Origin: a virus | Reading direction: 5' to 3' (one strand) | Virus record (IMG/VR): IMGVR_UViG_3300025896_000032 | Location: 1-58,244 of that record | DNA length: 58,244 nt | Part shown: one piece after another, positions 1-58,244 of the stretch | Position numbering within the stretch: position 1 is the first letter of the stretch | Layout: each line of letters opens with the position of its first letter | Program-made: the position numbers and the translations under genes | The notes under the pieces: model-generated | Told to the model about the DNA's origin: nothing | Seen by the model: the letters and a program-made list of their open reading frames with translations, nothing else | Database searches by the model: none

Positions 1-122
1 ACGACCTTGCAGCCACGGTACAGCCTCAGGGCGGTACCAATGGCGACTGCTGCGCTAAATGCCTCAACGGTGATGCGCCTGCCATCACTGAGGCCCATGC
101 GGTATTTTCCGTAGGTGGCCAT
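1..122 (-). CDS. Partial (5' end) duplicate of the gene completed at 57836-58192
   Basis: The reverse strand carries the first 40 codons of a small hypothetical protein, starting with ATG at 122 and running off the left edge. The intact gene is at the other end of the window. The stop codon of the upstream gene at 124-126 lies one base before this start, so the two are translated as neighbours in one leftward operon. Confidence 0.8.
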   Translation of the reverse strand, partial: MATYGKYRMGLSDGRRITVEAFSAAVAIGTALRLYRGCKV

Positions 123-174
123 GTTAGTAACTGTTTTTACGGTCCTCTTTGGCGTCGTTCAGGGCATCCTGCTC
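1..174. repeat. Left copy of the terminal direct repeat that closes the circle
   Basis: These 174 bases match the last 174 bases of the window except at three positions (127 G/A, 144 C/T and 145 C/T). A gene start interrupted by the left edge is completed by the right edge, so the repeat most likely marks assembly of a circular or circularly permuted phage genome. The three transitions suggest that two strain variants were merged at the ends. A true biological terminal repeat would normally be identical at both ends. Confidence 0.85.
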
Positions 175-453
175 GGCCTGCCATACTTCGTACTGATTGA
201 CCGTGTACACCCCGTACTCGGCCAGATCCTCTGCGGTCATCGCACTGACGCACCACCAAGTAAATCCTTCGGCTTTGCACTTGGCTTCAAGCGCCTCGTT
301 CTGGGCGGTTATGTAGCTGTTCAGTTCTTGGCTTTGTTTTTCGTTGTTCATCTTGTTGTGGATTTGAGTGAGGACTAGGTTGGGGGCGGATCGCATTGCC
401 GCGATGCTCCTGCCCCAGTCGGATCCAGTGATGGTGTGAAATACTTCAGGCAT
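124..453 (-). CDS. Hypothetical early protein, 109 aa
   Basis: I do not recognise a family. The protein is soluble, with a glutamine- and alanine-rich helical stretch in the middle, a WW pair near residue 66 and an acidic, helical C-terminus. Its start overlaps the end of the MazG-like gene by eight bases, and its stop is one base from the next start, so it belongs to the leftward early operon. The last 16 codons recur at the right end of the window with one Asp-to-Asn change and two silent changes. Internal methionines at residues 20 and 35 are possible alternative starts. Confidence 0.65.
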   Translation of the reverse strand: MPEVFHTITGSDWGRSIAAMRSAPNLVLTQIHNKMNNEKQSQELNSYITAQNEALEAKCKAEGFTWWCVSAMTAEDLAEYGVYTVNQYEVWQAEQDALNDAKEDRKNSY

Positions 454-835
454 GTCCAGTATTTTTCTCTAAGATATTACGCTCGGTCAAAAGATCGCGC
501 TTCAGGGCTCGGCCGGCATCGAACTTCCCGGGGTAGCGCGCCCGGAGCTTTTCAATGTTGATCGTGGCAACAGCCGACAGATCAGTGTCGGTAGCTCGGC
601 AGAGCAGAGCGAGGTACCACATCACATCACCGATCTCTTCGCGAAGATTCACGATATCCAGAGGCTTCGCGTAAAAATAGTGCTTCTTCATGGCGTCGAG
701 AATCTCTCCCGACTCCGTGGCAACGCCGATTGCTCCATGGAGCAGATCCCCGTCCACATAGATCCGCATTTTTGGGATCGGGGCGGTACGGAGAGCGTGG
801 TGCTGATAATCGTCTAGCTTGGTGATTTCGTTCAT
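446..835 (-). CDS. MazG-like nucleotide pyrophosphohydrolase, 129 aa
   Basis: The protein resembles the all-alpha NTP pyrophosphatase (MazG/dUTPase-2) superfamily, which hydrolyses nucleoside triphosphates to monophosphate and pyrophosphate. The metal-binding signature is visible as E41-x2-E44 (ESGEILD) followed by E67-x2-D70 (REEIGDVMWYLA), the spacing expected for the four-helix core. Phage MazG proteins are thought to remove unwanted nucleotides or to lower host alarmone levels during infection. It is the second gene of the leftward operon and ends in an eight-base overlap with the next gene. Substrate cannot be inferred. Confidence 0.85.
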   Translation of the reverse strand: MNEITKLDDYQHHALRTAPIPKMRIYVDGDLLHGAIGVATESGEILDAMKKHYFYAKPLDIVNLREEIGDVMWYLALLCRATDTDLSAVATINIEKLRARYPGKFDAGRALKRDLLTERNILEKNTGHA

Positions 836-838
836 GGG

Positions 839-1000
839 TTAAACTTCGTGGGGGTGGCCGTGGCGGGCGGAATCGATGCGAGCAAGCTCGTCAATCTCGG
901 CATCCGTGAGGGGTTGCTCAAAAGCGAACAGCTCTTCAAGAGCCTGCTTGCGTTCTTCGTCGCTGATCGTGGTGTTGTTTTTCGTGTCGTAGTTGTGCAT
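839..1000 (-). CDS. Small acidic protein, 53 aa, first gene of the leftward operon
   Basis: I chose the ATG at 1000 because the longer reading frame would run across the divergent control region. The product is short, acidic and helical (rich in E and A around ALEELFAFEQPLTDAEIDEL) and has no recognisable domain. It ends three bases before the MazG-like start, consistent with translation coupling. Confidence 0.55.
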   Translation of the reverse strand: MHNYDTKNNTTISDEERKQALEELFAFEQPLTDAEIDELARIDSARHGHPHEV

Positions 1001-1098
1001 GACCCGACCAGTGATGGAGGGAATATTTCCAGTCACAAGCTTTTTCTCAAAGAAAAGTCTGGACAATTGCTCTAAGCAATACAGATATCCACATCGCA
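1001..1098. promoter_or_regulatory. Divergent control region between the two early operons
   Basis: This 98-base gap separates the leftward (1000) and rightward (1099) early units, so both promoters should lie here or just inside the genes. It contains a perfect inverted repeat TTGCT-CTA-AGCAA at 1067-1079, 19 bases before the rightward start, and an A/T-rich near-palindrome around 1041-1056. I cannot assign clear -35/-10 boxes. The inverted repeat could be an operator or a short mRNA hairpin; both readings are inference. Confidence 0.4.
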
Positions 1099-1503
1099 AT
1101 GGACAAACTAGCTACTAAATTACGGGAGGCACAGCTTTACGCTCATGCCTGCCACAACACCGTGTCGGGCTCAAATTTCCTTGAGCTGCACGAATTCTTC
1201 GAGGAACTCTACGGAGCCTACGAATCAGCCTACGACTCGGTCGTTGAGCGCATCATCGGACTGGGGGATGAGAAGTTGGATCTTCCCACGGTAAACATCG
1301 AAGCCGCTAAAGCAGCGGCGGAATGGCCAACCAAGAACATCGACATGATTCCATCGCTTCAGGCGCTGGAGGAGGACATCAGGGGGGTCATCGAGGAGTA
1401 CTCCAACGAGAAGTCCAAGTCGGCAGGCACCAAGAATCTTGTCGCCCAGATCGCTGACGATAGCGAGGTCCGCTCCTACAAGCTCAAGCAACTGATCAAA
1501 TGA
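1099..1503 (+). CDS. Dps-like ferritin-fold protein, 134 aa
   Basis: The N-terminal half matches the Dps ferroxidase signature. H19, H31, E35, D46 and E50 keep the E. coli Dps spacing H51-x11-H63-x3-D67-x10-D78-x3-E82, with Glu replacing one Asp, inside a context (SGSNFLELHEFFEELY ... SVVERIIGLG) typical of the family. Dps proteins assemble into 12-subunit shells that oxidise and store iron and protect DNA from peroxide. This protein is shorter than cellular Dps (about 160-170 aa), so the final helix may be reduced. It is the first gene of the rightward early operon and its stop overlaps the next start (ATGA at 1500). A non-metal-binding relative is possible. Confidence 0.7.
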   Translation: MDKLATKLREAQLYAHACHNTVSGSNFLELHEFFEELYGAYESAYDSVVERIIGLGDEKLDLPTVNIEAAKAAAEWPTKNIDMIPSLQALEEDIRGVIEEYSNEKSKSAGTKNLVAQIADDSEVRSYKLKQLIK

Positions 1504-1739
1504 AGTCACTCATCCAAAGCCTTAAGCTCATCGCGGACAGTCTGCTCCCCAAGAAAAAGACGGTCACTAAAATCGTTCTTACTTGCCAAGGAAACAGCCT
1601 GAAGGTTGAGCTTCAGTTCAAGCCCAAGTTCAACCCCAAGGACATCACGTTCGATCAAGCAGCTGCCGTAGAGGGCGTGAAGGCAATCCGGGAATTCCTC
1701 GATGAACACGCCAAAAGCCAAGACCCGAGTTCTAATTGA
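1500..1739 (+). CDS. Hypothetical early protein, 79 aa
   Basis: The ATG overlaps the stop of the Dps-like gene. The protein has a basic, hydrophobic N-terminus, a short beta-like segment and a C-terminal acidic helix. No family is recognised. Position between the Dps-like gene and the DNA-metabolism genes, with overlaps on both sides, supports it as a real member of the operon. Confidence 0.6.
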   Translation: MKSLIQSLKLIADSLLPKKKTVTKIVLTCQGNSLKVELQFKPKFNPKDITFDQAAAVEGVKAIREFLDEHAKSQDPSSN

Positions 1740-2025
1740 ATGGGAGGCATTTTCCACGGTTACTCCGTACAATCCGGAGAAGAAAACATCGCTCGTTAAG
1801 TGTGGCGGTGAAACGTGGGTTTATGCCGACAATCCAGAAGAAGCACTGAGTAAATTCAGGCAAGCACATCCAAAGGTAACATTAAAATATATCAGACATG
1901 AGCAAGAAATTGAAAGTGGGTCGCCCAAGACTGGGTCGAAGCCTAAGGGTCGTGGTGAGCGGAAGCGTGGATCCAAAAACGGCAATGGTTCTGGAGAAGA
2001 TCCGCAAAAGCCTGCCACCGGATAA
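1702..2025 (+). CDS. Hypothetical protein, 107 aa, overlapped at both ends
   Basis: The first 70 residues look protein-like, with a compact alpha/beta fold pattern (VLIEWEAFSTVTPYNP, ETWVYADNPEEALSKFRQAH). The C-terminal 35 residues become a low-complexity basic Gly/Lys/Ser tail exactly where another gene begins in a different frame. The frame overlaps the previous gene by 38 bases and the next by 128. A shorter product or a frameshift near 1900 is possible. Confidence 0.5.
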   Translation: MNTPKAKTRVLIEWEAFSTVTPYNPEKKTSLVKCGGETWVYADNPEEALSKFRQAHPKVTLKYIRHEQEIESGSPKTGSKPKGRGERKRGSKNGNGSGEDPQKPATG

Positions 2026-2083
2026 ACAGAGAATCGGCTTCGCGATGGACGCGATTGCCAATCACTACAACCAAACCGTTTAA
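1898..2083 (+). CDS. Small basic protein, possibly ribbon-helix-helix, 61 aa
   Basis: The product begins with a basic arm containing GRPRLGRS, followed by a predicted beta strand (LRVVVSGSV) and two helices (DPKTAMVLEKIRKSL and GFAMDAIANHYNQ). This order fits a ribbon-helix-helix DNA-binding fold, suggesting a small regulator or nucleic-acid-binding accessory protein. It lies just before the SSB-like gene. The assignment rests on pattern only. Confidence 0.5.
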   Translation: MSKKLKVGRPRLGRSLRVVVSGSVDPKTAMVLEKIRKSLPPDKQRIGFAMDAIANHYNQTV

Positions 2084-2095
2084 TAAATTCAGCAT

Positions 2096-2758
2096 ATGAG
2101 CCAAAATACAATTACCACTATCACTGAAATTCTCGGACAGGCGCCAGCCTCTTGGGTCAATGGATCCTTTAAGGCAGTCGTCACGAAGACCCGCGACGCG
2201 CAGGGCAAGACGCCCGGTAAAGCCACCCTTGTTGACCCAGACAATCCTGCGTCCCAGATCACGGGCTCGTTCTTTGGTGGGTACCCGACCAAGTGGGAAG
2301 GCATGATCTGCGTCTTCTCTGGTGGCGGAATGAGGCGCACGGAGTACAATAACTCCCCCCAGATCACCTTCAACGACAAGACTAGCGTTGACGTCTTCCA
2401 AGCTCGCTCTGGCGCCGGTACGGCTGGTGGTGAACCCGGCAAGCACATGCCAGTTGCCCCATCGCAGGCCGTCATCTCCGCCACCAAGGTTAACTTCGCT
2501 GATGAGATGGGGCGGATCGGCTTGATGTACATCCATGCGGTTGGTCAGGCCCGTAACGCCAGCGCGGTTATCAAGGCCCAGCATGGCATTGATATGACCG
2601 ATGCCATGTTCCAGTCCTGCGTTGCCTCGATCTTCATTGAGGCGAACAAGAATGGTCTGGCGCGGTACATCCCGCTCGATCCAATCAAGGCGCCACCGGC
2701 TACTGCTCCCGCCCCTAAGGTGGCGGATCCAGAAGCCGATGCCGGTTCACCGTTCTAA
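2096..2758 (+). CDS. Single-stranded-DNA-binding protein candidate, 220 aa
   Basis: The first 110 residues are beta-rich and glycine-rich, compatible with an OB fold. The protein ends in a Pro/Ala linker and an acidic tail finishing with SPF, similar to the acidic tips that SSB proteins use to recruit partners. It sits directly before a RecB-like nuclease and a primase-helicase, where phages often place SSB or annealing proteins. No Shine-Dalgarno site precedes the ATG. It could instead be a single-strand annealing protein of an unfamiliar family. Confidence 0.6.
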   Translation: MSQNTITTITEILGQAPASWVNGSFKAVVTKTRDAQGKTPGKATLVDPDNPASQITGSFFGGYPTKWEGMICVFSGGGMRRTEYNNSPQITFNDKTSVDVFQARSGAGTAGGEPGKHMPVAPSQAVISATKVNFADEMGRIGLMYIHAVGQARNASAVIKAQHGIDMTDAMFQSCVASIFIEANKNGLARYIPLDPIKAPPATAPAPKVADPEADAGSPF

Positions 2759-2766
2759 GGCTACCC

Positions 2767-3582
2767 GTGAGCTTCTTCTCTCAATCAGGACACTGGTACG
2801 TCAAAAGCTCCAGTGGCCAGATCGAAGCCGCGCACGACCTTGACTTGCGAAAAGCTCGCAAGGTCAGTGCTCGGCCTTCGGTAACAACAGTACTCAAGGA
2901 GCGGTCCAATCCCGCCCTTGAGACTTGGAAGCAGAACATGATCTTTGATGTCGTCATGAAAAACCCCATTCGCACGGGGGAGGACGTCGAAGCGTACAAG
3001 GGTCGCATCGCTAAATTGTCTGCCAAGCCGGCAACTGACGCCGCTGACTTTGGCACCCAACTGCACGATGCCCTAGACATGTACCCTGCGCCGTGCCAAG
3101 ACCTCAAACTTCAGCCCTACGTCAACGTGTTTGGCCCGTCCTACGAAAAGGTGGTCAAGCGCCGCGTGTGTTCCGAGATCATGCTCTGTGATGATGATAT
3201 CGGTATCGCCGGCAGGACCGACTTGATTGCTGACACCCATGAGTGGGGTCTGGCGATCATCGACTACAAGACGTCAAAGTTCAAGGGCAAGTCGGCCAAG
3301 TTCTGGGACTCCTACAAGCTTCAGTTGTCCTTCTACGCCAAAGCGTATCAGAAGGCCAATGGCTTGGCGGAAACGCCGGCAATCGTGAATTGCGGCATCA
3401 ATAGCGAGGAACCGACAGAGCCGGTATGGAAGGCATACACGAAAGTTGAACAGGAGAAGGCATATGCGGAATTTCTCGCCGTTGCCTTTCTTTGGTTCTG
3501 CACAAAGAACTACTGGCCTATGGGCGATAATCAACGTTGGATCATGCACGCACAAATCAACGGTAAGTTGATCTCTTCGTAA
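2767..3582 (+). CDS. PD-(D/E)XK exonuclease, RecB/Cas4-like, 271 aa
   Basis: The core motif is visible in the second half: GIAGRTDLIAD supplies the metal-binding Asp, IIDYKTSK is the D-x-K active site, and LQLSFYAKAYQ is the QxxxY motif of RecB-type nucleases. Such phage enzymes resect DNA ends for recombination or degrade host DNA. The start is a GTG eight bases after the stop of the SSB-like gene, and the primase-helicase follows eight bases after its stop. Together these suggest a recombination-replication module. Confidence 0.85.
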   Translation: MSFFSQSGHWYVKSSSGQIEAAHDLDLRKARKVSARPSVTTVLKERSNPALETWKQNMIFDVVMKNPIRTGEDVEAYKGRIAKLSAKPATDAADFGTQLHDALDMYPAPCQDLKLQPYVNVFGPSYEKVVKRRVCSEIMLCDDDIGIAGRTDLIADTHEWGLAIIDYKTSKFKGKSAKFWDSYKLQLSFYAKAYQKANGLAETPAIVNCGINSEEPTEPVWKAYTKVEQEKAYAEFLAVAFLWFCTKNYWPMGDNQRWIMHAQINGKLISS

Positions 3583-3590
3583 CACACAAA

Positions 3591-5426
3591 ATGGACACAG
3601 CTGAACTTAATAATGCGCTTAAGGGGCGCATGGAGGAACTTGTCTCCATGCTATTCCCTAATGCCAAGGTGCGCGGCCATACGGCTTTCCTTGGCGGTAT
3701 CGATGGAGCTGCGGGCGAAAGCCTCCAGATCCATATTTCGGGGTCTCGTATCGGTTGCTTTATCGACCATGCGAACCCCAGCGACAAGGGCGGGACTCCG
3801 CTCTTTCTTTGGTCCAAGGCCAAGAACATATCCTTCGCCGATGCGGTGAAGGAGGCCAAGGAGTGGCTCGGCGTTAAGGATGATCACGCATCAGTGCGAA
3901 AGTATCGCAACAAGACGTACGCCCAGCCCGACATCAGGGGTAAGAATATCAGGATCGTGGAGACCAATACCCCGGTCATGGAGTATCTCGTATCGGAACG
4001 TGGGATTGATCCCATTGTTTTGATTCGGAACAAGGTGGCCGACGCCTTTGAGGGTAAAACCATTGTCTTCCCGTACTTTGAGATGGGTAACGACAAGGCG
4101 GTCCATGTTAAGTACCTGAACGTCGAGCGCGATGCCGAGGGCAAGAAGAAGATGTGGTCGAGCGATGGCACCAAGCGGTGCCTCTTCGGAAAGATCGCGA
4201 TTGATGACAACGTTCGCGAGATCGTCATCACCGAAGGCGAGATCGACGCCCTGTCCTACCAGTCGGTTAGCATCCCTGCGGTCAGTTGTCCGAATGGGGT
4301 GTCCGATCAAGAGTGGATCGAGCTGGACTGGGAGTGGTTGGAGCGATTTGAGAAGGTCTATATCAGCACTGATATGGACGGCCCGGGTCGAGAAGCTGCC
4401 GAGAAGATCGCACGTCGCATTGGCCTGCATCGCACGTTCATCGTCTCCTTGCCCCACAAGGATGCCAATGACTGCCTGCGTGAGGGCTTAAGGCGCGAGG
4501 GCTTCCTTGAGTGCCTCGCCAAGGCCACTCAGATCGATCTGGAGGACATCAAGAGCGCATCGGCGTTCACCGATCAGGTCTGGGACCTGTACGACGCCAA
4601 GGCAGGCAATGCCGGCTACAGCACGCCATGGTCCGATCTGCCCTTCCGGATCCGTCCCGGTGAGTTCACCGTGGTATCGGGCTACAGTGGCCATGGCAAG
4701 ACCCAGATGCTCAATCATCTGATCGTCCACCTGACCAGTCTTGGCGCCAAGGTGTTCGACGCTTCGCTGGAGATCAAGCCAGCCAAGACCCTGCACATGA
4801 TGTCAAGGGCCGCGCTAGCCAAGCGGGCTCCCGACAACAAGCTGGAGTTGCAGGACTGCATCAACTGGATGTCTGAATCCATGTGGTTCTACGACCATGT
4901 TGGAGTAGCCAAGAAGGATCGCCTGCTGGAGGCCATGAACTATGCGCGTAAGCGTTTCGGTATTGATGTCTTCGTGATCGACTCGCTCTTCAAGTGCGGC
5001 GTCAGTGGCGAGGACTTCAATGGCCAGCGTGGGTTCATGGATGAACTTACGGCCTTCAGCAATGATACCGGCTCACACGTCATCCTCGTTGCCCATTCGC
5101 GTAAGAGCGAGAACGAGGACCGGGTGCCAACCAAGACCGACATCAGCGGGTCGCAAGACATCAACAATGCGGCTTTCAATGTGCTGATCGTGTGGCGCAA
5201 TAAGCTCAAGCAACGCCGCCGGGATGAGGCGCTCCAGAAGAACGATCCGCTCAAGGTGGCAGAGATCGATGGTTGGTACGACGGGAAGATCCGTCTCGAC
5301 AAGCAGCGGTTCGGAGAGGGCGAAGACAAGGACGTATCGACGTACTTCGACCACTTCTCGTGGCAGTTCCAATTAGCTCAACATACCAGACACGCTTACT
5401 ATGCCCAAGGCAGAGCGAGTACTTGA
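3591..5426 (+). CDS. Bifunctional primase-helicase, 611 aa
   Basis: The N-terminal half carries a TOPRIM domain (ITEGEIDAL near residue 213 and STDMDGPG near residue 259) characteristic of DnaG-type primases. The C-terminal half is a RecA-like DnaB-family helicase with a Walker A motif GYSGHGKT near residue 364, a Walker B-type VIDSLF near 462, VILVAHSRK near 497 and GSQDINNAA shortly after. It should prime and unwind the replication fork as T7 gp4 does. No CxxC zinc-binding domain is visible at the N-terminus, so template recognition may differ from T7. No DNA polymerase gene accompanies it. It overlaps the next gene by 26 bases. Confidence 0.9.
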   Translation: MDTAELNNALKGRMEELVSMLFPNAKVRGHTAFLGGIDGAAGESLQIHISGSRIGCFIDHANPSDKGGTPLFLWSKAKNISFADAVKEAKEWLGVKDDHASVRKYRNKTYAQPDIRGKNIRIVETNTPVMEYLVSERGIDPIVLIRNKVADAFEGKTIVFPYFEMGNDKAVHVKYLNVERDAEGKKKMWSSDGTKRCLFGKIAIDDNVREIVITEGEIDALSYQSVSIPAVSCPNGVSDQEWIELDWEWLERFEKVYISTDMDGPGREAAEKIARRIGLHRTFIVSLPHKDANDCLREGLRREGFLECLAKATQIDLEDIKSASAFTDQVWDLYDAKAGNAGYSTPWSDLPFRIRPGEFTVVSGYSGHGKTQMLNHLIVHLTSLGAKVFDASLEIKPAKTLHMMSRAALAKRAPDNKLELQDCINWMSESMWFYDHVGVAKKDRLLEAMNYARKRFGIDVFVIDSLFKCGVSGEDFNGQRGFMDELTAFSNDTGSHVILVAHSRKSENEDRVPTKTDISGSQDINNAAFNVLIVWRNKLKQRRRDEALQKNDPLKVAEIDGWYDGKIRLDKQRFGEGEDKDVSTYFDHFSWQFQLAQHTRHAYYAQGRAST

Positions 5427-5700
5427 ACCTATGCGGGTGCAGGACTGGGGGCGTTACGTTTTTCGCGTAACCTCCCAGTCCCGTCCTGATCATACCTATC
5501 AGGTTGATCTACTGGCTAATGGCGGAATCGGGCATTGTTCGTGCGAAAACTTTTCCATCAAACGCCAGCCGCTCATCGATGCCGGGGGAGTGCTCGGTAA
5601 TGACAATTTGCTGTGCAAGCACATCAAGACATGCCGCAGCCACTTCCTCGATCAGCTCTTATCGCGTTTATCCCAAAACGAAAACCCCCCAACACAATGA
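5401..5700 (+). CDS. SWIM-type zinc-finger protein, 99 aa
   Basis: The sequence contains the SWIM pattern C-x-C ... C-x-H: HCSCENF near residue 46 and LLCKHIKTC near residue 72. SWIM domains bind zinc and usually mediate contacts with DNA or proteins in recombination and chromatin factors. The gene overlaps the end of the primase-helicase and its stop overlaps the transglycosylase start (ATGA). A start at the second methionine (5431) is possible. The role is unknown, but the context suggests help in DNA replication or recombination. Confidence 0.65.
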   Translation: MPKAERVLEPMRVQDWGRYVFRVTSQSRPDHTYQVDLLANGGIGHCSCENFSIKRQPLIDAGGVLGNDNLLCKHIKTCRSHFLDQLLSRLSQNENPPTQ

Positions 5701-6134
5701 TCAAACGTACACTGATTAAGATGATAATCGCATTCCCCGTCATACTTCACGGGAACAATGCTCAGAACTGGCCGGCAAACACGCACATTGACGAGGGCGT
5801 CTTCCTTGAGTCCATCGCAGAGGTGGAGAATAGCGCCGGCAAGATCGGCAAGAAGGGCGAGATGACGCCATGGCAAATCATGCCCACTACATGGGCTGAG
5901 TACACCATCGAGCCCATCGAGACCGCGCCACCACAGGTACAGGCGAAGGTAGCCTTGCGTATCTTGCGCCACTTCTCGGCCATACTGACAAAGCGAGGCC
6001 TGATCCCGGCGCCGTATACCCTAGCGCTAGCTTGGAACGGTGGCCCCAACCGGAACGCATGGCCCACCTCTACCCATGCTTACGCCAAGCGTGTGCTCGC
6101 GGTGTATGACCGTCGCATGAAAGGCAATAAATGA
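5697..6134 (+). CDS. Lytic transglycosylase-like endolysin with N-terminal signal, 145 aa
   Basis: I chose the ATG at 5697, which overlaps the previous stop, because it opens with a basic-hydrophobic signal segment (MIKRTLIKMIIAFPVIL). The body resembles soluble lytic transglycosylases: a Glu-rich motif FLESIAEVENS, then KGEMTPWQIMPTTW (equivalent to the family's GLMQImPxT) and ALAWNGGPN. Such enzymes cleave the MurNAc-GlcNAc bond of peptidoglycan. The signal may send it to the periplasm or anchor it as a signal-arrest-release enzyme. It lies among replication genes, away from the holin candidates at 8563-9215. A virion-associated role is less likely because of the signal. Confidence 0.75.
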   Translation: MIKRTLIKMIIAFPVILHGNNAQNWPANTHIDEGVFLESIAEVENSAGKIGKKGEMTPWQIMPTTWAEYTIEPIETAPPQVQAKVALRILRHFSAILTKRGLIPAPYTLALAWNGGPNRNAWPTSTHAYAKRVLAVYDRRMKGNK

Positions 6135-6610
6135 GCGCCACCATTGTCGGTATCGATAACGGTGCCACGGGTACCATTGGTATCCTTAAGCCGGACTGCG
6201 TCCTGTTTTTTGACACCCCCATCAAGGAAATGCTTCAGGGCAAAGCCGGCAGGAAGGTTAAGCGGGTGGACCATAAGGAGCTGACAAGGTTGCTGTTACC
6301 CCACGTTCCCTTCATGGCGTACATTGAGCGGCCATACACCGGCCAGTTTATGAGTGCCATGCTACCCGGCCAACGGTCATTTGAGGCGGTTCTTATCGTG
6401 CTAGAGCAGCTTGGGTGCGGATTTGAGGTAATCGACTCCAAGGTGTGGCAAGAGCCCGTATTGGGCAAAATTAAGGGGTCTGCGGCCCTCAAGCAGGCAA
6501 GTGCCATGCGCGGCGCCCAGATCTACCCCCAATACGCCAGCATGATCAAGAAGCACAAGGACGCGGATGGCTTACTGATAGCCCATCACTTCTACCATAA
6601 TCATGCTTGA
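6131..6610 (+). CDS. RuvC-like Holliday-junction resolvase, 159 aa
   Basis: The fold signature is the RNase H-like resolvase family: GIDNGATG with D9 at the end of strand one, a Glu in AYIERP near residue 66, and two acidic residues in KHKDADGLLIAHH near residue 144. These form the usual four-acid metal site. It would cut branched recombination or replication intermediates so that DNA can be packaged. The start overlaps the transglycosylase stop (ATGA), and a strong hairpin follows the gene. Confidence 0.85.
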   Translation: MSATIVGIDNGATGTIGILKPDCVLFFDTPIKEMLQGKAGRKVKRVDHKELTRLLLPHVPFMAYIERPYTGQFMSAMLPGQRSFEAVLIVLEQLGCGFEVIDSKVWQEPVLGKIKGSAALKQASAMRGAQIYPQYASMIKKHKDADGLLIAHHFYHNHA

Positions 6611-6698
6611 CGCATAGCACCAGAAAGGGGCATAATGCAGCCCAGTTAAGGAAAACTGTACTATCGGTGCGGTAGTTATTCGCGAAAGACCTTACACT

Positions 6699-6737
6699 AG
6701 CCCCCCTCGTTCACCCGACGGGGGCTACTTCTTTTTG
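6699..6737. terminator. Bidirectional hairpin terminator between convergent genes
   Basis: AGCCCCC (6699-6705) pairs with GGGGGCT (6720-6726), followed by a T-rich run on the plus strand. It lies between the converging resolvase and exonuclease genes and overlaps the exonuclease stop. The preceding 88 bases (6611-6698) hold no gene that I can see. Confidence 0.8.
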
Positions 6738-7498
6738 GCCTCTAGGTAGTCAGCGAACACCCTAGGCGATATCACATAATAAGAACCGCACTCAGCGCAT
6801 TGCATCTGGTGGTGCAGCTCCCCCTTGGCGGATATCTTGGTCTTGCTCTTACGCACCTTCTCACTGGCGCACTTGACGCAGCTCCACTTGTCACGACCAG
6901 CGGCAACGCCGGCATGGGTCTTCACGTTAACGTGCTCAGAGAGTCTGGTGTAGACCTTCTCAAGGATCTTCACGTCATGCTGGCAGTACTCGACCATGTA
7001 CTTGAGGGCCTTGCGGTCGTTCTTCAGCACCACCTTCTTCCACAGGTCCAATCCGGTCTTCATCTTACCCTCGCAACCAAGGAAGGTGGCGATGTAATCC
7101 ATCTTGTTGCTGTTAAAGTAGAAGTTACGTCTAGCCCATTGCAGCGTATCAATGGTCTTGTAGCTGAAGTTGGTTTGGATCCCGTGGAAGATGCAGCGGG
7201 TCTTGAACCAAGGAAGATCGAATCGGTCGCCATTGTGGGCCACCATCTCATCAGCGGTGGAAGCGATAACCGAAAACCTCTTGAGCATGAGCCTGTCGCT
7301 CTGCTGATGGTCCCAGTTCAGGTAATAGACCTCATCCTCGTCCTCCCACTTGTAGCAGATGCAGATAACGGCCCGCTCATGGATAATCGAGTCGGAGTTA
7401 ATGAACTGCTTTGGCCCTGCCCTCCAAAAGAATCCGATGTTAGGGGAGGTCTCAATATCCCAAAACAAACGCCGGACTTTCTTGAGGGGTTTTTTCAC
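6725..7498 (-). CDS. DEDD-family 3'-5' exonuclease with C-terminal zinc ribbon, 257 aa
   Basis: The RNase H-like exonuclease motifs are clear: FWDIETSPN (D14, E16), AHNGDRFDLPW near residue 88, and YCQHDVKIL near residue 171, whose Y-x3-D spacing marks the DEDDy class. This resembles the exonuclease domain of family B polymerases, but no polymerase domain follows. Two CxxC pairs (CVKC and CAEC) near residues 208-237 form a probable zinc ribbon. It could proofread for a host polymerase, trim primers, or act in recombination. It is transcribed leftward, against the replication genes. Confidence 0.8.
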   Translation of the reverse strand: MKKPLKKVRRLFWDIETSPNIGFFWRAGPKQFINSDSIIHERAVICICYKWEDEDEVYYLNWDHQQSDRLMLKRFSVIASTADEMVAHNGDRFDLPWFKTRCIFHGIQTNFSYKTIDTLQWARRNFYFNSNKMDYIATFLGCEGKMKTGLDLWKKVVLKNDRKALKYMVEYCQHDVKILEKVYTRLSEHVNVKTHAGVAAGRDKWSCVKCASEKVRKSKTKISAKGELHHQMQCAECGSYYVISPRVFADYLEAKKK

Positions 7499-7523
7499 AC
7501 AGCTATTTTTGGATCTGAGCCAA

Positions 7524-8546
7524 CTATTGCTTCGCTAGGTAAGAAGAAATACCGCTTTCCGTGATAAGTACACCCATGATGTTGCGGCCATAGACGGTAT
7601 CAGATGTGCAGCCGGTAAGGGTTTGATCTGGATACTTGAGCGCCTGCCACTTTGCTTTACCAAACCCGCCGAATAAACTGCGGTTGACGGTAACCAAGGC
7701 GGCGCCGGATGGACGCTTGGCGCTAACGAATCCAGCGGCAAGATTGTAGCCACCGATGGCCCCATTGATGCCCTCGAAATGCGTCACCATAGTGCCGATC
7801 TTGTTTTCGCCCTGATAAGCCCGAAGGTTGGTGATTTCCTTGGTCTTGGAATCGTAGTCGGCGATGAACGCTTGGCTCATGGCATCCAGACTCTTGCTAG
7901 TGTAACCACCAGCCACGGTGTAGCTTGTGCCGCCATTATGCCAGATGCCATAGAGCGTCTGGGTGAGGGCGCCGGGGATGCTGGGGTAGTAATAGCTCTC
8001 GTTCTCAATGTCGTAGATGAAGGCGCAGCCATTGGTGAGCTTGGTATCGTAATTACCGACCGCCAGCCCGCCCATCGTGCTATGGACATAGACGTTCAGG
8101 GTGTCACCGCCATTGGGCGCGATGGTCGTCCACTCGCCAGAGCCATCCAGAGGCCCCCGATAAAGGCACCCAAGGGCAGATGAACCAGTGGAGGTGCGCT
8201 TATAGCTCCCAACGAACTCAATGCCGTCCTTGCCGTAATTATTAGGACCGTAGCACGAAGTATTGATGACGTCACTGAAGTCGGGGCTGGTATAGGTGAA
8301 CGTGTACCACTTGCCCAAGCTACCATTGTGGCTCAGTGGCCCCTTGTAGATCAGGCCAACCACATTGCTGGATCCGTTGGCAAGCGTACCAGAGATCCAT
8401 ACGTCGCTTGATTTACTAACGCCCCTGACGCCTTGGATCGTGGTTGATCCGGTCAGCGGGCAATTGAACGGCGAGTAGGTGACCGGCAAATCCTTATCGG
8501 AAATGAACATGCTGGCGATGATCCCGGCTAATTTCTTGAAGAACAT
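7524..8546 (-). CDS. Beta-propeller-like repeat protein, 340 aa, probable fibre accessory
   Basis: I start at the ATG at 8546, because the longer frame would overlap the neighbouring gene. Several repeats of the type GIWHNGGTSYTVAGGYTS and GVRGVSKSSDVWISGTL look like HAF/Kelch-type blades, so a beta-propeller is plausible. The start is MFFKKLAGIIASMF, a short basic-hydrophobic segment that could act as a signal. It ends the leftward fibre and lysis group. Receptor binding or enzymatic activity cannot be told from sequence. Confidence 0.55.
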   Translation of the reverse strand: MFFKKLAGIIASMFISDKDLPVTYSPFNCPLTGSTTIQGVRGVSKSSDVWISGTLANGSSNVVGLIYKGPLSHNGSLGKWYTFTYTSPDFSDVINTSCYGPNNYGKDGIEFVGSYKRTSTGSSALGCLYRGPLDGSGEWTTIAPNGGDTLNVYVHSTMGGLAVGNYDTKLTNGCAFIYDIENESYYYPSIPGALTQTLYGIWHNGGTSYTVAGGYTSKSLDAMSQAFIADYDSKTKEITNLRAYQGENKIGTMVTHFEGINGAIGGYNLAAGFVSAKRPSGAALVTVNRSLFGGFGKAKWQALKYPDQTLTGCTSDTVYGRNIMGVLITESGISSYLAKQ

Positions 8547-8562
8547 TTTGATTTGTTGGATG

Positions 8563-8802
8563 CTATTTATTCTTAAAATATTCCCAAAGACCGGGCGCCA
8601 AGAAAGCCAACGCGGTGGTAACCCCACGGACGTACCATTTCTCCTTTTCTAGCTCCGTTACCCTCCCATTGGTTTTTACGGTCTGCCTCTCGATTCTCTC
8701 AAGGGTGATATCTTGCTTGTCGAGGCGCTCCATGATCTTAGAAAACATCGAGTCAGTGCTATTGGGGTCGTAGCTCATTGCGTCGGTGTTTTCGGTTGTC
8801 AC
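8563..8802 (-). CDS. XhlA-like small membrane protein, 79 aa, holin-accessory candidate
   Basis: A charged N-terminal coiled coil (FSKIMERLDKQDITLERIER) is followed by a single C-terminal membrane segment (GVTTALAFLAPGLW). This is the layout of hemolysin XhlA-type proteins found beside holins. It overlaps the upstream membrane protein gene by four bases, supporting a lysis pair. Confidence 0.6.
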   Translation of the reverse strand: MTTENTDAMSYDPNSTDSMFSKIMERLDKQDITLERIERQTVKTNGRVTELEKEKWYVRGVTTALAFLAPGLWEYFKNK

Positions 8803-9215
8803 TTGGAGGAGCGCGAGTATCTGGCTCCGAAATACCAGAAGATCGCCGTAAAGGCTCCAAATTGAAATTCACTGGCTAGGGTGGATTTGGTAGCGGCATC
8901 ACTCCCGCTGAAGACGTAAAACAGAATCGCCACACCGGCCCAAGCCAATCCGGGTCGCGTGCCCTCCTTGAGGGCGAACACCAAAACATAGATCGACGCC
9001 ACCCAAGGCCATACACCCTGCGGTACCTGAAGCGGACCGCTATCCCCTTGACTGGCGGTAAACGCCTTCCACGCCTCCGTCTTTTCCGCAGCAGCCACCT
9101 GCGCGTTCATCATAGCGATCTTGTTCTTGGTATCGAGCCAGTCGGTGAAGCAATGCAGGCCCATGCCAAGGACGCCACCGCCAGCCGCGTTCGTAAGGAG
9201 ATCGATGAAGTTCAT
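8799..9215 (-). CDS. Holin-like membrane protein, 138 aa
   Basis: The ATG at 9215 overlaps the upstream stop (ATGA) and is preferred over a longer frame. Two to three hydrophobic segments are visible: a glycine-rich N-terminal stretch, VWPWVASIYVLVFAL, and WAGVAILFYVF plus a final aromatic segment. The pattern resembles three-transmembrane phage holins, which form pores that release or activate the endolysin. The family match is by layout only. Confidence 0.6.
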   Translation of the reverse strand: MNFIDLLTNAAGGGVLGMGLHCFTDWLDTKNKIAMMNAQVAAAEKTEAWKAFTASQGDSGPLQVPQGVWPWVASIYVLVFALKEGTRPGLAWAGVAILFYVFSGSDAATKSTLASEFQFGAFTAIFWYFGARYSRSSK

Positions 9216-9757
9216 GGAAAGACCCTGATCCACACCCATCTTACGCAGAAGTAAGGGAACCACACAAGCTTAGGTATCCGTCGGACCTTTACGTTGGACA
9301 TAAATACCTCGGGTGCATCGGAATCCCAAACGTTAACCCGGATGGGGAGGCCGGCATTGGTGGTGCAGGTATCGATCATCACGTTGCGGGTGGGGGCTCG
9401 GTTCCAGTCCCAGTACTTGTCGAACTGGCCCAGCTCGATCTCGCACGAGCCCTTACTCCTGCCAATGTAGCAGTGGGCTATCTTGATGCCGTCAATCGCG
9501 CCCTTGAGGGTCATGGTGGCCACGCCAGCCCCATCCTGCATATCGACGTAGGCGAAGGTATACAGCGACCCGCGAACGGCATCGATGTTGTTTTCGCGAC
9601 CAGCCACGACGGTCATCTTGTAGGCCATGGCGTTGTTGCAATTACCAAACTTGAGGATGTCATCGTAATCCCCGGGGTTCGGCGGATTCGTGTACCCACT
9701 AAGATCGGGGTAATCCCCAACGTATGACATCCAATTCGTATCCTTAGTGCCGCTCAT
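9212..9757 (-). CDS. Hypothetical fibre-module protein, 181 aa
   Basis: The start at 9757 lies just after the upstream gene's stop. The protein is beta-rich, with aromatic and glycine residues, and alternating hydrophobic strands (ATMTLKGAIDGIKIAHCYIG, RNVMIDTCTTN) that suggest a small beta-helix or sandwich. The C-terminus is unusually aromatic (LVWFPYFCVRWVWIRVF). I recognise no family. Position between a lectin-like protein and the holin suggests a structural role. Confidence 0.5.
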   Translation of the reverse strand: MSGTKDTNWMSYVGDYPDLSGYTNPPNPGDYDDILKFGNCNNAMAYKMTVVAGRENNIDAVRGSLYTFAYVDMQDGAGVATMTLKGAIDGIKIAHCYIGRSKGSCEIELGQFDKYWDWNRAPTRNVMIDTCTTNAGLPIRVNVWDSDAPEVFMSNVKVRRIPKLVWFPYFCVRWVWIRVFP

Positions 9758-9759
9758 TT

Positions 9760-10554
9760 TCAAAGACCGTACTTGCTCGTCAGGTATGCTTCCACTGAGG
9801 CGTATTGCCCAGAGTTTAACGTAGTGTTGTAAACAATGACTTCCGCAATATCGCAATCAGCGGGTTCACCATATGGACCATTATTAACGCAAATTCGATC
9901 GTAACTAGGGCTACCTTCGTTACCGGTTCCGTATGTAACACCATTTTGCCTACCCAAACTATTTTGATCCGTTGAATACCTCCAGTTAGTTGTCGTTCCA
10001 GCAGCCGGATAAGCAACCCATCCGTTGTGGTAAAAAGAATTTATGCTATTATTCCAAAAACCTGAGAGCCAATTTTGCGAGGTTCCTTGAATAATTCTTC
10101 CTGATCCTCCTCCTGCGGCTCCGGTATATCTGCAAACATGGAACAGTGTGTATGTTGAAGGAACAATACCAACGGGCCATTGCATATATGGATAAGCTCC
10201 TGCGGTGCTAACCATTCTAACTGCATCAACCGTTTTGCTGGAACCATTTCCAGTAACTGCAACTAGTTGTATTCCTCCGCCGGGGGTATATCCTTGAGCA
10301 TGATTTCCATTTCCAGATTTGTCTGTCCAAATATAGGTGCTCGTGCTCCACGAGGTTGCGTCATACCACCCAATGTAACCAGAAACTGGAGGGCCAGAGC
10401 TTTTTCCCTGCAAATTTTGCATAGAAATAGCACCGCTTGCAACACCAGCTAGGGTGCGAACGGCGGCATCGTTAAGGCTGATCTGAGCAGTAGCTGAATA
10501 ACCTAGCTCAGTATTAACATTACCCATACTAATCTGTCCTGTTGGAAGTGCCAT
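9760..10554 (-). CDS. LamG/ConA-like lectin-domain fibre protein, 264 aa
   Basis: The first 50 residues (MALPTGQISMGNVNTELG ... AISMQNLQGKS) are a common phage tail-fibre opening. The rest resembles a concanavalin A-like sandwich: GWYDATSWSTSTYIWTDKSG, a central Trp/Tyr-rich region, and a final DIAEVIVYNTTLNSGQYAS strand typical of LamG-like folds. Such domains bind glycans, so this may be a receptor-binding tip. The gene is visibly more A/T-rich than its neighbours, pointing to a separate origin by exchange. Confidence 0.6.
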   Translation of the reverse strand: MALPTGQISMGNVNTELGYSATAQISLNDAAVRTLAGVASGAISMQNLQGKSSGPPVSGYIGWYDATSWSTSTYIWTDKSGNGNHAQGYTPGGGIQLVAVTGNGSSKTVDAVRMVSTAGAYPYMQWPVGIVPSTYTLFHVCRYTGAAGGGSGRIIQGTSQNWLSGFWNNSINSFYHNGWVAYPAAGTTTNWRYSTDQNSLGRQNGVTYGTGNEGSPSYDRICVNNGPYGEPADCDIAEVIVYNTTLNSGQYASVEAYLTSKYGL

Positions 10555-10555
10555 A

Positions 10556-11104
10556 TCAGCAGTTGCCCTTTTTTAGAGCAGCAATTTCAGCACGCAGTTC
10601 TTTGATTGCTTCGACAAGCAACGGAACAACCCGCTCGTAGTGCATCGTCAAGTATTGTGGGTCGATAGGTGCTGGAGCAATGACTTCTGGTAGCACTTTC
10701 TGGACGCTCTGTGCAGACAAACCAACTTCACGCACTGGTTTGTAGCCAAGGGCTTGCGCCGTCTCGTTAGCCTCGTAGTAAAAACCATCGAGGGAACACA
10801 CTTTATCTAGAGCGTTTTCAATGTTACCAAGTTTAGTCTTGAGGCGATCGTCAGAGTAGTAGGCGGTGATGTTACCGGTGGCTGTAACGGTAGTGAACGC
10901 GCCGGTATTTGCCGTGGTCGCGCCCACCGTGCCGTTAATATTGATCGAAGCTGTGCCGGTCAGGTTGGTGACTACGCCCGATGCTGGTGTCCCCAATGCT
11001 GGAGTGGTCAGCGTTGGACTCGTGAGCGTCTTGTTGGTGAGCGTCTGCGTATTACTCGCCGTCGTGATGTTCGTCGGCGTGATGATGGAGGAGAGTGTTG
11101 CCAT
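10556..11104 (-). CDS. Fibre-associated protein with S74-type intramolecular chaperone, 182 aa
   Basis: After a Thr-rich, beta-repeat N-terminus (TNKTLTSPTLTTPALGTP), the C-terminal half matches the peptidase S74 chaperone family. YSDDRLKTKLGNIENAL holds the Ser-Asp self-cleavage site, GLSAQSVQKVLPEVI follows, and YLTMHYERVVPLLVEAIKEL forms the final trimeric coiled coil. These domains fold trimeric fibres and then cut themselves off. Here the chaperone is on a short protein of its own, suggesting that it trims this fibre or helps the neighbouring ones. Confidence 0.8.
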   Translation of the reverse strand: MATLSSIITPTNITTASNTQTLTNKTLTSPTLTTPALGTPASGVVTNLTGTASININGTVGATTANTGAFTTVTATGNITAYYSDDRLKTKLGNIENALDKVCSLDGFYYEANETAQALGYKPVREVGLSAQSVQKVLPEVIAPAPIDPQYLTMHYERVVPLLVEAIKELRAEIAALKKGNC

Positions 11105-11110
11105 GATTGG

Positions 11111-11191
11111 TTATGTTTTGAAATTATTCATGAGCGTAATCGCGCCGAGGGCGATGGGCCACATCTTCAGGGCTATGTCAAAGGCTGTCAT
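11111..11191 (-). CDS. Tiny hydrophobic peptide, 26 aa
   Basis: An ATG at 11191 overlaps the stop of the glycine-rich gene (ATGA) and opens a 26-codon frame ending in TAA at 11111. The peptide is MTAFDIALKMWPIALGAITL plus six residues, a single hydrophobic stretch that could span or lie on a membrane. It fills most of the gap between two fibre genes. Its reality rests only on the coupled start and on composition. Confidence 0.4.
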   Translation of the reverse strand: MTAFDIALKMWPIALGAITLMNNFKT

Positions 11192-12012
11192 TGGTATCGG
11201 TATTTTATAATGACAATGCCTTGGTAGCCAGAAGCACCGGCGGCACTATTTCCGCCGGACCCGCCGCCGCCCGCACCGTAGTAAGAACCTCCGCTCAACG
11301 AGCCTGCCCCGCCATGTCCACCGCCGCCTGATCCTCCTGATCCTCCATCACCATCTGTGCCGCCGCCGCCGCCTCCGCAGTAAGTTTGCGAGGAACCAGA
11401 AATAGAATATGCCACGCCATCTCCTCCGTATGGGTCTCCGTCCCCATCTGCACTTTTACCAACGGCGTTAAAGCCACCGCCGCCTCCACCCTCGGCATAC
11501 GCCGCCGCGCCACCATCCGACCCTTGCACAGCATTTCCAGCTCCCCCTCCCGACTGGGCAGTTGCGGACCCCTCACCACCACCTCCAGAACCGCCCGCAG
11601 AGCCTCCGGTTCGGACCTGAAACGAATCGCCGCCACCGCCGCCTAGGGCGGTCAGGCTGCTGAACACGCTGTTCCCGCCGTTTGCGCCTTTGGTCGTATA
11701 GTTTGGGCCTCCAGCTCCTCCGGAACCAACCGTAATTCCGTATGAAGTGAGCGCAACCGCAAGAGCCGCGTTGTACAGTAATCCACCAGCACCGCCACCG
11801 CCGCCGTATGTGCAACCGCCGCCGCCACCTCCCGCTATTACCAATGTTTCAACGGTTGCGCTTGCCGGATAGTTGGTAACTGTAAATGTGCCACTAGAGG
11901 TAAACGTGTGAATCTTGTAATTTCCACTTGTAGTTACCGTGCCGCCAGTAGCCGCGATGTATGGATTGCTTGCACCCATCGCCACCAGCATTTGCTGCAT
12001 TACTGCGCTCAT
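11188..12012 (-). CDS. Glycine-rich adhesin-like protein, 274 aa
   Basis: I place the start at 12012, three bases after the collagen-like gene ends. After about 70 residues with a beta-strand pattern (KIHTFTSSGTFTV), the protein is dominated by polyglycine blocks (GGGGGG, GGAGG, SGGSGGGG) that recall the polyglycine sandwich tips of T4-type gp38 adhesins and the glycine-rich domains of tail proteins. It probably forms a fibre tip or receptor-binding module next to the collagen-like fibre. Aromatic residues spaced between Gly blocks fit that fold. Confidence 0.65.
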   Translation of the reverse strand: MSAVMQQMLVAMGASNPYIAATGGTVTTSGNYKIHTFTSSGTFTVTNYPASATVETLVIAGGGGGGCTYGGGGGAGGLLYNAALAVALTSYGITVGSGGAGGPNYTTKGANGGNSVFSSLTALGGGGGDSFQVRTGGSAGGSGGGGEGSATAQSGGGAGNAVQGSDGGAAAYAEGGGGGGFNAVGKSADGDGDPYGGDGVAYSISGSSQTYCGGGGGGTDGDGGSGGSGGGGHGGAGSLSGGSYYGAGGGGSGGNSAAGASGYQGIVIIKYRYQ

Positions 12013-12014
12013 GG

Positions 12015-14432
12015 TCAGGTAAGGCCGGTGCCGCTGATCAACCATTCCGTTGAGGTAACTTTGATTGCAGTCGCAATGCCGTTAGCAGCCAGAGTCCGCG
12101 ACCCAGTTGTTCCTGCACCAGCAAGACGCATCGTGTCTGTCGTAATCGCAATCGTGATAACGCCACCAGCGTTTTGATTCACAAATGTAATGGCTGTCCC
12201 AACGACGTAGGCTACTGAACTATTGGCCGGGATCGTGAACGTGCGAGCGGTTGTATCGGCGCTTGGGTGGAAAAGGTGCTTGCCACCATCAGAGAGAACA
12301 AGCGTGTATGCTGCCGACTGCGAGTTCTGCGGGATTTGCCGCATTGTTCCGATGGAATCGGAAACGGTAGTTCCAACAACAGTACTTGGCGTGGTTGCAC
12401 CCAGAGTTCCGTTGAACGCATTACCAGTGGTAAACGTTTTGTTAGTGGCGGTCTCCACACCGTTCAGCGTCATTGCCGTACCGCCGTTACCGCCGATCTG
12501 AGCGAACACATCCCAAGTTGTACCGGAGTACACGAACTGCACCGACACACCGCTAATATCTAGCGTGAGGTCCGCAGCCGTTCCGTTGATCGTGGAGCCA
12601 TTTCGCCCAACGGTAAGGTTGGTGGTACCAAAGTTGGTGGCGGCATCCGCAATGATGCACATGCTGCCAGCGGATGGCGTAATTGGCAGCGTAACCGTGA
12701 ATGTACCACCCGTGGTGTTTGCGAGCACGCCCTCAAGATTTGCAATCGTGTAGTTGGCGGTCTTGACGACGTAGGTGAGGCCGGGACCAGTTGGTCCGGT
12801 GACACCACTGCTGCCGCTAACGCCCGTGGGGCCGGTGACGCCAGTGGCTCCGGTGGGGCCTGTAACCCCAGCAACCCCAGTGGGGCCTGTAACGCCGGCT
12901 GCACCCGTGGCACCAGTCGAGCCCTGAATGCCAGTTGCTCCCGCAACACCCGTAGCGCCTTGTACGCCGGTTGCCCCAACGGGTCCTGTAACGCCAATTA
13001 CTCCGGTGGCGCCCGTAGGGCCTTGGACTCCCGTAGCGCCTGTGGGACCGGTTACCCCATCGACACCAGTGGGACCCGTGACACCAGCAACTCCGGTAGG
13101 GCCGGTTACCCCTGCTACTCCCGTGGCACCGGTAATTCCAGCCACACCGGTTGGACCAGTGACACCGGCCACACCGGTTGGCCCGGTAACTCCAGCGACA
13201 CCCGTGGCGCCAGTGGATCCCCCTACACCAGAGGCACCGCCAACACCGGTTGCACCGGTCACGCCAGCAACGCCAGTGGCTCCGCTGATGCCAGCCACAC
13301 CAGTGGCACCTGTTGCCCCTGCTGCACCTGTGGCGCCGGCGGGACCAGTCGGTCCTTGGACGCCCGATGTAATCGCCAAGAACAAATCATGGTTTGACGC
13401 AAAGTTGGTCGTTCCAGTGCCACCAGACGAATTAAGCGTACTTGGAATTACCCAATAACTGTTTGCCGCTCCGGGATTCGTGTTAGATGGCGTTGAGGAA
13501 ATCGTCCACTTTTGGAAATTAGCGCTATTGTTTTGGTCCTGAAGCGTAAAGGTTTGCCCGGTCTTCAGAAGATCCAAGAAAATATCTATGTCAGCGCCGT
13601 CGTGCGTCAGATGGCTGACGTTGATGGACGTGGCGCTAATTTGCGTAGCGTTGTTCCAAAGAACGTGCCCGTCAGTGGGATAACCCGTGGTTATACTGAC
13701 GTTAGCGCGGTACAGGAAATAGCTGGATGATGCACCCTGAGGCCCAGTCACTCCGGTGACACCCGTAGCTCCGGTGACGCCAGATACTCCGGTTGCCCCA
13801 GTGATACCAACAGCGCCGGTCGCTCCGGTCACACCAGTGACACCAGTGACTCCGGTAGGCCCGGCAACACCGGTCTGACCAAATGATCCAGTAGGCCCCG
13901 TAGCCCCAACAACGCCCGTGGCGCCAGTTGGACCGGTAACGCCGGTCGCTCCCGTAACCCCCGCAACACCGGTAGCTCCGGTAATTCCGATGGCTCCGGT
14001 TGGACCAGCAACGCCGGTGGGACCCGTAACGCCCGTGGCACCAGCAACGCCAGTCGCACCAGTAGCACCGATAACGCCAGTCGAGCCAGTCGATCCGGTG
14101 GCGCCCGTTTGTCCCGTAGCCCCAGTGGGGCCGGTAATGCCTTGTGGTCCAGTGGATCCCGTTGACCCATTTGGTCCGGTGGGACCGCTAGGACCTTGAA
14201 TGCCAGTTGGCCCAATGGGGCCAGTAGGGCCAGTCGTTCCCTGAGGCCCGGTTGCTCCCGTGGGGCCGCTAGGACCTTGGATTCCGGTTGGACCCGTCGT
14301 TGCCTGCGGACCCGTAGCCCCAGTCGCCCCGATAGGCCCAGTTGGGCCGGATGCACCCGTTGGTCCGATCAGATCAGGGAAAATGACGTCAAAATTGGGG
14401 GGAGTACACCAATTGGGCGGGTTGCAAGACAT
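12015..14432 (-). CDS. Collagen-like fibre protein with two triplet-repeat stalks, 805 aa
   Basis: The protein begins with a short Cys-containing anchor ([17 protein letters not shown]) and enters an uninterrupted Gly-X-Y region of about 200 residues, mostly GPT, GAT and GVT triplets. A beta-rich domain of about 120 residues follows ([19 protein letters not shown]), then a second Gly-X-Y region of about 200 residues, then a C-terminal domain of about 240 residues. Collagen-like phage proteins trimerise into long thin stalks. The triplets are extremely Thr-rich, favouring O-glycosylation, which is notable beside four glycosyltransferase genes. Start 14432 is chosen over a five-residue-longer frame. 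Confidence 0.85.
12782..13370. repeat. Collagen-coding tandem repeat block, distal stalk
   Basis: This DNA is a quasi-periodic array with a 9-base (three-codon) or longer period coding Gly-X-Y triplets on the minus strand. It produces long open frames on both strands, but only the minus frame fits the flanking domains. Such arrays readily change length by slippage or recombination. Confidence 0.8.
13735..14372. repeat. Collagen-coding tandem repeat block, proximal stalk
   Basis: This is the second GXY-coding array of the same gene, encoding the stalk next to the N-terminal anchor. It shares many near-identical segments with the distal block, so recombination between the two would delete the central beta domain. 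Confidence 0.8.
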
Positions 14433-14440
14433 GGCCCAGA

Positions 14441-14794
14441 TTAACAAAAGGAACCGGGCATGGCAACATGCTTGAGTCCACCAACATGCAGTCCGTCGCT
14501 CAATGATAGCAGGGGGCCCGGAGGCCTGCGGCGATTAGGGAAGTGTATCCCCATCATCTTTTTGGTGGCCTTGTTGAACTTGATCTTATTGGCGGGCGCG
14601 TTCTTGAACAGATCCACGTCAAAATCCATCCCGTAGAAATTAACGATATCCTTTAACCACTCTTCACTGCACCCATCTTCTACGGCGCGAAGAAGGATCG
14701 CCCAAGCCAGACCATGCTCTCCCGGGGTAACGTAATCGGTGGAAAATCGGCACCTTCTACCCTCATCAGTATAGTAGCCAGTCTTGGCATTCAT
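14441..14794 (-). CDS. Hypothetical protein, 117 aa
   Basis: The protein is mixed helical, with a motif [26 protein letters not shown] in two helices followed by a basic segment ([16 protein letters not shown]). I recognise no family. It is transcribed away from the capsid gene and is the first gene of the leftward fibre unit; its stop lies nine bases from the collagen-like start. Confidence 0.55.
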
Positions 14795-15012
14795 TTCATA
14801 TCAAACCATCAATAGACCATACGAACTATTGACAAGAAGAAACAATATTTGCTAAAGTCATGATTACAGGGGTCTAACCGCAAGGTCGGCTCGCCCAAAA
14901 GGCACACCCGCTGGAGCAAAACGGGTCTACCATATCCGGAAATACCCACCGGATGGCGGTCGTTGTGGGCGCTTCTCCACAGCACTAATCAACTTTTCTA
15001 CTCAGCATTATC
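14795..15012. promoter_or_regulatory. Divergent promoter region and structured leader of the capsid gene
   Basis: This 218-base gap separates the leftward fibre unit and the plus-strand capsid gene. A TTGACA at 14829-14834 with a 17-base spacer to CTAAAG (14852-14857) is a possible weak promoter. Downstream the DNA could form an RNA with several stems: ACCCG/CGGGT (14906-14910 with 14922-14926) and ATCCGG/CCGGAT (14934-14939 with 14949-14954). A near-direct repeat GGGTCTAACC / GGGTCTACC lies at 14870 and 14923. No gene is visible. The structures suggest post-transcriptional control of capsid production; this is inference. Confidence 0.45.
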
Positions 15013-16269
15013 ATGCCTATCACTCCCACTCCAGCGTATGTGGATCTTCCTACCGCGACTCAGATTTTCGCGGCCGATCCCACCCGCATTATTGCTCCTA
15101 TTGGCGCCGCTCTTGCGGCCAATGTTCCGTACCTTTCCGTTCTTCCCCAGAAGACCTTTGAGGCGCAGATCTCCCCTGTTCACGTCAGCGTCGTGCAAGG
15201 CCGTACGGTCCCCGGCACCTCGATGACGTTCCCCGACTTTCTGACGATGGGCAACGTTACGTCCATTGGCGCGAATGCCGGTAACAGCAAGTCTGGTACC
15301 TCCAGCTACCAGTACGTCGCCAAGATCTATCAGGATTTCTCTGATGTGATCGCGCTCAACGTTGCGTACAACGCCTTCAAGGAGTCCCTGTCGACGCAGC
15401 TTCAGGCTGTTCAGCAGTACTCCACGGAGCTTATCAACGCGGACACCCGCGCTGAAATCTTCACCCGTTCCGGTGTGAAGGCCGTCGTGCAGAGCAACGC
15501 TGCGTTCTACTCCACCATTAGTGGTGGTCAGCAGCAGATCGACACGCCGCTCCCGAATACCTATTCGGATGCGCGTCTCACGTTTGAGCTGTTGCACCAC
15601 TACGCCCGTTACCTCACGCAGGATCTTCTTGCGTGGAAGTTCGGTGAGGGCGAGGCGGCTCATCTGCGATTCATCGGTTCCGCCGATATCCTTGAGTACC
15701 TCCGTCAGGATCTTGGCGCCAGCGCTGGTCCCGGTGGCTATGTTCAGTTCCCGAATGGCCCTCTGGCTGTCGGTAGCATGAGCGGCGACAGTGAGTCGAA
15801 ACGCGGCAACCTGAGCTACATCTTCAAGGCTCTGTTCCGTGGTATCGACTTCGGCGAGGATCAACGCCCACTGCGTTACAACTGGTCGGGTTCCGCCTAC
15901 GTTGCCGTTGAGCCATACGTCTCTGCTGCTGGTTCTACCGGCAACATCGAAGTGGTGAATCCGGGCTGGCTCGTTGCCTCCCATGAAGTTGGCTTCCTGT
16001 TCGCTCGTAATTCGTTTGAGCGTCAGGTTCCTGCCAAGTGGGTTGGCGAAGGTCGGATGAAGTGGGCCCAGCAGATGTTTGGTGGCGAAGTTATCTTCGG
16101 CGCCTACCCAGACATGGTGCAGAACTTCTTCCGGAACTATGGTGTTCTGGCCTTCCAGATTGGTCGCGCTTATCGCCCGATCTACCCATGGTTCGTGCTG
16201 CCAATCCTGTACAAACGCTGCGTTGAGAACGACAACGTTTCTACCTGCTCTGGCGTGTCCGGTGTCTAA
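15013..16269 (+). CDS. Major capsid protein candidate, 418 aa
   Basis: Length, composition and the absence of any other candidate point to the major capsid protein. It is a soluble alpha/beta protein without signal or repeats, with typical capsid-like segments (TFPDFLTMGNVTSIG, FRGIDFGEDQRPLRYNW, NPGWLVASHEVGFLFARNSFE). It stands alone on the plus strand, 22 kb from scaffold and portal, between its own leader and a strong terminator. That arrangement fits a separately tuned, highly expressed gene. HK97 fold is assumed, not shown. Confidence 0.75.
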   Translation: MPITPTPAYVDLPTATQIFAADPTRIIAPIGAALAANVPYLSVLPQKTFEAQISPVHVSVVQGRTVPGTSMTFPDFLTMGNVTSIGANAGNSKSGTSSYQYVAKIYQDFSDVIALNVAYNAFKESLSTQLQAVQQYSTELINADTRAEIFTRSGVKAVVQSNAAFYSTISGGQQQIDTPLPNTYSDARLTFELLHHYARYLTQDLLAWKFGEGEAAHLRFIGSADILEYLRQDLGASAGPGGYVQFPNGPLAVGSMSGDSESKRGNLSYIFKALFRGIDFGEDQRPLRYNWSGSAYVAVEPYVSAAGSTGNIEVVNPGWLVASHEVGFLFARNSFERQVPAKWVGEGRMKWAQQMFGGEVIFGAYPDMVQNFFRNYGVLAFQIGRAYRPIYPWFVLPILYKRCVENDNVSTCSGVSGV

Positions 16270-16293
16270 TCGATACCCCGCTTAAGCAATAAC

Positions 16294-16324
16294 AAGGGCA
16301 CCCTTAACTGGGTGCCCTTTTTTA
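16294..16324 (+). terminator. Rho-independent terminator of the capsid gene
   Basis: AAGGGCACCC pairs with GGGTGCCCTT around a short TTAACT-type loop, followed by a run of seven or more T. It lies 25 bases after the capsid stop and just before the converging glycosyltransferase gene. Confidence 0.9.
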
Positions 16325-16329
16325 TGCCC

Positions 16330-17508
16330 TCATTGATGGACCATGTGCCCACGAATGTGGTACCATCCGGATCCTTCTGGATCGCTACCGCCACGCCGCA
16401 GATCGGAAATCTGCTGGAAGATGGCATCATAGCGTTTAGCGCACGTCTCCATGGAGTATAGTCTCTGGGCGCGTTCGCTGGTCACCTTGCGGCTTAATTT
16501 GCCTTGGTTCACCATCTTGATGGCGTCCAGCCAGTCGCCAAGGGTATGGCACCGATACCCCGTTACCCCGTGGTCAATGGTTTCCGAGAAGCATCCGTAG
16601 CTTGAGGCCAATAATGGGGCGCCACAGAGCTGCCCCTCAACCCCGGCACCGCCAAAGGGCTCAATGTACCGGGTGGGCATCAAGAGGGCCTTGGCTCTAC
16701 CCACAACGTCAGCACGGGCCTTTCCGGTTACCGGGCCACGATACTTGATCCTCTTGTGCTTCCATGGGGTTGCGTCACCTTGACCAACAAGGTGGATTTC
16801 CTCGTCAATGTAGTCCGCGATGACCTTTAGGGTATCCAGACCCTTCTCGGAGCAGATTCGCCCGTAATAGAGGAAGTATTCGCCCTTTTCGGCCCTGTAC
16901 GGCCAGTCCTCAAGGTCAAAGTAGTTGGGTACTACCCACATGTAGTCCTTCCCGCCCTCACCCACGATGGGTAGCTGATCGCTATTGTAGCAGACGCGGC
17001 CATTGCCGTCGAAATGGAGCTTCTTTCCAAGATGGTAGTGCATCCAAGCGTAGGACTCAAAGATCCGGAAGGCGCCAAAGTCCGAGTCGGGATAGCCAAT
17101 GCCGGTTTCAACGTGATGCTGGTCAGGGAATAGCTTGACGACATCAGCGTGGGATCGACCAAAGGGATGGCAGATGATATCGCCCGGGGCGACGTGCTTC
17201 CTGAGTTCTTCCTTAAGGCGATTGTCGAATTTGATCCAATGGGGGGTCCCGAGAACCGCAGAGTTACCGTGGAATTGGGCGCCCTCATGTTTGCCGGCCG
17301 ACAACTCCAGTTCTTCCTTGGTCAGGATCATCACCTTTACCTGAGCCTCAGACTCCGACTCCCCATTGGAGTACTCAACGACGCGATAGCCAAGAGGCTG
17401 CATCATCTTGGGGATCCGGAACGCCTTTTGCGTGAAGGCACAGTGATGGTAGTCACTGTTCATCAGCGTATGGAACGGCGCGATTACATGGAGGGTCGGT
17501 TTGGTCAT
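16330..17508 (-). CDS. GT4-like glycosyltransferase (GT-B fold), 392 aa
   Basis: The C-terminal half shows the retaining GT-B nucleotide-sugar site: EYFLYYGRICSEKGLDTL opens the second Rossmann domain, and TRYIEPFGGAGVEGQLCGAP carries the E-x7-E-like motif of family GT4. The N-terminal half (LHVIAPFHTLMNSDYHHCAF) is the acceptor domain. It would transfer a sugar from a nucleotide donor, acceptor unknown. Its start overlaps the methyltransferase stop by four bases, so the two are co-expressed. Likely targets are the phage's own fibres or host surface glycans. Confidence 0.8.
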   Translation of the reverse strand: MTKPTLHVIAPFHTLMNSDYHHCAFTQKAFRIPKMMQPLGYRVVEYSNGESESEAQVKVMILTKEELELSAGKHEGAQFHGNSAVLGTPHWIKFDNRLKEELRKHVAPGDIICHPFGRSHADVVKLFPDQHHVETGIGYPDSDFGAFRIFESYAWMHYHLGKKLHFDGNGRVCYNSDQLPIVGEGGKDYMWVVPNYFDLEDWPYRAEKGEYFLYYGRICSEKGLDTLKVIADYIDEEIHLVGQGDATPWKHKRIKYRGPVTGKARADVVGRAKALLMPTRYIEPFGGAGVEGQLCGAPLLASSYGCFSETIDHGVTGYRCHTLGDWLDAIKMVNQGKLSRKVTSERAQRLYSMETCAKRYDAIFQQISDLRRGGSDPEGSGWYHIRGHMVHQ

Positions 17509-18068
17509 TGGCGTTGGAAGATCATCACGTTGTTAACGAGCCAGCCCATGTGGTAACCGGAGCGCATGTAATCAACAAAGTGGGAGGTAGCGGCTGGGTT
17601 GTACCCGAATCCATACCAATTCAGCCTGTTGCACCAGTACGATGGTGGCTGGCAGTTGATATGGCCGTCGCCACCCTGCCCGGGTTGGGCTGCGCTAAAG
17701 ATCACGGTGGTCGGCTCACAGTTGCGAATGTAGCGGATGTAGTCCCATGAGTGATCCTCCGGGATGTGCTCCCCTACTTCAAGGGATAGCACGGTGTGGG
17801 CGCAAAACGATGGGCAAAGGGACCTGTTGACGATGTCCTCGATATGGCAATTCGCTTCCTTTGCCGCACGGGGGTCAATGTCTACTCCATTGGCCTCAAT
17901 ATCCAGATGGCGCATCGCCTTGACGTAGATCCCGGGACCGCAACCAACGTCCAGCACGTTCCTGAATCCAGACTCTTTCAGGTACCGGGCGATCCGCTCC
18001 GCCTGAGGCGTTTCCTCACTGATAATCCCATCGTAGTTGCATGGGTGATCAATGGAGCTGGTGGTCAT
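17505..18068 (-). CDS. SAM-dependent methyltransferase, class I, 187 aa
   Basis: Motif I is clear (VLDVGCGPGIY, near residue 40), followed by the acidic end of strand two (NGVDIDPRA) and a motif-IV-like SLEVGEHIPEDHSWDYI. These bind S-adenosylmethionine. Substrates of this fold include sugars, small molecules, proteins and nucleic acids. The four-base overlap with a glycosyltransferase gene suggests that the substrate is a sugar or glycan. Confidence 0.8.
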   Translation of the reverse strand: MTTSSIDHPCNYDGIISEETPQAERIARYLKESGFRNVLDVGCGPGIYVKAMRHLDIEANGVDIDPRAAKEANCHIEDIVNRSLCPSFCAHTVLSLEVGEHIPEDHSWDYIRYIRNCEPTTVIFSAAQPGQGGDGHINCQPPSYWCNRLNWYGFGYNPAATSHFVDYMRSGYHMGWLVNNVMIFQRQ

Positions 18069-18100
18069 CTTCTTTTACGGTTGCTGTATGGGTATCTGTC

Positions 18101-18319
18101 ATGCCTACTTCAAGCATGAAAGTCACCAGCAGCAATATCAGCGATATCGCCTACGACGAGAAATCGCAGACCATGAGCATCACGTTCCATGACGGAGCCA
18201 TGTACAACTACATGAGTGTGCCGATTGGGGTGTACGACCGATTACTGACCTCTGGAAGCAAGGGCAGCTACTTCTCGCAGTACATCAAGGGGCGATTCGC
18301 TAGCACCAAGGTAGCCTAG
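18101..18319 (+). CDS. KTSC-domain protein, about 72 aa
   Basis: The sequence SSNISDIAYDEKSQTMSITF ... FSQYIKGRF matches the KTSC domain, a small beta-rich module found in phage and bacterial proteins, sometimes next to lysyl-tRNA synthetase-like proteins. Its function is not established. Two starts fit (18101 or 18116). It reads against the large ejection protein gene, and the two stops share the CTAG at 18316-18319. Confidence 0.7.
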   Translation: MPTSSMKVTSSNISDIAYDEKSQTMSITFHDGAMYNYMSVPIGVYDRLLTSGSKGSYFSQYIKGRFASTKVA

Positions 18320-21300
18320 GGCTTGATGGACTTGGCGTAAATCACGCTGCCGTGGTCGGTGTTGTCGAATTGGCTCAACCCGCGAACATCGATACCCTCA
18401 TACCCAAGTGCCTTTACGACTCTGGTTGAGGCGGAATCGATGTATTGGCTGGTATGCCTAGCCTCATACTTCAAGAGGTCTTCCCGGGTTTCTTTTGCTG
18501 ATTTTGCGATGATTCCCTCGACATCTGCTTGGCTGAACTTGGATTGCATACCCATTTCAAGCCAAATGATAAAAGAGGCATTCGATGCAGGCAAACTTGG
18601 ATTATCTACCATTCCGTTGATGTATTTCAGCGAAGAGAAAGTATTGGCAGCAGATTCGTTATCGCTCGGCTTGTAGAGCTTGTACTTGGAAGCATCGAAC
18701 CTGTGAACCGGACGATCACTTCGACCGGTACTGCTTTTTCCTTTTGACGTATAGTAAACGCCGGTGCCGGCATGCCCCGTTCCTCTGCCACCCGACATTC
18801 TTCCAGCGGTAGTGTCTCTACCGTACCCCAAATCCCCAGAGCTATACCCCGCGTTCTCTTCAAGAATGGGTTCTCGCACTAGGATCATGTCGGATCCCTT
18901 TGCTTCCTGCACGAATCCCTTTTTCTTGTACCATTCAGCGAGTTGCTTAGTGGTCAAGGCGGTCTTGTCGCCCTTTTTGGCGAATTCGGTCATGCGTTGG
19001 GGCTCCAGTTTTAGGGTAATGCCCTTTTCGTCGGCGGACGCGATAAGGGCATCCATGGCTTTCGATGCCAAACCCTGACCGCGAGAACCGGCTTCAGTAA
19101 CAATCCCGGCTATCGTCAGTCGGTTCGGGCTGACATCCGATCTATCGGCATACGAAACGCCATATCGGGCGACATATATGTCGGTCGCATCCAATGCGAT
19201 CTTAACCTTACCGTCCTTGGACACCAGCGTAGGGTAGGTTGATCCACCAAGCGATAGCGCTTCCGGGTTCTTCTCTAGATTCACCGTCGAATTCTGCCTA
19301 TCGAATGCCTTTTTGGAGGCATTGCTTGATTCGATTCTATCAATCGGATGCGATGGCTCTTCAGCTACCTTTATTTCGTTTTTTTTTGAGCCTTCCGCTG
19401 GTTTGCTTTCAACCCCAAAGTTGGCGGCTTCCTCTGGGGTCATGGTATGCGAAGCCAATTCCTCCGGGGTAAGCTTGGGGACGGATCGAGCGCTGGGCTT
19501 GATGGGCTTGATTCCTTTGCCAAAGCTTTTTTCCACAATCTCCGCGAATGCCTCGATGTGGGACTTATCGTTGATTATCTTGAATTGGCCATCGCCGGGA
19601 ACCTCAACGGTTACCTTTGGTGCGAACTTGGACAGTTCACCGATTTGCTTTTTCGCATTGGTAACCCTGCGGGCGGCGTCTACACCGCCAATGTTCTCGT
19701 ACCGCTTGATGGTATCAAGGTGATCGGCGTATTCCTTGGCCGTCTCGGCCTTGGGGAAGGCTGGGATTTCAGGGGCGGATTCACCAAGCGTGCTCAGGGC
19801 ATTTCCCAAGTATTGCTTCTGGGCATCCAGTTGCTTCTTGGTGGCGAGCTGGGAAACCTGATTGTCGAGCTTGACGGTCGGGGCTGCGGTTTTTCCGTTA
19901 TCGGTCTTTACGATGACGGGCTCCTTTTCGGCGGCGCTGACTTTCACGGGCGCTTGCTTCGCCCGATAACCATTCGCCTCAAGCATGCCTTTTAGCTCAG
20001 GGCCAATGTCTTCTGGACCCATGTCCCTGTCCTTGGAAATGCGCTGCAATTCAGCCAAATCCTTCTCGCTGATCAGGCCGTTGGCTTTGCTCTTATTGGC
20101 AATAGCCATGATTGTGCTCTTCTTGACCTCTGGATCAAGAAGGGCTTCGTCAACCTTCTCCCATGCCTTATCGTGGGGCGAACTCTCTTCCACTGGCTCT
20201 TCCACGACCGCTTTCTTGGCCGGTTTGGCTGGTTCTACGGGCTTTGGGGCGGGTTCGGGGGCTGGCGGTGCCTCTTGGGCCGCGAGGGCCTTGGCGGGTG
20301 CCTTCTTGGGGGCCGCGAACTTGCCAGCGGCCGGGGCTGGCGTGGGTGGCGTGGGCTTCTTGACGGCGGGAGCGGCTGGGGGCTCTTCCGGGGGTGGGGT
20401 AGCTGAGGGGGGCTTGGCAGCTTCAGCCGCAAGCTTGACCCTGAGCGCTTCGGCATCAGCCGGTGAACGGCGTGCCCGCTCGTCAGCCTCAAGGGCGGTA
20501 ATAACGTCATCAGCCCTCTTTGCCGTAGCGGCTTTACTTTCCGCTTCCGAGATGGCTTCACCAGCAGTCTTTTGATCGGCTGCTTCCTTGTTACCCAAGA
20601 CGTCCGACACGGCCTGATCTTCGGCGAGTTTAGCCCTCAGGGCCTCGGCATCGGCTGGTGAGCTACGCGCCCGCTCATCGTCAGCAAAGGCCGACAATAG
20701 GTCTTGGGCTCGCTCAACATGGGCTTGTTCCTTTGCGCTAAGGTCAGCCCTATTTGCGGCTAGCCTCTCTTCGATATTGGCGAGCCAATCCTTGGCAACA
20801 CTGAGATCCGTTGGCTTTGACGCAATGCGGTCATCAAGGTACTTGGCGAACTCTTCGGGGGAATACCTTTCCCGAATTCTGGCCAGAGCTTGGCGAGAGA
20901 TCCCATGGTTCTCCATTACCTGATCCATCTTGCCCTGAATGGAAGACTCTTGAGCAGAGAGCTTGGATTGCTCCGTGCTCTTCTTGGACTCATCAAGCTG
21001 GGCGATAATGCTCAGGGCATTCTCGTTCTTCTTGGCCTCATCCTGAGCGGCCTTCTCATCGGCTACGCGCTTGGCCTCTTCGGCGGATTTCTTCGCTTCG
21101 GCCTTGGCGCCGGATTCTGCCTCAAGACGATCATTGATGTCCTTGAGTTCCTTGAGGAATTTCTCACGTTCCGCCCCAAGACTCTTCGTCAGGCTTTCCT
21201 GCATGATCCTAGGGGCGTTCGCCAATTCCGCGCTCGTTGGCGTTATGATCTGGGACTGGTTCTCTAGGTACTGCTGTGACTCTGACTTAACCGGTTCGGG

Positions 21301-23343
21301 CGTAGCGGCAGGAGCGGCAGGTTGCTCGGCTAGAGTGGAAAGGACTGGCCCGTTTTCCGCTGGTACCTGTGGTGGCGGGGCGCCAGCCAGTGGTCCCGTG
21401 GGGGCTGGAGCTGGTGCTGGCGGGGGAAGATCATTAGCCGCCTTAGTGAGTATCCGATCATGAAAATCAACGACCCGACTGGTTGGGTTGTTTTTCTTGA
21501 TACCATCAAGGAAGGTCTTGTACGGATTGGAGGAATTAACAATAGCCTGAGCCTGCTCCAAGGTTCCCTCGTATAGGTAGGTCTGGAAGTTATCGAGTGT
21601 CGGCTTCTTGACCTTGATGATGATAAATCCATCGCCATATCCGATGCTCTTGATTTCTTTGCCATTAGGCAACTCCACCATGTTGGAGTAAGGCGAGTTC
21701 CTGCCCATGATAGCGGCCTTGCCGGCTTCTTCGGTTGCAATGGACATCGACTTCAAGCCGCCCTCCGTTGTCGTAGCCAAGCTTGGGTTGTCGTGCCCGG
21801 GGATCCCAAGGGTCTTCAGTAATACTGGCGCATTCGGGTTAGCGGTATTCGGGTGCTCAACGAGAACAACAGGGGCGGGAGGCGGGGCAGCGCGACGGGC
21901 TACGGCAATGGCGGCGTCAGTGGCAACGGGTGCAACGGGCTCTTCGACTACTGTAGCCCCGGGAACGGCGGGGCGAGCTGGTGGTGCTGGCGGAACTACG
22001 GCACCAATAGGCTTCTTGGTTAATGAATAATTAACAAAATCAGAAACAGGCTTAGAAAGGAAATGGCCCCCAACGCCAAAAGCAGCTCCGCCGGCAACGC
22101 CGGGAGCCACGCTCTCACCCGGGGTGCCGACAAGCCCTTCGTATGCACCGCCGATAACGCCGCCTTTTATTGCGGCATTTGGGATTTTCCACCTATCCGC
22201 TTTGGCTTCTGCACCAAGTATGGCGCCATCAACTTTAGACCTAGCTTCATTGATGCCTTCCATCTTGGTGAGGGCATCATTTAGCTTACCTTGAGCCGCA
22301 AGCTCTGCCTTGCCATCTCCTGCCAACTTTGCTGCGTCCAAGTCTTGTGAATGGAGTTCGATGGCCCTCGTCTGCAATGCGGACTCTCTTTCAAGATGCC
22401 CAAGAGACCTAAAAGAAGTGCCCTTAAGTGGCTCGCTCTTCATCGCCTCTCCAATCTTCTTCCCGCCCCACCTTCCCACATGGGATCCAAGCCATCCACT
22501 AATCTTTCCGCCAATAATATCTCCCGCTGGTTCTGCTAAACCCGCAATGCGATTCATGCCGGTGGTACCAGTAAGAACCCTTCGGGCTATTTCCTCTTCT
22601 TGAATCGGGGCAACGGCTGGGGCCACGATCTTGGGAATAGGAGTCGCAAACATTCCCGCAATTTCTCCAACCCCGGCACCTGATTTTAGTGCTTCGCTAG
22701 CTTTATAATCTGAACTTGGCTTTAACGGAAGCCCCGTAACACTTAAGCCAGTAGGTTCAGCATTCTTAAAAGATTCTAGGGCTGAATTAATTTCAGCCAT
22801 TTGCGCCGCACGCTCGGTAGCGGTACTAGCGGCTCCTTCCGCGTCTCCAATTCCGGCCTGAATTTGTTGTTTTAATCCAGAAAGCGCCTCAGGCACCATA
22901 AGAAGGGCCTTGGCTCCTCCTGAAACTACACCTCGCGTTAAGCCAGTGACGGTATCGACTGGATGGGGAATTAATCCCTTAACTGTCCCCCAAACAGATG
23001 AACCAACGGATCCGATAGTGTCCTCAAGGGCATTGGCGATTTTCTCCGCAGTATTCGCATCAGGAATTAATTCATTTAATCTATCGCTCCAGCTCGTTCC
23101 GGAATAGTACTCCGTAAGAGCTTTCTGGTATGGCTCAATTGCGGATTTATCACCGGAATCAACCTTGGCCTTTAAGTCTGGAAGATTGTTCTTTGCGAGC
23201 TTTGCGGATGCTTGCCCCCATGCGGAATCAAAATTATCGGCATTCTTATTATCCGATTGCGCGACATGGTTATCCCAAGCGGAATCGAAATCATTCGACG
23301 GAGCCTGCGCTTCATCGGCATTTGTTCCTTTGGCGAGTGCCAT
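18316..23343 (-). CDS. Very large ejected/polyvalent virion protein with acetyltransferase-like and ART-like C-terminal domains, 1675 aa
   Basis: The ATG at 23343, five bases after the upstream stop, is chosen over a longer frame. The N-terminus repeats a NDFDSAWD / NFDSAWGQ motif, followed by glycine-rich and membrane-compatible stretches, then a long Ala/Glu/Lys coiled-coil region with Pro/Ala linkers. Near residue 1418 a GNAT-type acetyl-CoA motif (GSRGQGLASKAMDAL) appears, and the last 150 residues (GTGVYYTSK ... LGYEGIDVRG) resemble an ADP-ribosyltransferase-type fold. Large podovirus internal proteins are ejected with the DNA, so these enzymes may modify host proteins at the start of infection. 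Domain calls are motif-based. Confidence 0.7.
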   Translation of the reverse strand: MALAKGTNADEAQAPSNDFDSAWDNHVAQSDNKNADNFDSAWGQASAKLAKNNLPDLKAKVDSGDKSAIEPYQKALTEYYSGTSWSDRLNELIPDANTAEKIANALEDTIGSVGSSVWGTVKGLIPHPVDTVTGLTRGVVSGGAKALLMVPEALSGLKQQIQAGIGDAEGAASTATERAAQMAEINSALESFKNAEPTGLSVTGLPLKPSSDYKASEALKSGAGVGEIAGMFATPIPKIVAPAVAPIQEEEIARRVLTGTTGMNRIAGLAEPAGDIIGGKISGWLGSHVGRWGGKKIGEAMKSEPLKGTSFRSLGHLERESALQTRAIELHSQDLDAAKLAGDGKAELAAQGKLNDALTKMEGINEARSKVDGAILGAEAKADRWKIPNAAIKGGVIGGAYEGLVGTPGESVAPGVAGGAAFGVGGHFLSKPVSDFVNYSLTKKPIGAVVPPAPPARPAVPGATVVEEPVAPVATDAAIAVARRAAPPPAPVVLVEHPNTANPNAPVLLKTLGIPGHDNPSLATTTEGGLKSMSIATEEAGKAAIMGRNSPYSNMVELPNGKEIKSIGYGDGFIIIKVKKPTLDNFQTYLYEGTLEQAQAIVNSSNPYKTFLDGIKKNNPTSRVVDFHDRILTKAANDLPPPAPAPAPTGPLAGAPPPQVPAENGPVLSTLAEQPAAPAATPEPVKSESQQYLENQSQIITPTSAELANAPRIMQESLTKSLGAEREKFLKELKDINDRLEAESGAKAEAKKSAEEAKRVADEKAAQDEAKKNENALSIIAQLDESKKSTEQSKLSAQESSIQGKMDQVMENHGISRQALARIRERYSPEEFAKYLDDRIASKPTDLSVAKDWLANIEERLAANRADLSAKEQAHVERAQDLLSAFADDERARSSPADAEALRAKLAEDQAVSDVLGNKEAADQKTAGEAISEAESKAATAKRADDVITALEADERARRSPADAEALRVKLAAEAAKPPSATPPPEEPPAAPAVKKPTPPTPAPAAGKFAAPKKAPAKALAAQEAPPAPEPAPKPVEPAKPAKKAVVEEPVEESSPHDKAWEKVDEALLDPEVKKSTIMAIANKSKANGLISEKDLAELQRISKDRDMGPEDIGPELKGMLEANGYRAKQAPVKVSAAEKEPVIVKTDNGKTAAPTVKLDNQVSQLATKKQLDAQKQYLGNALSTLGESAPEIPAFPKAETAKEYADHLDTIKRYENIGGVDAARRVTNAKKQIGELSKFAPKVTVEVPGDGQFKIINDKSHIEAFAEIVEKSFGKGIKPIKPSARSVPKLTPEELASHTMTPEEAANFGVESKPAEGSKKNEIKVAEEPSHPIDRIESSNASKKAFDRQNSTVNLEKNPEALSLGGSTYPTLVSKDGKVKIALDATDIYVARYGVSYADRSDVSPNRLTIAGIVTEAGSRGQGLASKAMDALIASADEKGITLKLEPQRMTEFAKKGDKTALTTKQLAEWYKKKGFVQEAKGSDMILVREPILEENAGYSSGDLGYGRDTTAGRMSGGRGTGHAGTGVYYTSKGKSSTGRSDRPVHRFDASKYKLYKPSDNESAANTFSSLKYINGMVDNPSLPASNASFIIWLEMGMQSKFSQADVEGIIAKSAKETREDLLKYEARHTSQYIDSASTRVVKALGYEGIDVRGLSQFDNTDHGSVIYAKSIKP

Positions 23344-23348
23344 AAGTT

Positions 23349-25010
23349 TTATTTGGAAGGCGGCTTCCCGGCGGATTGCAATGCTTCCCAAGCCTTTTGG
23401 GCTTCAGCCTTAGTTCCGTTGGGGTTATCATGTCTCCATAATGCTACAAAATCATTAACATTTGCTCCGGAAAAGCCCGGAGAATTCTGACTAACGTAAG
23501 CCGCATAGCTATCTTTGGGTCCCAATTTGTAATTCCTTGCCGCGATCAATTCGACGTCTTGCGCCAAGGCTCCCTGATCAAGGGCGTAACCCATGGCGCC
23601 ACTTTGCTCCAAGGTTTTATTCATCAAGCTAGCCATGTAATCCATCTTCATGGCAATTACCCTTGGAGTATCCGTCCTTCGTGGCTTGGCGGAAATAAGG
23701 AGATCCTTAATGCCTTGGTAGGCGCGAATGTTCTTTAGGCCACCCGTAGACTTTTCGACCAATGACGTCATTGCCGAGTCAAAGTCCTGCGCCCCATCAA
23801 GCCCAAGTACCGCCAGCAAGTTTGCGGGCAGGAATGCGTTCAATGGCCCCGGGGGTACGCTGCTACTTTTTAAGTTTTCAAATGCCCGAGCGGCGTTATT
23901 CAGGGCGGCGCTTTGACCGGAAAAGTTGTTGGTTACATCCAGAACATCGGAAGCCAGTTTCGCCCTGTCGGCCTGTTGAACTTTGTTTAGCGGTACTCCT
24001 CTGGTTTTTGCGGCTGCGGCGTTAATTTCTGACATAGCCACAGCATTATGGTCAGTCGCGTCGACCGGATTAGGAAGCCAAGACACCGCTACCTTGGGCT
24101 TTTCCGGTGGTGGCTGTGCTACCGGCGGAACGGCTACTACCTCAGTGGCAGGTGTTGCTGGAGCAACGGGAGTCGCAACCGGAGAAGCGGAATTAGCGCT
24201 TGGGATTGATGCGAGAATAGATGATGGGCCACCCGTGAATTTAGACGGTAGACCCACTCCGCCAAGGGAAGCCAATGGCTTTACCCCCGATGGGGGTGGC
24301 TCACCAAATTCAGAAGAATCGGGAGGGCCTTGGTCTACGCGCTTAACGATTTTTCCCGGCATTGGAACCGGACGTCCAAGGGGATCAACTCCCATTCTTG
24401 TCCACGTCTGCCAAGTTGAGGTTCCATCGCTAAAGGGTGCGCCTTCTGGAACATACGTTACGCCCCGTACGGTTCTTGTCGCAAGAGTAGAAGCCATTCC
24501 GGCGCCACCAATAGGAGTAACCTTGCGATCGTTATCAACGGATACGGGCACCCTAACTCCATTTCCCATATCAATATACTGAATGTTAAGCCCAGTTGGG
24601 CTTTCGGCCGCTGTTTTGGCGAGTGTAAGTGCCGATTGCTGATTGTAACCCGCCAATTCACCTGCTCCCGGGAGCTGCGCTCCACGTTGAGCGGACTCTA
24701 TCTGTGATTGAAGCATACCGGATTGGCTCGCGGCAATTGCTGCCCGTGCTTCCGCCTGAGCTGCCGGCGACACGAACGATGACAGTGCCTGCGCCCTTAC
24801 TGCGGCGTTCTGGGCCTCTAGGCGCTTCTTTTGGGCGTCGGCGATCAATGCCCTTGTCTCTGGCCCGATCAAGCTAGCCGCCTGCACGTTCTTCATCGCA
24901 TTGGCCTGAGCCAATTGTGACTGCGAGACATCGTATCTACCGACGTTGGTCGGGATCGACAGGGTCTCTGGTAGGGCGGAAAGCTGGAAGCCTGCGGTGG
25001 GGGAAGGCAT
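23349..25010 (-). CDS. Internal virion/ejection protein, 553 aa
   Basis: The protein is Ala/Gln-rich and helical (AAQAEARAAIAASQSGMLQS) with a Pro/Val-rich linker and a long helical C-terminus. It has the composition of podovirus internal core proteins that form the DNA-ejection channel. It lies in the same place and strand as the giant ejection protein and the glycine-zipper protein, five and nine bases from its neighbours. I see no lytic motif, so peptidoglycan cutting must come from elsewhere. Confidence 0.6.
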   Translation of the reverse strand: MPSPTAGFQLSALPETLSIPTNVGRYDVSQSQLAQANAMKNVQAASLIGPETRALIADAQKKRLEAQNAAVRAQALSSFVSPAAQAEARAAIAASQSGMLQSQIESAQRGAQLPGAGELAGYNQQSALTLAKTAAESPTGLNIQYIDMGNGVRVPVSVDNDRKVTPIGGAGMASTLATRTVRGVTYVPEGAPFSDGTSTWQTWTRMGVDPLGRPVPMPGKIVKRVDQGPPDSSEFGEPPPSGVKPLASLGGVGLPSKFTGGPSSILASIPSANSASPVATPVAPATPATEVVAVPPVAQPPPEKPKVAVSWLPNPVDATDHNAVAMSEINAAAAKTRGVPLNKVQQADRAKLASDVLDVTNNFSGQSAALNNAARAFENLKSSSVPPGPLNAFLPANLLAVLGLDGAQDFDSAMTSLVEKSTGGLKNIRAYQGIKDLLISAKPRRTDTPRVIAMKMDYMASLMNKTLEQSGAMGYALDQGALAQDVELIAARNYKLGPKDSYAAYVSQNSPGFSGANVNDFVALWRHDNPNGTKAEAQKAWEALQSAGKPPSK

Positions 25011-25019
25011 GATCTATGG

Positions 25020-25835
25020 TTATTTTCTAGGCCAATTACCTGCCGTAAAAATAGTCGCAGGTCCAGATGTTGATCCAAAAGTGGGACCAGTATTACTCAA
25101 TGACGAGGGCGTACTTACCCTCGGAATCGTAGATCCTTGCATGCCGCCGTAAATTGAAGCCATTGATCCGATGGAACCGGCAAGGCTAGATGCCGCATCG
25201 GCCTTGCTCTGGTTGGCATTAGTGATCGCACCAACCTTGCTGAGCTGAAATTGGTTGGCTTGATTGTTTTGGGCGATAGCGGCGGAAGCCAGAGAGCCCG
25301 GGTCCAAGCCTGATACCGGCAATGGATTAGCGGCCAGCAAATCAGCAGCACGCTTTTGCGCGTTCTGGCGAACATCGTAAGCCGTAAGGCCAAGGTTAGC
25401 GGCAGTAAGTGGGCCCGCGCCAAAACCACCGCCACCAGCTTGGGCCATGCTTGCCTTGGTGACTTGATTGATTACATCAGGAGAAAGGTTCCCTCCACGC
25501 GCAAGATCGGCAGATACTTGGTTTTGGAGCCCGGTACGGGCGGAGGCAATACCGGGAAGGTATTGCTGTTCCAGAGCGAGTGACTTCTGAATGTTCTCTT
25601 CGGCAAATCCCTGAGCCTGCTTCTGTAACGCAGCTAGGTCGATGGGCTGGTATTGAAGGCCATTCGCTAGATCACTAGCTTTGTTGGCGGCGGACCGTTG
25701 GGCCATCGTACCGGCAACACCAGCGCCGAGGCTAGCGCCTATCAACCCTCCGCCAAGGGCAGTCATACCACCTACTGCGGCTCCAGCCCCCAGCGCTCCG
25801 ATACCTGCTCCGATTGCTGTTGCGATGAATGCCAT
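25020..25835 (-). CDS. Glycine-zipper ejection protein, 271 aa
   Basis: The first 45 residues are a glycine-zipper membrane-insertion segment (IGAGIGALGAGAAVGGMTAL), and the rest is an Ala/Gln/Asn-rich helical domain with a Ser/Thr-rich tail. This matches small podovirus ejection proteins that insert into the host membrane. The segment could also act as a simple membrane anchor. Confidence 0.6.
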   Translation of the reverse strand: MAFIATAIGAGIGALGAGAAVGGMTALGGGLIGASLGAGVAGTMAQRSAANKASDLANGLQYQPIDLAALQKQAQGFAEENIQKSLALEQQYLPGIASARTGLQNQVSADLARGGNLSPDVINQVTKASMAQAGGGGFGAGPLTAANLGLTAYDVRQNAQKRAADLLAANPLPVSGLDPGSLASAAIAQNNQANQFQLSKVGAITNANQSKADAASSLAGSIGSMASIYGGMQGSTIPRVSTPSSLSNTGPTFGSTSGPATIFTAGNWPRK

Positions 25836-25839
25836 GATG

Positions 25840-26334
25840 TTAAGATTTTTGTACTAGCAGGTGAGCCTTCATGGCCTCAATCTCTTTGATGGCCTGATGC
25901 TCCAAGTAGGATTCGCTCTTCACGACAAGCATCTCTTCCAGCTTATCGATATTGGTTTCTTTGGTGGGATGAATTGTGATCCAGCGCATCTCCTCATGGA
26001 TGTAGAGAATCTTGCGAACGTTCTCGTTGGATTTGATGATGGCGGGGGCATTAATCTCGTAAACCACGCCATCCATCATGACGGTGGCGCGACCGGTGAG
26101 GATGATATTGAAATGCTCAGTCTTGTGTTGATGGCCAATCACGAACGAATCTGACGGCATAACAACCTCGCGGGCGTACACCCCGGGAGCGAACATGTGA
26201 GTTAACGGAACGTCGACCTGAGGGAACTGAAGCATCTGGCTCTCGACGCTTTCGATTTTCGACAAGCGGCTATCGTTGATGGGTTCTTCGCCCACCACCT
26301 CTACCGACGAAATCGATTCATTCAGGGCAACCAT
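25840..26334 (-). CDS. Cupin-like protein, 164 aa
   Basis: A double-stranded beta-helix pattern is present with the metal-binding motif GHQHKTEHFNIILTG near residues 64-78, followed by a second set of strands. Cupins bind metals and many ligands and include isomerases and dioxygenases. Cupin-like proteins do occur within phage structural operons, but their role there is unclear. It lies between the glycine-zipper gene and a tail-tip protein, with five- and four-base gaps. Confidence 0.65.
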   Translation of the reverse strand: MVALNESISSVEVVGEEPINDSRLSKIESVESQMLQFPQVDVPLTHMFAPGVYAREVVMPSDSFVIGHQHKTEHFNIILTGRATVMMDGVVYEINAPAIIKSNENVRKILYIHEEMRWITIHPTKETNIDKLEEMLVVKSESYLEHQAIKEIEAMKAHLLVQKS

Positions 26335-26337
26335 GGA

Positions 26338-27045
26338 TCAAGAAGGATAACCGCAAAAAACGAACCACTTGGAGCTGGTATTGGAGCCAACGTTGTTCAG
26401 GGAGGAAAGCATCGCCTCGGTCCTCGATTGGATCTGGGACGTGGCGTTTTGCAGGGTCGTGGTCGAGTTGGACAGAAGCTCGGTGTTGTTCCGAAGCGCC
26501 TGAACCTCTGGCTGAGAATACGATGAGCTGATAGTCAAGCCACCGATGACGCCCGGGGATGGCTGGATGGTGGGGTTGGAGATGCCGCTGATGGATCCGC
26601 TAACCGGGAGACCCTGAAGTCCAGAAAGGAAAGAAAACAGAGGCAGCGTGCCGGAAGGGAACAAGCTCGTCAGGTTGTTGATCTGTACCTGAGTGAGATT
26701 GACGATGGCGGCGATTTGGCGCCCGTCCAACAGGATCCAGCCATTGCCCGTATCATCCTGATTGCGAAGGGCGGCTTTCAGGTCACCCACTTGCAGCTCA
26801 CTAATCGGCACATATGCGCCGGATGCTGGGCTCCAGTCCTCAAATCGCAGCGTACTGGTGTTGTAAAACACCCCCTGATCACTGGTGGGAGGGGTATCGC
26901 CTTGGATGAAAAAGCTTACGTTGGCCGAAATCTGACCAGAAATGTACTCAGAAACGATGGTCAGGAGGTCATTGATGTTAACCGCCTGAATGCCTACGGG
27001 GACTGGGATCGGCGTCAGAGTGATCGGGATCGTGGTATAGGACAT
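26338..27045 (-). CDS. Tail-tip or collar-like protein, 235 aa
   Basis: The start at 27045 follows the nozzle gene. The body contains a collar-like patch (GDLKAALRNQDDTGNGWILLDGR) near residue 90, typical of phage tail collar domains, followed by a coiled coil (NTELLSNSTTTLQNATSQIQ). It may connect fibres to the nozzle. The motif is partial, so other structural roles remain possible. Confidence 0.55.
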   Translation of the reverse strand: MSYTTIPITLTPIPVPVGIQAVNINDLLTIVSEYISGQISANVSFFIQGDTPPTSDQGVFYNTSTLRFEDWSPASGAYVPISELQVGDLKAALRNQDDTGNGWILLDGRQIAAIVNLTQVQINNLTSLFPSGTLPLFSFLSGLQGLPVSGSISGISNPTIQPSPGVIGGLTISSSYSQPEVQALRNNTELLSNSTTTLQNATSQIQSRTEAMLSSLNNVGSNTSSKWFVFCGYPS

Positions 27046-27090
27046 GGCGGTAAGTGTACCAATGCGCCCCCGACGGGGCAATGCTTGTGC

Positions 27091-29124
27091 TTATGGACGA
27101 GGGAGTTGATATCCAGTTTCGATGTAACGGCTCTCTACGGGCATAAGAACATCCTTTGAATCACGTTTTACAAGGTTGTAGTCCGCCAATGGGCCGGAAA
27201 TGTACTTGGGGCACCCATTCTCTGGCAGGATGTGCTGGCCGGTCTCTGGGGGCGTTACTTGGCCCTCTGTGATGTCCGGATTGAAGTCAACGGCTAGTCG
27301 GTATGCCTTGACCGCTCCGATGCCCGTAAAACGGAAAAGAAGGCTAAAGGCGCGGTCAATGTCGTCCTGATCCCGAGACTCCACATCCACTGAAGTGCAT
27401 TCCTCGGTGGACCGGTTATCCTCAGACAGGATGTCCCGGGTCTGCTTGCTGAAGCTTTCCACGGGCTTATTCGTGGTCATCGGGAAGTAGGTTGAATTAT
27501 TCAACAAGACTGACCCGGGGGTGGCGGCGACCGACGTATCAAGTAGCTGGTGATACGGGCCGCGAAGGCCCTTCCAGTACCCCTTGATGGATAGATTGCC
27601 GTAGACCTCTGCCATCAGGAGTCGGAAATGGCGAAATATGGACTTGGAGAATGGGTTCTCGGTGACCGCATGGGCCTTTGTTTCGACGGCCCAGTCGATG
27701 GGCTGGTTATTGTCGGCGCGGTTACCGTTAAAAGCCTCCCAGATACGAAGCACTCCATCGTAGTCGAGCGACAGGCAGAACACCCGGTTCTTGCCGTTAA
27801 GGTGCGAAGAGGACCACTCAATGGGGCGTAAGCCGGTCCATACGCCCTGCCATGAGCTTTGGCCGAATCCAGTAACGGTACCCTGATAGAAAGTGGCTGG
27901 GGTCACCAAGCGGTCTAGCACCTGCGTGTGGCCATTGTAGACCTTGCCGTTGTATGTGGCGCTGTAGCCGCTTTCGCTGTTCTGAACCGCCACCGGTACA
28001 GACCACCACACATAGCTATCGAACTTGCCGGCGCAGATGCCGATACGGTCGTTACCCATCTGCTTCTTGGAGTAAGCCAGCTCGCTATCGATGGGCGGAA
28101 TGGCTTGCGTGCTGGTAACGGTACCAAGGCTATCAAAAGCCACGACGCCATTGGTGCTGTACCAGTACAGCAATCCCATGTGGCTGATCATTGACTTGTG
28201 GCTGGCGCACCCAACCCCAGCAAAGACCTTGCGCTGGAAATCAGCAGCAGTGGCCCACAACGTACGATCCAAAATACCGGACCACAGGGTGAAGATCCCT
28301 TCCTCGGTGCCAACGAACATCAGGTTCTGCTGAACACCGCTAGTGCCACGGTCAACCAACCCTGTAACCCGGGTCGGGAACGTGAACGAAGGTATCTTCG
28401 TTAGCACGGTTTCATCCGTAAAATGGAATGGGTCGTTCAGATCGGACGCGAACACCTGATTATCGCACGCCACCCAAAGACGATTGCCCGACCAAGCCAT
28501 CCACTGGCCAATGCGGGTCTGGTTAAACCCGTCAACGTATACGGCGTTGCCAAGTGCATCAACGTCCCATCGCTTCGTTGGGTTTAAGTGTCCGCCGGCA
28601 TTGCCATTCCAGTAGGCGGCTCGGCTTACTCCATCCTGAATGAAAAGAACTGATCTTGGCGGGATGACGTACACGACGCCATTGATCAGGTCTGCGGTCT
28701 GGATGGTCTGCACGGCGCAAACGTAGTCCACATCATTGGCTAGCTGGATCTGATTGATGCGCTTGGGGGTATCAATCGTGCCGTCGCTGTTGATGATGCA
28801 GTAGAACACGGCTCCGTTAACGCCAAAAACAAACTGGGGATCACTGTTGATCGGTTTGTAGACCGTGAAGAACTGCGGGCGCAGCTTGGGCATCCCGGCA
28901 TCGATATACCAAGTGTAGAAATCACCACTGGTGGAGTTAAATGCCAGTTCGACAATGCTATCGAACCCCGGTCGCGTCTGCCAAATGCCACCCTTGTTCA
29001 CCGCATTCTCGGCCCACCGCACTTCGGTTTCCTTGAGGAACTGTGGGTCCAGATAGCTATTAACGCCATCGGTAAGTCCGATGATGTCCTTGTAGGTGCG
29101 GGTGTTTGGGACGTTCTGGGCCAT
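27091..29124 (-). CDS. Tail nozzle protein, beta-propeller-like, 677 aa
   Basis: Length, beta-rich composition and order (after the adaptor gene, before ejection proteins) fit the podovirus nozzle, T7 gp12 or P22 gp10 type. It contains repeated Trp/Gly segments typical of propeller blades (MAWSGNRLWVACDNQVFASD, GLLYWYSTNGVVAFDSLG). It should form the hexameric tube through which DNA leaves. The ATG follows the adaptor stop by three bases. Confidence 0.7.
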   Translation of the reverse strand: MAQNVPNTRTYKDIIGLTDGVNSYLDPQFLKETEVRWAENAVNKGGIWQTRPGFDSIVELAFNSTSGDFYTWYIDAGMPKLRPQFFTVYKPINSDPQFVFGVNGAVFYCIINSDGTIDTPKRINQIQLANDVDYVCAVQTIQTADLINGVVYVIPPRSVLFIQDGVSRAAYWNGNAGGHLNPTKRWDVDALGNAVYVDGFNQTRIGQWMAWSGNRLWVACDNQVFASDLNDPFHFTDETVLTKIPSFTFPTRVTGLVDRGTSGVQQNLMFVGTEEGIFTLWSGILDRTLWATAADFQRKVFAGVGCASHKSMISHMGLLYWYSTNGVVAFDSLGTVTSTQAIPPIDSELAYSKKQMGNDRIGICAGKFDSYVWWSVPVAVQNSESGYSATYNGKVYNGHTQVLDRLVTPATFYQGTVTGFGQSSWQGVWTGLRPIEWSSSHLNGKNRVFCLSLDYDGVLRIWEAFNGNRADNNQPIDWAVETKAHAVTENPFSKSIFRHFRLLMAEVYGNLSIKGYWKGLRGPYHQLLDTSVAATPGSVLLNNSTYFPMTTNKPVESFSKQTRDILSEDNRSTEECTSVDVESRDQDDIDRAFSLLFRFTGIGAVKAYRLAVDFNPDITEGQVTPPETGQHILPENGCPKYISGPLADYNLVKRDSKDVLMPVESRYIETGYQLPRP

Positions 29125-29127
29125 GAC

Positions 29128-30129
29128 TTAACGGTAGTCCGTACAGCCCATGCCGTAACCGGGCTCCACCTGAATCTTGAATGTGGCGGGACCATCCTCA
29201 ATCAACTGACGCTCAAGAAGCAATGCCACCGCTTTGTTTTCGTATGCTTGGGCGATATCGAGATTGTTCGTCTCAAACAAACGGATGGACTTAAGAAGAA
29301 ACAACATCGCCTGCTTGGACGGGAACGGGACAAGATCGGTGTCGTCAACGAGACGGATCTCGTTACGTCGGTACTTGATCCGCACCTGCTTGCAGGCGGC
29401 GTTAACGCGAATACGGCGATACTCAGGGGCGGTCTCTCCGGGCGAGTAATAGCCGATGGTGCGACCATTGGCCTGCTGCGTGCCCGGGAATGCGATGAGC
29501 TTAACGTATCCTTGGGTTACCGGCTTGATTACCCGGGTGATGTTCTTGAGCTGAGTGGCGGCGCTATCGGTGGCCGCATAATTGTTAAGCAAAGGAATGT
29601 CGATGGAGATGAACTTGGTGTTGTAATCGGCATCCATGGTATCGCCATGGACTTGGATCGACAGGTTACCCTGACCATCGGCCGGATTCTCCACGATAGC
29701 GGCGAGATAAGACCATTCCTTCAGGTCTTGAAAGACGGCGCTCTTGTTGCGGTCGTCCCAAGTATAACCGCTTGAGTTAAAGCCCATGCCAACGGCGCTA
29801 CTGCCGGCGCCTTGCTCGGTACCGGGGCCATTGATGTGGTACTCAAACCAAGAATTGCGGAATTGAGCAGGGAAGCCAGCGACGTTACAGGCGAGAATGA
29901 CGCCGACCTCAGACGGAAGCGTTACAACGCCGCAGTCGTCTGAGCAGATGTCCATGGTCCCAAGATAGGGATCCCAGTTGGTCTTCCATGTAGCCAATTC
30001 AATGGCCCTCTGGATGTAATCGATGATGGAGTCGCGATCACCGATACCAAGAATATCACGGCTCTTGCTGGCGGCGATGATCTCACCGAGCGTTGGAGGG
30101 CCGAGAATTGCCTGTCCGTGGGTGAACAT
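29128..30129 (-). CDS. Tail adaptor / tubular A-like protein, 333 aa
   Basis: The helical N-terminus (IIAASKSRDILGIGDRDSIIDYIQRA) and mixed beta middle resemble the head-tail adaptor and tail tubular A proteins that sit between portal and nozzle. It directly precedes the nozzle gene in transcription, as in podoviruses. The identity is based mainly on position and size. Confidence 0.6.
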   Translation of the reverse strand: MFTHGQAILGPPTLGEIIAASKSRDILGIGDRDSIIDYIQRAIELATWKTNWDPYLGTMDICSDDCGVVTLPSEVGVILACNVAGFPAQFRNSWFEYHINGPGTEQGAGSSAVGMGFNSSGYTWDDRNKSAVFQDLKEWSYLAAIVENPADGQGNLSIQVHGDTMDADYNTKFISIDIPLLNNYAATDSAATQLKNITRVIKPVTQGYVKLIAFPGTQQANGRTIGYYSPGETAPEYRRIRVNAACKQVRIKYRRNEIRLVDDTDLVPFPSKQAMLFLLKSIRLFETNNLDIAQAYENKAVALLLERQLIEDGPATFKIQVEPGYGMGCTDYR

Positions 30130-30131
30130 GA

Positions 30132-30521
30132 TTAGTCGTTGTCGCTATCGTCTTCTTCGTCGCTGTCTTTCTTTCGGGCGGATTTGCTGGCGAGATCGTC
30201 AACGATATCGCTCAGGTCATCACTGCCGTCATAGTCATCCGGCATGCAGATAGTGCGGAGTTCCAGCTCGACGCTGCATGTGGTCTTATCGTCGCGCTGA
30301 TTAATCGTAAGACTGCGCCGCTTGTAATCAACGAGGATGCAGCCCTCCTCCGGGAGATTTTCAAGGCCGGCAATGTCAGAGATGTACACCGTGGGGTAGT
30401 ACTTCTTGTTTTTGCTCTTATTGGCCATGCCGTCGCTCATTTCGGGAATCGCACCCTCATTAGCCCTACGACCAAGTTCGACGTGGATTGGGAAGGCTTT
30501 TTCTCTCTGTTGTTCGGTCAT
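30132..30521 (-). CDS. Small structural or assembly protein, 129 aa
   Basis: The protein has a mixed alpha/beta core (YYPTVYISDIAGLENLPEEG, CILVDYKRRSLTINQ) and a long acidic, Asp/Ser-rich C-terminal tail. It lies between the collagen-like cluster and the adaptor. A head-completion or decoration role is possible. I do not recognise its family. Confidence 0.5.
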   Translation of the reverse strand: MTEQQREKAFPIHVELGRRANEGAIPEMSDGMANKSKNKKYYPTVYISDIAGLENLPEEGCILVDYKRRSLTINQRDDKTTCSVELELRTICMPDDYDGSDDLSDIVDDLASKSARKKDSDEEDDSDND

Positions 30522-30526
30522 GGTGA

Positions 30527-31255
30527 TCAGTTATTGCTACCGTTGATGAATCCCGGCGAAGTTACGCTGTAAGGAGGAACGATAAACGCAGAAAGCTGGG
30601 CGCCGAGCAAGAAAACGTCGCTACCCGTTCCGCAATAGATGTTTTCGCCCTGAACCACAGTTCCATAAAACCAGCAGCCATAGCTTTGGGCGGTGCCGTA
30701 ATTAGCGGTTCCAACATTTGTCGCAACTCGACCCCACCAGAGATTCTGAATCAACGCAGCCGTGTTGATATCCGTGCCTGTAGAAATATAAATTTGGCCA
30801 TTAAGATATGCCGCGTACCCGTTAAGATTACCGGCCCACCCAAGCTGCATTTCCAAGTGGAATAGGTAGGTTCCGCTAGCAAATCCAATCGCACCAAAGT
30901 TAATGGCTCTGGCGTCCGAAAGGTTCGTTAGCCTTTGAGCCGGCTGACTGCCGGGGTCCCAAATGGCACCAGTGAAGAAGGCGACCATCGATTGCACGCC
31001 CGTTGGGCCTTGAACGCCAGTTGATCCCTGAGGACCGGTAATGCCAATTGTGCCCTGAGGACCGGTAACGCCCTGCGGGCCAGTTGCGCCGCTAGCACCT
31101 CGAAAACCCTGCGCCCCCTGCGGGCCGGTCGCACCCGTGGGACCCTGTGGTCCAGCCACTATGGTGGTTACTGGTACTGGGGGTGAGCAAAATGGGTCTG
31201 GGCCACAACAAGATCCGGTGGGACCGGTAGCAGATTGGCATGGGGTGCAAGACAT
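30527..31255 (-). CDS. Collagen-like fibre protein, 242 aa
   Basis: A Cys-rich N-terminus ([19 protein letters not shown]) leads into about 60 residues of Gly-X-Y triplets ([15 protein letters not shown]) and then a 150-residue beta-rich globular domain ([15 protein letters not shown]-type strands, many Trp and Tyr). It is one of four collagen-like genes in a row. The C-terminal domain could bind glycans or other fibre proteins. The anchor shares CxPPVPV with the next gene. Confidence 0.75.
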
Positions 31256-31291
31256 GGCGGAATGGTATCAGTTAAGTCGTTTCAGGGCAAT

Positions 31292-31783
31292 TTATAGCGA
31301 TGACATGGCGTAGACATCGCCCACGGAATTGCCGGTGGCATAGGCATGAACAATCATGGATTGCCCGGAAGACAGGGATGACGGGAATGATCCGCCCGAC
31401 GGGATCCAAGCGGGCCACGTCACGTTGAGTGGGCCGGCGGTGGTGTTGCGGATAAGCGCGATCATCTCCCCGCCATCGAATGCCACTGCGACCGTGAATA
31501 CGGTATCGATGGTGATCGGGATTAGATTAAGTGTGCTTACATCAAAACGAAGTTGGATTGCTCCGCCGGCAGGGTAACCGGTTTCCGTAAAGAGGGTCCT
31601 GACATGCGCTCCCAGTATCTGAATGTTGCCAATGTACCCACCGGATATGGAGACGTTATTTGCATTCTGGGATGCCATCGTGCCAATTGATGGCATGGGT
31701 CCGGTGGGACCGGTGGCGCCCGTGGCACCAACTGGACCACTGACAAGTACCGGTACTGGTACGGGAGGTGTGCAAATGCTCAT
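31292..31783 (-). CDS. Short collagen-like protein with knob domain, 163 aa
   Basis: A short anchor (SICTPPVPVPVLVSGP) is followed by only three or four Gly-X-Y triplets and a beta domain of about 90 residues. That domain (LRFDVSTLNLIPITIDTVF ... SSGQSMIVHAYATG) is related to domains in the two larger genes upstream. It may be a trimeric knob or decoration protein. It starts seven bases after the tailspike gene ends. Confidence 0.75.
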   Translation of the reverse strand: MSICTPPVPVPVLVSGPVGATGATGPTGPMPSIGTMASQNANNVSISGGYIGNIQILGAHVRTLFTETGYPAGGAIQLRFDVSTLNLIPITIDTVFTVAVAFDGGEMIALIRNTTAGPLNVTWPAWIPSGGSFPSSLSSGQSMIVHAYATGNSVGDVYAMSSL

Positions 31784-31790
31784 GGGTTAG

Positions 31791-33968
31791 TTACAAATTG
31801 TTGGCGAACAAATCGCCTGTTCCTAAATCGGTATATGCCGCCGTCGATCCTTGCCGCGTGTTGCCGACCGCCAGCGAATAGCTGCAACCGGCATCCATTC
31901 CAATAGCCGTGTCAGTCGAAGCCAAATTGTAGAACGTGTTGCCCGTGCAAGTTCCGCCATTCACGGAATTGAACAAAATTCCGTTCACTACAACCGCTCC
32001 ACCCTGACCGCCCAAAAAACACCCAGTAACGCTCACGCCAGTAGCGTTCTTGACGTTTATAACGTAACCCGCCGCCCCACCGTTCGCACTCGCATTGATC
32101 GCACTCACCGTCGTGCTATACACCCCGTCCGTGTAAACCGCCGAATACTTTGCGCCGTAATCGCCACCAATCACGTTACAGACACTTCCTGCGCTGCTAT
32201 TCACGAAATACACCCCGTAATCCACCACGATCATCGTGCAGTCGATCACCTCAAGCCCTTCCAGCCGGTTAGACAAGCTCCCGGTCCCGTCAGCCTGAAT
32301 CCCATACGTCCCACCCTGCATCCAGCAATTCGTCACCTTAAAGCCGCTCGTCGCACCGTTCGCGCCCCTAATGCGGATACTAGCCGACGAACAGTTGAAC
32401 TGGCAATTGTCCACATAGACGTTGATCCAGTTGTATAGGTCCAAACCGATGGCAAAATATGTGCTGCCATTTGTGGACTGAAAAAACGCCACCCGACTGA
32501 TCCGCGTCCCCTGCAACTGCGCATCCGTCCCAGAACTCGTCAGAGTCAGCCCGTTGTAGCCAGCCACCGAATTAGCCACCAACGAGAAGTCCGTAAAGGT
32601 GCATGGCGCGTCACTTGTATATGTCCCGCCACCAGCCGCCCGCGTCACCGACATTCCCCCATTCGTCGAAGCGTCGGAAAAGTAAAGTTGGCTCACCCCA
32701 ATGCCATCCCCACGCATACTGAACGCCTGCCCGTTGTTGTTGAGCGCCACCGGCAACGCCGCACTCGACTTGTAAATGCCCATCGGAAGATACAGGCAAA
32801 ACGGTTTCGTCGTCGCTATCCCAGCCGCAATCGCCGCCGCAATCGCCGCGTAGTCGTCCGTGCTCCCGTTCCCCACCGCACCCCAATCCTTCACGTTGAA
32901 TACGTCAGGACCGTACCATCCCACATCTGCGGAAGTGGTACTGTTTTTGGCGAGTCTGGCATACTTTACCCCGCCGCTCGGTACGCCGGATCCTGCCGGA
33001 CCGGTCGGGCCGGTGGGGCCGGTGGACCCCGATGCGCCAGTAGGGCCGGTGGGGCCGACGGAACCGCCGGAGGCGCCGTAGAATGCCGCAATGATGCTGG
33101 CCTCGGTCGTTCCGCCGCAAGTTAGCTCAACACGGATGGACTCGCCGATGGCAAGACTGGTTGGGAGAGCCCCGGACGCAAGCTGCCAAGCCGCCGGCCA
33201 CGAAAGGCTGATGATGGACCCGGCCGTATTCGTCAGATCTAGCGTCTGCATGCGCCCTCGGACCATTCCGTAGGAGCTGGTGACGGACATATTTACGCCC
33301 ACGTCAATTTGGGCGTAAGAGCCGAGATCGAAACGAAGTTGAATTACGCCGCCACCGGTATACGCCACCGCGTAGCGCGTGATGCTCGTGACGTTGGAGA
33401 GAAGGTTTACCGTGGGATTCGGATAGTTACCCGTGAGATCTCCGCCGGCAGCGCCAGAAATGCTACCAGCAGGACCAGTAGCCCCAGTGACGCCGACACC
33501 CGTTGGACCTGTTACCCCGGTTACACCAGTGGAACCCGTGGCTCCGGTCGGTCCAGCAATTCCGGTTGCGCCCGTAGGGCCAGTAGAACCTACGGCTCCG
33601 GATGGACCCGTAGCACCCGATACACCAACGCCAGTGGGACCGGTCACTCCAGTTACGCCAGTGGAACCCGTGGCTCCTTGGACGCTAGCTGGGCCGGGGG
33701 CTCCGGTAGGGCCGGCTGGACCCGTGGACCCAGTAACGCCATAGGGTCCAGTAGCGCCCGTCACGCCCGCTCCGGTGGCCCCAGTGGCTCCCGGACCACC
33801 CGCTGGACCTGTTGGTCCCGTTTCCCCGCCACCCCCACCCCCACCGCTACCCGCTGGTCCGGCTGGACCTTGGAGACCCTGAGGACCAGTGGCGCCAGTA
33901 GCCCCTAGCGTTCCGTCCGGGGTAACCGTAATGGGTTGTACGACGTAATTAAGGGGATTATCGGCCAT
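31791..33968 (-). CDS. Tailspike with collagen-like neck, knob domain and right-handed beta-helix, 725 aa
   Basis: The N-terminal 180 residues are mostly Gly-X-Y triplets, followed by a knob domain (about residues 205-300), then more triplets, and from about residue 361 the signature [20 protein letters not shown] of pectate-lyase-like beta-helix tailspikes. The following 350 residues show the regular short beta turns of a right-handed helix. Such proteins cleave or bind host surface polysaccharide. Catalytic residues cannot be assigned from sequence alone. It is the best candidate for the receptor-binding depolymerase. Confidence 0.85.
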
Positions 33969-33976
33969 GGTAGGGT

Positions 33977-34339
33977 CTAGCTAGTAAAGGTAATGGTTAC
34001 GTCTACATTGGGGCTGTAACCTATTGCGCCAATGGAGTCAGTAACTTTGAAGCAAAATGTTGCATTATATTCGGATGGCGCGGCCACAGCCGTAGCCTCA
34101 AATGAGGCGCTATCGGTAAACAAATTAGCGGTAATGTCCATGTCTCCTGAGACGTAGTTTATTTCGTATGAATACGGGGATAGACCACCGTGAGCATAAG
34201 CAGTCACCGGAGATGTCGTAAGAGTCGGAAACAAAACGAAATTACCGGATACGGTGATGGGATTTGGGCCTGCGGTTACAGTTACGGGAGAACCCGATGA
34301 CGAAAGACTGGCAATTAACGCAACGGTGAACGCTTTCAT
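33977..34339 (-). CDS. Secreted or Ig-like small protein, 120 aa
   Basis: The ATG at 34339 is chosen because it lies one base after the upstream stop. The start ([16 protein letters not shown]) resembles a signal peptide. The rest has a beta-sandwich pattern ([17 protein letters not shown] ... [13 protein letters not shown]) close to Ig/cadherin-like phage domains that bind carbohydrate or decorate virions. Lying between two collagen-like genes, it may be part of the fibre set. Confidence 0.55.
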
Positions 34340-34340
34340 G

Positions 34341-35207
34341 CTACGCAATCCATGCCGCGACGATACCGCTGTCGACGCCAGTCCATGCCATGATGGCTAG
34401 TTGGGCTGTCTTACCTGCACCGAGAGTGGTGGGGGCGCCGACCGCCGATGGAAGCCAAGTCCACCCAGCCGGGAATGATACGTTTCGGGTGGATGCACCG
34501 GCAGTGACGCAGACCAGAATCGATTGGCCCTGCTGAATGTTGCTGGTGGCGAAAACAGTATCACCCAGCATGGTGAGTAATTGGGCGTCTCCCTGAGTAA
34601 AATCGATAGTGGATGTACCGCCATACGATACTGTTCCAACAATTGCCGGGAATCGCCTGACAGTAACGCTACTTGGTCCCGAAATATCGTTGGCGAGACT
34701 AAACTGGTACGTTCCAGCAACAGAAGTAATCCCGATTTGACCCGATACACCGGTCATCAATGGGGCGGGACCGGTTTGTCCGGTTGGACCCTGAGCACCC
34801 GTAGCCCCAGCGGGACCACCAGATGGGCCGGTGGCACCAGCCGGACCCGATGAACCAGTGGCACCAAAATCTCCAGTATTTCCCTGTGGACCCAATGGAC
34901 CGGTAGCTCCCTGAATCCCGGTAGGGCCAACAGAGCCAGTGGCTCCGATCACGCCGATATCGCCTTGGGGGCCAGAGATGCCTTGGGCTCCCTGAGGTCC
35001 AGTAGGGCCCATTACGCCAGTAGCACCCGTTGCTCCTTGGGCTCCGGTAGCTCCCGTGGCTCCAGTGGCTCCCGTTGGACCAGAGGGGCCGCTAGGGCCA
35101 TTAGCGGGGCCGGTAGGGCCAAGCGGACCAGTTGCACCAGTAGGGCCTACAACGCCCTTGAATAGGTACGCCACTGTCGGGGGAATCATGCAACTGGAGT
35201 CGGCCAT
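34341..35207 (-). CDS. Collagen-like protein with knob domain, 288 aa
   Basis: I use the ATG at 35207, since 21 extra upstream residues have no protein-like character. The anchor ([19 protein letters not shown]) leads into about 130 residues of Gly-X-Y triplets and then a beta knob of about 120 residues, whose end ([17 protein letters not shown]) resembles the knobs of the two genes above. It is the first gene of the second fibre cluster, divergent from the plus-strand glycosyltransferase. Confidence 0.75.
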
Positions 35208-35275
35208 GGGATTATGATAGGGTTTCAAATAGGCTGGCGCAACCTCATTAGAACGTACACATTTACGCAACCAAG

Positions 35276-36157
35276 ATGAAAGTTGAAATTTTGCTGGTAA
35301 CTTATCGTAAGGATCTGGAATTCACTTCTTACGCCCTACAATCAATTGCGAAATTTGGTTCTGGGTTTTCCGGCATAACGCTAGTTGTTCCGCATCAAGA
35401 TAAAGAGGCCTTTAAGCCACTTGCCGACAGGTACGGGTGCTCCCTAAGGAATTGCATCGAAGTCCCTAACAAGGGGTTCTTGGGCCACATGGCTTCAAAG
35501 TGTCAGGGCGATATCTGGTGCCCCAAGGGTACCGACATTGTGTGCCATATCGATTCCGACTGTATTTTCGGGGAACCGTTCACGCCGGCAACATTCATGG
35601 ACGGTGAAAAGCCCCTTTTGGTGCGCGAGCATTACGATGACTTCATCCAGTACCAAAGCCGTTACGGGTGGAAGAAGAATTCCCTTCATGCCCTTGGGTT
35701 TGATTGCGAATGGGAGACCATGGTTCGGCATCCTTCGCTTTACCATGTAGACATGTACCGGCGCCTCAGGAACCACATCGAGGATCTTCACGGATACCCG
35801 TTCGATCAATACGTACTGCTTCAGCGTAACGAATTCCCGCAAACGTTTTCGGAATTCCCGACCATGGGGGCATTTTTGCTGCAACACGACTCCAGCAAAT
35901 ATCGCATCGTTACCTGCGTCCACACACCCGGGAAATACTGGGCTGACGAAAAATGGTTAAAGCTCGGGATTGAACCGGTCGCAAGAGACCCAAGCACTGG
36001 AATCCCTACCACAAAAGATCATCCCATGAGGTTCCTGTGGCACCTCGATGATGGCTCGGTTGAGCAACGCCCACTCATCAACCCTGTTCGCTATTTCTGG
36101 TCGAAGAAGGGCGTTACCCCTGAATACCGAAAGCAGATCGAGGCCATCCTCACTTGA
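35276..36157 (+). CDS. GT-A-type glycosyltransferase, 293 aa
   Basis: The N-terminus ([19 protein letters not shown]) is the nucleotide-binding start of a GT-A enzyme, and the D-x-D metal motif is HIDSDCIF near residue 91. The layout resembles the DUF6492-type glycosyltransferases. It is the only plus-strand gene in this stretch, divergent from the collagen-like gene at 35207 (68-base gap, presumably with both promoters), and it converges with the next gene, sharing eight bases at the ends. The acceptor is unknown. Confidence 0.75.
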
Positions 36158-37541
36158 GGAACTGCTGAATGATGGTGTTCTTGTTAAAGGAAGCACCTGC
36201 GGACTTGCAGTCCTTGGCAGAGAAGTGGATTAACTTTGCTTGAGCCCAAAGGTTGGAGTTCCAGCCCTTAACCACATCGTGCTGCTTGAGCCAGAATGTG
36301 TCGGTACACTTCTTCAAGATATCTTGGTCACTGGTAATGTTCTGGTATGCCGAAAAGTCGTACTTAACGATCTCTTTGATGAAAATCTTGAGCGCCCTAT
36401 TGTCGGATGAAACGGCGGATAGACGGTTGGTCTGAAGCGCGTTGAACCCATCGGCCTTCGGAATGTCCTCATGTGCCATGCTTCTGTTCGGGAACACGTC
36501 ATACTCCACGAATAAGCCACCACCAACGGCGGAAAACGCCAGCCACCGATAAAGGTTGGCCTTAGCAACGCGGCTAGGGGCGACGGATGGCATTGAGGCT
36601 ATCTTTTCCTTCAGCTCTGCATACCCATCGCACTTGCTGGCATCCCACTCTTCAAGCACCACTGGATTGTAACCAGCGTTGATCCAAGCTGCCTTCCACA
36701 TCGCAATAGTTGCTTTTTGGCAGGCTGGATCAGTCTTTAGGCATTGGTCGTAATAGGTGCATACCGTGCGAATGTTCACGACGTTACCATCATTGCCGAC
36801 ATTCCCGAGGTACCGGTTCCTGACGGCCATAATCGCGCTGACGTCTTTTACGCCGTGAAGGTAAACGGGGAATTCACCATTCTTGCGAAGGCTGAACAAA
36901 TCTTCTTCGGTAATCGTCTTACGATTAAAATCCAAAAGCATGAAGTTCGTGTCCTTGGACAGCGGCATCACGCGATTTCGATGATAAATATCGTAGGCGA
37001 TGTTGGTGGGGCCACCAATGATATTCATGGCACCAGCTTTATGCCAAAAGTCGGTGGCATAGATGGATGCGCCGTTCAAATGGTTAAAATTGGCCTGATT
37101 GTGAATATGGCCGGTAGCGGACTTACCCTCGTTGTACGCCTCATCGTAAGCCTGAAGGATTCCCTTCAGCCAATCACGCGATAACGGACAGCAATCCGGC
37201 TCCATGTTAAGGAACGCAAAGTACTTCGTCTGCCAGTCTCGATTCCCCATCGTCTCCAGCAAATCGTAAAACATCTCATTGGGGCCATACGGGTACCCAA
37301 TGGCGTTGCGGCGCCGGCAGACATGGTTATGCACGTCGCCAAACTTGATCTTGAGCTTATCGATCAAAAAGGTCGGAACGACATTTGCATCCCACCGGCG
37401 GTAAAACATGATGTCCACCTTGTCGTTGAACTTTGGCTCAAGGTCGCAAATCAAGTTCGCGAGGTTGATGGCCATTTCCCTGTCACCGTTCCAGTAGTTG
37501 ATAACTACGAGAAATTTGCGTGGCTTTTTTTCGTTATTCAT
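36150..37541 (-). CDS. Two-domain glycosyltransferase, C-terminal GT32-like, 463 aa
   Basis: Residues 1-240 form a GT-A-like domain (FLNMEPDCCPLSRDWL near 115). Residues 270-463 match the GT32 / Gly_transf_sug pattern with ANLYRWLAFSAVGGGLFVEYD, whose D-x-D-like site is EYDVFP near 345. Two catalytic domains in one protein suggest that it adds two sugars in sequence or forms a linear disaccharide. Its start overlaps the stop of the neighbouring glycosyltransferase gene by four bases. Confidence 0.75.
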   Translation of the reverse strand: MNNEKKPRKFLVVINYWNGDREMAINLANLICDLEPKFNDKVDIMFYRRWDANVVPTFLIDKLKIKFGDVHNHVCRRRNAIGYPYGPNEMFYDLLETMGNRDWQTKYFAFLNMEPDCCPLSRDWLKGILQAYDEAYNEGKSATGHIHNQANFNHLNGASIYATDFWHKAGAMNIIGGPTNIAYDIYHRNRVMPLSKDTNFMLLDFNRKTITEEDLFSLRKNGEFPVYLHGVKDVSAIMAVRNRYLGNVGNDGNVVNIRTVCTYYDQCLKTDPACQKATIAMWKAAWINAGYNPVVLEEWDASKCDGYAELKEKIASMPSVAPSRVAKANLYRWLAFSAVGGGLFVEYDVFPNRSMAHEDIPKADGFNALQTNRLSAVSSDNRALKIFIKEIVKYDFSAYQNITSDQDILKKCTDTFWLKQHDVVKGWNSNLWAQAKLIHFSAKDCKSAGASFNKNTIIQQFLK

Positions 37542-38497
37542 CGGGCGGCGGGACGGCGAGTTGTATTGTGGTAGGAGTAACCAATGGTGCCCATGTGAAG
37601 GGGCATAACTGACATATCAACGTAGGCTTGATGGCCAGCGTTTCTGGCCCTTGTGCAGAATGAAACGTCTTCCGACAAATCGCCTATGTAATTGAAGAAG
37701 CCATAGCTGTAACCAAAACGGTTCGTGAACGCTGGATCCTTGATGGTGACATCCGGCTGCTTTGAGATGATGTCATTAAAGACGCTGCGATGGACCAACG
37801 CGCACCCAAATCCGACCCAGCCCGTTGAGTTGACAACGTTTCGTGGACCGGAATGGGCAGAGTCGTTGGTGATCGTTGACTGGTAGGCTTCTTGGAACTG
37901 AGCGGTGCCACCGGGCTGACGTCCAAAATAGCATCCACCGATCAAGGTCCTTCCCGTCTGCATCAACTTGGCAATCGGGTTGATGTTGATGAATTGCGGG
38001 GGGAACGAGGGATTGTCAGACAGGGCTCGAAAGTACGGTACGTCGCCATGGGGCAACACGGTGTCGTCATCGATCCAGAAGCTGTATTCCGCACCACCGT
38101 CAAGGAACGCCTGAGCGCATCGATTCCTAGCCCTGACATACGAGTTGTCGGACACAGTGGTAAACTGCATCTTGTCGCGCTCGTAGAGGGCCGTAATGGA
38201 CTTCAGGACGCCAATGTGGATCGGCCTGACGGAAGGCATCAGAATATGGACCTTCTTGCCTGCGGGAAACTCGTAAGGGGCAATTGTCACCGACTGTTCC
38301 TGCGCGGGTTCGGGTGTCGGTGCTGACGGAAAAAACAACTGCGGGTCGGAGTTGATGATCTTCTGTAGCGTATCCAAGGTCGGGCTTTTGCCCCTGCCCC
38401 AAGAGTTAACGGCTTCAGCAGTCTTTCCCGTCACTTCCATGGCCTTTTCGACTCCGTGTTTTTCAACGAAATCTAAGACCGTTTTTGAGATATCCAT
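37538..38497 (-). CDS. HTH-glycosyltransferase fusion, 319 aa
   Basis: The first 50 residues look like a helix-turn-helix (EKHGVEKAMEVTGKTAEAVN, then SWGRGKSPTLDTL), joined by a Pro-rich linker to a GT-A-like domain. That domain carries a D-x-D motif (FWIDDDTVLP near residue 143) and an ED motif (GDLSEDVSFCTRARNAGH). DNA-binding fused to a glycosyltransferase is unusual; the HTH may serve as a protein-binding or dimer module or guide DNA-base glycosylation. It lies six bases downstream of the scaffold gene. Confidence 0.7.
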   Translation of the reverse strand: MDISKTVLDFVEKHGVEKAMEVTGKTAEAVNSWGRGKSPTLDTLQKIINSDPQLFFPSAPTPEPAQEQSVTIAPYEFPAGKKVHILMPSVRPIHIGVLKSITALYERDKMQFTTVSDNSYVRARNRCAQAFLDGGAEYSFWIDDDTVLPHGDVPYFRALSDNPSFPPQFININPIAKLMQTGRTLIGGCYFGRQPGGTAQFQEAYQSTITNDSAHSGPRNVVNSTGWVGFGCALVHRSVFNDIISKQPDVTIKDPAFTNRFGYSYGFFNYIGDLSEDVSFCTRARNAGHQAYVDMSVMPLHMGTIGYSYHNTTRRPAAR

Positions 38498-38502
38498 ACT
38501 CG

Positions 38503-39921
38503 TTAGGTCTGGCGCTGCTCCATGGCCTGAGAGGCAACGGAATCGATGATGTCGTCAAAGCCTTCGTTGTTGGAATACTCCCGCTTCTGGGCGGTAGCAG
38601 AAGGCTTGCCGGTACCAATGGTCTTGGATGCCGACCCTGCCTTACGCATGTTGGAGATTTGGCCCCTGAGGGTCTCGATCTCTTTTTGGGCGGCGCCGAG
38701 CTGGTTCTTGAGCTGCGGAGCAACAAGGTCGCGATACAGGATGCCAACGCGAGCTGCGATCTGAGCGTTCAGCGGATCCGAGGTCTCTTTCTTGATGGCA
38801 TCGGCAAACGCAAGGGACTGTTCATTGAAGCCCTTGATTGCGGACTCCTTTTCCTTGCGGATCGCGGGGGCATCGGTTTCGAGGATATCGGCGGGCTTTT
38901 TAAGGAAATCCCACTTACTGAGATGGCCAGTAAACTCAGTGTTCAAGCGATTGGTGGCTTCCTCGACATTTCGCTTTTGCGTCTCTTCGTTTTGCTTGGT
39001 GCGTTGGTCGTAGTTGGTCCGCCAATCAGTGATCTCGCGATCCTTGTCCTTAGACAGGCGCATGTTCTCGCGCAGGGACTCGCGGATCTTCTCTGCGGTG
39101 TCGGGGTCGGAATCGTACTGCTTGCCGTCCGCACCCTTGCCGGTTTCGAGGGTATCGAGGTATTGCTTTAAGCTCGAAAGCGACACACCGCTTTTCTTGA
39201 GCTTCTCGGCATGCTCCGGGGGCAGACCGGCATCCGTCAGGGTCTTGATGATGCTTTCGTTGTTGGACTCGATGCGCTTGTCGTATTTGGCAACAATGGC
39301 GGGATCGGAATTTGCATCAAACTGGCGAACCTTGTCGCGAAGTTGACTGATCTCTTCCTCCACTTCCTTGGGAAGCTTGCCGGATTCAGCCTGTTTCTGC
39401 TCGGACTGCTTTTTCAGCTCCGACAATTCCTTGGCGAGCTTCTCGCGCTCAATACGCTCAGATGCCGCGACCTTCTTTACCTGATTGAACAGCTCCTTGG
39501 TCTTAGGGGAGGTATGCTGGTTCATCTGCTTCTCGATCTTGGAAATCTCTTCGATTTCTGGATCTGCAACAGGGGCCTCTTCCTTCTTTTCCGCTTCCTT
39601 GGCAGGCTCGACCTTGCTTTCCTCGGTGTCCTCCAAGAGGGTTTTGGCCTCGACCTTCTCTTCTGCCGTATCTTCGGCTACCTCTTCTTCGGCGGGCTCG
39701 ACCTCTTGCTTCTTCTTGCCATCGTCCAGAGGGTTGGGACCACCGGCAAGACCGGCAGAAGCCTTATCGATAATGCTATCGAAATCGATGGGGCTAAATG
39801 GCTCGTTGGACTGGCGCAGGCCAACACCAAGCTCATCTGGTGTTGCTGGTTCGTTATTTTCGATGGGAGCTGGCTGCTCCGAGGCTTCCGTTGTTTGGTC
39901 GATTTCTTCAGGATTCAACAT
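38503..39921 (-). CDS. Capsid scaffolding protein candidate, 472 aa
   Basis: I use the ATG at 39921. The protein is strongly acidic at the N-terminus (runs of E/A/P), then a very long charged coiled coil (residues ~110-400; EKLAKELSELKKQSEQKQAE type), with a basic Ser/Lys-rich C-terminus. This is the usual make-up of phage scaffolds, which guide capsid assembly and then leave. It lies just downstream of the portal gene, which supports the call. A nuclease or protease domain is not visible. Confidence 0.7.
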   Translation of the reverse strand: MLNPEEIDQTTEASEQPAPIENNEPATPDELGVGLRQSNEPFSPIDFDSIIDKASAGLAGGPNPLDDGKKKQEVEPAEEEVAEDTAEEKVEAKTLLEDTEESKVEPAKEAEKKEEAPVADPEIEEISKIEKQMNQHTSPKTKELFNQVKKVAASERIEREKLAKELSELKKQSEQKQAESGKLPKEVEEEISQLRDKVRQFDANSDPAIVAKYDKRIESNNESIIKTLTDAGLPPEHAEKLKKSGVSLSSLKQYLDTLETGKGADGKQYDSDPDTAEKIRESLRENMRLSKDKDREITDWRTNYDQRTKQNEETQKRNVEEATNRLNTEFTGHLSKWDFLKKPADILETDAPAIRKEKESAIKGFNEQSLAFADAIKKETSDPLNAQIAARVGILYRDLVAPQLKNQLGAAQKEIETLRGQISNMRKAGSASKTIGTGKPSATAQKREYSNNEGFDDIIDSVASQAMEQRQT

Positions 39922-39976
39922 GGGCGTAATAGCGGTACGCCAAGAGTTTCCCCGATACACCAAACGTCAAGCACAA

Positions 39977-40243
39977 TTAGTCCCTAGGATCCAGAAGGAT
40001 ATGCTCTGGATTATCGGCCTTAACCTCGGGCTCTTCACGAGGAATATTAAGCAGGCTAGTGATGGCCAACTCATACCCTTCCCGCATCTTGGCCTGAGCC
40101 GCAATCGTATGCATGTCTGCGGTGCTACTGGCGTATTCCGGGGTGCGAGCCCTCATGACCTCAATGATGGCCTTCATGGTGGATCCATCCAAGATCTTCA
40201 GGGCATCGGCCTTAAAGCCGTCATCAAGCGAGTCTTTGCTCAT
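39977..40243 (-). CDS. Small virion-assembly protein, 88 aa
   Basis: A helical, slightly acidic protein (GFKADALKILDGSTMKAIIE, HTIAAQAKMREGYELAITSL) between portal and scaffold genes. It starts three bases after the portal stop. I do not recognise the family; a head-completion or scaffold-helper role is a guess from position. Confidence 0.5.
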   Translation of the reverse strand: MSKDSLDDGFKADALKILDGSTMKAIIEVMRARTPEYASSTADMHTIAAQAKMREGYELAITSLLNIPREEPEVKADNPEHILLDPRD

Positions 40244-40246
40244 AAA

Positions 40247-42673
40247 TTACTCAACCCCGGGCGGGCGGTAGTAGGCGCGTTTCTGTCGGTCCTCGATCTG
40301 GTCGGGTGACATCTGACCGGCTTCACGGGCCAGTGCGGTCTGAACGGCCTCAACATCTGGCCCTTCCGGGCTTACTCCGGACTCTGGGGACTGCGCTGGC
40401 GCCTGAACTCCCGCTCCAATGCCTCCCGGGATCGGAGGGGTACCTTGGGCCGCAGCAGCAAGTGTTTCAGGGGACGCACCAAGGGAAACGAGTTCGTTTT
40501 GGATTTTCGCCTGCTGTGCGACTTGAACGGCTTGGGCGTATTGAACTTTGAACCGCTTGTAGAACTCATTCATTTCCTTGAATTGCTGGTTCTGGCTCGG
40601 ATTACCTTGAGCGAGATAGCCAGCAAGATGCTCGGCAAAGTGGTTAATCAACAGCTCGGTAGGCTTTGCCGCCTGATCAAACGTTTCTAGACTGCTAAGG
40701 GATTGACCCGCCTTTTGCAGCATCTGCATGCAGACCTGACCGTGGATAAGGTGGTTGTCACGAGGAGAAACCGGTACAGGGATCTGTAGCGATTTCATGC
40801 TGGTGACTTCGGAGATCTGCATGCGTACCGCTTCAGCAGTGATGGTCTGGTCAGCGCCGGGGATAACAAGGGCCTTGGCGGCATCAGGACCGGCAAGGGC
40901 CTCTACGCCACGTTGCGTCAGGACCACCTGATCAACGTTGGGGTTATTGGCGTACATCTTTGCCACGGCTAGGATGCCTTGGGCTACGATGGCGTCATCC
41001 GTATGGGCGTAACCGGTGGATGGGGCGGAACGAAGAATTTTGATCTCCTGCTCCGTCATTCCATCGATCATCATGTTGACCAAGGTTCTAATCGGAACCT
41101 TGGACTCATCGTTGCTATCCCCAATGAGCTTATTGATCGTGTTAGACAGCTTATCGGCTCCGTCTTCTTGCCTGACCATCTGCTGGGTCAATTCCTTGAA
41201 GAACTTGGTGGCCTCATCGATGTTTTCGTCGGTAAAAGCTCGTTCCTGCATGATCTGAACCATTTCCATGAACTGGTTGAACCAGCGGGCTTCGGTGATG
41301 TCAGAACTCTCCTGTTCGCGCTTGGCGTCTTGGGATGCCTCAGTGGCGGTTACCGGCTGACCCTGAGCATTGGGGTTAGCGGTGATGTACGCACCGGCGG
41401 CTTGCTCCATGTAGTTGAGCAGGCGTTGATCAAGGGCGGCGTACATGTCGCCATCCGCAGCGAAACGCTGTTGGTCGACATCGATGCTCTTATCGATCAC
41501 GACAAACGGAGCGTGTACCACTGGTTGCAGCTTGTTCCTCGCGGCTGAGTCAGCCTTGAGGATAACGAGCGAGGACATGTTGATGTTATCAACCATCCGG
41601 TTTCGGATGCGCTCCGCAATGCGTACGTTGCCGATGATCATTCGGCCGATGCCCTTAGAGGAATGGAGATGCCCATTACCGGGCTGAAGGGAAAAGAGCG
41701 TTACGACATCGTCAAAGTTATCGTAGATCTTTTCCGCAAAGCGCAGCAACTTGCCGTTATCGCGCAGCATGATCCAGAACGACACCTTGCCATCGTATTC
41801 ACGATTCCAGAGCAAGTAAGTCTTAACGACGCGAGGGCCGGAAACCGAATAGGTGAGGCCAAGTACGCCATCGGAAATGAACTCCGCAAACTTGCGGAAT
41901 TCGGTCACCGCCATGTCCTCTCGCGGGTTCTTGATCTCAGACTTGTTGGCGGCTTCGATGCAATTAGGGATGTTGAAGCCCATCTCTTCCGCAGCCTTTT
42001 CATCGCGAAACAAGTCGATGAATTCATTCAGCAGGTAGTCCTGCTTGATGACGAAAAACTGAAGCTCATCAGAGTACTGCGATGCTTCATCAGGAACGTA
42101 GGCAACGTCCTGCTTGAACATGCGTGGCGTCCAAGTGTACGGGTCTAGAAATACGGCATACGCATAGCCATGGAGCACGTCTTCCTTGGCGAGGGCGGAA
42201 ACAAAGCTCGGGTACTTCTTCCACCCCTGAATCATGCGCGTGGTGTGGATATCGAACAGGTCGCTCTTTTGCTTCCAATTGGGCCAAGTAGTCGGAAGGG
42301 ACGAACGGGTCAGGTAGACCTGAGATTGGATGGCGTTGATGAACCGCAACGTCTTGCGGTCGGTGATGCCGGCAAGGATGCCTGTGTTGGTGTTCGACTG
42401 CCAGCTATTGGCTTTCTCGATCTGATCGGATTGCGAGAACGGGGCCTGACCCGTGTACTCCAGCTCCATCATCGTGGCTCGCTGGGAACGGGTTTTGTTG
42501 GCTGATTCCGTGGATTTGCAGAGATTCCAAGCTTGGTCAGTAGTGCGTACTGAACGCGCCTCCAGATCGAGCTTATCCCCCTTCATGGGCGGCGCCTCAA
42601 TCGTGACCACCCCGGAGGTCATCGGGTACTTATTTGCCGGCAGGGTGGTGTCTTGTGGGGCGGTGGATGCCAT
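40247..42673 (-). CDS. Portal protein, podovirus type, 808 aa
   Basis: Length, lack of repeats, position after terminase and before scaffold, and composition fit a large podovirus portal. Recognisable features are an N-terminal helical/Trp region, a central region with DPYTWTPRMFKQDVAYVPDE, and a C-terminal Ala/Gln/Pro-rich coiled coil. The portal forms the dodecameric entry for DNA and the docking site of the terminase. The start ATG overlaps no gene and has no Shine-Dalgarno-like site. Confidence 0.75.
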   Translation of the reverse strand: MASTAPQDTTLPANKYPMTSGVVTIEAPPMKGDKLDLEARSVRTTDQAWNLCKSTESANKTRSQRATMMELEYTGQAPFSQSDQIEKANSWQSNTNTGILAGITDRKTLRFINAIQSQVYLTRSSLPTTWPNWKQKSDLFDIHTTRMIQGWKKYPSFVSALAKEDVLHGYAYAVFLDPYTWTPRMFKQDVAYVPDEASQYSDELQFFVIKQDYLLNEFIDLFRDEKAAEEMGFNIPNCIEAANKSEIKNPREDMAVTEFRKFAEFISDGVLGLTYSVSGPRVVKTYLLWNREYDGKVSFWIMLRDNGKLLRFAEKIYDNFDDVVTLFSLQPGNGHLHSSKGIGRMIIGNVRIAERIRNRMVDNINMSSLVILKADSAARNKLQPVVHAPFVVIDKSIDVDQQRFAADGDMYAALDQRLLNYMEQAAGAYITANPNAQGQPVTATEASQDAKREQESSDITEARWFNQFMEMVQIMQERAFTDENIDEATKFFKELTQQMVRQEDGADKLSNTINKLIGDSNDESKVPIRTLVNMMIDGMTEQEIKILRSAPSTGYAHTDDAIVAQGILAVAKMYANNPNVDQVVLTQRGVEALAGPDAAKALVIPGADQTITAEAVRMQISEVTSMKSLQIPVPVSPRDNHLIHGQVCMQMLQKAGQSLSSLETFDQAAKPTELLINHFAEHLAGYLAQGNPSQNQQFKEMNEFYKRFKVQYAQAVQVAQQAKIQNELVSLGASPETLAAAAQGTPPIPGGIGAGVQAPAQSPESGVSPEGPDVEAVQTALAREAGQMSPDQIEDRQKRAYYRPPGVE

Positions 42674-42694
42674 ATGAGCTAATATACCAAAGAG

Positions 42695-42937
42695 TTATCG
42701 TCTAGGCCAACGGTTGATCGGGCATTCTTCCGTAACTAGCAATGCCTTACTTGCTATGTAACAAGTGCAAAGCCTGCACTGGCTATTGTCTTCTAGGTAC
42801 ATGCAAGACCGGCATGCCGACATCCTTGCGTCTACTTCAAGGTCGGAAACGAAGATCTCACCCTGAGTCCACCACATCTTAATCGAGCGGTAAATAGCCT
42901 TAGCAAATCGGAATGGTGATCTCCAACTAATCTTCAT
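42695..42937 (-). CDS. Cys-rich small protein, 80 aa
   Basis: After a basic aromatic N-terminus (WRSPFRFAKAIYRSIKMWW) a Cys cluster appears (CRSCMY, then CRLCTC, then a final Cys), probably a zinc-binding knot of the kind seen in small phage proteins encoded beside terminase and portal. The start overlaps the previous gene by four bases. The function is unknown. Confidence 0.6.
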   Translation of the reverse strand: MKISWRSPFRFAKAIYRSIKMWWTQGEIFVSDLEVDARMSACRSCMYLEDNSQCRLCTCYIASKALLVTEECPINRWPRR

Positions 42938-43281
42938 GCAACGATCTCGAAATCAACCAAATATGTCAGGCCTTTTTGGCTGCAAACCGCAAAATCACCA
43001 TACGATACAACCAAGCCCTTTTTGACCAAAGTATCGAAATCGTCCTTGGAGACGGCGTTGGTCTTGCAAACGACCACAAACTTTGAGAGCACGACAAAGA
43101 GCTGGGCCATTGGGTTGGCGGTGTTGGATTGCTTGGGCTCATCTGGCGCACCCTTCCAAGGAATGGCTTTTATGGGTTCAGCGTCTTTCATAGCGGATTC
43201 TCCCACCGGGATAGGGGGGAGTGCTGGCTGGACGAGTTGCTCAAGACCAGATGTCGCCCCGCCGGCTCGTCTTGGGATCAT
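42934..43281 (-). CDS. Hypothetical protein, 115 aa
   Basis: The ATG at 43281 overlaps the stop of the gene before it (ATGA), so I drop 23 upstream residues. It has a flexible Pro/Ala-rich N-terminus and a folded C-terminal half with alternating strands and helices (FVVLSKFVVVCKTNAVSKDD). No family is recognised. Confidence 0.55.
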   Translation of the reverse strand: MIPRRAGGATSGLEQLVQPALPPIPVGESAMKDAEPIKAIPWKGAPDEPKQSNTANPMAQLFVVLSKFVVVCKTNAVSKDDFDTLVKKGLVVSYGDFAVCSQKGLTYLVDFEIVA

Positions 43282-43574
43282 AGCTTGAAGTCCCCGACCT
43301 TGAAGACGTGCTTGTTGCCTAGCTGAACGATTGGTACGTTGACCGCCCATTCGCCCTTAACCTGCGGCTCGGTGCCGTCCTCGTTGGAAACGAAATGCGA
43401 AAACACTACCTTGCCGCTTCGGCTTTCGATGCCTTCCTTGTCTAGCACGCCAATAGTCACGAAGTAGTTTTTCTTACCCTCGACGTATTCGTGGGGGATT
43501 CTAGAGGCTAAGGCGCTTGCATCCGATTGGGTGACAACCAGCACTGGAGTCAAAATAACATCCGGTCGTTTCAT
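43278..43574 (-). CDS. Hypothetical protein, 98 aa
   Basis: A compact beta-rich protein (RPDVILTPVLVVTQSDASAL, KNYFVTIGVLDKEG, FKVGDFKL) that could be an OB- or SH3-like small barrel. It overlaps both neighbours by four bases. I cannot name a family. Confidence 0.55.
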   Translation of the reverse strand: MKRPDVILTPVLVVTQSDASALASRIPHEYVEGKKNYFVTIGVLDKEGIESRSGKVVFSHFVSNEDGTEPQVKGEWAVNVPIVQLGNKHVFKVGDFKL

Positions 43575-43843
43575 ATTGTTTCTTTTCTGACCTTAATGCC
43601 GCCAGTTTCTTGGTTGAATTTATCCAATGCCATTTGCGCCGCTTTGCCGTGGGTCGCTGGATTGGGAAGCTCGTATCGCTTGCCGTTTTTCCACACAATC
43701 TTCAAGTGACCCCTAATGGGCTTACGGTCCCTGAAGATGTCGTCGTAGTTATCGAGAAATAACTGGCTATTCTTGTTCTTGGAACCTTCACGGCTCCAAG
43801 AATCATGAGTAAGACCGAGTCGCTTAGGACTGGGAATTTTCAT
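43571..43843 (-). CDS. Hypothetical basic protein, 90 aa
   Basis: Basic and polar, with GHLKIVWKNGKRYELPNPATH suggesting beta hairpins and a C-terminal helix. It overlaps the next gene by four bases and the previous one by twenty. The function is unknown; a nucleic-acid-binding role is possible because of charge. Confidence 0.5.
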   Translation of the reverse strand: MKIPSPKRLGLTHDSWSREGSKNKNSQLFLDNYDDIFRDRKPIRGHLKIVWKNGKRYELPNPATHGKAAQMALDKFNQETGGIKVRKETI

Positions 43844-44039
43844 CGTAGCTGGACAAGGGTTTCATGGACGAGCGCTTGGGCTTGAAGGCCTTGGTGACTG
43901 GCTTGTTCTTCTGGGAACCCTTGGGGCTAACTCGATCCGGAAGCTTCTTTGCGCTAGGCGTCATGGAAGACATCTCCTGACCAACTTTGGGGGCCTGAGA
44001 GAACAGATAACGGGCTTGGGCTTTTGATTTCAGTGGCAT
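43824..44039 (-). CDS. Small basic protein, 71 aa
   Basis: A Lys/Ser/Pro-rich protein (MPLKSKAQARYLFSQAPK, then KPVTKAFKPKRSSMKP). The first segment, KSKAQARYLFSQAPKVGQEM, resembles short basic phage proteins annotated as DUF3008-like, though I am not sure. It is part of the compact leftward block between terminase and portal. Confidence 0.5.
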   Translation of the reverse strand: MPLKSKAQARYLFSQAPKVGQEMSSMTPSAKKLPDRVSPKGSQKNKPVTKAFKPKRSSMKPLSSYDENSQS

Positions 44040-44044
44040 GTGAT

Positions 44045-44635
44045 TTATTCGGTTGAGTTCTGTATCCAGCAGTTTTGTGGCAGTCTAGAAAGCTGGTCAT
44101 CCGTCAGGCGAAGATCCGCCACCAGCATATGAACTGCCGTCTTATTATCGAAGCCATTGATCGAGCAGCCTACCAGACCATCGTCAAGCGCAATTTTCCT
44201 CAACTGACGGATCCGGGCTGAAATTGCGTCGGTGGATTTCATGCAAGCGCCACAGTCGCTTCTCCATGGTTTGTTGAACGGACAGCTGATGCATGTCACG
44301 CAGCGCGATTCAGACGTTTTCTGGTCGACTAGGTCATACCCGCCAAAAGGTTGATCTCGCAACGTCCGGGCCGTCCATCCATTGACCAGCTTGAGCATGC
44401 TGCTTCTGCCATCACCGGACCTCTCGTGGGTTTCAGGAACGCAAAAGTGAGGCCACGTCTTGCAGAAGTAACGGTCCACGTCCTTTTCCGGTGACCCTAT
44501 CGGCTCCCCGTTCTGGGTGCGCCAGTCCATGATGTCCTTTATCAGGGCGGTATATGTGGGCGATTTTAGTATGACCCCATTGGCAACTTGAAAGTGAAAA
44601 CCTCCCGGCGGAATCATTCCTTGGTTCAGTTTCAT
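44045..44635 (-). CDS. Zinc-knuckle-like protein between terminase and portal, 196 aa
   Basis: A dense Cys group (CVTCISCPFNKPWRSDCGAC, near residues 112-131) probably binds zinc, with a basic Trp/His-rich segment before it and a helical C-terminus. The protein lies two bases from the terminase stop in the packaging block, so it may help in packaging or as a DNA-binding factor. No family is recognised. Confidence 0.6.
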   Translation of the reverse strand: MKLNQGMIPPGGFHFQVANGVILKSPTYTALIKDIMDWRTQNGEPIGSPEKDVDRYFCKTWPHFCVPETHERSGDGRSSMLKLVNGWTARTLRDQPFGGYDLVDQKTSESRCVTCISCPFNKPWRSDCGACMKSTDAISARIRQLRKIALDDGLVGCSINGFDNKTAVHMLVADLRLTDDQLSRLPQNCWIQNSTE

Positions 44636-44637
44636 GG

Positions 44638-46623
44638 CTAATCCTTATTCGGGTTTAATCCCTCGGGCAATTTGTTATTGAACCCCATATCGAGGTCTTT
44701 GCCCATCTTCATGGCGAAAACACCGGGGTTCTGGTAGATGCTGGGCTCTTCCTGTAATTCGTCGGTATCCGGGCTCTTGGGGCGGATTGCCATCGCAATA
44801 CGGGCGCACTGAATGAGCATCGTAAACGCATCAGCACGGTCAGGGGACTTGTTCCCGCGAGACTTGTAGAGGTCTTTGCTCTCCACCTGAAGGAGCTTTC
44901 CCTTGCCGCTGGGAGAACCGCCCTTGCGCTCCACTAGCTCTTGGATGGTTTCGGTATCAACGCCGGCACCGATCTTGATGTATCCGTACTCAAAGAATCT
45001 ACCGGTGGCGTACCAGATCTCGGATCGTATGCCGTCGTACAGCTCGACAGGGGTCTTGGTGTCCTCTTCGCACACCGCCACATCCGTAGCTTTCTCGGAA
45101 TAGTGGATGCCCATGATGGCTACCGCTTCTGCGGCCCGGGAACCCGTTACCCCTACGACCTTTGCTCCCCATTGGCGCCTGATGTTGTCGTGTACGCCCT
45201 GACCGTTACCGGTGCGGTCAATGGCGAAGTGGTGGGGAACTACATCGAGAACCTTAAGGCGCGACATGACCTCATCCGCCAAGTCTTGGGTGTCCCCTCT
45301 TGGCAGAATGCCCACAGTATCGATTTGTAGCCTGATTCCCGGCTGTTCAAGCTCATGGCGCTCACCATCACTACCCTTCCAAGCCACAGCGTGCCCTGCG
45401 CGTCCCGTTGCCATGGATGGCATGTCCCCGGTGAAGGCTGGATCGACCGCAGCGACCGTGAATACACCACCGTCAAAGATCCATTCGCCGTATGAGTTGT
45501 CCACCCAGTGCTTTTGGACGATGCAGGCCTTATTCCCACGGGGCGGAAACATGCCGTAAACCTCACTCCACATCATGGGGTGCTCGGGATCCCCTGAATA
45601 CTGCTTCAGCTTCATCTTGTACCCGTTCCAAGTGAAGAACCGCTTGAAGACATCCTTCCGGTGGATGACGTTTTCCGACTTCATGGCGTTCAGGCGCACG
45701 CAATGCCAACCCGTGGTGGATTCCCAGACGTCGGTATTGGACATCATGGTCTGAATATCCTCAAGGCCTTGCTCCGGAATGCAGTTCTTGCCGTATTCCG
45801 AGAATATGTCCTTCGGATTAGCGGCCATCACGATCTTCGTGTGCTCGGTATCCCCTTCCTCCATGGACGAATAGAGGTTAGGGATTTCGTCAAAGGCGTT
45901 GGGCGGCACTTCTTGGGCCTCATCGATCAACAATCGGGATCTGGAGGACGTTCCGAATAGGGGGTGTGGCGGGCGCGGTTTGATCTTAGCACCCTTGATG
46001 GCGCCACGGGCCTCATGGCCACGGGCAATTGTCAGGATGAAGATCCCCATGCCGCCCCGTTTGCCGTTTTCCGTAGCGATTGACTCGCTGTCGGCCTTAC
46101 CCGGGAGGGGTATTACCGAGTTTTGGTACAGGCGCTGCATGTCGCCGAAGAGATTCTTCTTAACGTGCTCCTCCTTCGTAGACATGACACGCACAAGCGT
46201 CCAGTCGGGGTCCATCACCCAGTCCAAGAGCATCCAAGCGGACGCCGAGTAGGTCTTACCCATTGATGCGGCACCCAGAATGTTCACCAAGTGATGATTC
46301 TTGATGCCCTCCCACACCATTCGCACTGAACGGGGCTCATGCGTGAAGGTTTCTTCTCCCCAGAGCAAGGTTGCGGCGGATTCGTAGTCCCGGCGCATCA
46401 AAAACATCTTCAGATACGTCTGAGCGATGCTGTAGAGGTCGTTTTCGGTCTGGAGCTGGATCGGGCGCTCACTTTTTGACAATATCTTGACGAATTCCGA
46501 GTCTTGAAGAACCAAGTATACAGCGTCCGTCAAATCTTTGAATCTTTCTGGGTTGTGCGTGTCTTTTGCTCTCTCCAGAAGGGCATTTATCGCCGAAAGG
46601 GACGCTTTTAGGTCCGGGGTCAT
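44638..46623 (-). CDS. terL: Terminase large subunit, 661 aa
   Basis: The ATPase has a Walker A motif (GAASMGKT, near residue 116) and Walker B (LLIDEAQEVPP, near 231). The C-terminal nuclease has AAVDPAFTGD (near 390), AIDRTGNGQG (near 470) and SPDRADAFTML (near 594), supplying acidic metal ligands. It translocates DNA into the prohead and cuts it. I start at 46623 because the ATG overlaps the previous gene's stop (TAATG); a longer start at 46674 would add 17 unusual residues. The preceding small-subunit-like gene completes the packaging motor. Confidence 0.9.
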   Translation of the reverse strand: MTPDLKASLSAINALLERAKDTHNPERFKDLTDAVYLVLQDSEFVKILSKSERPIQLQTENDLYSIAQTYLKMFLMRRDYESAATLLWGEETFTHEPRSVRMVWEGIKNHHLVNILGAASMGKTYSASAWMLLDWVMDPDWTLVRVMSTKEEHVKKNLFGDMQRLYQNSVIPLPGKADSESIATENGKRGGMGIFILTIARGHEARGAIKGAKIKPRPPHPLFGTSSRSRLLIDEAQEVPPNAFDEIPNLYSSMEEGDTEHTKIVMAANPKDIFSEYGKNCIPEQGLEDIQTMMSNTDVWESTTGWHCVRLNAMKSENVIHRKDVFKRFFTWNGYKMKLKQYSGDPEHPMMWSEVYGMFPPRGNKACIVQKHWVDNSYGEWIFDGGVFTVAAVDPAFTGDMPSMATGRAGHAVAWKGSDGERHELEQPGIRLQIDTVGILPRGDTQDLADEVMSRLKVLDVVPHHFAIDRTGNGQGVHDNIRRQWGAKVVGVTGSRAAEAVAIMGIHYSEKATDVAVCEEDTKTPVELYDGIRSEIWYATGRFFEYGYIKIGAGVDTETIQELVERKGGSPSGKGKLLQVESKDLYKSRGNKSPDRADAFTMLIQCARIAMAIRPKSPDTDELQEEPSIYQNPGVFAMKMGKDLDMGFNNKLPEGLNPNKD

Positions 46624-46865
46624 TACTGATCGTCCCGGTTGCTTGGCTTGCGACCCCTTCCGCCCTCTTTCCATGCACGGAATCCAGTTTTTTCGCGAGC
46701 CCTCTTAGTTTCAGACTTCTGACACTTGTCGCAACGTTGAGAATAGTGGTTCCGGGGCGACCCACAGCGAACGCACAGTCCCGCAGCCAGTCGAGCAATC
46801 TGCCAGCGGCGTTGGCGAGAGAGTTCAGGAGGCGCTTCCGGTACCTTTTCATCGGTCTTACTCAT
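46623..46865 (-). CDS. Zinc-ribbon protein between terminase subunits, 80 aa
   Basis: A C-x2-C ... C-x2-C zinc ribbon (LCVRCGSPRNHYSQRCDKCQ) sits in the middle of a basic protein rich in Arg/Lys. It overlaps the terminase small-subunit-like gene at the start and the large-subunit gene at the stop. DNA binding during packaging is a likely but unproven role. Confidence 0.65.
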   Translation of the reverse strand: MSKTDEKVPEAPPELSRQRRWQIARLAAGLCVRCGSPRNHYSQRCDKCQKSETKRAREKTGFRAWKEGGRGRKPSNRDDQ

Positions 46866-47556
46866 TCGCGTTCATAGGTTTCAACTCTTCGACGCGCTTC
46901 AGGGAATCGTCTCCCTTACCTTGCTGTATGTTTAACAGTAGCACGTTCAGTTTGCTCAATTTCGACAGGTCTTCTGCGGCTCCAGTGATGCCGTTGCCTT
47001 TCTGGCTCAACACCAGACCTATGCCTTGAGCCCCAGCCGACATTTTCATGAAACCATCCATGGCTTGGTTGAGCAGGAAGGTCTTGTCCTCAATCAACTT
47101 GGATCTTTTGGGGCGGTTTTTGACGTTGCCGTGGTCATCCTTGGTCAGTTCGTCGTCAGGGACCATCATTGGATCAAGAGGCATCTCGGCAATCTTCTCT
47201 ATTACCTCCAAATATACCTTGGAAGCGCGTGTGACGGCTTCATCTGCGGCCAAGACGATGCGCTCGTCTACCTGCTTGGCGATATTGATGCGCCGTTCGT
47301 TTTGACTGACGGCCTGAACGCTTACGCTATTGGCCCGAAGGCCTTCCCATCCCTTTTCCTGAGCGTGCCGGGTGAGCAATACCGGGGAGATTCTCAGATC
47401 GCGAGCAACCTGTACCAGCGTTGGTCGCCGGGGGTCGTTCATGTACACGTCAAACGCATCTCCAAACACTTCGGAATTAGGTTTCCGGATCCGGGCTCTT
47501 GGATTTATTGAATCTGACGGACTTTCGATCTGGTTTATTTCGGTCATATCGGTCAT
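46858..47556 (-). CDS. Terminase small subunit-like protein, 232 aa
   Basis: The N-terminal 80 residues contain a helix-turn-helix (TLVQVARDLRISPVLLTRHA), and the rest is a long helical body, as in many small terminases that recognise the packaging site and oligomerise. Position just upstream of the large subunit in a coupled operon supports it. The start overlaps the preceding gene by 80 bases, and a methionine three codons in is an alternative. Confidence 0.65.
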   Translation of the reverse strand: MTDMTEINQIESPSDSINPRARIRKPNSEVFGDAFDVYMNDPRRPTLVQVARDLRISPVLLTRHAQEKGWEGLRANSVSVQAVSQNERRINIAKQVDERIVLAADEAVTRASKVYLEVIEKIAEMPLDPMMVPDDELTKDDHGNVKNRPKRSKLIEDKTFLLNQAMDGFMKMSAGAQGIGLVLSQKGNGITGAAEDLSKLSKLNVLLLNIQQGKGDDSLKRVEELKPMNANE

Positions 47557-48334
47557 CTAGCTTATCAGCGGCAGCAGATAGAGTGTCTCGCATCCAGTCA
47601 AGCACACTAATGCCTGATTGTTTCGCAACATATTCGTACTGTTTGAGTCGCGGAGCCGGTATCCTAAGCTTGAATCTGCACCGCCTGCCGTAATCTAGGT
47701 AGGCATAGTAAAGTCTCTGGAGCCTGAAGAACTGGTTGCCGCAACTATTGACACGCATCTTGTGCAGCTCTGCTGCATCCGCCATGTTCATGCCTCCCCG
47801 GACGGATTCGTACACCGGCAGGTACCTCTTCCCCATCTTGTCGCGCCATCGCTTTAGCCCGATGTACCGGTTCAGGTCATTGCTCAAGTGCGCTGCACGC
47901 TTGTTGTATTCCGTGATCGAGTATCGCGGGGCCTTCGGGGGCTTTGGGAATCTTTCCTTCTTGGGGCGCATATCCGCTCCCATTCGCTTTAGCACCTTGA
48001 CGATGGTGAGGGGCGATGAACGCACGGCCTTGGAAATGGCATACACGGACATCTTATCGCCCTCATACATCTGGTAAATGTCGTAGGGGGTGACGTGATG
48101 CATGCCCACGACGGACAGCAGGGGGTCCTCATCGGCCTTGGTGATACCGATACGTTGGGCGATTTTTTCTACCGCAGCCTTGCTGATGGGTAGTCCCTCA
48201 TGAGCCACCCGCATTGGGATGCCGGAACGCAACCGCGCCATGACCTCATCCCGGCATTCACTGACCCTCTTGATATCCCGGTAATGGATGACGAACTGGT
48301 AGTTCCGGCAGACCGGCCCCGGCGGCTGATTCAT
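47477..48334 (-). CDS. Putative DNA-binding protein, HTH-containing, 285 aa
   Basis: The protein is basic and rich in helices. A clear helix-turn-helix candidate is MSVYAISKAVRSSPLTIVKV near residue 95; other helical, basic parts follow. It is the first gene of the leftward structural block and overlaps the small terminase by 80 bases. It may be a regulator of late genes or bind the packaging site. Confidence 0.55.
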   Translation of the reverse strand: MNQPPGPVCRNYQFVIHYRDIKRVSECRDEVMARLRSGIPMRVAHEGLPISKAAVEKIAQRIGITKADEDPLLSVVGMHHVTPYDIYQMYEGDKMSVYAISKAVRSSPLTIVKVLKRMGADMRPKKERFPKPPKAPRYSITEYNKRAAHLSNDLNRYIGLKRWRDKMGKRYLPVYESVRGGMNMADAAELHKMRVNSCGNQFFRLQRLYYAYLDYGRRCRFKLRIPAPRLKQYEYVAKQSGISVLDWMRDTLSAAADKLDDRYDRNKPDRKSVRFNKSKSPDPET

Positions 48335-48441
48335 GGGGTAAAACGTGCCTTCCGGCGTCGGGCGCTGTCAAACACAATAATCATTGGCTAGGCGCCGTAA
48401 AATTGGTTGCATGTCATGCCTAATACCCATACCACCAGCCC

Positions 48442-49053
48442 ATGGTTTACGTTAGCCACCTGTTCCGCTGGCAATTCCTTAACCCAAAGAATGTCAGCGC
48501 CGTGCATGGCTTTGAGCATGACTACATCTGGTCGCGTTGCTGGTCGGATGTGAGCTGGCAGGAGGTCTCTGACGTGATGTACAAGATCCGTGGCGTGCAG
48601 ACCCAATGGCGTCAGGATGGCAACAGCCTGCCCTACTACCTGATCAGCCCCAAGAATCGCCGTGAGGCCTTCCGTCTGGGGGCGCAGCTCAAGGACTGGG
48701 ACAATCCGCAGCTCCTCCCCGATACCAAACCCATCTATGTCGAAAATGTCCGCAACCCCACGAAAACCCAAAAAGCCAAACGCCAAAGGTGCGAGGCCGA
48801 GAATCTCGCCTACCAGCACGAAACGAGCGGCGGCACTTTCTCGGTACTCCTACCTGAGGAAGCTCTACTTGCAGCAACACCCCCAATGCGAAGCCCCCGC
48901 AAAGCTGCCAACCCACCACCTGTGCTCCCGGCGGGCGACCCAGATCCATCACAAGAAGCGGCGCGGACCGAACCTGTGCAATGTGGAGAGCTTCATGGCG
49001 GTGTGCCACCAGTGCCACCATTGGATCGAGACCCACGCGAATGTATGCCGTGA
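48442..49053 (+). CDS. Hypothetical protein, reliable only in its first 100-115 residues
   Basis: The ATG follows an in-frame stop. The first 115 residues look like a genuine small protein (FRWQFLNPKNVSAVHGFEHD, YIWSRCWSDVSWQEVSDVMY). From about 48740 the next gene's protein begins in another frame, and this frame's tail turns into Pro/Ala-rich sequence with no protein-like character. Either the genes overlap by 300 bases, or a frameshift joins this protein to the HNH domain. No family is recognised. Confidence 0.5.
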   Translation: MVYVSHLFRWQFLNPKNVSAVHGFEHDYIWSRCWSDVSWQEVSDVMYKIRGVQTQWRQDGNSLPYYLISPKNRREAFRLGAQLKDWDNPQLLPDTKPIYVENVRNPTKTQKAKRQRCEAENLAYQHETSGGTFSVLLPEEALLAATPPMRSPRKAANPPPVLPAGDPDPSQEAARTEPVQCGELHGGVPPVPPLDRDPRECMP

Positions 49054-49120
49054 AGTGGGGGTGATCGATACCCAGCGTGAGGCGCGGATCGGGACGGCAT
49101 GGCTCTTGAGCCAGCAATAG
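48737..49120 (+). CDS. HNH endonuclease, 127 aa
   Basis: The C-terminal half has HNH characteristics: Cys then HHLCSRRATQIHHKKRRGP (metal His pair), NLCNVESFMAVCHQCHHWIE (second metal site). HNH proteins next to terminase genes often help cut packaged DNA at its ends. The start is in frame +1 relative to the upstream reading frame, with an A/C-rich, Shine-Dalgarno-free leader inside it. The nuclease is on the plus strand and diverges from the packaging operon. Confidence 0.8.
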   Translation: MSKMSATPRKPKKPNAKGARPRISPTSTKRAAALSRYSYLRKLYLQQHPQCEAPAKLPTHHLCSRRATQIHHKKRRGPNLCNVESFMAVCHQCHHWIETHANVCREVGVIDTQREARIGTAWLLSQQ

Positions 49121-49165
49121 CCAAAACAATATTGGTACCAGATAATAACGAGTGGGGGGCAGTTG

Positions 49166-49225
49166 GTATTGCCCATCACTGTCTTGCCCATCACTGTAGT
49201 GCCCGTCACTGTCGTGCCTATTATG
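49166..49225. repeat. 15-base tandem repeat, about four units
   Basis: Four consecutive 15-base units begin at 49166, 49181, 49196 and 49211 and share the core GTnnTGCCCATCACT. Units two and three differ slightly, and the fourth is degenerate. The reading frame on the minus strand gives a short Asp/Ser/Gly repeat, but no gene context supports it. It lies in the gap after the HNH gene. Confidence 0.7.
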
Positions 49226-49255
49226 TTTGGTGAACGGGGTGTGGCTGTGTGGTTG

Positions 49256-49313
49256 AGGGGGGCCGGGGGGCGGGGGGAGGGGACCCGGGGGTAGGGGGGT
49301 GCCGGGGGGTGGG
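49256..49313 (+). other. G-tract block able to form G-quadruplexes
   Basis: The plus strand has at least eight runs of four or more G within 58 bases, separated by short spacers. That is well over the minimum for an intramolecular G-quadruplex. It lies in a gene-free stretch and could stall polymerases or serve as a recognition structure. Confidence 0.65.
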
Positions 49314-49460
49314 TGCCTCGCTCTTCCGTAGCAGGGCAAGCAATAGCAGTGCAGGGTAGGAAGCAGGAAGGCCCGGCAAGGCCCTTCCTTTGCCCGTGGT
49401 GGGCTTTCGATTTCGAGTTCGGGTATTGGGTGCGGTTGAATTGGTTCGGCCCGTGTGGAC

Positions 49461-49495
49461 AAAAGAAAGCCCCGGCCCGGTTAAGGGTCGGGGCT
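49461..49495 (-). terminator. Minus-strand terminator
   Basis: AGCCCCG (49468-49474) pairs with CGGGGCT (49489-49495), and on the minus strand it is followed by a T-rich stretch (complement of 49461-49468). It lies downstream of the small gene pair at 49513-49895. Confidence 0.75.
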
Positions 49496-49512
49496 GAGGA
49501 TCCTGCCGGCTC

Positions 49513-49593
49513 TTAGCGGGCTAGGAGTAGGTCGACGAGGACGAGGACCGCGAAGGCCGCGCCGAGCAGGGCGCAGAGGGCGCGGTCGCTCAC
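49513..49593 (-). CDS. Single-span membrane peptide, 26 aa
   Basis: A GTG at 49593 overlaps the stop of the acidic-repeat gene (GTGA), opening a 26-codon frame ending in TAA at 49513. The peptide is one hydrophobic span (LCALLGAAFAVLVLVDLLLA) ending in Arg, and a terminator follows. Coupled start, composition and terminator support a real membrane peptide, possibly inhibitory or regulatory; the function is unknown. Confidence 0.5.
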   Translation of the reverse strand: MSDRALCALLGAAFAVLVLVDLLLAR

Positions 49594-49895
49594 AGGCTGA
49601 AGGTCACGCTGGCGTTCCTGAGCGCGTCGCGGACCTTGTCCGTGATGTCGAACCCGTCGAGGGCTTCGCTCACCTTGCTGTCGATGTCGGCGTCGTCGAT
49701 GGCCGAGGAGACCTGCCGGTCGATGTTGGCGTCATCGATGGCGTCCTCGACCTTGCCTTCGATGTCGAGGCCGGAGAAGCGGTTGTCCACCTCTGCGGCT
49801 ACCATTGCGATGGTCTTGACCAACTGTTTGTTCACCTCATCGCTGACGATCTGCTGAATGAGGGCGGCGAGGTTCTGAATCTGTTCTTGTGTCAT
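49590..49895 (-). CDS. Acidic repeat protein, 101 aa
   Basis: I start at 49895, because the longer frame runs into the divergent gap. The C-terminal half repeats a motif like DIDSKVSEALDGF about four times, each 14-17 residues, rich in Asp, giving a strongly acidic, helical rod. Such acidic proteins sometimes mimic DNA or bind host proteins; I do not know this one. The next gene starts within its stop. Confidence 0.55.
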   Translation of the reverse strand: MTQEQIQNLAALIQQIVSDEVNKQLVKTIAMVAAEVDNRFSGLDIEGKVEDAIDDANIDRQVSSAIDDADIDSKVSEALDGFDITDKVRDALRNASVTFSL

Positions 49896-50084
49896 GTTTT
49901 TTTGTGTCTCTGTCGTTATGCTCCGGAGGGAATCCCCGGGGCTGGAATGAGTGGGCAGAGTTATCCCGGATGTGTCAACACTCTTTCTTGGAATAAATCG
50001 GGTTGACTCATGAGCCACTGCCGGACTGACTCATGAAAGCCAAGGCATTCCGCCGAGGCAGAACACAGAAAACAGATACAGCAT
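49896..50084. promoter_or_regulatory. Divergent region with paired TGACTCATGA repeats
   Basis: This gap separates the leftward acidic-repeat gene and the rightward DUF932 gene. It contains two copies of TGACTCATGA (50004-50013 and 50027-50036) spaced 23 bases start to start, about two helical turns. A TTGACA on the minus strand lies about 75 bases before the leftward start. The repeats may bind a dimeric regulator. Promoter boxes are not certain. Confidence 0.45.
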
Positions 50085-51038
50085 ATGTCACACGAAATCC
50101 TAGAAAACGACACGGTAGTACTCGGCAGCAACACGCCGGCATGGCACGGGCTCGGTCAGCTCTTCGCTGGCCTGCTCTCTCCTCTTCGATGCTACGTCGA
50201 AGGGGTCGGGGCTCGCGAGATGATCGAGACCCCGGTCTGCGCCAACGGCATGCCGGTCGAAGGTTACAAGGCCATTCTCGGCCGGTACACCAACGGCCAA
50301 CTCCTTCCCCTCTCAGTGGTCGGCGAGGGCTACGGGCTCCTGAAGGATTCGCGCTTCTTCGAGATTCTGGAGCGGGTTTATGGCGGTCGGGCTTGCGTCG
50401 AGACGGCGGGCACTCTGCGGGGCGGGCGCCGCATTTGGGCCCTCGTGAAGCGGGACGGTTGGTGCGTGGCCCGGGATCAAATCAACACGTTCGACCTGTG
50501 GGTCAACCGTCACGACGGATCCGGGTGCTTCGAACTCCACCGCACCAACGTCCGAGTGGTTTGTTCCAATACATGGAACGCCGCCATTGGAAGCGGGCGG
50601 AACCGGGTGTTCGGGATCCGCCACACGGTTAACGTCGAGTCGAACGTCGCGGCCGGGATCAAGCTGGTCGAGACGGTCGACGCAGCCCAGTTGATCGAGC
50701 AGGCCAAGGCCAAGCGCCTCGCCGAGGTGGCCATGGTCCCGGAGGAAGCCTCCGCGTTCTTCCGGACCCTGATCGGCGCCAAGCCCGACGACAGTGGCGA
50801 AGTCACTGGTAAGGCCGGGGCTCAGCTCGACACGTTGTCGGGCCTGTTCAACCGGGGCACCGGGAACGTGGGCGCGACCCGTTGGGACGCGTTCAACGCC
50901 GTCACGGAGTTTACGGACCACAGCCGGACCGTTCGCGCCACGGGCGGTCGGTCGAAGGCCGAGGCCCGGTTTGAATCCGTGTTGCTTGGCACGGGTGACG
51001 ACCTGAAGGCCCGGGCGTTTGACCTGCTATCGGTCTAA
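50085..51038 (+). CDS. DUF932 phage/plasmid-like protein, 317 aa
   Basis: The sequence matches the DUF932 (TIGR03299) family, seen in many phages and plasmids: PAWHGLGQLFAG at the start, LGRYTNGQLLPLSVVGEGYG, a central ELHRTNVRVVCSNTWNAA motif and a C-terminal TRWDAFNAVTEFTDH. Its biochemical activity is not settled in my knowledge. It stands alone on the plus strand with a terminator 20 bases after it. Confidence 0.85.
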   Translation: MSHEILENDTVVLGSNTPAWHGLGQLFAGLLSPLRCYVEGVGAREMIETPVCANGMPVEGYKAILGRYTNGQLLPLSVVGEGYGLLKDSRFFEILERVYGGRACVETAGTLRGGRRIWALVKRDGWCVARDQINTFDLWVNRHDGSGCFELHRTNVRVVCSNTWNAAIGSGRNRVFGIRHTVNVESNVAAGIKLVETVDAAQLIEQAKAKRLAEVAMVPEEASAFFRTLIGAKPDDSGEVTGKAGAQLDTLSGLFNRGTGNVGATRWDAFNAVTEFTDHSRTVRATGGRSKAEARFESVLLGTGDDLKARAFDLLSV

Positions 51039-51057
51039 AGCCCCACACGCTAGCACG

Positions 51058-51086
51058 AGCCCCGGCCCGCAAGGTCGGGGCTTTTT
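51058..51086 (+). terminator. Rho-independent terminator of the DUF932 gene
   Basis: AGCCCCGGCC (51058-51067) pairs with GGTCGGGGCT (51073-51082), followed by TTTTT. Immediately before it is ACGCTAGCACGAGCCC, nearly the same as before the terminator after the GP88 gene. Confidence 0.9.
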
Positions 51087-51155
51087 CATGCCCTGATTCA
51101 GGGCCACGGACAGCACCTGGGTTTGCTATAGGAAAGGAACGGGGCATGCCCGGGC

Positions 51156-51191
51156 AAAGGAAAGCCCCGACACGCGCTAGGCATGCCGGGG
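51156..51191 (-). terminator. Minus-strand terminator
   Basis: CCCCGACACG (51165-51174) pairs with CATGCCGGGG (51182-51191); the minus strand then has a T-rich run (complement of 51156-51164). It would end a minus-strand transcript coming from the repeat cluster at 51486-51605. Confidence 0.65.
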
Positions 51192-51212
51192 TCAACGTTA
51201 ACGAGGTGCCGG

Positions 51213-51392
51213 TCAGGTCAGGACGGGAACACAGGTCCGGAAGTAGGGCAGGGTCAGGCGGTCCGTCGCTGCGATGCAGCAAGTCAGGTGAAAGTCCGTC
51301 CGGCGCATGAAGTAGACGCTTTCCTGATTACCGTTGCTCCTTATCTCGCGTGTGATTGCGCGGCTCTCCGCCACGAGAAGAGGCCGGATCAT
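51213..51392 (-). CDS. Possible small basic protein, 59 aa
   Basis: From the ATG at 51392 a 59-codon frame (IRPLLVAESRAITREIRSNG ...) runs to a stop 22 bases before the minus-strand terminator. A longer frame reaches into the GGATTG repeat cluster, where the translation becomes Asn/Pro repeats, so I use the shorter start. There is no family match, and the call rests on composition and the terminator. Confidence 0.35.
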   Translation of the reverse strand: MIRPLLVAESRAITREIRSNGNQESVYFMRRTDFHLTCCIAATDRLTLPYFRTCVPVLT

Positions 51393-51485
51393 GGCGAGGG
51401 TCTGAAGGCTGAGGGATGAAAGGTCGAGGAAGCGGTCGAGTCTGTTAAAGTCAACGTTAGGAGCTGAGGTCAAAACGTCCAAGTG

Positions 51486-51605
51486 AGGATTGCGCTTCGG
51501 ATTGCGCTTGGCGTTCGGATTGCGCTTCGGATTGGCCTTTGGATTGCGGATTGCGATTGGCATTTGGATTGTGGATTGGGATTGGATTTCGGATTGGGAT
51601 TGGAT
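51486..51605. repeat. GGATTG repeat cluster A
   Basis: The plus strand holds about 13 irregular copies of GGATTG, often as GGATTGCGCTTC or GGATTGGGATTGG. The same motif recurs in two other clusters of this accessory region. No gene uses them convincingly. The motif's density suggests binding sites (iterons), a replication origin or transcription-linked sites. Confidence 0.7.
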
Positions 51606-51737
51606 TCGTGAATGGCCAATTCGCATTTAGCAAATCAATTTCCTAAAATAAAAGCTTGAGCCGATCAATTCGCTTCGCCAATATTTCCGCAGAACTGACG
51701 CAACGTTGGTTCACTCAACACAACACGCACAAAACAT

Positions 51738-52457
51738 ATGCACTACTTAACGACACAAAACGCCAAGACGACTAAGGGGGAATCACTGGGATATTTAACA
51801 GGGATACTTTATCTCGCACCGCACACCATTGCAGGCCGAAAGACTGTTTGCGCCTTTGCTTCCGTGGAGTGCATGCTTGCGTGCCTTTACACCGCCGGCA
51901 TGGGTGCCTTTTCCAACGTGCAGCAAGCGCGAATCAATAAGACGCGTGCTTTCTGGCAAGATCCAAAGGCCTTTGTCGAAATGCTGGCGGATGATATCAC
52001 GTCATTAATCCGCATGGCCAAAGCGCAGAGGCTAAAACCGTGCGTCAGACTCAACGGAACGTCAGACCTTCCTTGGGAAAACCTAGGCGGCACCGTTGGC
52101 GCTTCTCTCATGAAGCGTTTCCCCAAGGTGCAGTTCTATGATTACACCAAAAACCCGAGCAAGGCGCTTTCCTTCGCGAACGGCAACTTGCCCGCAAATT
52201 ATCAAATCACCTTCTCGCTCAGCGAGACCAACAAAGAGAAGGCCTTTGAACTCTTGAGCGTTGGCGTGAACGTGGCGGCGGTCTTTGCCACGAAGAAGAA
52301 CGAAGAACTTCCTTTATGGCACAAGGGCCACGGCGTCACCAACGGCGACAAGCACGACCTGCGCTTCCTCGATCCTAGGGGCTGCATTGTCGGTCTTCGC
52401 GCCAAGGGGAAAGCCAAGGGCGTCGCGGGTGGCTTTGTCTTGGACCCTCAGGAATAA
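51738..52457 (+). CDS. GP88-type phage protein, 239 aa
   Basis: It matches the phage gene-88 family: NAKTTKGESLGYLTGILYLA at the start, a Cys-containing CAFASVECMLACLYTAGMG, RLNGTSDLPWE near residue 105, then FYDYTKNPSKAL and a C-terminal DLRFLDPRGCIVGL. The family is known mainly from phages and its role is unknown to me. The two Cys pairs could form a metal site. The leader is A/C-rich with no Shine-Dalgarno site, and a terminator follows. Confidence 0.8.
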   Translation: MHYLTTQNAKTTKGESLGYLTGILYLAPHTIAGRKTVCAFASVECMLACLYTAGMGAFSNVQQARINKTRAFWQDPKAFVEMLADDITSLIRMAKAQRLKPCVRLNGTSDLPWENLGGTVGASLMKRFPKVQFYDYTKNPSKALSFANGNLPANYQITFSLSETNKEKAFELLSVGVNVAAVFATKKNEELPLWHKGHGVTNGDKHDLRFLDPRGCIVGLRAKGKAKGVAGGFVLDPQE

Positions 52458-52476
52458 AGCCTCAAGCGCTAGCACG

Positions 52477-52504
52477 AGCCCGGGCTAACCCCCCGGGCTT
52501 TTTC
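52477..52504 (+). terminator. Rho-independent terminator of the GP88 gene
   Basis: AGCCCGGG (52477-52484) pairs with CCCGGGCT (52492-52499), followed by TTTTT. It lies 20 bases after the stop. Confidence 0.9.
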
Positions 52505-52584
52505 GTGCCCAGTTGCCAATGCCTATTTGATCACCAGGGTTTCCTTTAGCAAATGCCAAGGGTCCGGGCTCCTTCGCGTGCGCC

Positions 52585-52621
52585 AAAAGAAAACCCCGAC
52601 GCCGAGTAAACGACGCCGGGG
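52585..52621 (-). terminator. Minus-strand terminator
   Basis: CCCCGACGCC (52594-52603) pairs with GACGCCGGGG (52612-52621), and the minus strand then has a T-rich run (complement of 52585-52593). It faces the plus-strand terminator, so the two form a convergent pair. The sequence from 52505 to 52990 carries only this, the repeat cluster and the leader of the next gene. Confidence 0.7.
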
Positions 52622-52757
52622 CCACACAAACAAACGACAGACAATGCGGGACACAACTACCGCATGGGATCACGGATGAGACCCCTCGCGCAGGTGAGCA
52701 AGCGGAAAGTGGAAGGAAGGCCGATGAATCCGGATGGAGTGACTAATGATCCCCGTG

Positions 52758-52886
52758 GTTGGGATTGAGCTATCGGGATTAACCATCGCCATTGCCCGAT
52801 CGGATAGTGCTAGCGATTGGGATTGAGATTGGGATTGGCGGATTGGATTGGGATTGGGATTGGCCAATTGGTGATTGGGATTGGCG
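52758..52886. repeat. GGATTG repeat cluster B
   Basis: Dense copies of GATTGGGATTGG, GGATTGGATTGG and GATTGAGATTGGG occur, thickest from 52814 to 52886. The cluster sits in a 490-base gap between two genes. On the minus strand it leads toward the terminator at 52585-52621. Confidence 0.7.
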
Positions 52887-52991
52887 AAAACTATTTCGTG
52901 ATTTCGCTATTTTGGGTGTTGCTATTATCCTCTAGGATATTGATGCTCCGGTTACGGCCAATTCCGGTCGCAACACAAACCAGACACACAC

Positions 52992-53171
52992 ATGAAACTC
53001 CCACCCACCCCACCAACCGAAATCCGCCTCACATCCACGGGACCAATCGCATGCTACGACGGCATCTGGTACTCCGTTAACGGCACCCAGTATGAGGTCG
53101 CGGAAATCCGCTTTGCGATCCCCGCTTGGGACTTGGAGAAGTTCGGCGTGAAGAACGACGCCAAGGGCTGA
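52992..53171 (+). CDS. Small protein, 59 aa
   Basis: An ATG at 52992 opens a 59-codon frame (EIRLTSTGPIACYDGIWYSV, then AEIRFAIPAWDLEKF) ending in TGA at 53169-53171. It has the same leader sequence (ACAAACCAGACACACACATGAAA) as the next gene and its stop begins the first conserved hairpin element. Mixed beta-strand pattern; no family known. It is below common length cut-offs but well supported by its neighbours. Confidence 0.7.
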   Translation: MKLPPTPPTEIRLTSTGPIACYDGIWYSVNGTQYEVAEIRFAIPAWDLEKFGVKNDAKG

Positions 53172-53214
53172 CTCAACACCCAGCTGCCTCCGGGCGGCTG
53201 ACCTGTTCAGTTAA
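53169..53214 (+). ncRNA. Intercistronic hairpin element, copy 1
   Basis: The element begins at the TGA stop of the previous gene and reads TGACTCAACACC, hairpin CAGCTGCC-TCCG-GGCGGCTG, then ACCTGTTCAGTTAA. The flanks can pair over about nine of ten positions (TGACTCAACA with TGTTCAGTTA), enclosing the inner hairpin. Two further copies follow, with changes that keep the pairing. Confidence 0.75.
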
Positions 53215-53233
53215 CCACAAACCAGACACACAC

Positions 53234-53476
53234 ATGAAAAACGCCCGCCAGACCAACATTAAATTCATCACCCACATCATGAACCACTCCGCGCACGGCG
53301 CGTTGATGCAGGCCTTCATCTTGGAGGCTTGCGGCAAGTACAGCGCAAACGTTGTCGCCAACGAGCAGGCTCTCCGCGAGAGCATGAAGGATAGCTTTAT
53401 CACCCCGGACGCATGGGTGGGGTGCGCCAAGGAGCTCGCTGGCCTTCTGGATAAGAGGTTCACGCAAAGCAGCTGA
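53234..53476 (+). CDS. Small protein, 80 aa
   Basis: I use the ATG at 53234, directly after the leader AACCAGACACACACATG; the longer frame covers the hairpin element. The protein is helical and neutral (HIMNHSAHGALMQAFILEAC, EQALRESMKDSFITPDAW). Its stop TGA begins the second hairpin element. No family is recognised. Confidence 0.65.
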   Translation: MKNARQTNIKFITHIMNHSAHGALMQAFILEACGKYSANVVANEQALRESMKDSFITPDAWVGCAKELAGLLDKRFTQSS

Positions 53477-53523
53477 CTCAACACCCAGCCCCTCCTCACG
53501 GGGTGGCTGGCCTGTTCAGTTAA
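53474..53523 (+). ncRNA. Intercistronic hairpin element, copy 2
   Basis: It begins at the TGA stop and repeats TGACTCAACACC, then CCAGCCCCTCC-TCAC-GGGGTGGCTGG (ten of eleven pairs), then CCTGTTCAGTTAA. The arms differ from copy 1 at several places, but the pairs are kept. Confidence 0.75.
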
Positions 53524-53549
53524 CCCCAACCCCCAACCAAATCCACCAA

Positions 53550-53792
53550 ATGAAACCTGAATCAAAATCCGACCTTGGCCCGTTCCATGTTGAGTTCTCC
53601 AAGGGCGAAGAAATTCGCACCCATCAGACATTTTCGGACATTCCCAGCCAAGCGGCTTTCCCTTACGCGAAGGATCGCGCAATCCGCGCCGCCCATCGCT
53701 GGCTCCGCGAAACTCCCGGCGGCATGGTTCACATCACGCACCCTTCCGGCAACGTGAACACCATTGAACAGAATCCGCTGCGCGTTTCTTAA
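53550..53792 (+). CDS. Small protein, 80 aa
   Basis: A protein with a charged, beta-like N-terminus (FHVEFSKGEEIRTHQTFSDI) and a basic central helix (AKDRAIRAAHRWLRETPGG), ending in a short beta stretch. There is no known family. Its TAA stop starts the third hairpin element, the fixed order that ties these genes together. Confidence 0.65.
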   Translation: MKPESKSDLGPFHVEFSKGEEIRTHQTFSDIPSQAAFPYAKDRAIRAAHRWLRETPGGMVHITHPSGNVNTIEQNPLRVS

Positions 53793-53840
53793 TTCAACAC
53801 CCAGCTACTCCTTTAAGGGGTGGCTGGCTTGTTCAGTTAA
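53790..53840 (+). ncRNA. Intercistronic hairpin element, copy 3
   Basis: It begins at the TAA stop with TAATTCAACACC, then CCAGCTACTCC-TTTAA-GGGGTGGCTGG (eleven pairs including two G-U pairs), then CTTGTTCAGTTAA. Where the outer stem changes from TGACT to TAATT, pairing with AGTTA is kept as A-T and T-G pairs. Confidence 0.75.
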
Positions 53841-53862
53841 ACCCAAACGATAAATCAGACAC

Positions 53863-54279
53863 ATGATTACTAACCTAGACACGCTCACTGGCCCCGCCCC
53901 CCTGCTGCTCCAGTATTCCGGCCAATCCAACCCGCAAAATGCCTACGTCAAACTGACCGCCGACGGTCGCATCTGGTATTACACCAACGCCGAAATCGGG
54001 AATGGCGTGTCCTGTGACATTTTTCACCGGACCGCGCTGCGCTGGTCCATCCCCAATGACCTCACCCCTCGCGGGTACGAGCAGCTCCACGGCGACATCG
54101 AAGAGATGCTCCAAGAGGTTTACGCCGGCATGTCGGAGCGGTGGGACGGCAACAACTATGTGGGCCGGCTGACGGAGGAGGCTGCTAACGCTGGCCACGA
54201 GCTTGAGTTCTTTCTGCACGACGTCTGGTCCAATGACTATCAGCGCGACGAGGAGCACCTGATGGAGATCAGCCAATAG
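53863..54279 (+). CDS. Hypothetical protein, 138 aa
   Basis: The protein has a beta-rich N-terminal half (YVKLTADGRIWYYTNAEIG) and a long acidic helical C-terminal half (EEMLQEVYAGMSERWDGNNY, HELEFFLHDVWSNDYQRD). It is the last gene of the small plus-strand set and is followed by a strong terminator. No family is recognised. Confidence 0.65.
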   Translation: MITNLDTLTGPAPLLLQYSGQSNPQNAYVKLTADGRIWYYTNAEIGNGVSCDIFHRTALRWSIPNDLTPRGYEQLHGDIEEMLQEVYAGMSERWDGNNYVGRLTEEAANAGHELEFFLHDVWSNDYQRDEEHLMEISQ

Positions 54280-54294
54280 CCTTACGCGCTCCCG

Positions 54295-54334
54295 AGCCCC
54301 AGCTGGTCCGAATGGACTGGTTGGGGCTTTTTTG
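54295..54334 (+). terminator. Rho-independent terminator
   Basis: AGCCCCAGCTGGTCC pairs with GGACTGGTTGGGGCT around GAAT, followed by seven T. It closes the plus-strand unit that begins at 52992. Confidence 0.9.
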
Positions 54335-54390
54335 TGTCCACCCATCAAAGACAACTGAGCACCAGTGTTAAGCTGATCCAATAACAGTTA

Positions 54391-54742
54391 CCGGAGAGTT
54401 GATCGATCCGGCTCGTGGACACATTGCGAGCACAGCTCACCCCCAACAGGGGATGTAGCTGCGCTCGATTGAGTGGAGAGACTGATCGCTCCGGACTGTG
54501 GTATCGCTCGCATCTGAGGGTCGTGCTCGGGTAGGCCAATGTACACACGATGTTCCCTCGCTCACGGCCCCGCTAGGGGGCCTCCTTTTACGCTGGTGGG
54601 ATTTTAGGCGTTGCACGCTCCAGCTACCGATACTGCGCCGTCCGAGCCTTCAGGGGGCTGTGAGCGGGATCTCTTTCTCCGTAAGGGGGCTAACGGGTTA
54701 AAAGAAAAAACCCGGCTGGATGAGGACACATCCAATCGGGTT
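54391..54742 (+). ncRNA. Candidate structured non-coding RNA
   Basis: No convincing gene is present here on either strand. Several stems can form. CCGGA/TCCGG (54391-54411). A three-tier stem CGAGC, CAGCT, CCCC with GGGG, AGCTG, GCTCG (54427-54467). GGAG/CTCC (54475-54492), repeating the first stem's motif. A 12-base long-range pair GCTCACGGCCCC (54560-54571) with GGGGCTGTGAGC (54654-54665). The final hairpin 54709-54742 with a T-rich tail would end a plus-strand transcript. The strand and even transcription are unproven. Confidence 0.5.
54700..54742 (-). terminator. Minus-strand terminator, also closing the possible RNA
   Basis: AACCCGGCTGGATG (54709-54722) pairs with CATCCAATCGGGTT (54729-54742), and the minus strand then has a T-rich run (complement of 54700-54709). 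The plus side also has TTTCTCTTTC after it, so it may work in both directions. Confidence 0.7.
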
Positions 54743-54825
54743 TCTCTTTCTGGTGAAAGTGAGACTGGCTACGGCGTGTCCTCGCCCAACGAAGGGCACT
54801 ATGGAGCACAGACCATCACCCAGTC

Positions 54826-54879
54826 AAGCTAGAAAAACCCAACTGGATGATGACACATCCAATCGGGTTCCCCTAGCTT
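54826..54879. terminator. Extended second hairpin, related to the terminator at 54700
   Basis: AAGCTAG (54826-54832) pairs with CTAGCTT (54873-54879), enclosing AACCCAACTGGATG / CATCCAATCGGGTT (54836-54869). The inner hairpin is about 30 of 34 bases identical to the one at 54709-54742. It probably terminates minus-strand transcripts coming from 55035. Confidence 0.6.
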
Positions 54880-54896
54880 CTCTCAACGAAGATGGG

Positions 54897-55033
54897 TCCA
54901 TTGGATTGACCATTCGGATTGCCGTCAAGCATTGATATTGGGATTCGCATTGGATTGGGGATTGGGGATTGGCATTGGGGATTCGCCATTGGATTGGATT
55001 GGCATTGGTATTGGCGGATTGGCGGATTGGCGT
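54897..55033. repeat. GGATTG repeat cluster C
   Basis: The plus strand has about 15 copies of ATTGG/GGATTG in forms such as GGATTGGGGATTGG and GGCGGATTGG. It is directly downstream of the leftward operon's last gene (55035) and before the hairpin at 54826-54879. It is the third cluster of the same motif. Confidence 0.7.
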
Positions 55034-55034
55034 T

Positions 55035-55379
55035 TCAGCTAAATTGCTCCCCCTCCAATTCGTGAACACGGGCTTCGGCCTTACCCAATCGGTAGCGGAG
55101 CATGGCGACGGCTTCATCAGTGGATCCGCTTATCAGCCCCTCCACCCGGTGCTGTAGCTCTACCTTCTCCGCCTCTAATCGCCCTACATCCTCTAGGAGG
55201 GCCATGACATCGTTGGCTAGGGCCTTGGGAGTATTCATGGGCGCCGCCCCACCCAAGAGGGCCTCCAGTGCCGGGATCACACTGGGCTCCACCCATCGCT
55301 TCCACTGGACCTTGGTACTGGTCTTGGGGCGTCCACGGGGCTTCTGGGCTGTGGAATGGCGTAAGGGCTTAGCGGACAT
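55035..55379 (-). CDS. AT-hook/coiled-coil protein, 114 aa, last gene of the leftward operon
   Basis: The N-terminus has a basic AT-hook-like patch (QKPRGRPKTSTK), then a segment with WVEPSVIPALEALLGGAAP, and the C-terminal half is a leucine-rich coiled coil (LEAEKVELQHRVEGLISG). This suggests a DNA-binding dimer, possibly a regulator. It is followed by the GGATTG cluster and two minus-strand terminators. Confidence 0.6.
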   Translation of the reverse strand: MSAKPLRHSTAQKPRGRPKTSTKVQWKRWVEPSVIPALEALLGGAAPMNTPKALANDVMALLEDVGRLEAEKVELQHRVEGLISGSTDEAVAMLRYRLGKAEARVHELEGEQFS

Positions 55380-55427
55380 GGTAATAGCTGATCAATGTAT
55401 TGTTGGTACCAGTAATGGGGCTGTTTA

Positions 55428-55634
55428 TCAGTCTTCCGGTGGGTCTTGGGGCTTCCGGAACACGGCCATGCTCTCCAAACCCCAGCCAACAAACAGATCG
55501 TTCAGTTGCTGGAGTAACATATTGTTAACTGCCAGCACCAATTCCAGCAACAACATCACCAACATTACGCAAATGCCTACCAGCAAAGGCGCTATGATGG
55601 CTACGATACGCAAAATCCTTAGTAAAATGCTCAT
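55428..55634 (-). CDS. Small membrane protein, 68 aa
   Basis: I start at 55634 because it overlaps the previous stop (ATGA). A single long hydrophobic stretch (RIVAIIAPLLVGICVMLVML) runs into a polar amphipathic tail. It may be a membrane-anchored accessory protein of the early operon. Confidence 0.6.
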   Translation of the reverse strand: MSILLRILRIVAIIAPLLVGICVMLVMLLLELVLAVNNMLLQQLNDLFVGWGLESMAVFRKPQDPPED

Positions 55635-55984
55635 AAAATCCTCATCAATTGTGCAAAACGCACGAAAAAACCGTGCAAAATGCACGACCATTTCCGTTTG
55701 TCTGCTTTTGTTTTTGTAATTATGTTAACTCTTGTGCCTCCACGCATGTGCGTAATCGTCTCCGGTAACTCCTTAAGTGGCCCACTGCTATAGCTTAAGC
55801 ACTTTCCACTGCCTTCGGCTTGCTTTTGTTGCTCTAGCTCGTGGATCCGGTGCTCCAACGCCACTAGCCTCATGGCTAATGCGCTAGCCCACTGCTCCAC
55901 CCTCTCCCCCTCCTCTTCCTTCTCCTTACTTATAGCAACGGTTCTTTGTGGGCGATCCTGATGCCCTGTACGGTTCTTTTTCAT
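55631..55984 (-). CDS. Hypothetical protein, 117 aa, basic with coiled coil
   Basis: From the ATG at 55984: a basic N-terminus, a charged coiled coil (EGERVEQWASALAMRLVALE) and a basic C-terminus with aromatic residues. It overlaps the membrane protein gene by four bases. No family is recognised. Confidence 0.55.
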   Translation of the reverse strand: MKKNRTGHQDRPQRTVAISKEKEEEGERVEQWASALAMRLVALEHRIHELEQQKQAEGSGKCLSYSSGPLKELPETITHMRGGTRVNIITKTKADKRKWSCILHGFFVRFAQLMRIL

Positions 55985-56034
55985 GTGATGGCTATGGTTG
56001 GACCCGTTATGCCGTTCTTGGCCTTCTGGGTGGT

Positions 56035-56166
56035 CTAGAGCCGCCAATAGCCGTAGGCACCAAAGAGGATACCCATGCCGAGGAACGTGCTCAGGACGAT
56101 AATGGCGAAGCCAATAAGTACCCCAAGGTCGGTGTCGCCGAATGGCGGTTTATCGTTGGGGGTCAT
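56035..56166 (-). CDS. Single-span membrane protein, 43 aa
   Basis: An ATG at 56166 overlaps the stop of the upstream gene (ATGA). The 43-codon frame encodes a polar N-terminus (MTPNDKPPFGDTDLG) and a hydrophobic segment (VLIGFAIIVLSTFLGMGILF) with a short aromatic tail. It is too short for ordinary length cut-offs, but the coupled start and clear membrane span support it. Confidence 0.6.
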   Translation of the reverse strand: MTPNDKPPFGDTDLGVLIGFAIIVLSTFLGMGILFGAYGYWRL

Positions 56167-56639
56167 GGGGTGGTGGGGTCCGGGGTGTTCGGGGCGGTGC
56201 TGCGACCGTAGGCGATGGCATCAAGAACATCGTTTTTTCCCACCGGTTCGCAGTCCCGAAACAGTTGCCCAACCCACTCCGCATCCAACTCCTCCTGCGT
56301 CTGCTCCACCGGCAACGGCAGTCCTGCAAGGATGTCCCGTGGCCGCGCCCAATGTGTTGATCCCGAAGCGCAAATATCCGAGTTCCATTGGCCGGAAAAC
56401 GGCTCGATTCCGCAGTAAAGCCAAATAACCCTACCTTGATTTGACGCGTCCTCCCTCGTCGGCCTCTGGCTCACCGGCCTCCAAATCGACGCCTGCGGCG
56501 TCTTCGCGGGTGACTGCGCGGGGGCGTGGCGGGCGATGATGGCCCCCCTGTCGGTCATGCAATCAGATAGCTCTATTTCTCTTACGGCTTCCCGCATCCA
56601 CTGTTCAACTTTCGGTTCGGTGTTGTCGTGTGTGTTCAT
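56163..56639 (-). CDS. Hypothetical protein, 158 aa
   Basis: I use the ATG at 56639, where the overlap with the preceding small gene (ATGA) lies; the longer frame runs through other genes. The protein has a helical N-terminus (KVEQWMREAVREIELSDCMT), a Pro/Arg-rich linker and a mixed C-terminal half with Trp-rich WARPRDILAGLPLPVEQTQ. No family is recognised. Confidence 0.55.
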   Translation of the reverse strand: MNTHDNTEPKVEQWMREAVREIELSDCMTDRGAIIARHAPAQSPAKTPQASIWRPVSQRPTREDASNQGRVIWLYCGIEPFSGQWNSDICASGSTHWARPRDILAGLPLPVEQTQEELDAEWVGQLFRDCEPVGKNDVLDAIAYGRSTAPNTPDPTTP

Positions 56640-56809
56640 GGTGATGATGGGCGCCTGATGGCGGGGTGGGTCAAGAACTCGTAACGGAACTTGGCCAGCT
56701 CCGAGTTGAGGTAGAATAACCGTTCGTTCATCAGTTCTATCTGTGCTCTCAGGTCGGCAATTGTTATCGCCTGAACCTCGGTCGGCGTAAGATCGTAACG
56801 CCTGCTCAC
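56636..56809 (-). CDS. Small helical protein, 57 aa
   Basis: A GTG at 56809 overlaps the stop of the upstream gene (GTGA), and its TGA overlaps the next ATG. It encodes a helical coiled-coil-like peptide (LTPTEVQAITIADLRAQIEL, then MNERLFYLNSELAKFRYEF). It fills what would otherwise be a gap of 166 bases in an operon without gaps. Confidence 0.6.
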   Translation of the reverse strand: MSRRYDLTPTEVQAITIADLRAQIELMNERLFYLNSELAKFRYEFLTHPAIRRPSSP

Positions 56810-57087
56810 TTGGCACCCCCTTCACAAGCGGCGTGGTGGTCATACCATGCCTTGGTCTCATACTGGGCCTCACGGCGGGCGGCGCGGTTGCCGCTGCCAT
56901 TGCGATGCACCTCGTTATTGGCGAGGATGCCCAGCCGAGCGATTGACCTCTTGCTGCCGTAGATGGGGTCGAGCCACCCAAAGGCGGCGGCGATGCTGAC
57001 GAGGTGAACACGACCTTGGGCGTCGTACCTGAATGACTCGGGGACATTGCGGGTAGCTACCGCGAACTGAAAAGATAGGGGGATCAT
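56806..57087 (-). CDS. Hypothetical protein, 93 aa
   Basis: A protein with a beta-like N-terminus (LSFQFAVATRNVPESF), GRVHLVSIAAAFGWLDP, and a basic helical C-terminus. It might be a small DNA-binding protein but no family is recognised. Overlaps with both neighbours by four bases support it. Confidence 0.55.
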   Translation of the reverse strand: MIPLSFQFAVATRNVPESFRYDAQGRVHLVSIAAAFGWLDPIYGSKRSIARLGILANNEVHRNGSGNRAARREAQYETKAWYDHHAACEGGAK

Positions 57088-57338
57088 TGTGGGCGGGCTT
57101 TGGTGAGAACTTTTCTTACGCTCGTATGGGATCTGCCAATTGCCATGCCGATTTTGCAGTGGCTAAGGTTTTGATCACGCAGCTCCCAGATCTTGAGCTT
57201 TTCCTCGTTGGTGAGGAATGTTCCGGCGATCATGTCCTTGGCGTTTTTCGGCATCGGTTGATTTTTGCTAGCAGCCATGTGCGAATATTTATAGAGCATG
57301 TTTTCACATGCCGCCATTGTGTCCGATATCTCACTCAT
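57084..57338 (-). CDS. Helix-turn-helix protein, 84 aa
   Basis: I use the ATG at 57338. The C-terminal half has an HTH of the homeodomain/resolvase type (NEEKLKIWELRDQNLSHCKI followed by GMAIGRSHTSVRKVLTK), suggesting DNA binding. It is a candidate regulator of the early operon or of other phage genes. It overlaps the next small gene by eight bases. Confidence 0.65.
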   Translation of the reverse strand: MSEISDTMAACENMLYKYSHMAASKNQPMPKNAKDMIAGTFLTNEEKLKIWELRDQNLSHCKIGMAIGRSHTSVRKVLTKARPQ

Positions 57339-57507
57339 TGTGGGACCTCCGCTTGGCGGCGTCCAAGGCCAGCTTGAGCGATTGAATCTCCAAGCGCATC
57401 TCACGCATGCGTTCATTTTGATTGAGGTGGATTCTGAGCGTACTCTGGTACATCTCTTTCCAGTTTTGGGCGGGGTCGATGTCGACCATGGTAGGTTGTG
57501 TGCTCAT
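57331..57507 (-). CDS. Small helical protein, 58 aa
   Basis: From the ATG at 57507 the protein is mostly helical and charged (NWKEMYQSTLRIHLNQNERM, then REMRLEIQSLKLALDAAKRR). It is of unknown function, in the compact leftward operon, overlapping both neighbours. Confidence 0.55.
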   Translation of the reverse strand: MSTQPTMVDIDPAQNWKEMYQSTLRIHLNQNERMREMRLEIQSLKLALDAAKRRSHNE

Positions 57508-57839
57508 GTGGGAGGTAGTTTGTTGGAGGTTAATGCGTCGTTGCAAGTTTTTTCTTCGCCCTTAGGAACGGGACGGTTACCCGTCACGGCCCACTCGTAG
57601 CAGAGCAGGTAACCATGGGCATCAATGATGTTGTCGGACTTAGCCATGTGCATCTCCCGACTAAGCTTGATCAAGAGCATCATCAGCATGGCTTGAGGCG
57701 GCGTAATGTCCTTTTTCAGGATCGGGTGAAGGAGACCGGACCACATCTTGGCTACCTTGGCGTAGTCATCGGCAGGGTTGCCGTAGGTCTCGTTGCGGTC
57801 GTTCAGTACTAGCTTGGTCGCTTCGTCGGCGTAAGTCAT
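57504..57839 (-). CDS. DUF6378-like protein, 111 aa
   Basis: The sequence resembles the small phage family DUF6378: DRNETYGNPADDYAKVAKMW, ITPPQAMLMMLLIKLSREMH, DNIIDAHGYLLCYEWAV. It is related in general shape to MazG-like all-alpha proteins, but I see no confirmed metal signature. It lies in the same operon as the MazG-like gene. Confidence 0.7.
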   Translation of the reverse strand: MTYADEATKLVLNDRNETYGNPADDYAKVAKMWSGLLHPILKKDITPPQAMLMMLLIKLSREMHMAKSDNIIDAHGYLLCYEWAVTGNRPVPKGEEKTCNDALTSNKLPPT

Positions 57840-58192
57840 ACAGTGTCAAACTGGCTCTTGGATTTTTTGGATGCCTCCACAATTTTGGAGTCGTTAAATA
57901 AGCTGGGCAAAATAGGCGCCTTGGCGTCAGGAGAATAGATCGGCCCACTCATGCCCTCCACGCCCTCTGGCATGGCTTCGTGCTTTGGGATGTCGTATGG
58001 CACATACCCAGCCAGCACCTTTTGGCCGCCGTACTTGGCCTCCGACTCGGTGTAACCACTGTGGCACTCCACGACCTTGCAGCCACGGTACAGCCTCAGG
58101 GCGGTACCAATGGCGACTGCTGCGCTAAATGCCTCAACGGTGATGCGCCTGCCATCACTGAGGCCCATGCGGTATTTTCCGTAGGTGGCCAT
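57836..58192 (-). CDS. Hypothetical protein, 118 aa, complete copy
   Basis: This is the intact version of the gene cut at the left edge. The first 60 residues look globular (RRITVEAFSAAVAIGTALRL, YRGCKVVECHSGYTE), followed by a Pro-rich, mostly unstructured C-terminal half. It overlaps the DUF6378-like gene by four bases. No family is recognised. Confidence 0.6.
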   Translation of the reverse strand: MATYGKYRMGLSDGRRITVEAFSAAVAIGTALRLYRGCKVVECHSGYTESEAKYGGQKVLAGYVPYDIPKHEAMPEGVEGMSGPIYSPDAKAPILPSLFNDSKIVEASKKSKSQFDTV

Positions 58193-58244
58193 GTTAATAA
58201 CTGTTTTTACGGTTTTCTTTGGCGTCGTTCAGGGCATCCTGCTC
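58071..58244. repeat. Right copy of the terminal direct repeat
   Basis: It is the counterpart of bases 1-174, with transitions at the positions matching 127, 144 and 145. It includes the start of the gene at 58192 and the end of the next one, which shows the circular continuity. Confidence 0.85.
58194..58244 (-). CDS. Partial (3' end) duplicate of the gene at 124-453
   Basis: The last 16 codons and stop of the 109-residue protein are repeated here. One of the three base differences changes Asp to Asn near the C-terminus and two are silent. The gene is complete at the left end. Confidence 0.75.
   Translation of the reverse strand, partial: EQDALNDAKENRKNSY

Follow-up and report, generated by a model that had tools for sequence, protein, structure and literature searches.

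Hairpins between the cistrons of phage mRNAs are already known. In the early mRNA of phage T7, the sites R0.3, R0.5, R1, R1.1 and R1.3 are intercistronic, are repeated along a polycistronic message of small genes and form irregular two-tier hairpins with an internal loop. The enzyme that recognizes them, RNase III, needs about two helical turns of double strand, and 17–26 base pairs come to about that length. The REP/PU extragenic palindromes of enterobacteria (e.g., at malE-malF) are imperfect palindromes placed right after stop codons, where they stabilise the upstream mRNA; REP sequences are repeated on chromosomes, share a conserved foot tetranucleotide and are mobilised by a transposase. 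Among the T7 sites, R1.1 is described as a structured early-region RNA of 60 nt whose internal loop is asymmetric (PMC6121014). Cluster K mycobacteriophages carry ESAS, repeated imperfect inverted repeats that lie upstream of many small genes and are conserved across phages (PMC3203893).

Here we describe a repeated hairpin element in a phage genome that we call the window: the whole stretch of DNA analysed, which at 58,244 nt is a complete IMG/VR virus record and carries a terminal repeat of 174 nt. Four small plus-strand ORFs lie near its right end, downstream of the GP88 gene, and each of the three junctions between them holds a copy of the element, 46–51 nt long, with the repeated arms TCAACACC / TGTTCAGTTAA (Table 1). 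We infer that ORF1–ORF4 are co-transcribed. A Shine-Dalgarno (SD)-like motif was present at 1 of the 33 gene starts of the window, and this near-absence, together with the A/C-rich leaders of the operon, suggests a host with SD-independent initiation. Degenerate GGATTGGGATTGG repeats, possibly promoter or origin repeats, occupy intergenic positions 51479–51621, 52788–52880 and 54903–55022 of the window, adjoining small-gene operons. Long collagen-like Gly-X-Y repeat proteins are encoded at 12015–14447, 31791–33968 and 34341–35270.

Table 1 Features of the small-gene operon and its surroundings in the window.
Feature	Positions	Strand	Basis or description
GP88 (PF17338) gene	51738..52457	+	family match
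Terminator-like hairpin with T-run, 3' of GP88 gene and 5' of small-gene operon	52477..52504	+	inspection only; absent from terminator-scan list
ORF1, 59 aa	52992..53171	+	no family match
Element copy 1, 17 pairs	53169..53214	+	starts at ORF1 TGA; 2x3 internal loop, 8-bp upper stem, TCCG tetraloop
ORF2 leader, A/C-rich, G-poor, no Shine-Dalgarno	53215..53233	+	near-identical leader before ORF1
ORF2, 80 aa, phrog_7895 (unknown function)	53234..53476	+	family match
Element copy 2, 19 pairs	53474..53523	+	starts at ORF2 TGA; 1x2 internal loop, 10-pair upper stem with one C.U mismatch
ORF3 leader, A/C-rich, no G, no Shine-Dalgarno	53524..53549	+	with copy 2, 87% identical to L135 2689–2767
ORF3, 80 aa	53550..53792	+	no significant family match; L135 has an unrelated 94-aa ORF there
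Element copy 3, 21 pairs	53790..53840	+	starts at ORF3 TAA; 1x2 internal loop, 12-pair upper stem
ORF4 leader, G-poor	53841..53862	+	L135 counterpart nearly identical
ORF4, 138 aa	53863..54279	+	83% identical L135 homologue behind orthologous element
T-run intrinsic terminator after ORF4, operon end	54294..54329	+	terminator scan

All three copies share one architecture: a 9-bp lower stem with a single C.C mismatch that includes the upstream stop codon, a small asymmetric internal loop, an upper stem of 8–12 bp and a loop of 3–4 nt, with the next ATG 19–26 nt beyond the end of the element. A sequence-only reading of this DNA had proposed three copies with these arms, each starting at the upstream stop and forming a folded RNA. 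Each copy was found in its place, and the lower stem pairs at 9 of 10 positions, as that reading had stated for the outer flanks. As plus-strand RNA, copies 1–3 fold at −22.0, −23.5 and −24.1 kcal/mol with z scores of −4.5, −3.7 and −5.4, and no dinucleotide shuffle equalled them; the window's other co-directional gaps gave z scores of −1.2 to +1.0 and no comparable hairpin. Searched with a covariance model (CM), the full 58,244 nt yielded exactly three strong plus-strand matches, with E from 1e-15 to 1e-18, and no fourth copy; the model's remaining matches in the window were weak or fell on the reverse strand of the same three copies. An Rfam cmscan of the window returned 0 matches above the gathering score.

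The element resembles each of the systems above in part. Like ESAS, it is a repeated imperfect inverted repeat before small phage genes. ESAS, however, is tied to SAS at the downstream start and has 17-bp repeats with variable spacers, whereas the anchor in the window is the upstream stop; the SAS motif GGGATAGGAGCCC had 12 matches in the window at three or fewer mismatches against 19 expected, none of them in the leaders. Like REP/PU, the element is an imperfect palindrome right after a stop and between genes; unlike REP as generally described, it pairs the stop codon itself and varies in sequence while pairing is kept. With intrinsic terminators it shares a stem-loop after the stop codon, but it lacks a U-tract (the 8 nt that follow each window copy contain 0 T) and true terminators bound the operon separately. 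No copy was listed by the terminator scan, and we rejected the intrinsic terminator as an explanation, in agreement with the sequence-only reading. Weak or factor-dependent attenuators that grade expression along the operon would likewise place GC-rich stem-loops 3' of genes, as seen here; with 0–1 T among the 8 nt that follow the stem, none of the three in the terminator scan and separate T-run terminators at the operon's bounds, we regard attenuation as very improbable. The conclusion that the element is a folded RNA on the coding strand, and not a terminator, is supported.

Copies of the same sequence family occur in a second phage. The contig IMGVR_UViG_3300021963_004940 (L135), found via ORF4, contains two clear copies (E 2.7e-15 and 1.7e-14), both beginning at the TGA of the upstream ORF, and a third, divergent hairpin (E 0.027, z −4.9) at the TGA of a 357-aa ORF that is DUF932-like by inspection. 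In all five sequence-family copies the stop codon lies within the lower stem, in copy d1 from its second base. L135 otherwise has no similarity to the window detectable by tblastx (E < 1e-4). One block of 86.6% identity runs from the element through the ORF4 stop, and a second, of 87%, comprises copy 2 and its leader up to the start codon (L135 2689–2767). The genes on either side of this second block differ, and because the upstream genes are unrelated, it is the element and not the gene that is conserved. The intercistronic unit has thus been kept while genes were exchanged around it. Both blocks would also suit conserved recombination linkers, repeats that act as boundaries for swapping small genes by homologous recombination. 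We consider this quite improbable: linkers predict neither the strand-specific pairing nor the covarying stop-anchored hairpins at an orthologous position that are described below, and such exchange may be a by-product of the repeats. Readthrough or a frameshift fusion was rejected as a general role, the distance from stop to ATG being 2, 1 and 1 (mod 3) in the window and 0 and 1 in L135.

Beyond L135 the sequence family is sparse. The check named in the sequence-only reading, a covariance-model search of other phages, yielded the two L135 copies (CM E about 1e-14) and no other clear match of this family in the sequences covered. Exact and loosened DNA patterns run over IMG/VR and GTDB genomes found no further copy except on the contig L135/L237, and the other loosened-pattern matches either lacked a strong hairpin or lay in AT-rich unrelated sequence. 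Annotated phage and plasmid records gave no match beyond chance, and the model built on the window element (CM R1) and exact patterns found no copy in 80 GP88 loci. Relatives of the ORF2 protein were absent from the viral contigs searched, and a terminase-pattern search gave no match. A primase search led to the relatives G007–G009; identity between G008 and the window phage is 75% for the terminase, 68% for the primase and 61% for GP88. The small-gene operon of G008 has two comparable hairpins: the first (z −3.6) starts at the TGA stop of its gene, and the second (z −4.2, CM E 0.2) follows closely on a TAA. The low-GC relatives G007 and G009 have none in the gaps tested. G008 also has counterpart intergenic repeats in the form CCAATCCCAATCC (L150 1466–1603, 3020–3110 and 4690–4780) and, by inspection, an apparent GroEL-like chaperonin gene just 5' of its small-gene operon (L150 8530–6930, minus strand); collagen-like repeats similar to those of the window occur in G007–G009.

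The sequence-only reading had counted covariation among the window copies as good evidence for a folded RNA, but this covariation proved weak. Only 1 of 20 pairs changes on both sides: it is G-C in copy 1, A-U in copy 3 and broken in copy 2 (C.U); the remaining differences that stay paired are one-sided. The changes in the outer pairs of copy 3 do remain paired, as had been noticed, but both are one-sided and lie at the stop codon (TGAC to TAAT). With the L135 copies added (n = 5), shuffles still match the covariation in 225 of 500 cases by cells paired and in 283 of 500 by two-sided pairs. Pair retention somewhat exceeds that of a random-substitution null (P of about 0.002–0.04, varying with the transition bias). 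Covariation within one genome is thus weak support for a folded RNA when taken alone, and the strand asymmetry is better evidence: 92 of 95 cells pair as plus-strand RNA and 78 of 95 as minus-strand RNA. G-U cells number 15 against one A-C cell, although per column the ratio is only about 7 to 1. This excess indicates RNA of the plus strand and disfavours a DNA-level palindrome or operator. Stronger support comes from outside the window, in the L135 copies and in the covarying stop-anchored hairpins of GP88 phages.

In GP88-bearing phage loci, very stable hairpins recur whose first bases are a stop codon and which precede a G-poor leader and an ATG. They are typically two-tier, of about 20 bp and without a T-run, and one locus can hold several (e.g., L047 at 6944, 8682, 10683 and 11134). 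Directly 3' of the GP88 stop, a strong hairpin was present in 36 of 78 phage loci; of these 36, 28 were anchored no more than 6 nt from the stop and 7 resembled terminators. An alignment of 12 post-GP88 hairpin sequences at one orthologous position (A4) was paired in 92.5% of cells as the two-tier structure, against 30–43% in slid registers. Both sides had changed in 10 of its 21 pairs, and 0 of 500 shuffles reached the observed values, a significance that is overstated because the aligned phages are related. The covariation reaches the stop codon itself: the pair at its second base is GC in five sequences, AU in four and GU in two, TGA standing opposite TCA and TAA opposite TTA.

A model built from these 12 sequences (CM R2) found further copies at other junctions of the same loci (E < 1e-13 for L071, L069 and L058). 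It did not match the window element, and the families therefore share an architecture but not a demonstrable ancestry. Across unrelated sequence families the hairpins total 17–26 pairs, typically with mismatches and an internal loop. Strong intergenic hairpins are not rarer elsewhere, with 30 in 143 called gaps of unrelated phages and 39 in 165 of GP88 loci. Stop-anchored hairpins show a moderate excess on simple gene calls (26 of 165 gaps in GP88 loci, 11 of 143 in unrelated phages). A mechanical scan of all ORF stops was noisy and separated only weakly from shuffles; it was superseded by the called gene gaps and the orthologous GP88 position.

Further hairpins were seen at or next to stop codons. 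After the GP88 stop of L045–L050 (at 8682) lies a second family, in which the outer arms TTTCCCGCC / CACGGGGAAA are conserved and the inner stem is highly variable yet paired, and after that of L064, L065, L067 and L070 a third, shorter stop-anchored family, TGAACGCGAAGAGCC...GGCTCTTCCTTTCA. Stop-adjacent two-tier hairpins are present in the circular podovirus ctYwJ313 (MW202701; L273 3905–3971 and 4717–4792) and in the cultivated Limnohabitans phage DC31 (L272 3318–3380 and 3849–3938).

Of the described systems, the T7 sites are the nearest that are well understood. Folded from NC_001604, R0.5 shows an identical two-tier topology with 18 pairs, starting at the gene 0.4 TGA stop; the window element, in its three plus-strand copies between the cistrons ORF1–ORF4, has 17–21 pairs, a 1x1 mismatch and a 1x2 or 2x3 internal loop, an irregular hairpin of about two helical turns. 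The two differ in that stop anchoring is consistent in the window, whereas among the T7 sites only R0.5, and perhaps R1, is anchored in this way, and in the A/C-rich leaders without SD that follow the window element. In the 5.9 kb early region of T7, the best match of CM R2 was the upper stem at site R1.1 (14.1 bits, E 0.005, a rough value) and its second was site R1.3, aligned only via the outer pairs (E 0.65, also rough). The window model, CM R1, failed to single out the T7 sites, scoring E 6 at R1.1.

The likeness to R0.5, the missing U-tract, the separate terminator and the recurrence with covariation lead us to prefer processing of the RNase III type, one of the roles suggested in the sequence-only reading, with an uncut stabiliser next. 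We hold tentatively, at a little under an even chance, that the element works like an intercistronic processing hairpin of T7. It would act in cis, as an RNA hairpin at every gene junction by which a polycistronic phage mRNA is divided. After termination and departure of the ribosome from the stop codon, the lower stem could close, giving about two turns of irregular double helix, and RNase III of the host, or another nuclease specific for double strands, might then cut at or near the internal loop. Such a cut would release the cistrons from one another, each having a structured 3' end and a leader that is short and open, and the small genes could then be expressed and turned over individually. 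Even uncut, the hairpin could shield the upstream 3' end while the downstream leader stays unpaired.

This last possibility can stand as an explanation of its own, in which the hairpin is an uncut stabiliser or insulator that protects the 3' end from exonucleases and keeps a G-poor leader unpaired for SD-independent initiation. We judge it somewhat unlikely. It accounts for a hairpin right at the stop, for leaders with 0–2 G in 21–28 nt at a near-absence of SD-like motifs, for leaders left unpaired when the window and L135 copies are folded, and for the recurrence in GP88 phages of similar hairpins followed by G-poor leaders. It leaves unexplained the retention of a two-tier form with internal loop in place of a simple GC-rich stem, and L273, a phage with SD-like leaders, carries such hairpins too. 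The pairing of the stop in the lower stem, common to the five family copies and to the GP88 family, where the stop codon covaries, points in another direction, to termination-coupled translational control: a ribosome would open the lower stem, and its closing would either place the start about 20 nt or less from the stop or regulate re-initiation. We find this improbable, because the spacing and frame from stop to ATG vary (gaps of 62–73 nt in the window and 69–70 in L135), no SD lies near the hairpin and a closed stem would block a sliding ribosome rather than guide it. Returning to the processing reading and its uncut variant, the window hairpins and similar ones in many phages would most likely cut or insulate a shared message gene by gene.

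In the literature searched, which covers the field in part, we found no description of consistent anchoring on a paired, covarying stop, nor of a spread of such hairpins through uncultured phages without SD leaders. It is conceivable, if rather unlikely, that stop-anchored two-tier hairpins form an undescribed and widespread class of phage RNA, in which the paired, covarying stop lets translation termination gate how each cistron is processed or re-used, above all in SD-independent phages. The genes of uncultured phages are mostly small, lack an assigned function and lie tightly together in operons. A standard processing hairpin formed on the stop codon, should the junctions between these genes carry one, would supply a recognisable rule by which the phages divide their messages. 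Covariance could then be used to mark real gene junctions in metagenomes, and the hairpins would be ready test substrates for RNase III and for termination-coupled control outside T7.
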